Shown: one piece after another, positions 1 to 35,649 of the stretch
Layout of the letters: each line of letters starts with the position of its first letter
How positions within the stretch are numbered: position 1 is the stretch's first letter
NCBI GenBank assembly: GCA_027490055.1
Contig: JAIXYV010000096.1
Location: 1 to 35,649, forward strand
Reading direction: 5' to 3'
Source: Bacteroidota bacterium
GTDB lineage: Bacteria; Bacteroidota; Bacteroidia; NS11-12g; UBA955
Length of the DNA stretch: 35,649 nucleotides
The notes under the pieces: generated by a model
Seen by the model: only the letters and a program-made list of their open reading frames with translations
Told to the model about the DNA's origin: nothing
Databases searched by the model: none
Made by a program: the position numbers and the translations under genes

Positions 1-1
1 A

Positions 2-2032
2 TACATGACGGCAAAACCACTGCCTAAATTTACCTTTCCTATCGAATATCCAAGAGGTGTTCCTGATAGTTTAAATGTGGTGGGTCCTGATGCTGCCAGC
101 CTAATGATGGCCTGGCGATTTGATGGTGTTTCAAGCAAAGAGGCCACTATGGTAAGACTGATCGATTTGATTCTGAGCAATAGCAAAGCGGGTCTGATCG
201 ACTTAAATCTGGTAAAACAACAAAAAGTACTTTCAGCAACCTCTTCACCAGATTTTATGAAGGATTATAGTGTACATTTATTACAAGGTAAACCTAAAGA
301 AGGTCAAACTTTAGAAGAGGTCAGAGATCTGTTACTTGAGCAGTTGGATAAAATTAAAAAAGGTGAGTTTGACGAAGATCTTTTAAAGGGAATTATTGCT
401 AATGCTATGGTTCAGGATATTACCAACTTTGATAGTTATAATGGTCTGGCCTATTCATTACTTGATGCCTTTGTTACAGAGAGAAAGTGGAGAGACGTAC
501 TCAATATCAATTACGATATGAGTAAAATTACAAAGAAAGAAATAGTGGATTTTGCCAACGAATACTATACAAACGGGTATTCTATCGTTTATAAAAGAAC
601 AGGTGAAGATACCAAACAAGAGAAAATCGAAAAGCCTCAGATTACTGAAGTGTCTCTGAACAGAGATAAATCTTCTCAGTTTGTTATAGATGTTCTGGAA
701 GAAGAAACAGATTCTATTCACCCTGTATTTTTAAACTACAACAACGATATTGAAAGAGGCAAGTGCGGCAAAGTTGATTTACTTTATAAAATTAACTCAA
801 AGAATCAATTGTTCACCCTTTATTATGTCGTTGATATGGGTAAACTGAACAACAAAAAACTACCATTTGCTTTAGAGTATCTTCAATACATCGGAACTGA
901 TAAATATTCAGCTTCAGAACTTAGTATGAAGTTTTATAAAATGGCGTGTAATTTTGGTATCTCGACTGGGGATAAACAAAGTTATGTCTATTTAAGCGGT
1001 CCTCAACAAAATTTTGAGGAGGCACTATCTCTGTTCGAAGAGTTACTGGCCAATGCTAAACCAGACGCTGCAGTGCTTAAAGATTATGTCGGTAGAATTT
1101 TAAAAACGAGAACAGATGCGAAACTTAACAAGCGCTCTATCTCATCAGCCCTCAGCACTTATGCCTTATACGGTAAAGTTAACCCAAGAACTTATACGCT
1201 TAACAACGCCGAGCTTCAAGCTTTAACTGCAGGAGAACTTGTCGGTATTATTAAAGGTTTCCACCAATACAAACATCAGATTATGTATTTCGGTCCGGAA
1301 TCAAAAACCAATATAGAGAAAGTACTTACTGCTAAACATAAAATGCCGGAAGTATTTGCAGCAACGCCTGCAGCTTTTGAATTCAAACCAGTTACATACA
1401 CTAACAATACGGTGTTTTTTACCCACCATGAAATGGTTCAGGCAGAAATCAACTGGAGAAGTGCTGCACCTGTATTTGATATCAATAAGACCGCTAATAT
1501 CAGAGCCTTTAACGAATATTTTGGAGGTGGCATGAGTAGCGTCGTATTCCAGGAAATCAGAGAATCAAGAGCGTTAGCATACTCTACTTATGCGGTGTAT
1601 AATCAGGCCATGGAAAAAGATAAGAATGATATTCTTGTGGCATATGTTGGTACACAGGCTGACAAGTTGAATGACGCTATTAATGCGATGACTGAATTGT
1701 TGAATAATATGCCCTTGAACGAAGAAAGTTTCAATCAGGCTAAGCAGTCTATTTTAAGCGGACTCGAAGCAGAGCGTATTAATGATGAGGAAGTGTTCTT
1801 TTCGTACATGGACGCATTGAAAATGGGTATTGATTACGACTATCGCAAGATGTTGTTTGAATCGATTCAGAAAACCACGTTTGCAGATGTGAAGGCCTTC
1901 CAGGAGCAGAATGTGAAAGGTAAGAAATGGGCCATCTCTGTACTTGGATCAAGAGAGAAAATTAAAGAAGCCGATTTAAAGAAATACGGTGAGTTAAGGA
2001 TCTTAACCCTCGAAGAAATATTTGGATACTAA
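2..2032 (+). CDS. M16 family zinc metallopeptidase, C-terminal part (5' truncated by window)
   Basis: The reading frame is open to the left edge, so the ATG at 5 is probably internal and the gene starts upstream. The visible 676 residues look like the end of domain 2 and all of domains 3 and 4 of a four-domain M16 (insulinase/pitrilysin) peptidase, which is usually about 950-990 residues. The HxxEH zinc site lies in domain 1 and is outside the window. In the last M16 repeat (about 440-675) the segment FGGGMSSVVFQEIRESRALAYS (residues 507-528) matches the conserved R-x-LAYS region of the family; as expected for a second M16 half, no HxxEH is present. Such proteins are periplasmic or exported in Bacteroidota, but the signal peptide would be upstream. 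A strong terminator follows 18 bases after the stop. The family call is secure; the substrate is unknown. Confidence 0.85.
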   Translation, partial: YMTAKPLPKFTFPIEYPRGVPDSLNVVGPDAASLMMAWRFDGVSSKEATMVRLIDLILSNSKAGLIDLNLVKQQKVLSATSSPDFMKDYSVHLLQGKPKEGQTLEEVRDLLLEQLDKIKKGEFDEDLLKGIIANAMVQDITNFDSYNGLAYSLLDAFVTERKWRDVLNINYDMSKITKKEIVDFANEYYTNGYSIVYKRTGEDTKQEKIEKPQITEVSLNRDKSSQFVIDVLEEETDSIHPVFLNYNNDIERGKCGKVDLLYKINSKNQLFTLYYVVDMGKLNNKKLPFALEYLQYIGTDKYSASELSMKFYKMACNFGISTGDKQSYVYLSGPQQNFEEALSLFEELLANAKPDAAVLKDYVGRILKTRTDAKLNKRSISSALSTYALYGKVNPRTYTLNNAELQALTAGELVGIIKGFHQYKHQIMYFGPESKTNIEKVLTAKHKMPEVFAATPAAFEFKPVTYTNNTVFFTHHEMVQAEINWRSAAPVFDINKTANIRAFNEYFGGGMSSVVFQEIRESRALAYSTYAVYNQAMEKDKNDILVAYVGTQADKLNDAINAMTELLNNMPLNEESFNQAKQSILSGLEAERINDEEVFFSYMDALKMGIDYDYRKMLFESIQKTTFADVKAFQEQNVKGKKWAISVLGSREKIKEADLKKYGELRILTLEEIFGY

Positions 2033-2044
2033 TCCTGTAAAAAC

Positions 2045-2077
2045 AAAAAAGCCCCGTTAATTAACGGGGCTTTTTTT
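2045..2077. terminator. Bidirectional Rho-independent terminator
   Basis: A perfect 20-bp palindrome (arms GCCCCGTTAA / TTAACGGGGC, 2051-2070) is flanked by A6 on the left and T7 on the right. It therefore has a U-tract in both directions. It sits between the convergent M16 peptidase gene and the leftward cytochrome b-like gene. Confidence 0.93.
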
Positions 2078-2091
2078 ATGGGGTAATTTAA

Positions 2092-2517
2092 TTACAGTTT
2101 AGCCCAAGGAATACCAGCAAGAATAAGTACTAAAGATAATCCAAAGAAGATTAAACTTGCCTTTTTAAGTGCTGATGCTTCAGTAGCTTTTTTAACTTTG
2201 ATATAGCCAATGTGTGCTAAAGTCACCGCCCCTAACATTAAAACAAAATGCTCTACGGCAATCTTTCTTACTTCAGCGGTCTTCATGACAAAAGCCATCC
2301 CCTGATCAAAGGCTTGCAAGCCTAATGGACTGAAAACAAAATAAAGGGTTAAACCCATTAAGAGTTGTATGTCGCACATAATCATGAACGCTAAGCCAGG
2401 TAATTTAGATTTACTGCTGACAGAATTGTTAATGAAGGGCATGATAATAGCAATTACTGCAGTTAACAGAACCAGCCATCTGGTATGTGAGTGGGTGCTT
2501 TGAATGAATTGATACAT
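2092..2517 (-). CDS. Four-helix membrane protein of the Bacteroidota 'cytochrome B'-annotated family
   Basis: This 141-residue protein has about four hydrophobic segments (roughly 13-31, 41-62, 86-106, 120-137). The N-terminal THSHTRW (His9, His11), a mid-protein VEH (His90) and LAHIGY (His102) match a family I recall from many Bacteroidota genomes, often labelled 'cytochrome B'. The paired histidines in membrane segments would suit haem ligation, but haem binding is an inference from this pattern only. It is leftward. A promoter (TTG at 2563-2561, 18 bases, then TAATTTTG at 2542-2535) lies just upstream of the ATG, and the bidirectional terminator follows its stop. It is probably monocistronic. 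Actual function unknown. Confidence 0.75.
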   Translation of the reverse strand: MYQFIQSTHSHTRWLVLLTAVIAIIMPFINNSVSSKSKLPGLAFMIMCDIQLLMGLTLYFVFSPLGLQAFDQGMAFVMKTAEVRKIAVEHFVLMLGAVTLAHIGYIKVKKATEASALKKASLIFFGLSLVLILAGIPWAKL

Positions 2518-2534
2518 ATTAAATTGATTTGAGG

Positions 2535-2563
2535 CAAAATTAAAACTATTGAGTAATATTCAA
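2535..2563 (-). promoter_or_regulatory. Bacteroidota-type promoter for the cytochrome b-like gene
   Basis: Reading leftward, TTG (2563-2561), an 18-base spacer and TAATTTTG (2542-2535) match the TTG-N17-23-TAnnTTTG consensus. The box ends 17 bases before the start codon at 2517. Confidence 0.6.
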
Positions 2564-2590
2564 TAAAAAAAGTGAAATACAGTTATTGAA

Positions 2591-4342
2591 TTAATTGATA
2601 GTTAAAAGTATATCTTCAATTGTCTGACGTATGGTACTGGCATCAATGCCTGCAGAGTGGCGTTGTTCGCTGATGCTGGCATGGCCAACAAAAACGTCTG
2701 GAATACCTAATGTCCTAACAATTCCTTTGTAGTTTAATTCGTTCGCTAATTGTAAAACACTGCTGCCAAAACCACCAATAATCTGGCCCTCTTCGACAAT
2801 AATAACCGCTGAATATTGACTAAAAATAGCTTCAAACATGGTCCTGTCAATGGGTTTTATACAAAAGCCATCGAATAGCGATACTTCTGTTCCCTGAATA
2901 GCAGAAAGACATTCTTCCTGCATTGTGCCAACGCTTACTAATGCAATCTTATGGCCATTATCAGATACCATTTTGCCTTTGTTTAGAGGTATATTAGTCA
3001 ACTTAGTTGCCTTAAATTCCTCCTTAGCTTTGCCTCTGGGATATCTGATAACGATAGGACCCTTTGGCTCTGATACTGCTGTATAAAGGGCATTTCTAAG
3101 GTCTTGCTGATTAGCTGGAGATAGTATGGTGATATTGGGAATAGTTTGTAAAAAAGCGATATCAAACACACCGTGATGCGTTGGTCCGTCTTCTCCAACT
3201 AAACCTGCTCTGTCTACTGCAAAAATAACTGGCAGGTTTTGCAAGGCGACATCATGTATCAGTTGGTCATACCCCCTTTGCAGGAAAGTGGAGTAGATAC
3301 AGCAAACTGGTATCAGTCCCGATGCCGCCAGTCCCGCAGAGAAAGTCAGAGCGTGTTGTTCTGCAATGCCCACATCAAATACTCTTTCAGGGAATTTTTC
3401 CTGCATAAAGTGGAGAGAACTTCCTGAGATCATAGCAGGCGTAACGGCAACAACTTTAGTGTTGTTTTCTGCAATTTCAAGCAATGTTTTTCCAAAGATA
3501 TCCTGGTACTTTACAAAAGAATCAGATTCTACAGTGTTCTTACCAGATAACTTATCGAATCTGGAGGTGCTATGCCATTTGGTTTGCTCTGCCTCAGCCG
3601 GTGCATAGCCTTTGCCTTTTACGGTTCTGATATGAACAATTTTCGGCGTATCTATCGACTTAATAGACTCAAGAAGTGGCAGCAACTGGTCGAGATCATG
3701 TCCGTCTATTGGTCCGAAATACTGGAAACCAAAATCGGTAAACAAATTATCTTTCCGATTTTCCAGTCTTTCGAGATATTCTCCAAGTGCACCCTGACTG
3801 GGATCAATGCCAATATGGTTGTCATTGATGAGGATAGTAATATTGGTATTGCTGACACCTGCATTGTTGAGGGCTTCGAAAGCCTGACCGGCGCTCATGG
3901 CCCCGTCTCCAATAACTGCGATATGATGACGGGCAATATTCTGTAGTCGTGCAGCCTGAGCATACCCTAATGCCGCCGAAATTGATGTAGAAGAATGTGC
4001 GGTTCCAAAGGCATCAAAGGCACTTTCTTCCATTTTAGGAAAGCCACTGATGCCATTTTTCTGACGAAGGGTGTCAAAGTTGTTTTTTCTTTCAGTGAGG
4101 ATTTTGTGGGCATAGGCCTGGTGACCAACATCCCAGATGACGATATCCTCAGGTGTATTGAAAACATAATGCAACGCTACACTGAGTTCAATGACACCCA
4201 GATTGGCGGCAAAATGACCACCGGTTTCAGATATTTTTCCTATTAAAAACTGCCTTAACCAATCTGAATAGGCTTTTAATTCAGAGGTTTTAAGCTGTTT
4301 TAGCTTAGTAGGACTATCGATGTCGTTGAAGTGCTCGAACAC
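2591..4342 (-). CDS. dxs: 1-deoxy-D-xylulose-5-phosphate synthase
   Basis: Thiamine-diphosphate enzyme joining pyruvate and glyceraldehyde 3-phosphate to DXP, the first step of the MEP isoprenoid route. The frame carries the ThDP motif GDGAMSAG...NDN, the GIAEQHA motif with the catalytic Glu, YSTFLQRGYDQ and DRAGLVGEDGPTHHG, all diagnostic of Dxs. The frame runs back to an ATG at 4486, but that start would overlap the divergent E1 gene and adds 48 residues unlike Dxs. I chose the GTG at 4342 (VFEHFNDIDSP...): family similarity starts here and a TACTTTTG box ends 4 bases before it. This gives 583 residues, shorter than the usual 620-640. Much of the deficit is a missing stretch of about 40 residues between ALGEYLERL and FTDFGFQYFGP, a variable loop in other Dxs proteins. 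No obvious terminator follows its stop. Confidence 0.95.
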   Translation of the reverse strand: MFEHFNDIDSPTKLKQLKTSELKAYSDWLRQFLIGKISETGGHFAANLGVIELSVALHYVFNTPEDIVIWDVGHQAYAHKILTERKNNFDTLRQKNGISGFPKMEESAFDAFGTAHSSTSISAALGYAQAARLQNIARHHIAVIGDGAMSAGQAFEALNNAGVSNTNITILINDNHIGIDPSQGALGEYLERLENRKDNLFTDFGFQYFGPIDGHDLDQLLPLLESIKSIDTPKIVHIRTVKGKGYAPAEAEQTKWHSTSRFDKLSGKNTVESDSFVKYQDIFGKTLLEIAENNTKVVAVTPAMISGSSLHFMQEKFPERVFDVGIAEQHALTFSAGLAASGLIPVCCIYSTFLQRGYDQLIHDVALQNLPVIFAVDRAGLVGEDGPTHHGVFDIAFLQTIPNITILSPANQQDLRNALYTAVSEPKGPIVIRYPRGKAKEEFKATKLTNIPLNKGKMVSDNGHKIALVSVGTMQEECLSAIQGTEVSLFDGFCIKPIDRTMFEAIFSQYSAVIIVEEGQIIGGFGSSVLQLANELNYKGIVRTLGIPDVFVGHASISEQRHSAGIDASTIRQTIEDILLTIN

Positions 4343-4346
4343 GCTG

Positions 4347-4354
4347 CAAAAGTA
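4347..4354 (-). promoter_or_regulatory. -7 box of the dxs promoter
   Basis: On the minus strand TACTTTTG is followed by CAGC and then the GTG start, so the message would be leaderless or nearly so. No good TTG is seen at the expected -33 distance. Confidence 0.5.
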
Positions 4355-4403
4355 GGATAAATTTGAGGAAATCAGGGCATGAATTGAGCGATTAAAATCG
4401 ACT

Positions 4404-4433
4404 TTGACAAATGCGATGTAATGTTTACTTTTG
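4404..4433 (+). promoter_or_regulatory. Promoter of the E1 fusion gene
   Basis: TTG at 4404-4406, a 19-base spacer and TACTTTTG at 4426-4433 fit the Bacteroidota consensus. The box is followed by CAGT and the ATG at 4438. This excludes the in-frame ATG at 4411, which lies inside the promoter. Confidence 0.65.
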
Positions 4434-4437
4434 CAGT

Positions 4438-6834
4438 ATGTCTTTATCAACGGCAAAAGATCTGAAAAATATGGATTTTGAGGCATTCAAAGCGGAAGTA
4501 TTAAATGATTACAAACTCGCATTTGAAAGTCGTCAAGCCAGTCTATTAGGTAGAAAAGAGGTATTAACTGGAAAAGCGAAATTCGGAATTTTCGGTGACG
4601 GAAAGGAAGTAGCACAAATTGCTATGGCCAAAGCGTTTAAGCATGGCGATACCAGAAGTGGATATTACCGCGATCAGACTTTCATGTTTGCCACAGGGAT
4701 GAACACTGTTCAGCAATTTTTTGCTCAGTTATACGCTCATACCGATGTTGAGGCAGAGCCAAACAGCGGTGGCAGAAGTATGAATGGCCACTTTGGGTCA
4801 AGATTGCTCGATGATCAGGGAAACTGGTTGCCACAGACAGATCGCTATAACTCTTCATCAGATATTTCTCCTACTGCTGGTCAGATGCCACGTTTATTAG
4901 GATTAGCATTGGCTTCAAAGTTATACAGACAAAATCCGGAATTACACCAATTCACTAATTTTTCTAACAAAGGTAATGAAGTAGCTTTCGGAACTATCGG
5001 TAACGCTTCTACGAGCGAAGGTGGTTTCTGGGAGGTGATTAATGCTGCTGGTGTTTTGCAAGTGCCAATGGTGATGAGTGTTTGGGATGACGGATATGGT
5101 ATTTCAGTTCCAGCAAAATATCAGACTACAAAAGAAAATATCAGCACTATTTTAAAAGGATTTAATTCTGATGAAAATGGTGTAGGTGTAGATATATACA
5201 ATGCAAAGGGATGGGATTATGCAGAACTTTGTCGCGTCTATCAGGAGGCGGTAGAGCATTCACGCACTAATCACAGACCAGTTTTGATTCATGTCAATGA
5301 AGTAACTCAGCCTCAGGGTCACAGTACTTCAGGTTCTCACGAGCGCTACAAAAGCAAAGAAAGATTACAGTGGGAAACAGATTTCGACTGTATCAAGAAA
5401 ATGCGTGAGTGGATAGAAGAAAACAAACTTGCCAGTGCTACAGAACTTGATACCATCGAATCGGATGCCATTCAGTTTGTAAATGATAGTAAAAAGAAAG
5501 CCTGGGAGGCCTATTTAGCGCCATTGAAGCAAGATGTAGCAGAGGTTATTTCGGTGTTAGAACAATTCTCACATCAAGCTGCTGCTGAAGCCATCGCTGA
5601 TTTAAAATCTACAAAGGATGCCATCAGAAAGGATATTGGTATGGCTATCAATAAAGTTTTAATTGCTACTATTGGCAACAATACCTCTGAAAGACAGAAT
5701 TTAAAGGACTATTACAGCAATTTTCTTGCAAAGAATTTTGAACGCTACTCTTCAAATCTTCATAGTACCTCTGCAAACAGTGTTGAAGCAGTGCCAGAAG
5801 TTAAGGCCGAATTTAATGATGATGTTATCGTAGATGGTCGTGAAGTTGTTCTTGCCTGTTTTGATGCTGCACTTGGTCGCGACCCTAGAGTGTTTGCATT
5901 TGGTGAGGATGTTGGAACAATTGGCGATGTGAACCAGGGTTTTGCTGGTATGCAGGAGAAATACGGCGAGATTCGTGTATCTGATACAGGCATCAGAGAA
6001 TTAAGTATAATCGGTCAGGGTATTGGAGCAGCCATGAGAGGTTTGCGTCCAATAGCTGAAATTCAATATCTGGATTATTTACTGTATGCTATTCAGATTA
6101 TGAGCGATGATATTGCTACTATGCAATACCGCACAAAAGGTGGTCAGAAAACGCCTATAATTATCAGAACCAGAGGTCACAGACTCGAAGGTATCTGGCA
6201 TAGCGGATCACCAATGGGCATGATTGTACACGCGGTAAGAGGCATGCACGTTTGTGTTCCAAGAAACATGACTCAAGCTGCTGGTATGTATAATTTGTTG
6301 CTTCAGGCAGATGAGCCAGCTTTAGTGGTTGAGTGTTTGAATGGCTACCGTTTAAAAGAGAGAATGCCTAGCAATATCGGCGAATTTACAGTGCCACTTG
6401 GTCAGCCAGAAGTGTTGCAAGAAGGTAGCGATGTGACGATTGTAAGTTATGGCAGCACACTGAGAATTATCCAGGATGCGATGAAAAAATTGTCGGCAGC
6501 AGGTATCTCATGCGAGCTAATCGATGTGCAGACATTATTGCCGTTCGATACTAAACATACCATCGTTGAATCGTTAAAGAAAACCAATAAAGTGGTGTTC
6601 ATTGATGAAGATGTTCCGGGCGGAGCAACTTCGTATATGATGCAAAAAGTATTGGAGGAGCAGAATGGTTATTTACACCTGGATGCCAAGCCTCAAACCA
6701 TTTCAGCCAAGGCTCACAGACCAGCCTATGGTACAGATGGTGACTACTTCTCTAAACCGAATGCTGAAGATATATTCATAGCCATTTATTCAATGATGCA
6801 TGAATACAATCCAACTCAGTATCCTGAATTCTAA
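4438..6834 (+). CDS. 2-oxoacid dehydrogenase E1, alpha-beta fusion
   Basis: Thiamine-dependent E1 component of a 2-oxoacid dehydrogenase complex, 798 residues. The alpha half (about 12-380) and beta half (about 460-798), usually two polypeptides, are one chain. It decarboxylates a 2-oxo acid and passes the acyl group to a lipoyl E2. The alpha ThDP motif reads G188-N-A ... WDDG (216-219) where the textbook form is GDG ... NN. HSTSGSHERY corresponds to the phosphorylation-loop region of alpha subunits. In the beta half DTGIRELSIIGQGIGAA holds the expected cofactor-activating Glu (E521). Long Bacteroidota fusions of this type are usually annotated as branched-chain 2-oxoacid (or pyruvate) E1, sometimes as 'transketolase'; the substrate cannot be decided here and no E2/E3 gene is in the window. 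The start at 4438 is set by the promoter and by similarity. Confidence 0.92.
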   Translation: MSLSTAKDLKNMDFEAFKAEVLNDYKLAFESRQASLLGRKEVLTGKAKFGIFGDGKEVAQIAMAKAFKHGDTRSGYYRDQTFMFATGMNTVQQFFAQLYAHTDVEAEPNSGGRSMNGHFGSRLLDDQGNWLPQTDRYNSSSDISPTAGQMPRLLGLALASKLYRQNPELHQFTNFSNKGNEVAFGTIGNASTSEGGFWEVINAAGVLQVPMVMSVWDDGYGISVPAKYQTTKENISTILKGFNSDENGVGVDIYNAKGWDYAELCRVYQEAVEHSRTNHRPVLIHVNEVTQPQGHSTSGSHERYKSKERLQWETDFDCIKKMREWIEENKLASATELDTIESDAIQFVNDSKKKAWEAYLAPLKQDVAEVISVLEQFSHQAAAEAIADLKSTKDAIRKDIGMAINKVLIATIGNNTSERQNLKDYYSNFLAKNFERYSSNLHSTSANSVEAVPEVKAEFNDDVIVDGREVVLACFDAALGRDPRVFAFGEDVGTIGDVNQGFAGMQEKYGEIRVSDTGIRELSIIGQGIGAAMRGLRPIAEIQYLDYLLYAIQIMSDDIATMQYRTKGGQKTPIIIRTRGHRLEGIWHSGSPMGMIVHAVRGMHVCVPRNMTQAAGMYNLLLQADEPALVVECLNGYRLKERMPSNIGEFTVPLGQPEVLQEGSDVTIVSYGSTLRIIQDAMKKLSAAGISCELIDVQTLLPFDTKHTIVESLKKTNKVVFIDEDVPGGATSYMMQKVLEEQNGYLHLDAKPQTISAKAHRPAYGTDGDYFSKPNAEDIFIAIYSMMHEYNPTQYPEF

Positions 6835-6861
6835 TAGGATTAAATACTTTTGTAAATGAAG

Positions 6862-6881
6862 GCAGTCGCTTAAAAGACTGC
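6862..6881. terminator. Possible bidirectional hairpin terminator
   Basis: Arms GCAGTC (6862-6867) and GACTGC (6876-6881) around an 8-base loop lie in the 57-base gap between two convergent genes. There is no clean T-run on either side, so the call rests on position and the stem only. Confidence 0.35.
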
Positions 6882-6891
6882 TTAGAAATCT

Positions 6892-7929
6892 TTATTCTGC
6901 TTCCTCAGTTTCGCGTAATCTAATGACTCTTTTCTTCGTATATTTATTACGAATAAAGATGTAAACGGCGCATAAAGTAATCGTAAATATAAAGAGAATA
7001 CTCAGCTGTGCCGACAAACGACCCTGAAGTGGTAAGGCAATTACTATGACATTGATTAATGCCTGTAATGAGGCATAAATGATAGAAATATTGACATGTT
7101 TGTATTTGCCGACATGCACTAGTTTTTTGAACAGGAAGTCGCGGTGCGGCACAAAGATATTTTCTCTCAGTAACAGTTTGAATATTACGGTTAGGCCAGC
7201 ATCAATTCCAAATACAGAAAACAACAAGAAATAGGCGTAGTTACCTGTTTTAAAGATAAGATTCAGCATCAGATACAGGACAATAAATGCCAGGGCAATA
7301 CTGCCGGTATCTCCGGCAAATACAATGGCCTTTCGCCTTAAATTTAAACCAAGGAATATAGAAACACCAATGATGTAAGTGTAGAGAAATTCGTTTCTGA
7401 TAAAACTGATTTGGTTGCCTTGAATATCAACTGAATTAGAGTTTAACCAAAGGAAACTAAGGAGTATAACCAGATTGGTCAATCCAAGCATACCATTGAT
7501 CCCATCCATGAAATTGAAAGCGTTTAAAACACCTATACCCAGAATAACAATGGCGATGATTAAAGGGATTTTTTCGAAATCCATCATGTAGTTAAATGGC
7601 AGTTCGATGGCCATTAATACAAGAGCGAATATCTGAAAAACAAGCCGTATAAAATGTTTGACAAAAACCAGATCATCGATATAACTAATGGTCGAAATCA
7701 TTAGCAATCCAATGATAAAAAAGGATTTTAGGGTATAGGGAAATGCAACACTGTAGAGCAATAAACCAAAGAGTACAAAAACGCCAAAACCGGTGATGGT
7801 TCTATTTAAATGCGAACTTCGTCCAACAGGATGATCATAAATTTTATAGAAATGCGCTATTCTGATGTACATCAGAGTGAATATGATGAAACAAACAGGA
7901 GCTATTAAATAATAGTAGAATTTAAGCAT
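6892..7929 (-). CDS. WecA/MraY-family polyprenyl-phosphate sugar-1-phosphate transferase
   Basis: Integral membrane enzyme of the polytopic phosphoglycosyltransferase family (glycosyl transferase family 4), 345 residues with about ten hydrophobic helices. It transfers a sugar 1-phosphate, probably HexNAc-1-P, from a UDP-sugar to undecaprenyl phosphate and so starts a surface glycan. Family motifs are in order: SYIDD (82-86), NAFNFMDGINGM (136-147), FAGDTGS (204-210) and the basic loop PHRDFLFKKLVH (261-272). MraY proper would sit in a division/cell-wall cluster, so WecA/TagO-like is the better fit. The start overlaps the end of the acyl-CoA ligase gene by 8 bases, indicating an operon with the ligase and the GT2 fusion. 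The exact sugar is unknown. Confidence 0.88.
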   Translation of the reverse strand: MLKFYYYLIAPVCFIIFTLMYIRIAHFYKIYDHPVGRSSHLNRTITGFGVFVLFGLLLYSVAFPYTLKSFFIIGLLMISTISYIDDLVFVKHFIRLVFQIFALVLMAIELPFNYMMDFEKIPLIIAIVILGIGVLNAFNFMDGINGMLGLTNLVILLSFLWLNSNSVDIQGNQISFIRNEFLYTYIIGVSIFLGLNLRRKAIVFAGDTGSIALAFIVLYLMLNLIFKTGNYAYFLLFSVFGIDAGLTVIFKLLLRENIFVPHRDFLFKKLVHVGKYKHVNISIIYASLQALINVIVIALPLQGRLSAQLSILFIFTITLCAVYIFIRNKYTKKRVIRLRETEEAE

Positions 7930-9811
7930 TTTCTTTCTGATACAATTTTTCTATCCAATAGTTATAGCGTTCTTCAATCAGTTTTCTTTTTTGCTTCAAA
8001 GTTACGGTCAATTCTCCTGATTCAATAGAAAAAGGCTTTCTTTTAATAATAAAATCTCTGATACGGGCATAGTTAGACAGCGACTGTGATAATTTCTTGA
8101 TGTCTTCTTCTATCCATGTCTTAATTTTTTCATCAATAATGACATCATCATCTGATTCAAAAAAGTCTTTATTTAAGGCGAAGAAATCTCTTAAATGCTC
8201 TTCTTTAGGAATGATAATAGCTGTCACATATTCTTTCTTATCACCGATGATGAAGATCTGTTCAATTTTATCACTTTGTAGATAGGTGTTTTCAATCGGA
8301 GTAGGATAGATGTTCTTACCCAGACTGGTTTTCAGCATATTTTTGTATCTGTCAGTGATTTTTAAGTACCCTTTTTCAAATTTACCAATATCACCTGTAT
8401 GGAACCAGCCTTCAGCATCCATTACCAGGGCTGTTTCGGTAGGGTTGTTATAGTAGCCTTTCATGATATTCGGACCTTTACAAAGAATTTCTCCTTCTAA
8501 AGATTCAAAATCAGGCTTAAAACTATCGTAAGTCTGCACCGTAATAAACGCTTTAGTTTCTATGTCCTGAATAGCGACTTGCTGGCGCGGAGCAACACGT
8601 CCACTGGTTCCGTGCACTTGTCTTTCAAACTCATTAACGGTTACAAAAGGCGAAGTTTCAGTTAATCCGTAACCTTGTTGACAGCGAATACCAACATTGC
8701 CGAAGAATTCGCCAATATGCTGAGGCAAAGCACCGCCACCAGAAACTAGTAGTTTAAGTTTACCGCCGAGTTTAGCTTTAATTTTACTGAAGACCAGTTT
8801 CTCGGCAATAGCATGTTTAATCGCCAGCCATGGTCCTATCATTTTTTTGTCGTCTTTTCTAAGACGGTATTGTTCACCAACCTTTAAACTCCAGAAAAAT
8901 ATTTTAGCACTGATGCCACCTTTGGCTTCGGCATTGGCTCTAATTCTACCTTCTAATCGCTCTAACAATCTTGGCACACAAGTCATGATACTAGGATGCG
9001 CCTCCATGAAGTTCTGAGCAATTTTTTCTATGCTTTCGGCAAAGGCAATCTGTGCACCGATGTAGGTAGGCAAATAGTACCCTGCCATGCGCTCGTAAAC
9101 GTGACTTAAAGGAAGGAATGACAGAAATCGATCTTCTTTATTGATACTTGGACAGAGATCTATCGCATCGTAACAATTGCTCATGAAATTGTAATGACTA
9201 AGCATGGTGCCTTTCGGAACACCGGTAGTCCCACTGGTATAAATCAAAGCCGCCAGATCATCGTGATGTATGGTTGGTAAAATGGCTTCAATCTCAGTCT
9301 TGTGAGATGACCAAAGTTGGGCACCTTCAAGTTTTACTGTATCTACTTTAATGAATTTACTGTCTTCTGATTTAGCATCAAATGCCAGAAATACATGTTT
9401 AATATTAGGGCAATCAGATTCTACTTTCTGGAATTTCTTTAGCAAGAAAGGGTTGCCTACTAAGACAGCTTTACTTTCGCTATCATTTAAAATAAATGCC
9501 GTTTCATCAGGTGTTAGGGTAGGGTAAATCGAAACATTTACTGCACCTAATTTCTGTAAAGCCTGATCAAAATAAATAAATTCAGGACAGTTTTCGAGAA
9601 CAATGGCTAGTTTATCGCCTTTTTTTACACCAATATTATGAAGGTAAGCTGCCCATTTTTCGATGTTGCTGATGGTTTCTTTATAACTAATAGATTGGTA
9701 GTCTTTGCCTACCTTTTCCATTAAGAAAGTGTGTTCAGGTGAGTGTACCTTATATGCACTGTTTAGAAGAAATTCATGAAGTGAACCGAACTCAGGGTCT
9801 TTAACTGCCAT
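7922..9811 (-). CDS. Long-chain acyl-CoA synthetase (AMP-forming)
   Basis: ANL-superfamily adenylating enzyme, 629 residues, activating a fatty acid with ATP and CoA. Visible motifs: P-loop YTSGTTGVPKG (191-201), A5-type GYGLTE (380-385), WFHTGD (469-474) with the ribose-binding Asp, and hinge region ITDRYKNMLKTSLGKNIYP (485-503) with the C-terminal lysine of the K-N-I-Y-P type. Length and the S-L-G-K-N motif resemble FadD15-like long-chain acyl-CoA synthetases rather than medium-chain or acetyl-CoA enzymes. It starts 5 bases after the GT2 stop and overlaps the WecA-like gene by 8 bases, so the three are almost certainly co-transcribed. Fatty-acid use for beta-oxidation or lipid synthesis is equally possible; a role in acylating the glycan lipid would be pure inference from context. 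Confidence 0.92.
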   Translation of the reverse strand: MAVKDPEFGSLHEFLLNSAYKVHSPEHTFLMEKVGKDYQSISYKETISNIEKWAAYLHNIGVKKGDKLAIVLENCPEFIYFDQALQKLGAVNVSIYPTLTPDETAFILNDSESKAVLVGNPFLLKKFQKVESDCPNIKHVFLAFDAKSEDSKFIKVDTVKLEGAQLWSSHKTEIEAILPTIHHDDLAALIYTSGTTGVPKGTMLSHYNFMSNCYDAIDLCPSINKEDRFLSFLPLSHVYERMAGYYLPTYIGAQIAFAESIEKIAQNFMEAHPSIMTCVPRLLERLEGRIRANAEAKGGISAKIFFWSLKVGEQYRLRKDDKKMIGPWLAIKHAIAEKLVFSKIKAKLGGKLKLLVSGGGALPQHIGEFFGNVGIRCQQGYGLTETSPFVTVNEFERQVHGTSGRVAPRQQVAIQDIETKAFITVQTYDSFKPDFESLEGEILCKGPNIMKGYYNNPTETALVMDAEGWFHTGDIGKFEKGYLKITDRYKNMLKTSLGKNIYPTPIENTYLQSDKIEQIFIIGDKKEYVTAIIIPKEEHLRDFFALNKDFFESDDDVIIDEKIKTWIEEDIKKLSQSLSNYARIRDFIIKRKPFSIESGELTVTLKQKRKLIEERYNYWIEKLYQKENA

Positions 9812-9816
9812 TATAT

Positions 9817-11787
9817 TTATTTTGATGTTGCGAAGTTATTAGAAAAAAATGCTTTTGCAAGTATATCTAAATCATTCTGCCACTGATAGCTGGCGGCGTA
9901 CATATAATTTAGATTTTGTAAAAGCTGAGGATCTGATACACTGTTACTTACCATCTGACCTATCATAAAGACTGCAGGTTTTAATTGAGGTAAATTGCTT
10001 GTATCAACCCTGTTGTTATAGCCTACCCAGGTGTAATTCCCTTTTAAACACTGTGCAAAGTGCTTAATTACTACTTTAAGGAATTGCCATTTTAAAATTA
10101 ATATTGGCAATAGTGGAATGAGGGCAATGCTAATGATAATATCCATCCATCGTTTCTTATTCAGAATTTCAGGATTGCTAAGTGCTAAAGTAATATCGAC
10201 ACTATAAAATTCTCCGGTGGTATTTTTTGAATTACTGCCAATGATATAAGCCCCTTTCTCAGGCATGATTTTATATTTTGCGCCAGTTTTTCCGGCATTT
10301 CCCATAATGCTCATAATATCTGCACTGCTGACATCTGCAGCACAGAAGATGATCTCGTTGGCTTTGTATAATTCAGTAAGTAGTGGCAGATTATCTATGC
10401 TTCCCATCCATTCACCATGTTCTTCGTTTTTAAATGGTTTAATAAAACCGAGCAACTTAAATCTGGATGGGTAGTTTAAAAGGATTTCTTTTACTCTTTG
10501 GCATTCAGACTGACTACCAACAATTAAAACCTGCGATTTTTGAGAAGCGGCTGTGTCAAGATGTTTGTACTTTATGAAATGGAACAACATTCTAACAGCA
10601 ATGGTTATAAGCATGGTCCACACCGCGCCTAATAGAATTAGGGCTCTCGAGAAGCGCATAGATTCAGGCAATAATGCATAGATGGCCAGAAGCACCATAC
10701 TGCCTAAAATGACCCCTCTGCCAGTTTTGTTAAATTTGAATGGCTCACTATACCCGCCGCTTAACCATATACCACCTTGCCAGAGTAAGATATAAGCCGG
10801 CACATGGAACATCAGATATTCGTCAGGGTAAAATCCGCCTACAACATATTTGTTGTAGACTTCCCAATACCTCATGATGCCGTAGTAGCCAATAAAAATC
10901 AGCAGAAAATCAAATATGAAAAGTTTGAGCGTATTAAAAAGTCTAATAAAAAGTGCAATGGCTGCACGAGCAAAAATGGCTGCGTTAATACAGGTTGTAA
11001 ACCACCATCCCTGTTGTTTGGAAAAGTGTTTTCTGGCAAATTTTGCCATGGCCTGATAAAATATCTTGACATAGTTGATACTATGTTTTTTAGTGCTTTC
11101 CCCTTTGTAGTGAATGATGGTGGTATCGGCAAAGTAATAATTGTCATAACCACCCTTTACAATGCGATAACTTAAGTCGATGTCTTCGCCGTACATAAAG
11201 AAAGATTCATCCAGCAGTCCAACTTCATCCAGCGCTTTCTTTCTGATCAGCATAAATGCGCCGCTGAGAATATCCACTTTATTGTTTTCGAATTCGCTTA
11301 AAAAGCCTAAGTGATAGGCGCCAAAGGTTTTTGATTTTGGAAATATTTTAGCCAGGCCGCTCATTTTGTAGAAAGCAACGGCAGGAGTAGGTAAACCTCT
11401 TTTAGACTCAGGCAGGAAATCGCCACGACCATCAATCATGCGAACGCCCAGTGCGCCAGCATTTGGATGGGCATCCATAAAGCTAACGGTTTTGGTGAGG
11501 GTATCTTCGCCAATGACAGTATCTGGATTAAGCAGAAGAACATATCTGCCTTTTGAAAGGCGAATTCCTTGATTATTAGCTTTACTAAATCCCAGGTTTT
11601 CCTTGTTTTCGATAAGGATAGCCTGAGGAAATTTTTCTTTAACCATACTGCAAGAATCGTCTGCAGAGCGGTTGTCAACTACTATCACCTCTACGCTTAG
11701 ATGTTGCACAGCCTTGTATACTGAAAGCAAAGTTTGCTCCAGTAAAGCTTTTACATTGTAATTGACAATTATTACCGATAGATCCAT
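9817..11787 (-). CDS. GT2 glycosyltransferase fused to a WcaJ-like membrane module with degenerate C-terminus
   Basis: 656 residues in two parts. Residues 1-255 form a GT-A glycosyltransferase family 2 domain of the rhamnosyltransferase/WbbL sort: VIIVNYN, VVDNRSAD, LLNPDT (85-90), and the acceptor-site region FMYGEDIDLSYR (197-208). Residues 265-405 hold about four hydrophobic helices; 417-545 look like the nucleotide-binding CoA_binding_3-type domain (SQVLIVGSQSE) of WcaJ-like polyprenol phosphoglycosyltransferases. The tail (544-650) keeps the family's KRWMDI, LKGNYTWVGY, LPQLKP and final LNYMYAASYQWQNDLDI landmarks. It lacks the middle catalytic stretch with the RSM segment and the Asp-Glu dyad of the canonical DELPQ motif. 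It is the first gene of the operon with the ligase and WecA-like enzyme. GT2 activity is likely; phosphosugar transfer by the tail is unlikely. Confidence 0.85.
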   Translation of the reverse strand: MDLSVIIVNYNVKALLEQTLLSVYKAVQHLSVEVIVVDNRSADDSCSMVKEKFPQAILIENKENLGFSKANNQGIRLSKGRYVLLLNPDTVIGEDTLTKTVSFMDAHPNAGALGVRMIDGRGDFLPESKRGLPTPAVAFYKMSGLAKIFPKSKTFGAYHLGFLSEFENNKVDILSGAFMLIRKKALDEVGLLDESFFMYGEDIDLSYRIVKGGYDNYYFADTTIIHYKGESTKKHSINYVKIFYQAMAKFARKHFSKQQGWWFTTCINAAIFARAAIALFIRLFNTLKLFIFDFLLIFIGYYGIMRYWEVYNKYVVGGFYPDEYLMFHVPAYILLWQGGIWLSGGYSEPFKFNKTGRGVILGSMVLLAIYALLPESMRFSRALILLGAVWTMLITIAVRMLFHFIKYKHLDTAASQKSQVLIVGSQSECQRVKEILLNYPSRFKLLGFIKPFKNEEHGEWMGSIDNLPLLTELYKANEIIFCAADVSSADIMSIMGNAGKTGAKYKIMPEKGAYIIGSNSKNTTGEFYSVDITLALSNPEILNKKRWMDIIISIALIPLLPILILKWQFLKVVIKHFAQCLKGNYTWVGYNNRVDTSNLPQLKPAVFMIGQMVSNSVSDPQLLQNLNYMYAASYQWQNDLDILAKAFFSNNFATSK

Positions 11788-11801
11788 TCAGTATTCTATG
11801 G

Positions 11802-11809
11802 CAAACCTA
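11802..11809 (-). promoter_or_regulatory. -7 box for the GT2 / acyl-CoA ligase / WecA-like operon
   Basis: TAGGTTTG on the minus strand ends 14 bases before the ATG at 11787. No TTG is found at the usual distance, so this is a half-supported promoter in the 81-base gap after the PKD gene. Confidence 0.4.
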
Positions 11810-11868
11810 CACTTTTTTTTTAAAAGATGGTGCTTTGCCAATGAGATTGCTGAACTTGAGTTAAAATA

Positions 11869-14800
11869 TTACTTCCTTATCAAGTTGATGGTACCATTGG
11901 TTTTGTAAATGGTTTCAGGCGCAATAGCAAAACTGTATTCGAAAATGTAGTAATAGGTCCCATCAGAGCAAGTTGCGCCATTGTTTTTAACCTTGCCATT
12001 CCAGTTATTGCCATCGCCAGGTTCTGCATCCTCGAATCCTTCGTATACTACTACTCCCCAGCGGTCGTAAATAGTTAAATGATATTTGTCTTCTCCTTCA
12101 ATGCTTACCTCATAGTCGTCGTTGAATCCATTGGAGGTTTCAGGTGTAAAGACATTGTAGAGGGTTATAAATTCTTTGTAGTCGTTATAAATTGGTTTGC
12201 ATATACTGTCTTTACATTTATTGAAAACAGAGGCAGTCAGGCATACATTGAATCTACCATTTACTCTGCCATAATTGTGGAAAGGGTTTTGTTCGGTAGA
12301 ACTGTTTTTGTCTCCAGAACCTGGATCGCCAAAATCCCATTTAAGATCGGCATACGAAGGATCTGAAAGATTTTTAAATTTAAATATCGGTGCTTTGCTG
12401 TCCGAACTTATTTCAAAATCAGCTTCAACTCCAAGAACAGTTATGGTTCTGAAGGCAGAATCAATGCAAACAGGTTCGCCAATACCAAAATTATATACGG
12501 GCTTGTAACTGATAATAAATGTGCCTGTTTTACCGTAGTTATGTCCAGCTTTTGGATTGAAGGCCTGGATATATTTGGTGTAGTCTCCAAAATCCCATCT
12601 TACTGAATTTACATTGCTTTCGCAGTTAAATAAGGCGGTTTGACCAAGGCAAATGGTATCTGGACCGGTGAAACGGGCATATTTAGTGTCGTAAACAGTT
12701 ACACCGTTTTTAGGATCAAAGTTTTCGTGGCAATAGTAAACCGCACCAGTATATGGATTATAAAAAGTGTCTATACCAATAAGTTTTGGGTAGTATTTTC
12801 CAGCTTTCAGATACTTGAAAGTCTGGTCTTTTTTAGTCCTGTCCTCAATCGTGGTATTGTCCATGTCGTCGAACTCCCAGATATAGCTGGAGCATTTTCT
12901 CGAGATATTCTTAAAACTCACGGTCAGAGGTGCGCATCCAATAGTATCTGTAAGAGTAAATTTAGGTAAAGATCCTATCACTTTTATGTCAAATTTGACG
13001 GTGTCTCTACAGCCATTATTGTCTTCGATAATATGTAAGGTATTGATAATGCTATCTTCCAGGTTAAATGATCTGAAAGGATTTTTTTCTGCCGTGGTGT
13101 ACATACCAGAACCGAAATCCCACAAAAAGCTGTTGATTATATCGCCTTTCTTGCTTTTGATGTAATAAGAAGAGTCAAATAACTGTTTTAGTTCGCTACA
13201 GAAAGAAATTCTGGAATCACTCAATATGCCGGCTTTTAGTTCTCTGATAAATAGATCTTGTCTCAAAGTGTCAATACAGCCAAGCATATCTTCTGCAATC
13301 ATCATTACCTGCGTGCTGTCATTATTGATGAACTTTTCGCAATAAGGTTCACCTTTAAACCCTTTTTTATTATAGTCGCTGAACCAGGTGACATTTTTCA
13401 GTTTATTGTAGTTTGAGTCATTGTTGTAATTATCAATTTCAGATGAGAAGCAAATAGTTTCTCTGATACATTCTTTACCGTTTCTGCGCAGAAACAGACC
13501 CTTGCCAAATCGTATTTTCAGTTTTCGGGTTCTTACACAACCTTCGTGTGAAGTAAAGGATAGCGATAAGAAAGTGTCGAGTCCTGTTAACCTGTAGCGA
13601 TGTTTGACTGATTTCAGAACAGAATCTTTATCAAATATGATTTCTTCAGAATAACCATCCTTCCAGTCGATTCGCACTCTGTCACCCATAATAAAATTGG
13701 GGTTAACAAATTCTATTTCAGCTTCAAATGGATTACAAATATTTGTAATTTTCAACCTTAAAGCGGTATCCATTGTTTCATTCACCCACAGGAAATTGTC
13801 TACAAACACAGTGTCAAGCCAGGTGCTGTCACTTCTGTAAATTTTGATTGAATCGTCGCCAAAATCTTCAGCTCTATCTGGCTCTTTGTTTTCGAAGATG
13901 AAAGCTACGCCATACAATCCTTTATAAGGTTTATTGATTTGTGAAGGGAAGTTTAACCAGGTTTTACCGGTGTCAAGGGAAAAGTATTTTGGTCCGATTT
14001 CATTTTCTCTCAATCTTAAAAAAGTGTCCCCCTGGCATATTGTTATCATTCCGCCACGCTTACATAAACGACAATGGAAGTGTTCCATCTTATCAACTGT
14101 ACTATCAGAGCATCCTACAGAAGTGTCAGTAACTGAGAGCAAAATGGGATTACTGCCCCGAGGGGTGGTGTAATTGTGTTTACCAAACCAGTCGCGACCA
14201 TAGTTGCAGTTTTTATATTTATTTTGATTGGCTGACCTGTTGATGACGCAATTTTCGCCGTCAGGATCAATTAGTGTCCAACGATAAATAGCATGCTTTC
14301 TATTCAGGTTGAGAGATGTGTCAATAAAAAACACTTTTTTATCAATGCCGCATTGTTTCTGATTAAATACTTTAATACGGGCAACAGGACCTTTTACTCT
14401 GAAATTAACGGTATTGCTTACCTGGCACGGACCTTTCGTAACTGTACAAACCATTTGGTGTTTACCCGGTCCTGCAGATATTCCCTTAGGCAGAGTGGTA
14501 AGATTAGGATTGTTATGATGCAAATTCCGTCCATCTATAAGCCAGGTATAATTGTATCCTGTTCCGCCAGTATTGCTAAAAGTAATGTTCTGACCAGAGC
14601 CAAAACAAAATAGAGAATCATTAATGCTGAATGTATTGGAGATAGTGTCTGCATCCAGTTGAATGCTTATGCTATCTTTGGTCATACAAGTATTGTCTGG
14701 ATTGCTTAAAATCAATTCTGCAGTTACTTTTCTACTTTTATTGGTTTTAATACAACTGACTTTGGCATAACTTAAGGATTGCCAGCCTGTTTTGTCGATA

Positions 14801-15495
14801 TTCCATAAATACGTTTGATTGCTATTAGAAGATTCAGATATATTACTGAAACACACTTCAGCCTCGCCACAGCCAGGGTAGGTAATTTCTTTTTTTATTT
14901 TAGCCAGGGTGCCGTTAATGACTTTGACATTGGTGATTGCAGAGCCCTTGCAACCTTTATCATCTGTCACTTCCATCTTAATTTTGTAAACATCCTTCAT
15001 TTTGTAATGATGAGACATAATATCTCCCATCTGACGGTTGTTGTCTAAATCAAAATTGCCATCACCCCACACCATTAAACGTTTAACAATTCTATTGCTT
15101 CCAGAGGCCAAGGAAGAGTCTTTTAATTTAAATAAATTAGTATATAAACAGGTGTCAGAATTTGGTTGTAGTAACATTTTAGCAATCGGCAGATCGTGTA
15201 CGATAATGGTAACAGAGTCACGGATAGTGCCACTTCCATTATTGGTCATTTGTAGTCGGATGACAAAGGTCCCTCCAGATTTATATAAATGAAATGGTGC
15301 TTTACTCGCCGAGGTAAATCCATCGCCAAAGTCCCAGCGGTATGTAGTGGCTGCCGTATTAGTATTGAAATACGCCAGATTGCCCAGGCAAACATCTTTT
15401 TGTGTGATGATATTAGTTGCACTGAGTTTGTTTCCAACAAGCAAAAATAGAAACAGTAGAGAATACTTAAACAAAGATTGAAGTGGTTTTAACAT
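11869..15495 (-). CDS. PKD-repeat surface protein with gliding-motility/T9SS type B C-terminal domain
   Basis: 1208-residue exported protein. A signal peptide (about 1-26, hydrophobic core SLLFLFLLVG) is followed by roughly ten Ig-like repeats. The clear PKD ones carry YRWDFGDG near residue 52 and, close to the C-terminus, FLWDFGSG, YIWEFDD, VRWDFGDY and LKWDFGDP; more diverged units lie between. The last ~95 residues (LYNVFTPETSNGFND, YHLTIYDRWGVVVYEG, W-N-G-K, C-S-D-G-T-Y-Y-Y-I-F) are the 'gliding motility-associated C-terminal domain', the type B sorting signal that sends proteins through the type IX secretion system (T9SS) to the surface. Many cysteines suggest disulphides. It stands alone between its own promoter region and the polysaccharide operon. 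Likely an adhesin or structural surface protein; ligand unknown. Confidence 0.9.
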   Translation of the reverse strand: MLKPLQSLFKYSLLFLFLLVGNKLSATNIITQKDVCLGNLAYFNTNTAATTYRWDFGDGFTSASKAPFHLYKSGGTFVIRLQMTNNGSGTIRDSVTIIVHDLPIAKMLLQPNSDTCLYTNLFKLKDSSLASGSNRIVKRLMVWGDGNFDLDNNRQMGDIMSHHYKMKDVYKIKMEVTDDKGCKGSAITNVKVINGTLAKIKKEITYPGCGEAEVCFSNISESSNSNQTYLWNIDKTGWQSLSYAKVSCIKTNKSRKVTAELILSNPDNTCMTKDSISIQLDADTISNTFSINDSLFCFGSGQNITFSNTGGTGYNYTWLIDGRNLHHNNPNLTTLPKGISAGPGKHQMVCTVTKGPCQVSNTVNFRVKGPVARIKVFNQKQCGIDKKVFFIDTSLNLNRKHAIYRWTLIDPDGENCVINRSANQNKYKNCNYGRDWFGKHNYTTPRGSNPILLSVTDTSVGCSDSTVDKMEHFHCRLCKRGGMITICQGDTFLRLRENEIGPKYFSLDTGKTWLNFPSQINKPYKGLYGVAFIFENKEPDRAEDFGDDSIKIYRSDSTWLDTVFVDNFLWVNETMDTALRLKITNICNPFEAEIEFVNPNFIMGDRVRIDWKDGYSEEIIFDKDSVLKSVKHRYRLTGLDTFLSLSFTSHEGCVRTRKLKIRFGKGLFLRRNGKECIRETICFSSEIDNYNNDSNYNKLKNVTWFSDYNKKGFKGEPYCEKFINNDSTQVMMIAEDMLGCIDTLRQDLFIRELKAGILSDSRISFCSELKQLFDSSYYIKSKKGDIINSFLWDFGSGMYTTAEKNPFRSFNLEDSIINTLHIIEDNNGCRDTVKFDIKVIGSLPKFTLTDTIGCAPLTVSFKNISRKCSSYIWEFDDMDNTTIEDRTKKDQTFKYLKAGKYYPKLIGIDTFYNPYTGAVYYCHENFDPKNGVTVYDTKYARFTGPDTICLGQTALFNCESNVNSVRWDFGDYTKYIQAFNPKAGHNYGKTGTFIISYKPVYNFGIGEPVCIDSAFRTITVLGVEADFEISSDSKAPIFKFKNLSDPSYADLKWDFGDPGSGDKNSSTEQNPFHNYGRVNGRFNVCLTASVFNKCKDSICKPIYNDYKEFITLYNVFTPETSNGFNDDYEVSIEGEDKYHLTIYDRWGVVVYEGFEDAEPGDGNNWNGKVKNNGATCSDGTYYYIFEYSFAIAPETIYKTNGTINLIRK

Positions 15496-15513
15496 AGTCG
15501 TAGTGCTTTTTTA

Positions 15514-15544
15514 TTTAGACAAATAGTTTTTTTAAAATGCTGCA
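15514..15544 (-). promoter_or_regulatory. Bipartite upstream element, copy 1 (PKD gene)
   Basis: Read leftward: TGCAGCATTTT, 7 variable bases, CTATTTGTCTAAA, then 18 bases to the ATG at 15495. The same two blocks with the same spacing occur in front of the DUF4340-like gene (17715-17745). CTATTTG may serve as a variant -7 box. Confidence 0.5.
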
Positions 15545-15548
15545 AAGT

Positions 15549-15556
15549 CAAAAATA
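15549..15556 (-). promoter_or_regulatory. Candidate -7 box upstream of the PKD gene
   Basis: TATTTTTG on the minus strand matches TAnnTTTG and would give a leader of about 50 bases that contains the bipartite element. No -33 TTG is evident. Confidence 0.35.
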
Positions 15557-15598
15557 ATCCTTGCAGTCTGAACCTATAGACGACTAAAAAGTAAGAAC

Positions 15599-15615
15599 GT
15601 GACTCTAAAAGTCAC
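15599..15615 (-). terminator. Weak hairpin after the apbE-like gene
   Basis: Arms GTGACT / AGTCAC with a 5-base loop lie 23 bases beyond the stop of the leftward ApbE-like gene. The following U-tract on that strand is interrupted, so termination would be inefficient. Confidence 0.3.
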
Positions 15616-15637
15616 TTTATTTTACATTCGGGAAGTA

Positions 15638-16672
15638 TTACTCTTGTTTTGAGATACTTGCAGATAGATTGGAACTCGACCAATATTGAATTTGATTGTC
15701 TTTTTCGAAGATGAAAAAGGCTTTTAGATCTGGATTTTGTTCAATGAATTCGATGGATTTAGTAAGGTCCATTAACATACAATACGATGCAATGGCTTTA
15801 GCATTCATTGTTTTCTTTGCTAATATAGTTACGCTTAGAAGTTCATTTCTTTCAGGAAATCCAGTAATTGGATTAATGTTATGGCTAAATCGTTTCCCTT
15901 TGTAAAAGAAAAAAGTTTTGTAACTATTTTCTGTTGCCAGGCCATAATTTTTCAATGGAATTTTACAGAATTCTATTGATTTTTGTGTGTTGAACATTGG
16001 TTTTTCAATACTGATAGGCCAGTAGGAATCATGTCCATTATTGCCTTTTGCTCTAATATCTCCACCGAAATTGATGTAATAGTTTTTGAAATGATAGACT
16101 GAATCAAACATTTCGGCAATTGCATCTGCAAGCATTGCTTTGTAAATTACCTGGTAATTCAGGTTTTTTTGTCCGTTTAATTTGACTGGTCCCTTTTCAT
16201 TAAAATCAACTAATCCGCCATATTGATGAGGGATGAGTGCCTCAACTTGAGATTGAACAACAGTTTCGGGGTGTACTTTCGCACCTGCAAAGCCCCATAA
16301 AACTAATAGGTCATGCATCTGAGCACTAAACATTCCATCAGTCTTTTCATTCATTAATCTACTAAAAGAATCAAGTTTTACGAAGATTGGCCTGGTTATA
16401 TTGAATAGTCGTAAATCTTTTTGGTTTAGAGGATTGCTGCTATTGAATTGAGCAATTATGGAGGAGCCGCTATCTACGTTGAGTAAATGGCTGTAGAAGC
16501 TAAGGAGTTGATGAATTTCGGCTTTAAGATTGGTAGTATCATCATAGGCTATTTCGTATTTAAAGCCATCTGATTTACCTTTAATAATGCTGAATTTGTT
16601 GTCTTTACCAGTTGAGTTATTGCAAGCAATTGTTAATGCAACTATCGATAAGTAAAAGACAATTGATTTCAT
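15638..16672 (-). CDS. ApbE-like lipoprotein with altered active site
   Basis: 344 residues, similar along its length to FAD:protein FMN transferase (ApbE), which attaches FMN to Thr in flavoproteins. The N-terminus looks like a lipoprotein signal ending at Cys17, though the lipobox TIAC is atypical. Conserved landmarks: NFGGDIRAKG (201-210), GLATENSY (244-251), GKRFSHNINPITGFPE (259-274). Deviations: the segment equivalent to DLGGIAKGYAVD reads LNYQVIYKAMLAD (171-183), losing the glycines. In the C-terminal motif normally ADAxxT the metal-binding Asp is Lys292 and the Thr is Ser296. The gene follows the DUF4340-like gene after 2 bases, so the two are co-expressed. It may be a pseudo-enzyme that binds flavin or protein only. 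The homology is firm; activity is doubtful. Confidence 0.8.
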   Translation of the reverse strand: MKSIVFYLSIVALTIACNNSTGKDNKFSIIKGKSDGFKYEIAYDDTTNLKAEIHQLLSFYSHLLNVDSGSSIIAQFNSSNPLNQKDLRLFNITRPIFVKLDSFSRLMNEKTDGMFSAQMHDLLVLWGFAGAKVHPETVVQSQVEALIPHQYGGLVDFNEKGPVKLNGQKNLNYQVIYKAMLADAIAEMFDSVYHFKNYYINFGGDIRAKGNNGHDSYWPISIEKPMFNTQKSIEFCKIPLKNYGLATENSYKTFFFYKGKRFSHNINPITGFPERNELLSVTILAKKTMNAKAIASYCMLMDLTKSIEFIEQNPDLKAFFIFEKDNQIQYWSSSNLSASISKQE

Positions 16673-16674
16673 GT

Positions 16675-17697
16675 TTATTTCAGGATAAAATCGGAAGTGG
16701 TTTTCATTACTTTACCAAAAATGAAATCCTGAATCTGAACTACTTCTTTGTTGTGGTCATTAATGAAAGCATAGAAATTTTCGATATCAAACTGAAGTGG
16801 ATTGCCTTCGTTATCCATCTGAATATTGCTATCAGGCTTAATGCCTTTTTTATGAATTCTTAATTTCGTGACTTTTCCTTTTTTATCTGTTAGTACAAGT
16901 GTTAAGATAGTTGGACTTTTAGAAATTGAATCAATTTTATGAGCATCCAGATCTATTGGAAATCCTTCAAAAGAGAGGTTTTCCCATAATTTTAAATACG
17001 ATTTAAGATTGTTGAGATTGATGTCTTTATTATTCACAAACACCTTATTGTTGCTTGTTAAAATAGGCTCTTTCCCTTCGCAATTAATTTGGAAGGAGTT
17101 GGCTGGCTGGCCAGTCCACTCAACTTTCAGCGATTTAATTTCGGTATCTTTACTTCTAAAGATGTCTTTGCTTCTCCATGCCACCGGCTGATAATGGTAT
17201 TTAGCACCAATATAGCCATTAAAGCCAGGGATATGGCAAACGTATGGCTCTTCAGCCTTGTCCATTAAGAAATAAGTACCCATCTCATCGTGGGTGTTTG
17301 TGCCGACGTAATAGACTTTAGAAATAGAACCATTTTCATATACTTCTACTTTTGTTCCATTGATTGCAATATCCTTTTTAACGATATTGATTTCTTTTTT
17401 AGAAACTGGACGTTTGATTTGCAGTTTTCTGAATACATCCAAAAGTGAATTGATTTGGTGGATGTTGACATTAAAGGTATCATTCAACAACCAGGTAGTG
17501 CTGTCTTGCTTACTCAGGATGACATACTTACCAGTCAATTTATTTGAAATAAAAATCTTATCAATTTTCTCGGTTGATTTAAAACCAAAGTCATGATCAT
17601 TGCCTGTAAGTGTATTGCCATTATTTCTCTTTAGAAGAAAGAATATTGCAACTACTGCAATCAGGGTTCCTAGGAGGAAAATTGTTTTTTTATTCAT
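16675..17697 (-). CDS. DUF4340-like membrane-anchored protein
   Basis: 340 residues: a single N-terminal membrane helix (about 5-22, IFLLGTLIAVVAIFFLL) followed by a periplasmic beta-rich region. The repeated pattern 'KIDKIFISNK... ILSKQDSTTWLLND... LLDVFRKLQIKRPVSK' is what I recognise from DUF4340 proteins, here in single copy form with a second divergent half (EIKSLKVEWTG ... FQINCEGKEPILTSNN). DUF4340 proteins are often found with gliding/ABC-transport GldF-GldG-like genes, but none is here. The gene lies 48 bases after guaB and 2 bases before the ApbE-like gene. The gap holds the bipartite element, which may give it its own promoter. Function unknown. Confidence 0.65.
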   Translation of the reverse strand: MNKKTIFLLGTLIAVVAIFFLLKRNNGNTLTGNDHDFGFKSTEKIDKIFISNKLTGKYVILSKQDSTTWLLNDTFNVNIHQINSLLDVFRKLQIKRPVSKKEINIVKKDIAINGTKVEVYENGSISKVYYVGTNTHDEMGTYFLMDKAEEPYVCHIPGFNGYIGAKYHYQPVAWRSKDIFRSKDTEIKSLKVEWTGQPANSFQINCEGKEPILTSNNKVFVNNKDINLNNLKSYLKLWENLSFEGFPIDLDAHKIDSISKSPTILTLVLTDKKGKVTKLRIHKKGIKPDSNIQMDNEGNPLQFDIENFYAFINDHNKEVVQIQDFIFGKVMKTTSDFILK

Positions 17698-17714
17698 GGA
17701 TAACAGAGGTTTAC

Positions 17715-17745
17715 TTTAGACAAATAGCAGATATAAAATGCTGCA
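17715..17745 (-). promoter_or_regulatory. Bipartite upstream element, copy 2 (DUF4340-like gene)
   Basis: Both blocks of the element in front of the PKD gene recur here (TGCAGCATTTT, 7 bases, CTATTTGTCTAAA). It directly abuts the guaB stop codon and lies 17 bases before the ATG at 17697. Confidence 0.5.
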
Positions 17746-17756
17746 CTATCTGCTAT
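17724..17756 (-). other. Hairpin spanning the guaB stop codon
   Basis: Perfect 10-bp arms ATAGCAGATA / TATCTGCTAT with a 13-base loop. The first arm contains the guaB stop and the second overlaps the bipartite element. Only TTG TCT follows, so it is a poor intrinsic terminator but could act as a 3' stabiliser or attenuator. Confidence 0.45.
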
Positions 17757-19236
17757 AGTTTGGAGCTTCTTTAGTTATTTTGATATCGTGAGGGTGACTT
17801 TCTTTGATACCAGCGTTGCTGATTCTTACAAACTGAGCAGTTTGAAGTACTTCTATGCTTGCTGCACCACAGTATCCCATACCGGCTCTTAAACCACCAA
17901 CGTACTGATATAAGACTTCGCCTACTTTACCTTTAAATGGAACAGTACCTACGATACCTTCTGGCACCAATTTAGAAATTTCTTCTTCGGCATCCTGAAA
18001 GTAACGGTCTTTAGAACCTTCTTTCATTGCCTCGATACTACCCATACCGCGATAAGATTTCACCATACGACCTTCATATATGCTGGTTTCTCCCGGACTT
18101 TCTTCAGTGCCTGCGAAGAGACTTCCAGCCATGATTGAACTGGCTCCTGCTACAATAGCTTTCACCAGGTCGCCGCTATATCTGATACCACCATCGGCAA
18201 TAACAGGAACGCCGGTACCCTGAATGGCAGCAGCAGCATCCATAACAGCAGAGAGCTGAGGAACACCAATACCTGCAATGATTCTGGTAGTACAGATACT
18301 ACCCGGACCAACACCAACCTTTACAGCATCTGCACCTGCATCAACAAGCGCTTTGGCAGCAGCACCAGTGGCCACATTACCAACTATCACATCCAGTTTA
18401 GGGAAAGCTTTTTTAATTTTTTTCAGTTCAGTTACAACACCTTTTGAGTGACCATGAGCGGTATCTAAAGTGATAACATCAACTTCAGCTTCAACTAATG
18501 CTTTTACTCTGTCTAGAGTATCAGAAGTAATACCAACAGCAGCGCCTACAAGCAATCTGCCAAATTTGTCTTTGCAGGCTTTAGGGTGACTTTTAACTTT
18601 CTGAATATCTTTATAGGTGATTAAGCCCATCAACATGCCTTTTTTATCAACGATAGGCAGTTTTTCAATTTTATGTTTTTGAAGAATGGCTTCTGCTTTA
18701 ATCAGATCGGTACCGATTTCACTTGTAATCAAGGCTTTTTTAGTCATAACCTCCTTGATTTTTTTAGCAGTATCCTTTTCGAAACGCAGATCTCTGTTAG
18801 TGATGATGCCAGTTAGGCTACCTTTTGAGTCGACAATAGGAATACCACCAATGTGATTTTCTTTCATCAAACGCAAGGCATCTCTCAAAGTGGCTTCGCC
18901 GGTAAGAGTAATTGGATGCTGTATCATGCCGCTTTCGCTGCGTTTTACTTTCACAACTTCTTTTGCCTGCTGAGCAATGGTCATATTCTTGTGAATGATG
19001 CCGATTCCACCTTCTCTGGCCATGGCAATTGCCATGTTGCTGCCGGTTACAGTATCCATCGCTGCTGAAATAATCGGAATATTAATACTGATATTTCTTG
19101 TCAGCTTGGTTTTGGTAACGACATCCCTAGGTAAGATTTCGCTGTAACGCGGTAATACAAGGACATCATCAAAGGTCAGGCTGTCACCTGCAATCTTGTT
19201 CTTAAAATCAATGGGGTTTTTAGTGGACTTTGCCAT
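17746..19236 (-). CDS. guaB: IMP dehydrogenase
   Basis: Oxidises IMP to XMP with NAD+, the committed step of GMP synthesis; cytosolic tetramer. The 496 residues have the full plan: N-terminal barrel part ([26 protein letters not shown]), two CBS domains (about 100-215), then the catalytic loop GPGSICTTR with Cys315, the phosphate-site DGGIRYSGD, and the flap KDRYFQ with [15 protein letters not shown]. All key residues are intact. A TATCTTTG box ends 28 bases before the ATG. The DUF4340-like gene follows 48 bases after the stop. Confidence 0.98.
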
Positions 19237-19264
19237 GCAAATAATAGATTTGTTATTTGCGGTG

Positions 19265-19272
19265 CAAAGATA
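19265..19272 (-). promoter_or_regulatory. -7 box of the guaB promoter
   Basis: TATCTTTG followed by CA on the minus strand is a very typical Bacteroidota -7 box. The upstream region is AT-rich without a clear TTG. Confidence 0.5.
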
Positions 19273-19318
19273 ACCTAATGACTTTAAATTAAAAAATTTA
19301 ATTAAAGAGGACTAAAAA

Positions 19319-21004
19319 TTAATCCTCCAGCTTTACCGACATTAACGAAAACAATACCTTGCGTTTGCTTGCAAGAATGTGGATTAATTCATTATCAGTT
19401 ACTGGTACAAAGTCAGCAAATATATATTTTCTTTTTTTGTAGATGTCAGACTCTTTGAAGGCTGAGATTGTGCTGGCAGTATTGTCTAATTTAACCTGTC
19501 CACCGCCCGTTTTTGTAATGATATATAATTTATCGTTGGCATATAAAGAAGAGTAGTCTTTGCTTATTGGGGCTGAGGTTTCATAATGGTGGAAGACGTA
19601 CCCGAAATTCACGATCTTACCTTCGGCATCCAGTTTAAAGGCTAATATATCGCTGTATACATAGTAGGTAACTGTTCTGGTTGTTGTCTGTCCTTTTGAG
19701 TTAGTAGTGGTATAAGTAACAGTGTAGGTGTAGTGCTTCTGACCAACGACTATTAGTTCATTACTATCATTATAGTGAACAGCGCCAAGATTAATGAATC
19801 TATAAATGTAATCAAGTTTGATTTCTTTTGCGGGTTTGCTGTTCGATTTAGGTTTGCTGGCCTTGCCGGTTTTGACAGGTTTTTCTTTGGCAGGCTTTTT
19901 GTCTTTTGAAGCAGGTGGTTTCAACTCGCTAATCTGTTTAACTAAGTCTACACCAAACTCCTGTCTGTTTTCTGCCAGAACTTCTGCAGTTGCCAGGTTC
20001 ACTTGCTGAGAAAAAATCCCTTTGGCGCCATAGCGACCACTGCCAAGTAAGCCGATAACAGCAACATTACCAGTTTTTGGATTTAGCTTTAGAGTTGCAG
20101 AATAGAAGTATTCGCCATTGGCAAAGGTTAGATCGGTGCTTTCGCCATCTGGTTTGATGATTTTCATGACAAGTTTAGAAGAATTAGATTCTTCATCACT
20201 GTCAATATCGCCAAACATCTTTTTCTTTCCTTTTGTTTGTGTGGCTTCTTCAAAACCAAGGAAACACATATTTCCTAGATTGTCGAAAGTTTGTCCAATA
20301 ACTTCGGTATTCCCTTTGCCAAATTTAACATTCTTACCAATGTTCAATAAGGTAAAATCTTTATCAATTAACCAGTAAGAAAAGGTGTGATTTTTTTGAG
20401 CAGCTGCAGCTTTGCGTTCTTTACGACTCTGCCAAACGTTGGTTCTGTCTGAGGTAATCAACATCTTCTGATAATCAGATGTAACGCTAACCTGATATAA
20501 ACTTGCAATACGTTTGTCTTTTTTGGTAATTCCAGTCTCTGCCATTTTGTATGGTTTACCAATCGTTTTGAAAGATTTTAAATCAATCATTTGAGCAAAC
20601 AGATATTGTTTCATCTGTTTTCTGTTGTTAAAATAAAAAATCGCACAAAGATTATCGCCAAAGCGCTTTAAAGTTAAAGAGTTTACCGATTTATTGAAAA
20701 ATTCTGCTGGAATAGTGGCAACGGATTTAACATTCATTCTGGCATCCAGTTTGTAAATTTTGAAATCAGAATTTACAATATAGGGAATGCCATAAATCAA
20801 GTAATTTTTGAACATCAAATCGTATTTCTTGCCAATTACATAATAGTAATCACCAACTTTTACTGCATTAGGAAACGAAGATGTTCTGTCATTGTATGCA
20901 GGTTTGTATTCGGTACCTTTAACTTCTTTTATCTGGTTATTTTTCTGTGCTGATGCATATAAGGACATCATCAGCATGAGACATATGGTTATAAAATTCT
21001 TCAT
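19319..21004 (-). CDS. Secreted protein of unknown function
   Basis: 561 residues with a signal peptide (MKNFITICLMLMMSLYASAQ, cleavage near 20). The body has repeated short beta-type segments with aromatic residues (DYYYVIGKKYDL, LCAIFYFNN, MCFLGFEE, VAVIGLLGSGRYGAKG, LYIITKTGGGQV). These read like blades of a propeller, but I recognise no family. A lysine/proline/serine-rich linker at about 362-396 separates a C-terminal part with a Tyr/Thr-rich stretch (HYTYTVTYTTTNSKGQTTTR). It follows the outer-membrane barrel gene by 11 bases and is co-transcribed with it. Periplasmic or outer-membrane location is likely; function unknown. Confidence 0.7.
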   Translation of the reverse strand: MKNFITICLMLMMSLYASAQKNNQIKEVKGTEYKPAYNDRTSSFPNAVKVGDYYYVIGKKYDLMFKNYLIYGIPYIVNSDFKIYKLDARMNVKSVATIPAEFFNKSVNSLTLKRFGDNLCAIFYFNNRKQMKQYLFAQMIDLKSFKTIGKPYKMAETGITKKDKRIASLYQVSVTSDYQKMLITSDRTNVWQSRKERKAAAAQKNHTFSYWLIDKDFTLLNIGKNVKFGKGNTEVIGQTFDNLGNMCFLGFEEATQTKGKKKMFGDIDSDEESNSSKLVMKIIKPDGESTDLTFANGEYFYSATLKLNPKTGNVAVIGLLGSGRYGAKGIFSQQVNLATAEVLAENRQEFGVDLVKQISELKPPASKDKKPAKEKPVKTGKASKPKSNSKPAKEIKLDYIYRFINLGAVHYNDSNELIVVGQKHYTYTVTYTTTNSKGQTTTRTVTYYVYSDILAFKLDAEGKIVNFGYVFHHYETSAPISKDYSSLYANDKLYIITKTGGGQVKLDNTASTISAFKESDIYKKRKYIFADFVPVTDNELIHILASKRKVLFSLMSVKLED

Positions 21005-21015
21005 GGTTTTGTTTT

Positions 21016-21732
21016 TTAAAATAAAAATCCTAGGGATAAATCAGCAAAGATCAAAGCACTACCGCTTCTTAGGGTTTCTGTTTTAACAACAGGTAATCCT
21101 GTACTGAAATCTGTCCTTGAGTATTTAACATCTTTATATTTATCGAAATAAACGATGACGCCCCATTCTCCTCCCAATGTGATATTGGAGGCAATCTGAG
21201 TATGAGTGCCGTTAACAAGAGCAAAAGAATTGTAGTTAGCGCTAACAATTTGTTTTGTGGAATTTACCGGCGATGTGTAGTACTCTGATTCAACAGAAAA
21301 TTTATTCATGGTATATCTTAATCCCAAAAAATAACCGTTGTTCAAATACTTGTTGCGGTGGTAATAAACCTTAGGGTACAAACTGAAACCAATACCTGAT
21401 TTCACTTTAAAAACTTCTTCTTTGTCGCCAATTTCTAAAAAATCAGAACGTAAACTTTCGAAGAAACCTTTGCTGCCAAAGTTGCCATATAAGCCACCCT
21501 CTACACCTATTCTGTTGGAGAGTTTGCGTTCATAGCTGGCGCCGTAATAGCCGCTTAAACTGTGAGCCAGGCGAAGTCTAACGAGATTACTTGAATTGCC
21601 TTTGCGGCCATCATTTAAATATTTTTCGATGTTTTTGTTTTCTGGTTCATCACTTTTAGCTTTAGTTTTTTGTGCTATTACGCCAAAACTTAAGAAGAAA
21701 AACATGCATAGAAAGAGTACATTTTTGCGCAT
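21016..21732 (-). CDS. Predicted outer-membrane beta-barrel protein
   Basis: 238 residues: signal peptide (about 1-20, ending GVIAQ), a short charged stretch, then alternating amphipathic strands such as LVRLRLAHSLSGYYGASYERKL (residues 51-72), GVEGGLYGNFGSKGF, GIGFSLYPKVYYHR, YFLGLRYTMNKFSVESEYY and a final strand SALIFADLSLGFLF. The protein ends in Phe, as many barrels do. This looks like a small 8-12 stranded barrel of the DUF3575/OmpW-like kind seen in Bacteroidota; exact family not assigned. It is first of two genes; the promoter TTG-N21-TATTTTTG ends 5 bases before the ATG. Confidence 0.7.
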   Translation of the reverse strand: MRKNVLFLCMFFFLSFGVIAQKTKAKSDEPENKNIEKYLNDGRKGNSSNLVRLRLAHSLSGYYGASYERKLSNRIGVEGGLYGNFGSKGFFESLRSDFLEIGDKEEVFKVKSGIGFSLYPKVYYHRNKYLNNGYFLGLRYTMNKFSVESEYYTSPVNSTKQIVSANYNSFALVNGTHTQIASNITLGGEWGVIVYFDKYKDVKYSRTDFSTGLPVVKTETLRSGSALIFADLSLGFLF

Positions 21733-21737
21733 GCCGG

Positions 21738-21769
21738 CAAAAATAAAACAAAATTTCTTTAATTATCAA
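21738..21769 (-). promoter_or_regulatory. Promoter of the barrel / secreted protein operon
   Basis: TTG (21769-21767), 21 bases, TATTTTTG (21745-21738) on the minus strand. Only CCGGC separates the box from the ATG, suggesting a nearly leaderless message. Confidence 0.6.
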
Positions 21770-21883
21770 TTTGATTTTCAATTAATAGGATTATTTGATT
21801 TAAAAGTAACAATTTATTTCTAAGCGTCGATTAATAAGCAATTAGTTAAGACATATAACATTTAAGAATAACTTTAAAATATA

Positions 21884-21891
21884 TAAATTTG
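21884..21891 (+). promoter_or_regulatory. -7 box of the Ere/ChaN-like gene
   Basis: TAAATTTG followed by six bases and the ATG at 21898. The TTG at 21889 is part of the box, which argues against it being the start codon. Confidence 0.5.
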
Positions 21892-21897
21892 CATGAT

Positions 21898-23736
21898 ATG
21901 TTAAAACTACTACGATTGGCTGTTTGCATTTTTTTCACAGCAGTCATTTCCCAAAATTCAAATGCCCAGGAATTATTTTTGAGTGATAGTGCGGTTGCTT
22001 CCGATATTATTATTTCGCAACTTTCGCAATTAGACTCAGTCAAATCAAATGTGCGTGTCTACATGGGTGGCGAAAATCATAACTACTGGACGGAGAATAA
22101 TGCCATTGAACTTAAAATGATAAAGCACCTCCACGAGACAAAAGGTGTTAATCAAATTGTCATTGAGCTAGGATATGCCAGAGGCTATCTGCTAAATAGA
22201 TTTATCAATGATGACTCGAGTTATTACGAATTACTGGATAATAACACTGCTTATCAGTACTTGAATTTCTACCAGGAACTCAGAGCGTACAATCAATCAT
22301 TGCCAGTTGGAGAGCGCCTTCAGGTGCACGGAGTAGATGTTGAACGTTTCCCTGATGATGCACCAATTTTACTAAGTCATTTGTTGAAAAAAGATACCTT
22401 AGTGCCAGCTTCTATAGAATTTCTAACAGAAGTCATACACTCTTATGCGGCCTATTCGAAAGCCCGGTATTACAATTATCTCTATCAGGATACAGATTTT
22501 GATAATGAAATTGATGAGGGGTATTATGTCGATGAGAATACCTTTATGGACAATAAAGTCATTGATTCTATTCTGGCAGAGTATGCAGTAAACAAGTTGC
22601 AGTTTCACCAGTATTTAGGCGCCGATTCTGTTGTGTTTAAAATGACTATACAGTCGATGAAAGATTACAGAACGTATTTGAAATATAGCCGAATGCCGCA
22701 TCAGTATATTTATCGCGAGCGCTATTTGTTTAACAATATGATGGCACTTTTGAATGCCGACACAAGTTCTAAGTTTTACGGTCAGTTTGGTAGATGTCAT
22801 GTCAGTCAGAAGAAACTAGAGAATGAGTGCGACTGGTGGGATAACAGCGCCTTGGCTAAACGCTTGAATGAAAGTAAGTATAAGAATCAGATTGTCAGTA
22901 TTGGTATTTTTTACAAGTACAATCCGACATCATTCGATTACCAGAATAATTTTAATAACTGGGAAATGAATGAAGCCGTTCAGAAGTACATAGATAGTTC
23001 TGTCAACGATGATTTCAAATTGATGAAAATTGAGGCATCTGATAGTTTGTTAAGTCCGCTTTATAATTATATCCTCCTCGCTAATTCATGCGAAGATAAT
23101 TGTTACGAAACCCCTGAAGTACAGCACGATTTTGTTGCTCTTGATTTAAACTATGGTCAGTCAAAGTATAATTTTAACACGCTGAATAAAGGCTTAACCG
23201 GTGATACCATACCAGGATTTAATCAGCAGGTGAGGTATTTTAATTTTACAGTATTCAGTTCAAGCGACAAATTCGTCAATGTATTTGATATACGGGTCAT
23301 GCAACCCCAAAAAATTCGCAATGGCAATTTGCAATACACCCTTAATGGGTATTCTATTTTAGAAGGATTTGGCTATAATCCATCATTTTCTAAATATATC
23401 GCGATATCGCCTTATCTATTGTTAGGTTATTCAAGAACTTCGTTGCGCATAGAAAATGATTCATTTATTAATTCAATTAGTCCGGCTTTCTCAACAGTCA
23501 ATAAATTAAAATACGCCAATGGAGCTTTTACTGCTGGTTTAGGCGTTGATTTGAGGCTGAACTTCAGCAAAATCATAGGTCTGAATCTTAAGGCCCAGGT
23601 TTTAACAGATCCATCCAATAAATACTGGAGAAGAGTAGAAGGATATGCTAATTCAGTAGATAAACAATCGCCAAAAACCTCCTTGTTCAATTACGGTGTC
23701 AGTGCAGGATTGAGTATTTTATTATTCAGAGATTAA
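21898..23736 (+). CDS. Exported erythromycin-esterase/ChaN-superfamily-like protein with barrel-like C-terminus
   Basis: 612 residues from the ATG at 21898, with a signal peptide ending near NAQ (21-24). Residues about 52-340 resemble the EreA/ChaN/Tiki-like fold: MGGENHNYWTEN (Glu59, His61), IVIELGYARG (Glu90), YQELRAYNQSLPVGERLQVHGVDVER as in erythromycin esterases, and GRCHVSQKK (His301) where Ere proteins have their second catalytic histidine. Residues 400-612 are different: alternating strands rich in Tyr/Phe (AISPYLLLGYSRTSLRI, AFTAGLGVDLRLNF, FNYGVSAGLSILLF) as in a small outer-membrane barrel. The hydrolase is unlikely to be a macrolide-resistance enzyme, given its export and fusion; substrate unknown. 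It is divergent from the barrel operon and 17 bases before pssA. Confidence 0.65.
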   Translation: MLKLLRLAVCIFFTAVISQNSNAQELFLSDSAVASDIIISQLSQLDSVKSNVRVYMGGENHNYWTENNAIELKMIKHLHETKGVNQIVIELGYARGYLLNRFINDDSSYYELLDNNTAYQYLNFYQELRAYNQSLPVGERLQVHGVDVERFPDDAPILLSHLLKKDTLVPASIEFLTEVIHSYAAYSKARYYNYLYQDTDFDNEIDEGYYVDENTFMDNKVIDSILAEYAVNKLQFHQYLGADSVVFKMTIQSMKDYRTYLKYSRMPHQYIYRERYLFNNMMALLNADTSSKFYGQFGRCHVSQKKLENECDWWDNSALAKRLNESKYKNQIVSIGIFYKYNPTSFDYQNNFNNWEMNEAVQKYIDSSVNDDFKLMKIEASDSLLSPLYNYILLANSCEDNCYETPEVQHDFVALDLNYGQSKYNFNTLNKGLTGDTIPGFNQQVRYFNFTVFSSSDKFVNVFDIRVMQPQKIRNGNLQYTLNGYSILEGFGYNPSFSKYIAISPYLLLGYSRTSLRIENDSFINSISPAFSTVNKLKYANGAFTAGLGVDLRLNFSKIIGLNLKAQVLTDPSNKYWRRVEGYANSVDKQSPKTSLFNYGVSAGLSILLFRD

Positions 23737-23753
23737 TTCGTTATTTTGCTCCT

Positions 23754-24440
23754 ATGTATCTCAAAATACAAAAACAAATCCCGAATCTCTTTACTCTAGG
23801 TAATCTGACCTGCGGTGTGCTGGCCATTTTAGCTATTTTTAATGGTGAGCAGGAGACAGCTGTATATCTGGTGATTCTGGCGGCTATTCTGGATTTTTTT
23901 GATGGTTTTCTGGCGCGATTGTTAAAAGTGAGTGGCGAATTGGGTAAGCAACTTGATTCACTGGCGGATCTGGTAACTTTTGGTGTAGCACCATCGTTTA
24001 TGTTATATGCAAGCTCAGAAATGATCAATGGCTATGCCCGTTATAGCTTTGTTTTACTGGCGGTTTTTTCGGCCTATCGACTGGCAAAATTTAATATTGA
24101 TACCCGCCAAAGTACTTCGTTTATTGGCGTTCCTACACCAATAACAGGTTTGGCTTGTATATCATGGGGTATGATTGACAGCGATGTCAAAGATTTTATT
24201 TTTGATCAGCCTTGGGCTTTTGTTGTTTATTGTATTGTTGTCTCTCTACTTTTAATTAGTGAGATAAAAATGCCGAGTCTGAAATTTAAAAAGGGAAAAA
24301 GTTCTCAATACACGCAGCATCTGATTTTACTGGTAATAGGCATAGTTTCACTACTCTTTTTTGGGTGGTTATGCATTCCTATATTTTATGCTGCTTATGT
24401 TTTGTCATCAATTCTGATTAATTTTGCACCAAAAAGATAG
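23754..24440 (+). CDS. pssA: CDP-diacylglycerol--serine O-phosphatidyltransferase
   Basis: Membrane enzyme making phosphatidylserine, the precursor of phosphatidylethanolamine. 228 residues with about seven helices. The CDP-alcohol phosphotransferase signature D-G-x2-A-R-x8-G-x3-D-x3-D is complete (Asp50, Gly51, Ala54, Arg55, Gly64, Asp68, Asp72). The N-terminal IPNLFTLGNLTCGVLAI is typical of PssA of the type II (Bacillus-like) group rather than PgsA. A box-like TTATTTTG five bases before the ATG might give it its own promoter. purS follows after 3 bases and the flavoprotein 10 bases later, so these three form an operon. Confidence 0.93.
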   Translation: MYLKIQKQIPNLFTLGNLTCGVLAILAIFNGEQETAVYLVILAAILDFFDGFLARLLKVSGELGKQLDSLADLVTFGVAPSFMLYASSEMINGYARYSFVLLAVFSAYRLAKFNIDTRQSTSFIGVPTPITGLACISWGMIDSDVKDFIFDQPWAFVVYCIVVSLLLISEIKMPSLKFKKGKSSQYTQHLILLVIGIVSLLFFGWLCIPIFYAAYVLSSILINFAPKR

Positions 24441-24443
24441 AAG

Positions 24444-24695
24444 ATGAAATTTTCAGTAGAAATAGAAGTTATGCCTCGCAAAGAGTTGCTGGATCCTCAG
24501 GGTAAAGCTGTTACCAATGGTTTGCACAATATTGGTTTTACCGCTATAGACAATGTTAGAGTAGGTAAATGTATTACTTACGAAGCAACTGCAGCCTCAG
24601 AAAGTGAAGCATATTCACAAGCCGAAGAAGCCAGCAAAAAGTTATTGGCTAATTTGGTCATGGAAAGTTACACGATTCGTGTAAAAGCTATCTGA
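24444..24695 (+). CDS. purS: Phosphoribosylformylglycinamidine synthase subunit PurS
   Basis: Small subunit of the PurS-PurL-PurQ complex that makes FGAM in purine synthesis; it bridges the glutaminase PurQ and the synthase PurL. The 83 residues match the usual size (about 80-85) and pattern: KFSVEIEVMPRKELLDPQGKAV, a central DNVRVGKCITYE and the final NLVMESYTIRVKAI. It is separated from pssA by 3 bases and lies apart from purL and purQ, which are not in the window. The presence of PurS implies the organism uses the multi-subunit form rather than the single long PurL. Confidence 0.92.
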   Translation: MKFSVEIEVMPRKELLDPQGKAVTNGLHNIGFTAIDNVRVGKCITYEATAASESEAYSQAEEASKKLLANLVMESYTIRVKAI

Positions 24696-24705
24696 TATAC
24701 TGAAA

Positions 24706-25941
24706 ATGCTTGATGTCGCTGTTATAGGAGGCGGAGCTGCAGGCTTTTTTGCGGCTGTAAACATCAAAATTCTGCATCCTGATAAAGAGGTGCAGATCTT
24801 CGAGAAAAGCAGTACCTGTCTTGGTAAAGTTAAAATCAGCGGAGGTGGCAGATGCAATGTTACCCATCACTGTTTTGATCCCGTTGTTTTATCTAAATTT
24901 TATCCCAGAGGCTCAAAAGAGCTAATCTCAGTTTTTAATAGATTTAATCCTCAGAACACCATCGACTGGTTTGAGCAGCAGGGAATACGCCTGAAAACAG
25001 AGTCAGATGGCAGAATGTTTCCAATCACCGATGATTCTCAAACAATCATTAACTGTTTTTTGGATTTCTGTAAGGCACGCAAAATTGCCATCCATACTCG
25101 CGCTGGTATTAAATCTATCACTAAAAAAGACAATCACTTTGAACTTCAGTTAGAAACAGAAGTAGTTAGTTGCCGCAAACTGGTTGTAAGCAGTGGAAGC
25201 AGCGAAGTGTTCTGGAATGTATTGGCAGGCATGGGACATGCTATTGTTCCACCTGTGCCTTCTTTGTTTACCTTTAATATTAAGAATGATCTGATTGAAG
25301 ATCTTCCTGGCTTAAGTGTTCCCAAAGCCAGCGTTAAACTAAACGTAGAAAAGTCGCTTTTAAAAGCCTTTAAACTAAACGATGTTGAGTGTACACAAAG
25401 CGGTCCCTTACTTATTACCCATTGGGGCTTAAGCGGACCGGCAATTCTTAAATTGTCTTCGATTGCCGCCAGGTTATTGCACCATGTAAACTATCAGTTT
25501 GAAATCCAGATTAGTTTTAGCAATCTCAAGCTGGAAGAGACATTGGAGGTATTAATGAGTTTCAAATCTCAAAACACCAAGAAGCAAATTATCAATACAC
25601 CTTTATTTGATATTCCTAACCGCTGGTGGAACCGCTTGCATGCTTTAACATTCGAAAACACCTATATCACCTGGTCTGATATTTCTAAAAAAGACCTCAA
25701 TAAACTGGCCTTGAATTTATGTGCTTATCCAATGAAAGTTGATGGTAAGAGCACGTTCAAAGATGAGTTTGTAACTGCAGGGGGTGTTAATCTAAAAGAA
25801 GTCGATTTTAAAACGATGGAAAGTAAAATTATTCCTGGATTGTACTTTGCTGGAGAGGTCCTGAACATTGATGCTCTCACAGGAGGTTTTAATTTTCAGG
25901 CAGCCTGGAGTGAAGCCTGGGTGATTGCTCAATCTGTTTAA
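24706..25941 (+). CDS. HI0933/YhiN-family FAD-dependent flavoprotein
   Basis: 411-residue cytosolic flavoprotein of the BaiN/YhiN (HI0933) family. The Rossmann motif VIGGGAAGFFAA (5-16) binds FAD; KVKISGGGRCNVTH is the family signature. THWGLSGPAIL and the C-terminal GLYFAGEVLNIDALTGGFNFQAAW (residues 379-402) complete the FAD site. Family members are NAD(P)-linked oxidoreductases of largely unknown substrate; assignment to bile-acid metabolism would not be justified here. It is the last gene of the pssA-purS operon and is followed within 9 bases by a hairpin terminator. Confidence 0.92.
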   Translation: MLDVAVIGGGAAGFFAAVNIKILHPDKEVQIFEKSSTCLGKVKISGGGRCNVTHHCFDPVVLSKFYPRGSKELISVFNRFNPQNTIDWFEQQGIRLKTESDGRMFPITDDSQTIINCFLDFCKARKIAIHTRAGIKSITKKDNHFELQLETEVVSCRKLVVSSGSSEVFWNVLAGMGHAIVPPVPSLFTFNIKNDLIEDLPGLSVPKASVKLNVEKSLLKAFKLNDVECTQSGPLLITHWGLSGPAILKLSSIAARLLHHVNYQFEIQISFSNLKLEETLEVLMSFKSQNTKKQIINTPLFDIPNRWWNRLHALTFENTYITWSDISKKDLNKLALNLCAYPMKVDGKSTFKDEFVTAGGVNLKEVDFKTMESKIIPGLYFAGEVLNIDALTGGFNFQAAWSEAWVIAQSV

Positions 25942-25943
25942 AT

Positions 25944-25973
25944 AAAAAAGGCATTACACCGAAGTATAATGCC
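25944..25973. terminator. UUCG-type terminator between convergent genes
   Basis: On the minus strand a 10-bp stem (GGCATTATAC / GTGTAATGCC with one G-U pair) closed by a TTCG tetraloop is followed by a TTTTTT run. This makes it strong for the leftward CsgG-like gene. On the plus strand the hairpin follows the flavoprotein stop but has only CTTTG behind it. Confidence 0.85.
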
Positions 25974-25994
25974 CTTTGTCGTTATTGATTATTT

Positions 25995-27143
25995 TTAATT
26001 TTTAATTCCTGTTGTTTCATATCTGGCTCTGCTATTGAAACCAAATGATACACCAAATCTGTAACCATCACTACTTGGTACGAAGTAAGCGTTAACCGGA
26101 ATATTCAATTTGCCTGATTTAAATGTTTTACCCAGGACGAAGATGAATGAAGGGTGTAAAGCCCATTCGCCGCGACTGTCGATACGACTTTCAATGAATG
26201 GTTTTTTAGTCATGCCCACTGTATCTTTTGCTAAGTGCCATTGGTTAAGGTCGTCGAAGTATCCGTTAGATTTTTTAGTGATAGAGACTGATGGTCCGAA
26301 GGCAAATTCCCAACCATTCTGGTTATTACGCATACCATTCATCAGAGTTAAACTTGGAATAAATAAACCTTGATCAAGTCCTGTTATCATAGGAACTACT
26401 TCAAACAGGGCCTGGAAATTACCTTGATTTAGATATTGTTTTTCAAACTGGTAACCAAATTGGAACATCAATGGCATGGCATTGAATCCGCCGTCTTTTT
26501 TAGGTTTAGAAAGAAGGGTGGCGGCTGGACCAGTAAAGTAAGTTACACCCATACGCGGACCATCGGCTCTTAATCTATTGGTAAAAGGATTGTTTCTAGC
26601 TTCGTCGAAGATAAAATTACGGGTTAGTGTGTTTACTTCATCCACGTTGTTAGGTAAAGAGAACATTTCGTTTAATGTAATTCTGATCATAGAAGGGATG
26701 GATTGTGGCAAATCAAGGAATTCTTTAACCAGTACTTTTTCAAAATCTTTGGTGCTGTTATCGTAGATTTTAAAGCTGATAACTAAACGATCGGCAACTT
26801 TGGTGATACTACCTGTAAACATTTTGTCGCATTTAAGTTTAGCGGCAATTTCAGAGATACAATAGGTGCTGAAACATTTATCAAGTTTCAAAGAGTCGCG
26901 TTTAGCTAAATATTCCAGGTCGTATTTATCGATCATTGAGTAAATCCCGATTTTTTCAAGTTCCAGTCGGGTGATGGCAGTTACAGGCATATCAACCGGA
27001 TTGAAATTTGGAACTTCTTGTAAGCCTCTGATGTCAATTTCTACAATGGCCAGTTTGGCTTTTCCATTTGTTTGAGCCACTACAGAACTATTGCTGAAGG
27101 TACTAAGGATGGTAATTACTGCGGAAATGATGAATTTTTTCAT
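25995..27143 (-). CDS. Secreted protein with CsgG/TolB-like N-terminal domain
   Basis: 382 residues with a signal peptide ending near VVAQ (about 24). Residues 30-160 have the CsgG/FlgO/TolB-N pattern: KLAIVEIDIRG, then AITRLELEKIGIYSMIDKYDLEYL, a cysteine pair region (KCFSTYC), and CDKMFTGSITKVADRLVISFKIYD. This domain typically binds or assembles in the outer-membrane periplasmic face. The C-terminal half (about 195-382) has barrel-like strands (PLMFQFGYQFEK, WEFAFGPSVSITKK, LHPSFIFVLGKTF, YRFGVSFGFNSRA). Curli-type export is not implied, as no other csg gene is present. A near-consensus box (TACTTTG, minus strand 27176-27170) is 26 bases upstream. It is divergent from the BetR-type regulator gene; regulation by that protein is possible but unproven. 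Confidence 0.65.
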   Translation of the reverse strand: MKKFIISAVITILSTFSNSSVVAQTNGKAKLAIVEIDIRGLQEVPNFNPVDMPVTAITRLELEKIGIYSMIDKYDLEYLAKRDSLKLDKCFSTYCISEIAAKLKCDKMFTGSITKVADRLVISFKIYDNSTKDFEKVLVKEFLDLPQSIPSMIRITLNEMFSLPNNVDEVNTLTRNFIFDEARNNPFTNRLRADGPRMGVTYFTGPAATLLSKPKKDGGFNAMPLMFQFGYQFEKQYLNQGNFQALFEVVPMITGLDQGLFIPSLTLMNGMRNNQNGWEFAFGPSVSITKKSNGYFDDLNQWHLAKDTVGMTKKPFIESRIDSRGEWALHPSFIFVLGKTFKSGKLNIPVNAYFVPSSDGYRFGVSFGFNSRARYETTGIKN

Positions 27144-27281
27144 GATATTTTTTAATTATTTTGTTGATGCAAAGTAGCAGTGATTTTTTAGCTCTGTATT
27201 ATTAAATAATAATGATGTTTTAAAATATTAATTAAAAAATGCAATTTGTAAGGATATTGACTTACAATGATGTATCAATTA

Positions 27282-27312
27282 TTGAAAAATACTATTAAAT
27301 TGGTTATATTTG
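27282..27312 (+). promoter_or_regulatory. Promoter of the BetR-type gene
   Basis: TTG at 27282-27284, a 20-base spacer and TATATTTG at 27305-27312 match the consensus. The ATG is 19 bases further on. The 188-base intergenic region is otherwise AT-rich with no other clear feature. Confidence 0.6.
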
Positions 27313-27331
27313 CATAAATTACTAAACATAA

Positions 27332-28348
27332 ATGCCATCAAAATTAAAAAACGCTAATAATTTTCAAGAAAAATGGAATGATGTTTTACAAAAACATGCT
27401 CCAGAAAACATCTCATTAGCCCGTGAAATCAGCGAGTTGCTGGATATTAGTTTAGATAGTGCCTACAGAAGATTGCGAAATGAAACAGATTACACATTAG
27501 ATGAGGCAGCATTAATTGCCAATCATTTTAACATTCCATTAGAGGCGCTTAATAACGAAAGGCATGCCATGGTTAGTTTTAAGACAAATGCTTTAAAAAA
27601 TGATATTGATTCTTACACCGCCTATCTTGAAAATATGCATTCAAGTGTTAAGCGGCTGGCCTCATTTGAAAATCCACAACTTTATTTTGGCGCAGAAGAT
27701 ATTCCAGTGTTTTATCATTACAGCAGTGAACACCTCTTGAAATTCAAGATTACTTATTGGTTAAAGTCTTTGATGCTGGTACCAGAATTTCAAAATATGA
27801 CCTATGATAAAATAGAAATTCCGGAAATATTAATTAAAACAGCACATGAGATATTTAAGAATTTTGCTAAAGTGAATTCAACAGAGATCTGGACGGCTGA
27901 AACTGTTTTAAGTACTGTCAAGCAAATTAAGTTTTATTGGGAAGCTGGTTTTTTCGAATTAAAGGATGAAGCGCTTTTAGTAGTAGATGATTTGGAGTTG
28001 TGTTTGAAAAGAATACAGAAGCAAGCAGAAACCGGATATATGTTTAATGCCAACGGAACTATGTCATCAGCTACTTACAGGTTGTTTGTAAGCGATGTAA
28101 TGGTTGGTACTAATAGTATTTTGGCAAAGGCGGGCGATCATATGTTTTCATATATTAGTTACAGTACCTTTAATTTTATGCAAACATCAAACAGTGATTT
28201 TAATCTGCAAAACGAATTGTGGATGAATAATTTGATGTCGCGCAGTACCATGATTAGCACTGTGGCAGAGAAACAGAGAAATCAGTTTTTTAAATCAGTG
28301 TATAAAGTAATTGCCGAATTGAAGCAATATATAATTGATAGCGATTAA
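27332..28348 (+). CDS. BetR-like helix-turn-helix protein
   Basis: 338 residues. The N-terminus (about 10-75) holds a helix-turn-helix of the BetR sort: ISLAREISELLDISLDSAYRRLRNE (residues 31-55) followed by TLDEAALIANHFNIPLEAL. The rest (80-338) is a mostly helical region with many aromatic residues and no recognised effector domain; family members of this length are common in Bacteroidota and annotated as transcriptional regulators. No signal peptide, so cytosolic. The gene is divergent from the CsgG-like gene and its stop codon is immediately followed by the stop of the leftward barrel gene. Target genes unknown. Confidence 0.75.
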   Translation: MPSKLKNANNFQEKWNDVLQKHAPENISLAREISELLDISLDSAYRRLRNETDYTLDEAALIANHFNIPLEALNNERHAMVSFKTNALKNDIDSYTAYLENMHSSVKRLASFENPQLYFGAEDIPVFYHYSSEHLLKFKITYWLKSLMLVPEFQNMTYDKIEIPEILIKTAHEIFKNFAKVNSTEIWTAETVLSTVKQIKFYWEAGFFELKDEALLVVDDLELCLKRIQKQAETGYMFNANGTMSSATYRLFVSDVMVGTNSILAKAGDHMFSYISYSTFNFMQTSNSDFNLQNELWMNNLMSRSTMISTVAEKQRNQFFKSVYKVIAELKQYIIDSD

Positions 28349-29470
28349 TTACATCTTACCTAAATTCTTCTCAAGGTTTAATTTCAGATACACTGAATAA
28401 CTGTATTGCACTCTGCCGTATTCGTAATCGTAAAACGGCTCAAGTCTTAAGTCGAGCATCACCTGTTTGTTCAGGTTTTGAGTATACATGATTCTTGACA
28501 TCAACATATGTCGCACCTGACGGTGATCTGAAATAGTGTATACATTGTAATTGTTGTAAATCTGAGTACCTACTGGCGATTGCCATTCGCGACCAGCCCA
28601 GTAGTTAAACATCAATTCAAAGCCTTTGTAATTGCAAGCCAGAGTATGCCATGAAGCAAAACCGTTTTTATACGGCTGAGTGATGGTTGGAGAGAAGTCG
28701 CCACTAGCCAGCCAGTGATTTTCAGTTCTGATTCTAAAACCATTAGCGGCCTTATAATGAAGTTTCAAACCTAAAGCCAGATTGATTCTCGTGAAAATTG
28801 GATTTGGATTACTATTTAACTGTCCCCCACGATGTGCTAAAGTGCCCTGAAAAGGAAAGGAGGCGTAGATAGATTTTGTTTCTTTAATCAGTCTGTTAGC
28901 TACAAAACCAGTAGTAAATCGCTCCTGATTTCTCGTGGTTCTATAAGTAGGCTCGTTCCATACCAGAAAATTATTAAAATAGAATTTGTCACTTTTATAG
29001 ATGCCTTGTATACCATTTTCTATTCGATTGGTAATGGCATAGTCGATGTTGTACATTGGCTCTATAAACCCGTAGTTTACCGTTCCCTGCATAGCGCCAA
29101 AATTGTAGCGCCATTTGTGCTTGAAATATGAAATAGTAACCACTGGTTGTACTTCTACTAATCGGCTGCTTCCGAAGTCCTGACGCGCCTGAAAACCACC
29201 TTTTATCATGAAGTTTTTAAATGGCTGATACAGCATTTGTGCCTGCAACATAGAGCCAAATAGGGTCTGTCCTTTTTCTATCAGGTCGAAATACTCTGTA
29301 TTCCTGAGATAATTAAACATTTCTACATTTAGTCTGATGCTTTGAGTATCGTTAGACAAAACTGAATCGTTCTGATTGAAAATTCGATTTTCAAGCTGGG
29401 CGCTGGCGCTGTTAAGACAAAGTAAAAACAGGCAGACTATTATACTTTTAATAAATGATCTGAAAGGCAT
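28349..29470 (-). CDS. Predicted outer-membrane beta-barrel protein (DUF2490-like)
   Basis: 373 residues: signal peptide ending SASAQ (about 25), then a regular series of amphipathic strands with aromatic ends (FMIKGGFQARQDFG, VQPVVTISYFKHKWRYNFG, INLALGLKLHYKA, FELMFNYWAGREWQS, VMLDLRLEPFYDYEYG, YSYSVYLKLNL). The strand pattern suggests a barrel of about 14-16 strands. I lean to DUF2490-like proteins, which are uncharacterised. A TACATTTG box lies 10 bases before the ATG. It ends exactly where the BetR-type gene ends, with no base between the two stops. Confidence 0.65.
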   Translation of the reverse strand: MPFRSFIKSIIVCLFLLCLNSASAQLENRIFNQNDSVLSNDTQSIRLNVEMFNYLRNTEYFDLIEKGQTLFGSMLQAQMLYQPFKNFMIKGGFQARQDFGSSRLVEVQPVVTISYFKHKWRYNFGAMQGTVNYGFIEPMYNIDYAITNRIENGIQGIYKSDKFYFNNFLVWNEPTYRTTRNQERFTTGFVANRLIKETKSIYASFPFQGTLAHRGGQLNSNPNPIFTRINLALGLKLHYKAANGFRIRTENHWLASGDFSPTITQPYKNGFASWHTLACNYKGFELMFNYWAGREWQSPVGTQIYNNYNVYTISDHRQVRHMLMSRIMYTQNLNKQVMLDLRLEPFYDYEYGRVQYSYSVYLKLNLEKNLGKM

Positions 29471-29480
29471 TTTGAGTTTT

Positions 29481-29488
29481 CAAATGTA
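29481..29488 (-). promoter_or_regulatory. -7 box of the barrel gene
   Basis: TACATTTG on the minus strand, 10 bases before the ATG at 29470, without a clear -33 TTG. The 66-base divergent gap has no equally good box for the rightward DUF3108 gene. Confidence 0.45.
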
Positions 29489-29536
29489 ATAATTTGGAAC
29501 GATTATTGAATTCTTTGATTTAAAATCAGTAAAGGT

Positions 29537-30376
29537 ATGTTAAATTTATTTTCAAAGGGTACTATTTATGCGGGTTTACTCGCCATTCCCATTTGTCTTG
29601 GTGCTTTCACTTTTATACAGCCAGATACCACTACTCAACCAAAAGTAGAGGAGTTCAAATACAGAAAAATAACTAATTCGGCTTTTACTTTTAACGAGAA
29701 ACTTTCATATCGTGTCCATTATGGCGTTATAAATGCCGCAACGGTCACCTTAGAGGTTGGAGCAGCTTTAGTTGACAAAAACGAAAGAAAATGCTACAAT
29801 ATTAAAGCCGATGGGAGAACACTAAAGTCATTTGACTGGGCTTATAAAGTTCGTGATAAATTCGAAACTTATGTTGATAATGAAGCGATGGCGCCAATTT
29901 CATATAACAAGAATGTTCAGGAAGATTCATACACCGACAATGATTTAGTCGTATTTAAACACAACAAAAAGAAATTGTATGGTGTTAAAGGCATTCTCGA
30001 TATGCCCGTTTATACCCATGATATTATTTCAGCACTTTACTATGTAAGAAACTTAGACTTTAGTAAATCAAAGGTAGGAGATAACTTCCCATTAGATGTC
30101 TATCTCGATAATAAGATCTATAACCTTGGATTTAAGTATGCAGGTAAAGAAACTATTACGACAGATATCGGAAAAGTAAAGTGCATTAAGTTTATCCCTA
30201 CTTTGGTTGTTGATCGCGTTTTTAAAGATAAAGATGACATGACCGTATGGGTGAGCGATGACGACAATAAAATTCCTATCAGAGTTAAGGCCAAAATTAT
30301 GGTTGGCTCAGTTAAGGTAGACATCACCACCTACAGTGGCTTGAAGAATGAATTTAAAGCGCTGGTAAAAAAATAA
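29537..30376 (+). CDS. DUF3108 domain periplasmic protein
   Basis: 279 residues with an N-terminal hydrophobic segment (about 9-27) acting as signal peptide or anchor. From residue 50 it follows the DUF3108 pattern: FTFNEKLSYRVHYGVINAATVTLEV, then a 'KSFDWAYKVRDKFETYVD' stretch, ISALYYVRNLDFSKSKVGDNFPLDVYLDNKIYNL in two conserved blocks, DIGKVKCIKFIP, and VWVSDDDNKIPIRVKAKIMVGSVKVDI. DUF3108 proteins are thought to fold like periplasmic lipid-binding beta structures, but none has a firm function. The gene is divergent from the barrel gene and converges on cysS with no base between the stops. Confidence 0.82.
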   Translation: MLNLFSKGTIYAGLLAIPICLGAFTFIQPDTTTQPKVEEFKYRKITNSAFTFNEKLSYRVHYGVINAATVTLEVGAALVDKNERKCYNIKADGRTLKSFDWAYKVRDKFETYVDNEAMAPISYNKNVQEDSYTDNDLVVFKHNKKKLYGVKGILDMPVYTHDIISALYYVRNLDFSKSKVGDNFPLDVYLDNKIYNLGFKYAGKETITTDIGKVKCIKFIPTLVVDRVFKDKDDMTVWVSDDDNKIPIRVKAKIMVGSVKVDITTYSGLKNEFKALVKK

Positions 30377-31849
30377 TCAATTGATGGTGAAGCTGGTACC
30401 TTCCTTGCCATCTTTTAATTCAATACCTATTTCTGAGAGTTTCTTTCTGATGGTATCAGATAAGGCATAGTTTTTATCTTGCTTAGCTTCCTGTCTCAAA
30501 TCTATCAATAATTGCATGACGCCCTGGATTTTTTCAGAGGATGCTTCAGATTCTTTTTTCAATCCTAAAATATCAAAAACATAAGTAGAATAGAGCTTTC
30601 TCAGTTCACTTAAATCCGATTCAGAAATGTTTAACTGACCAGAAGCGAGTTGATTGATTTTTGTTACCACATCGAATAATTCTGCAATTAAAATTGGGGT
30701 ATTCAAATCTTCATTTAAAGCATTTTCCAATTTTTGAGCAAGTTCTCCGATATGGATATCTGAACTGTTTCCAGTTTTGATAGACTGTAAAGTATCTTCA
30801 GCGGTTAACAGACGGTTTAGACCTTTTTCAGAGGCTTGCAAGGCGGTATTACTGAAATCTAAGGTGCCTCTGTAATGTGCCTGAAGAATAAAGAATTTAA
30901 GGGTCATTGGCGAATAAGCCTTCTCAAGTAAATGGTGGTTCCCTGAAAAGAATTCATCAATTGAAATCCCATTGTTTAGCGATTTAGCCATTTTCTGGCC
31001 GTTCACCGTAATCATGTTGTGGTGCATCCAGTAGCGGGCTGGTTGATGCCCGGTGCAAGCCATAGATTGAGCAATTTCTGATTCATGGTGTGGAAATAGC
31101 AGATCCATACCACCACCGTGAATATCAAAAGTGTCACCCAGATATTTTCTGCTCATGGCAGAACATTCGATATGCCAACCGGGAAAACCATTGCTCCACG
31201 GACTAGGCCATTGCATGATATGCTCCGGTCCCGCTTTCTTCCAAAGGGCAAAATCGTTAGCGTTTTTCTTTTCATCCTGACCTTCTAATTCACGTGCTTC
31301 ATTGCCAGCACCTGCAATCAGGTCTTCAATAACACGCCCAGAAAGTTTTCCGTAATCGTGAGATTTGCTGTAAGATAAAACATCAAAATAAACAGAACCA
31401 TTAGATTCATAAGCAAAGCCTTTATCAATAATGGTTTTAATCATTTCTATCTGTTCAATAATATGTCCGCTGGCTCTGGGTTCAATAGAGGCAGGTTTAA
31501 CATTCATTGAAAGTAGCATGTTATGGTAACTGTCTGTGTAGAACTGAGCAATTTCCATAGGCTCCAGCTGTTCCACTTTTGCTTTTTTAGCGATTTTATC
31601 TTCACCTTCGTCGGCATCATTTACTAAATGGCCAACGTCAGTGACATTTCTAACAAAGCGCACTTTATAGCCTTTATGTACTAAAAAGCGGTGTAAAACA
31701 TCAAAAACCACTGGTCCGCGTGCATGCCCCAGGTGAGGGTGTCCATAAACTGTTGGTCCACATACGTATATGCCGACAAATGGAGCATTAACGGGCTCAA
31801 AAGGGCGGATTTCCCTGGTGTAGGTGTCATATATTTTCAGTGGTGTCAT
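30377..31849 (-). CDS. cysS: Cysteinyl-tRNA synthetase
   Basis: Class I aminoacyl-tRNA synthetase charging tRNA-Cys, 490 residues, cytosolic. Signatures: CGPTVYGHPHLGHARG (30-45; Zn ligand Cys30 and the HxGH motif at 39-42), WHIECSAMS (225-233; Cys229) and FPHHESEIAQ (252-261), which complete the zinc site, and KMAKS (286-290), the KMSKS loop. The helical anticodon-binding tail follows. Length is usual. The start at 31849 is supported by a TAATTTTG box 16 bases upstream; this promoter is interleaved with that of the divergent ppiC-type gene. Confidence 0.97.
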   Translation of the reverse strand: MTPLKIYDTYTREIRPFEPVNAPFVGIYVCGPTVYGHPHLGHARGPVVFDVLHRFLVHKGYKVRFVRNVTDVGHLVNDADEGEDKIAKKAKVEQLEPMEIAQFYTDSYHNMLLSMNVKPASIEPRASGHIIEQIEMIKTIIDKGFAYESNGSVYFDVLSYSKSHDYGKLSGRVIEDLIAGAGNEARELEGQDEKKNANDFALWKKAGPEHIMQWPSPWSNGFPGWHIECSAMSRKYLGDTFDIHGGGMDLLFPHHESEIAQSMACTGHQPARYWMHHNMITVNGQKMAKSLNNGISIDEFFSGNHHLLEKAYSPMTLKFFILQAHYRGTLDFSNTALQASEKGLNRLLTAEDTLQSIKTGNSSDIHIGELAQKLENALNEDLNTPILIAELFDVVTKINQLASGQLNISESDLSELRKLYSTYVFDILGLKKESEASSEKIQGVMQLLIDLRQEAKQDKNYALSDTIRKKLSEIGIELKDGKEGTSFTIN

Positions 31850-31862
31850 GGCAAATTAAAGA

Positions 31863-31895
31863 TTGCAAAATTAATATAAAAAAATCCTATTTTTG
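31863..31895 (+). promoter_or_regulatory. Promoter of the ppiC-type / lipoprotein / surA operon
   Basis: TTG at 31863-31865, a 22-base spacer and TATTTTTG at 31888-31895. The ATG at 31924 follows after 28 bases. The cysS -7 box lies within this spacer on the other strand. Confidence 0.6.
31866..31873 (-). promoter_or_regulatory. -7 box of the cysS promoter
   Basis: TAATTTTG followed by CA on the minus strand, 16 bases before the cysS ATG. It overlaps the spacer of the rightward promoter, so RNA polymerase binding at the two should be mutually exclusive. Confidence 0.5.
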
Positions 31896-31923
31896 TAAGC
31901 TTATAAAAATTATACGAGGATAT

Positions 31924-33939
31924 ATGAAACGTTTTGTTTTGCTTACTTTTCTATTAGGACTAGCTGTTTTAGCCCAAGCCGGAAAAACCCCTAAAGATAC
32001 CACCCTTTTTACCTACGGAAATAAAAAGGTCACAACTAAAGAGTTTTACAGAGGGTTTACTAAAAACAAACACAAAGATTCAGTTACACGCCCATCAGAG
32101 GTTGACGAGTATTTGGAACTGTACAAAAAATTCAGATTGAAAGTTCAGGATGCATATGATATGGGACTGGACACTACTGAAGGTTTTAAAACTGAATTAG
32201 CCACCTACCGCAAGCAGATAGCTAAGCAGTTTTTGATGGATACTGCTGTTAACGAGAAACTGGTTCACGAAGCTTATGAGAGAATGAAGTACGAGATTAA
32301 AGCCAGTCACATTCTCATTTTTGCCAGACCAGATGCTGCACCATCAGATACCCTGGCGGCCTACAAAAAAATTCTTGATATAAAGAAGAGGATAGATGCT
32401 GATTCAATCACCTTTGAAAATGCGGCTCTTAACTATAGCGAAGATCCTTCAGCTGGAGAAAACAGCGGTAACTTAGGCTATTTCACCGCTTTTCAGATGA
32501 TTTATGAATTCGAAACACAGGCTTACACCACTCAGGTTGGCAAGGTTTCTAAAGTTTTCAGAACTGAATTTGGCTACCACATTGTTAAAGTTTACGATAA
32601 AAGAAACAGTAAGGGTGAAGTCACCATCAGACAAATTAAGATTGAATTAAATCCTAGTCCTAGTGCCGAAGAAATCGTTGAAGCTCAGGCTAAAATTAAT
32701 GAAGTTTATAAAAAATTACAGAACGGTGACAAATTCACTATTTTGGTACAACAATATTCAGAGGATGCATCAAGTGTTCTTAAGAATGGTGAATTAGCGC
32801 CATTTACGATGACCAGTGTCAGATATCCAGAGAACTTTAAGAATACAGCATTTAGCCTGGCTAAAGATGGTGATTTCTCTGAACCTGTTCAAACAGCTTC
32901 TGGTTTCCACATTCTTCAGCGTGTAAGATTGAAGCCACTGGATTCATTAAACAAAATTAAAAATAGCATAATCAGTAAGATCAGTCGCGATAGCAGACAG
33001 TACAGAAATACTTTGGCTGTATACAACAAAGCTAAGGCGATGTATAAATTTAAAGAAAACGGCAAATATGCCGATCTTCTAAAAAAGTATATCGATAGTA
33101 CTTTACTTCAGGGCGAATTCAGCAGTGATACAGCCAAGAAGAAAGCTACAAAATTGTCAAATACGCCTTTGTTTACACTAACAAAAGTTAAGAAAGTATA
33201 CACTTTAGATAGTTTTGCCAAATGGTTAAGTATGGTTCAAAAACCTTCTTCTTCTCTGGCTTTAACAGGCATCGTTCAGAACTATTATGAGGGATTCAGA
33301 TTGCAGATGGTAATGGACTTCTATGAGCAAGACCTGGACAATACCAGCGAGAAGTTTGCGGCACTTTACAAAGAATACAAAGAAGGTATTTTGCTTTTCA
33401 CTTTGACAGATAAAAAAGTATGGAGTAAAAGTGTTGAGGATACAGTAGGCTTAAAGAGCTTCTACGATCAGAATGCTGAAAAATACTACTTCAAAGACAG
33501 ATACGATGCAACGATATACCGTTGTGCAACAAAAGCTGTTGCTGAGGATGTGAGAAAAGACCTGGAGAACGGTATAACAGTCGATTCAATTACCAGAAAA
33601 AACAATAAAATAAATCCTCTTAACGTTGCTAATCCTATTACTGGCAAATTTGAAGAAGGTGCCAATAGCTACGCTGACTTCTTGTTTACAAACACCATGA
33701 ATACCGCTAAATACCGCATTGTAGAAGACCCTAAGATCCCGGGAGGATACGCAGTTATTCAGGTTCATAAGTTTATACCAGCAGGCAAAAAGACTTTGAA
33801 TGAAGCCAGAGGTATGATTATGAGTGATTATCAAACTTATCTTGAAAAAGCCTGGTTGAATGAACTCATGCAGAAATATCCAATTGTTGTGGATGCTGCT
33901 GCCTATGCTTCCATCAAAAAAAGAATGACTGGTAAATAA
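31924..33939 (+). CDS. Periplasmic peptidyl-prolyl isomerase with two parvulin domains
   Basis: 671 residues from the ATG at 31924, chosen because it opens a signal peptide (MKRFVLLTFLLGLAVLAQAG) and lies downstream of the promoter; the longer frame from 31840 overlaps cysS. After a SurA-like N-terminal helical part, two parvulin (PpiC) domains follow: about 127-226 (ASHILIFARP, SEDPSAGENSGNLGYFTAFQM, GYHIVKV) and about 235-340 (IRQIKIEL, YSEDASSVLKNGELAPF, GFHILQRV). The C-terminal 330 residues are helical with a second, weaker SurA-like part. Role: folding of outer-membrane proteins in the periplasm. It is first of a three-gene operon with a lipoprotein and surA; the next start is 5 bases after the stop. 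Confidence 0.92.
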   Translation: MKRFVLLTFLLGLAVLAQAGKTPKDTTLFTYGNKKVTTKEFYRGFTKNKHKDSVTRPSEVDEYLELYKKFRLKVQDAYDMGLDTTEGFKTELATYRKQIAKQFLMDTAVNEKLVHEAYERMKYEIKASHILIFARPDAAPSDTLAAYKKILDIKKRIDADSITFENAALNYSEDPSAGENSGNLGYFTAFQMIYEFETQAYTTQVGKVSKVFRTEFGYHIVKVYDKRNSKGEVTIRQIKIELNPSPSAEEIVEAQAKINEVYKKLQNGDKFTILVQQYSEDASSVLKNGELAPFTMTSVRYPENFKNTAFSLAKDGDFSEPVQTASGFHILQRVRLKPLDSLNKIKNSIISKISRDSRQYRNTLAVYNKAKAMYKFKENGKYADLLKKYIDSTLLQGEFSSDTAKKKATKLSNTPLFTLTKVKKVYTLDSFAKWLSMVQKPSSSLALTGIVQNYYEGFRLQMVMDFYEQDLDNTSEKFAALYKEYKEGILLFTLTDKKVWSKSVEDTVGLKSFYDQNAEKYYFKDRYDATIYRCATKAVAEDVRKDLENGITVDSITRKNNKINPLNVANPITGKFEEGANSYADFLFTNTMNTAKYRIVEDPKIPGGYAVIQVHKFIPAGKKTLNEARGMIMSDYQTYLEKAWLNELMQKYPIVVDAAAYASIKKRMTGK

Positions 33940-33944
33940 TATTT

Positions 33945-34805
33945 TTGGGAAAGGTCAAAATATATATCGCATTAATCCTACTGTCACTTGCTGCCTGCGG
34001 TAAGAAAGACAGTAATAGCACCGAGGAAGTTCTGGCCGAATACAACGGCAAGTTTCTCTACAAAACAGATATTCCAGAAGATATACTTGGCAAGTTTAAA
34101 GAGGGTGGCGATAGCACCGGACTGTTAAAATCATTTATCGACAAGTGGCTGGAGAACCAAGTCATGGTTGCGATAGCTGAAGAAAAGCTCTCGGATGAGG
34201 AAAAAAACAAAGAAAAACTCATCGAGGATTACCGCAATTCTTTGTTGATCTATGAGTATCAGCAAAAATTAATGAGAGAAAATCTTGATACTGCTGTAAC
34301 AGAATCAGAGATTGCTGCGTTCTATGAAGACAATAGTGAGACATTCTTACTCAGAAAGAATATTGTCAAAATAAAATACGTCAAGATATTAAAGCAGAAA
34401 GCAGACCTCAATAAATTAAAGAAACTGATGCAGACAGCTTCACCTGAAAATGATAAAGTATTGATGACATTGGCGGAGTCAAATGCAGAGAATTTTTATT
34501 TAGATTCAAACTGGTTGTATCTGGATGATATTACCAAAGAGATACCTTTGGATGAGAATTACAACCAACAGCGATTTCTTGCCAATAACAAGTTTATACA
34601 AATAGAGGAAAACAACATGCTCTATTTGCTTTATATCATCGATTTCAGAATTAAGAATGCCACATCACCTCTGGCATTTGAGCGCGATAAAATCAAAGAT
34701 ATCCTATTATACAAACGCCAGTTGAATTTTTTAAAAGACAATCAAAAGAAATTGTTTGATAAAGCAGTTAGTTCAGGGGCTATTAAATACCATATTAAAA
34801 AGTAA
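33945..34805 (+). CDS. Lipoprotein of the PpiC-SurA operon, TTG start
   Basis: 286 residues. There is no upstream ATG; the TTG at 33945 gives MGKVKIYIALILLSLAACGKK, a textbook lipoprotein signal with lipobox LAAC (Cys18), so this start is well supported. The remainder is helical and resembles the N-terminal chaperone part of SurA/PrsA proteins (LLKSFIDKWLENQVMVAIAEE, VTESEIAAFYEDNSETF) without a recognisable parvulin active domain. It is predicted to sit in the outer or inner membrane leaflet facing the periplasm and to act with its neighbours. It starts 5 bases after the isomerase stop and its TAA shares its last base with the surA ATG, which suggests translational coupling. Confidence 0.8.
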   Translation: MGKVKIYIALILLSLAACGKKDSNSTEEVLAEYNGKFLYKTDIPEDILGKFKEGGDSTGLLKSFIDKWLENQVMVAIAEEKLSDEEKNKEKLIEDYRNSLLIYEYQQKLMRENLDTAVTESEIAAFYEDNSETFLLRKNIVKIKYVKILKQKADLNKLKKLMQTASPENDKVLMTLAESNAENFYLDSNWLYLDDITKEIPLDENYNQQRFLANNKFIQIEENNMLYLLYIIDFRIKNATSPLAFERDKIKDILLYKRQLNFLKDNQKKLFDKAVSSGAIKYHIKK

Positions 34806-35649
34806 TGTTTCTAAAAAAATTCTTCCTGCTTCTAATCGTCTCTGTGGCCATGACTTTTACCATTAAAGCTCAGCCCGACAGAGTAATTGACGAAGTTATA
34901 GCGGTAGTGGGCAATACCCCGGTTTTGCGTTCAGAACTCGATGTACTGGTCTCACAGCTTGATCCAGAAATTACAGTTAGTGAAGAAGTAAAATGCGAGA
35001 TTTTGCAAAGGCTGCTAATTGATAAAATGCTTTTGCATCAGGCAGAAATTGATAGTATCGCCATTACAGAAGAAGAAGTCAACGACAGGATTGATAATAA
35101 CATCCGTTTCTTCGAGCGCCAGATGAACAGCAGGGCCAATATTGAGCGATATCTGGGTATGAGCGTTGCAGAGTACAAAAAGCAGATTTATCCGAAAGTT
35201 AGAGCACAGATGCTGAGAGATAAAATGCAGCAAAATGTTCAAAGTGAAATCAAGATTACACCCAAAGAAGTAAGAGATTATTACAATAGGATACCTGCCG
35301 ATAGTTTGCCATTTATGTCTTCAGAAGTGGAAGTGGGCCAGATTGTGGTTAAGCCTACCTATTCTAAAGAGGCCAAAGAAATTGCCTACGAACAACTCTC
35401 GGAGTTGAGAAACAGAATTTTGGATGGCGAGAGTTTTAATAAACTGGCGGGCATCTATTCTGAAGATCCGGGTAGTAAAATACAAGCTGGTTTATTGCCT
35501 GAATTTGGCAGGGGAGATATGGTGCCAGAATTTGAGAGAACTGCCTTTATGATGAAAAAGGACAGCGTTTCTGAGGTGATAGAAACCAAATATGGTTACC
35601 ATATTTTAAAATTGATTGACAAGAGAGGTGAAAAGGTTATAGTTAGGCA
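34805..35649 (+). CDS. surA: SurA-type chaperone / peptidyl-prolyl isomerase (3' truncated by window)
   Basis: The frame from the ATG at 34805 is open to the window end (281 complete codons). It starts MFLKKFFLLLIVSVAMTFTI with signal cleavage near KAQ (about 23), followed by the SurA N-domain: VIDEVIAVVGNTPVLRSELDVL, LQRLLIDKMLLHQAEID and ITEEEVNDRIDNNI. From about residue 172 the first parvulin domain follows (VEVGQIVVKPTYSKEAK, IYSEDPGSKIQAGLLPEFGRGDMVPEFE in two conserved blocks, KYGYHILKLIDKRGEK). Full SurA proteins have about 430-460 residues, so the last third is missing. It guides outer-membrane proteins through the periplasm. Start overlaps the previous stop by one base (TAATG). Confidence 0.93.
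   Translation, partial: MFLKKFFLLLIVSVAMTFTIKAQPDRVIDEVIAVVGNTPVLRSELDVLVSQLDPEITVSEEVKCEILQRLLIDKMLLHQAEIDSIAITEEEVNDRIDNNIRFFERQMNSRANIERYLGMSVAEYKKQIYPKVRAQMLRDKMQQNVQSEIKITPKEVRDYYNRIPADSLPFMSSEVEVGQIVVKPTYSKEAKEIAYEQLSELRNRILDGESFNKLAGIYSEDPGSKIQAGLLPEFGRGDMVPEFERTAFMMKKDSVSEVIETKYGYHILKLIDKRGEKVIVR

Follow-up and report, generated by a model that had tools for sequence, protein, structure and literature searches.

The locus described here raises the question of why a glycosyltransferase should carry, at its C-terminus, most of an Lg-PGT, a large monotopic phosphoglycosyltransferase (PGT) of the WbaP/WcaJ type, from which the catalytic stretch is missing. The gene lies on a contig of a Bacteroidota bacterium (NS11-12g; UBA955; assembly GCA_027490055.1, contig JAIXYV010000096.1), and the whole stretch of 35,649 nucleotides that was analyzed is referred to as the window. 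The original prediction described a complete GT2 domain followed by a tail with the layout of WcaJ-type initiating enzymes, and proposed that this tail is a non-catalytic membrane dock holding a second-sugar transferase next to the product of a WecA-like enzyme encoded in the same cluster. The features of the locus are collected in Table 1.

Table 1. Features of the fusion gene and its neighbors in the window (residues refer to the fusion protein).
Feature	Position	Strand	Evidence and remarks
GT2/pseudo-Lg-PGT fusion, 656 residues	9817..11787	-	ORF and translation, family alignment A1, AlphaFold model
GT2 catalytic domain, residues 1-255	11023..11787	-	Pfam, invariant columns, structure matches to glycosyltransferase enzymes
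Four-helix membrane bundle (predicted), residues ~257-407	10567..11019	-	AlphaFold helices; tail aligned to WbaP 8t53
Rossmann-like DUF (PF13727/CoA_binding_3-like), residues ~416-515	10243..10542	-	Weak Pfam match, 8t53 and 3nkl matches, alignments of reduced tails
IIGSNS...G stretch, residues 515-531, site of the WbaP domain-swapped β-hairpin	10195..10245	-	Invariant G517 and S518; pLDDT low in the monomer model
Re-entrant-helix remnant with KR-x2-D, residues 539-582	10042..10173	-	Invariant K545 and D549; hhalign
Site of the lost catalytic stretch, residues 567-580	10048..10089	-	PGT model ~302-371 (RSM and DELPQ) absent
C-terminal PGT remnant (LKGNYTWVGY, LPQLKP, LNYMYAASYQWQNDLDI), residues 581-648	9844..10047	-	hhalign; PF02397 match in sister-class member L163
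AMP-binding acyl-CoA ligase-like gene	7922..9811	-	Pfam; between the fusion and the WecA-like gene, almost no spacing; neighbor only
WecA-like polytopic PGT	6892..7929	-	Pfam PF00953; local neighbor, no conserved partner

The N-terminal domain is a GT2 glycosyltransferase, as judged from its GT-A fold and invariant motifs. Residues 4-189 match the GT2 family PF00535 of Pfam (E 1.3e-25), and the sequences NPDT (N87-P88-D89-T90) and GEDID (G200-E201-D202-I203-D204), which we take to be the metal and base motifs of the GT-A fold, are invariant in all 80 rows of the family alignment A1. This alignment holds the window protein and 79 relatives; the best 80 of at least 589 relatives were kept from a scan of GTDB contigs, matching from residue 1-3 through 639-656, and L053, with a 559-residue frame, was left out. 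The structural matches of the domain are glycosyltransferase enzymes, with Z-scores of up to 25.7. The same GT2 fold occurs in the rhamnosyl/fucosyltransferases, represented by TIGR01556 (E 5.9e-17, below cut-off) and WrtF (entries 9om*, Z 24.1-24.8). Unlike the fusion, the WrtF chains comprise 254-271 residues without such a tail.

The remainder of the protein has the four-helix bundle and the PF13727 DUF of Lg-PGTs, as well as their re-entrant helix with KR-x2-D and their C-terminal landmarks. The tail profile aligned by hhalign with a profile of 53 intact Lg-PGTs over 371 columns (probability 99.85, E 8.7e-30), and the KKRWMD, LKW, and LKGN landmarks are located at residues 544, 565, and 581. 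TIGR03025 (EPS_sugtrans) of NCBIfam matches residues 292-565, below the cut-off for a whole protein, and the match spans positions 2-278 of the 445 in the profile, ending where the catalytic domain starts. In Pfam, CoA_binding_3 matches residues 364-483 below cut-off only (E 0.0011), and PF02397 gave no match in the window protein. Column identity averages 58% over the whole protein and 47% over the tail, within which E428, G517, S518, K545, D549, Y630, and D639 are invariant in all 80 rows.

The AlphaFold model of the full-length protein, computed with the 79 relatives, has a mean pLDDT of 86.8 and contains the membrane helices. We folded the tail alone (mean pLDDT 86.7) because structure searches with the whole model returned glycosyltransferases in the 50 matches listed. 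The tail alone is predicted to fold like WbaP of Salmonella (8t53), the sole Foldseek match with an E-value of 0.001 or less (E 4.5e-8). WbaP was also the top row in VIA-align (Z 13.0, 323 residues, r.m.s.d. 7.3, model residues 1-368), followed by 3nkl over the DUF (Z 10.9); a VIA-align Z-score of about 13 may arise by chance for helical bundles, and the 8t53 match agrees with the sequence evidence. By analogy with WbaP, the helices of the fusion would cross the membrane. The two proteins share the four-helix bundle, the DUF (PF13727), the position of the hairpin, the re-entrant helix, and the C-terminal landmarks, whereas the fusion lacks the RSM region and the Asp-Glu dyad and has an additional N-terminal GT2 domain. 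The region between the DUF and the PGT domain of WbaP is described as a β-hairpin swapped between the DUFs of the dimer, which the AlphaFold monomer misplaces (PMC10942596). The corresponding stretch of the fusion is found at the position expected from WbaP, and confidence in the monomer model is low there, with pLDDT values under 50 for residues 520-531.

What the tail lacks is the catalytic stretch. The only long gap in the alignment with the Lg-PGTs covers the stretch from RSM to DELPQ (FRSM at 330 and DELPQ at 366 of the PGT model), after which the alignment resumes at LKGDMSLVG/LKGNYTWVG. The window tail matches the PGT model over 7-301 (E 6.7e-22), and 60-70 residues, including the RSM region and the Asp-Glu dyad, are absent relative to an Lg-PGT. 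The DE.PQ, RSM-type, and VGPRP motifs occur in none of the 80 rows of A1 and in none of 35 members from sister classes, a set that omits loci without a called full-length fusion, either because overlapping frames displaced it or because it was shorter than 600 residues. All three motifs are present in each of the 27 intact PGTs from the same loci. This control is partly circular for DE.PQ because 23 of the 27 had been named by the DE-x-PQ pattern, while the RSM-type and VGPRP motifs played no part in naming them. The median spacing between KR-x2-D and the next LKG-type motif, measured with a loose pattern, is 36 residues in A1 (range 22-101, 64 of 80 rows measurable) and 44 in the sister-class members (30-71, 23 of 35), as compared with 98 in the intact PGTs (95-98, 26 of 27).

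The loss of the catalytic stretch is old and would have preceded the split of the classes examined; the decay of the PGT core is less advanced in the sister classes. The fusion from one sister-class locus (L163) matches PF02397 above cut-off (E 3.4e-10), only over positions 96-178 of 179 in the profile, and, unlike the window protein, also CoA_binding_3 (PF13727) above cut-off. Of 296 genomes from the phylum, 211 contain a match to the family model at E 1e-60, reduced and GT2-only relatives included. As candidates for an intact GT2-PGT ancestor, we considered nine matches ending near residue 565 in frames of 687-739 residues and rejected them, as their tails hold a linker and no core; an intact GT2-PGT fusion was not found among the PF02397 matches listed for the phylum. 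Three members of the family may be noted. A full-length member (L238, G314:C33:51472-53403) contains one in-frame stop codon, a member from a record titled Alphaproteobacteria (L063), possibly a binning error, is placed among Bacteroidota rows in the tree, and another (L094:4158-7253) is called as a 1031-residue frame with about 300 residues ahead of the GT2 match.

With regard to the protein itself, the original prediction was well borne out. The GT2 domain is complete over residues 1-255, the tail has the anticipated WcaJ-type layout with the end landmarks where they had been placed, and the stretch with RSM and the Asp-Glu dyad is indeed gone between LKW and LKGN in all 115 members. The HMM searches agree, with CoA_binding_3 below cut-off only and no match to PF02397 in the window protein. 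The absent core, the hhalign result, and the WbaP-like fold predicted for the isolated tail likewise support a tail that is non-catalytic and derived from an Lg-PGT. The deletion is not a sequencing error, since at least 589 of at least 591 candidate stretches encode relatives, and the homologues surveyed have the same deletion throughout. The suggested role as a second-sugar transferase is plausible.

Natural deletions indicate which part of the tail is retained. Thirteen reduced orthologues from the families f19, f5, and f3 comprise 365-409 residues from the GT2 start and end in a short tail, in which the four transmembrane helices and the PGT remnant are absent and the DUF is kept. The ten reduced tails from Bacteroidia align to the DUF and the hairpin stretch (columns 131-248, probability 98.1, E 1.3e-13), the three from f19 align there more weakly (probability 92.5, E 4.7e-7), and neither set gave a convincing match to intact PGTs. 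IGS or VGS is kept in nine of the thirteen; the three f19 proteins have IGP, and one (L107) is without the motif. In the best GT2 tree (84 rows, midpoint root, bootstrap unsettled), the reduced members of the three families sit at separate places among 65 full-length members, and the full or reduced label changes five times, with four changes forced by well-supported branches. A well-supported branch sets f19 apart from the reduced Bacteroidia proteins, and the branches separating f5 from f3 have less support (90/74, 88/76); therefore, at least two losses of the membrane part are firm and three occur on the best tree. In five of the reduced loci (L108-L111 and L113), the genes are arranged as they are around full-length members (E2, exonuclease, FAH), and L112 has recR. 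This scattering among full-length forms, within their gene order, argues that the ancestor most likely had the full tail and that shrinkage removes the helices together with the PGT remnant and spares the DUF. One genome (G095) keeps the GT2 domain only, in a 283-residue frame, and no orthologue at E 1e-30 was found in six of 20 re-searched genomes, all six of which are SprA-positive. Thus, neither the tail nor even the gene as a whole is required in every case. SprA was detected in 117 of 148 genomes. A correlation of the family with T9SS was considered and carries little weight because it is mostly absence in one clade: the 20 listed of the 31 misses are G002 and 19 genomes of a single family, f18.

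The neighborhoods of the gene point to a partner of the same class as the tail. An intact Lg-PGT is encoded nearby in 28 of 40 sister-class loci, compared with one of the 80 relatives and one of 20 further loci (L103-L122). The first 20 sister-class loci are no random sample because they were picked mostly for an early-ending match; among the second 20, picked about one per family, 14 have the Lg-PGT, and the sample as a whole has it in 20 families. Wherever the fusion and the adjacent Lg-PGT were both called, they are on the same strand (26 of 26), separated by 713-3394 bp. A small GT2 gene resembling polyprenyl-phosphate sugar synthases (Pfam GT2; NCBIfam AglJ and PpgS below cut-off) is present in 21 of the 36 sister-class loci with a called fusion, and a flippase-like gene is found in seven of 40 (Polysacc_synt in L163). 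Loci from Bacteroidia often contain housekeeping genes, namely recR-like in 42 of 80 and 2-oxoacid dehydrogenase E2-like in 29 of 80, names that were read from the sequences and not from a family search. In the genome of the window, the fusion, the PGT, and the Dpm-like gene are on three contigs; the small GT2 of one sister-class locus (L163:8272-8991) has a 53% identical homologue there (G000:C60:9594-10298).

In a tree of 75 PGTs, from a sample that favors high-scoring PF02397 matches, one group of 62 rows (support 100/100) contains 22 of the 27 adjacent PGTs, 25 of the 28 Bacteroidia PGTs, and one PGT of the genome itself (L001); L156, an 827-residue frame, was left out of the tree and of the 27. 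The Bacteroidia rows of this group and L001 form 26 rows with support of 100/100. The other group holds five adjacent PGTs, three Bacteroidia PGTs, and a second PGT of the genome (L002). The L001-type PGT loci of Bacteroidia encode a lipoprotein-like protein (19 of 21) and an oxidoreductase-like protein (15 of 21), and no fusion was called in these 21 loci. The oxidoreductase-like, lipoprotein-like, and Lg-PGT genes form a conserved Bacteroidia cluster (L173:3188-6447, where the Lg-PGT of the genome itself is at 5032-6444, and L212-L231), and the 302-residue member from the genome itself matched neither a Pfam family at 0.001 nor an NCBIfam family at 1e-5.

The reading that we favor, with a probability of roughly one half, is that an active GT2 domain would add the second sugar to the undecaprenyl-PP-sugar made by an intact Lg-PGT, with which the dead Lg-PGT tail would pair. 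The tail would be a whole Lg-PGT minus its catalytic stretch, with the transmembrane bundle, the DUF, and the swapped-hairpin stretch as the kept chassis. Its DUF and hairpin would contact the DUF of a cognate, intact Lg-PGT in the way that two WbaP chains contact each other, and this pairing would place the GT2 domain over the freshly made lipid-linked sugar. In the genome of the window, we infer the PGT on contig C52 to be the partner. We favor this reading because the GT2 motifs are invariant, the tail is homologous to Lg-PGTs throughout, an Lg-PGT is linked in the sister classes, and the DUF is kept in the reductions. Against the pairing stand the scarcity of PGTs near the Bacteroidia fusions (one of 80 and one of 20 loci), the three separate contigs in the genome itself, the five of 27 adjacent PGTs that fall into the other PGT group, and the low model confidence of the hairpin stretch. 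The adjacency in the sister classes may also be partly shared descent of one operon. The absence of the hairpin motif from L107, its change to IGP in f19, and the lineages that have the GT2 domain alone or no orthologue at E 1e-30 count against this reading as well.

The DUF of WbaP is reported to be stabilized by UMP, UDP, and UTP and to bear most of the homodimer contact (PMC10942596), which would suit a tail that forms homodimers and senses nucleotides, i.e., UMP and NDPs as the products of the PGT and glycosyltransferase steps, as a feedback module without any PGT partner. Such a module would also account for the DUF as the part kept after loss of the membrane part and for a PGT near the gene in only one of 80 Bacteroidia loci. 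We regard it as possible but rather unlikely, since it leaves unexplained why 28 of 40 sister-class loci encode an intact Lg-PGT and why Y630 and D639 of the PGT remnant are invariant.

It is improbable that the tail is a leftover membrane anchor without a partner, the scar of an old bifunctional enzyme. Several lineages have been reduced to GT2 plus DUF or to GT2 alone, and the tail is less conserved than the whole protein, as a scar might be; however, seven of its residues, listed above, are invariant in 80 of 80 rows, and the separate reductions keep the same part.

A membrane dock that holds the GT2 domain at the product of the WecA-like enzyme, as originally proposed, has still less chance of being correct. 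The two genes lie close together on one strand, both in the window and in two near relatives (L003 and L004), and the WecA-like protein appears intact, as had been predicted, with the motifs DD at 85, NAFNFMDG at 136, GDTGS at 206, and PHRD at 261. Yet the trio of fusion, acyl-CoA ligase, and WecA-like genes is common to only these two of the 80 relatives, and a WecA-like neighbor is found in two of 80 relatives, in none of 40 sister-class loci, and in none of the 20 further loci (L103-L122), so that the dock would explain the gene arrangement of the window, L003, and L004 only. No polytopic PGT is known to us to pair with a tail derived from a PGT. The WecA-like enzyme as partner is therefore not supported. 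The idea of a membrane dock survives in part: the model contains membrane helices, but the reduced orthologues of f19, f5, and f3 drop the helices and keep the DUF. Residual phosphosugar transfer through other residues, for which the PGT landmarks kept on both sides of the deletion might speak, is highly improbable, as none of the 115 members examined has any of the three motifs of the catalytic region, and the stretch that would contain them is gone.

Two further proteins of the window may be mentioned here. A 1208-residue protein with PKD repeats and a type IX sorting domain of the CHU_C kind is encoded at 11869-15495 (minus strand), 81 bases upstream of the fusion gene and on the same strand, and a 561-residue protein at 19319-21004 (minus strand) gave no match to any Pfam family at E 0.1.

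Monotopic PGTs to which a functional domain is fused have been described as Bi-PGTs (PMC10942596), and the fusion shares with them a functional domain on a PGT chassis. In contrast to a Bi-PGT, it is not bifunctional because none of the 115 members examined retains the active PGT core. A search of the open-license literature found no description of a GT2 enzyme with a dead Lg-PGT tail; as far as that literature shows, domains fused to a monotopic PGT are known, and this combination is new.

A studied relative probably exists in P. gingivalis, for which the A-linking saccharide that tethers T9SS cargo has a proposed order of WbaP, GtfC, GtfF, and VimF (PMC13086638; earlier PMC7468200). In that scheme, GtfC (PGN_0361/PG0264) shares with our preferred reading a GT2 enzyme acting second, after the Lg-PGT WbaP (PMC13086638). 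The gtfC mutant is reported to be non-pigmented, with gingipain activity increased in the medium and decreased in cells (PMC7755767), and PG0264 appears in the table of T9SS candidates of a comparison of 24 genomes (PMC5053529). A published primer (PMC7755767), which we took to lie toward the 5' end of gtfC, encodes LEQCLL in one of the three frames of its reverse complement. LEQCL within the first 60 residues is found in 58 of 1821 ORFs, all 58 belonging to the fusion family, in loci mostly centered on the family; within A1, LEQCLL is exact in five of 80 rows, LEQC in 49, and LEQ in 71. None of the peptides encoded by the other gtfC primers was matched in the analyzed loci. A P. gingivalis genome, sought by primer, was not found: an exact match occurred in none of 395 genomes (three matches with two mismatches), 0 of 17, and 0 of 86. 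GtfC is thus a likely studied relative of the fusion, a lead from six residues and the literature. FpgA of Flavobacterium psychrophilum, a 319-residue GT2 enzyme (PMC4293000), was considered and is a different protein.

If GtfC is an orthologue, there is already genetic evidence for a second-sugar step that follows an Lg-PGT, and the fusion family would be tied to the T9SS anchor glycan. The O-glycan core is the other candidate pathway. The machinery for the O-glycan core shared among Bacteroidota is described as not identified in a 2025 review (PMC12871550), and the O-glycan transferases identified in P. gingivalis were inferred to add two HexNAc sugars (PMC8729774).

How a second transferase locates a rare lipid-linked sugar is, in our judgement, an open question in glycan assembly, and the tail makes it testable because it names a class of partner, the Lg-PGT, and a contact, the DUF hairpin. 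We tentatively suggest, as a broader possibility of lower likelihood than the pairing itself, that heterodimers of a pseudo-PGT and a catalytic Lg-PGT, formed by hairpin exchange, might serve as a channel between the first and second sugars, ancestral to Bacteroidota, for conserved surface glycans such as the anchor of T9SS cargo. The fusion family also offers a candidate, found across the phylum, for the early stages in the assembly of conserved Bacteroidota glycans.
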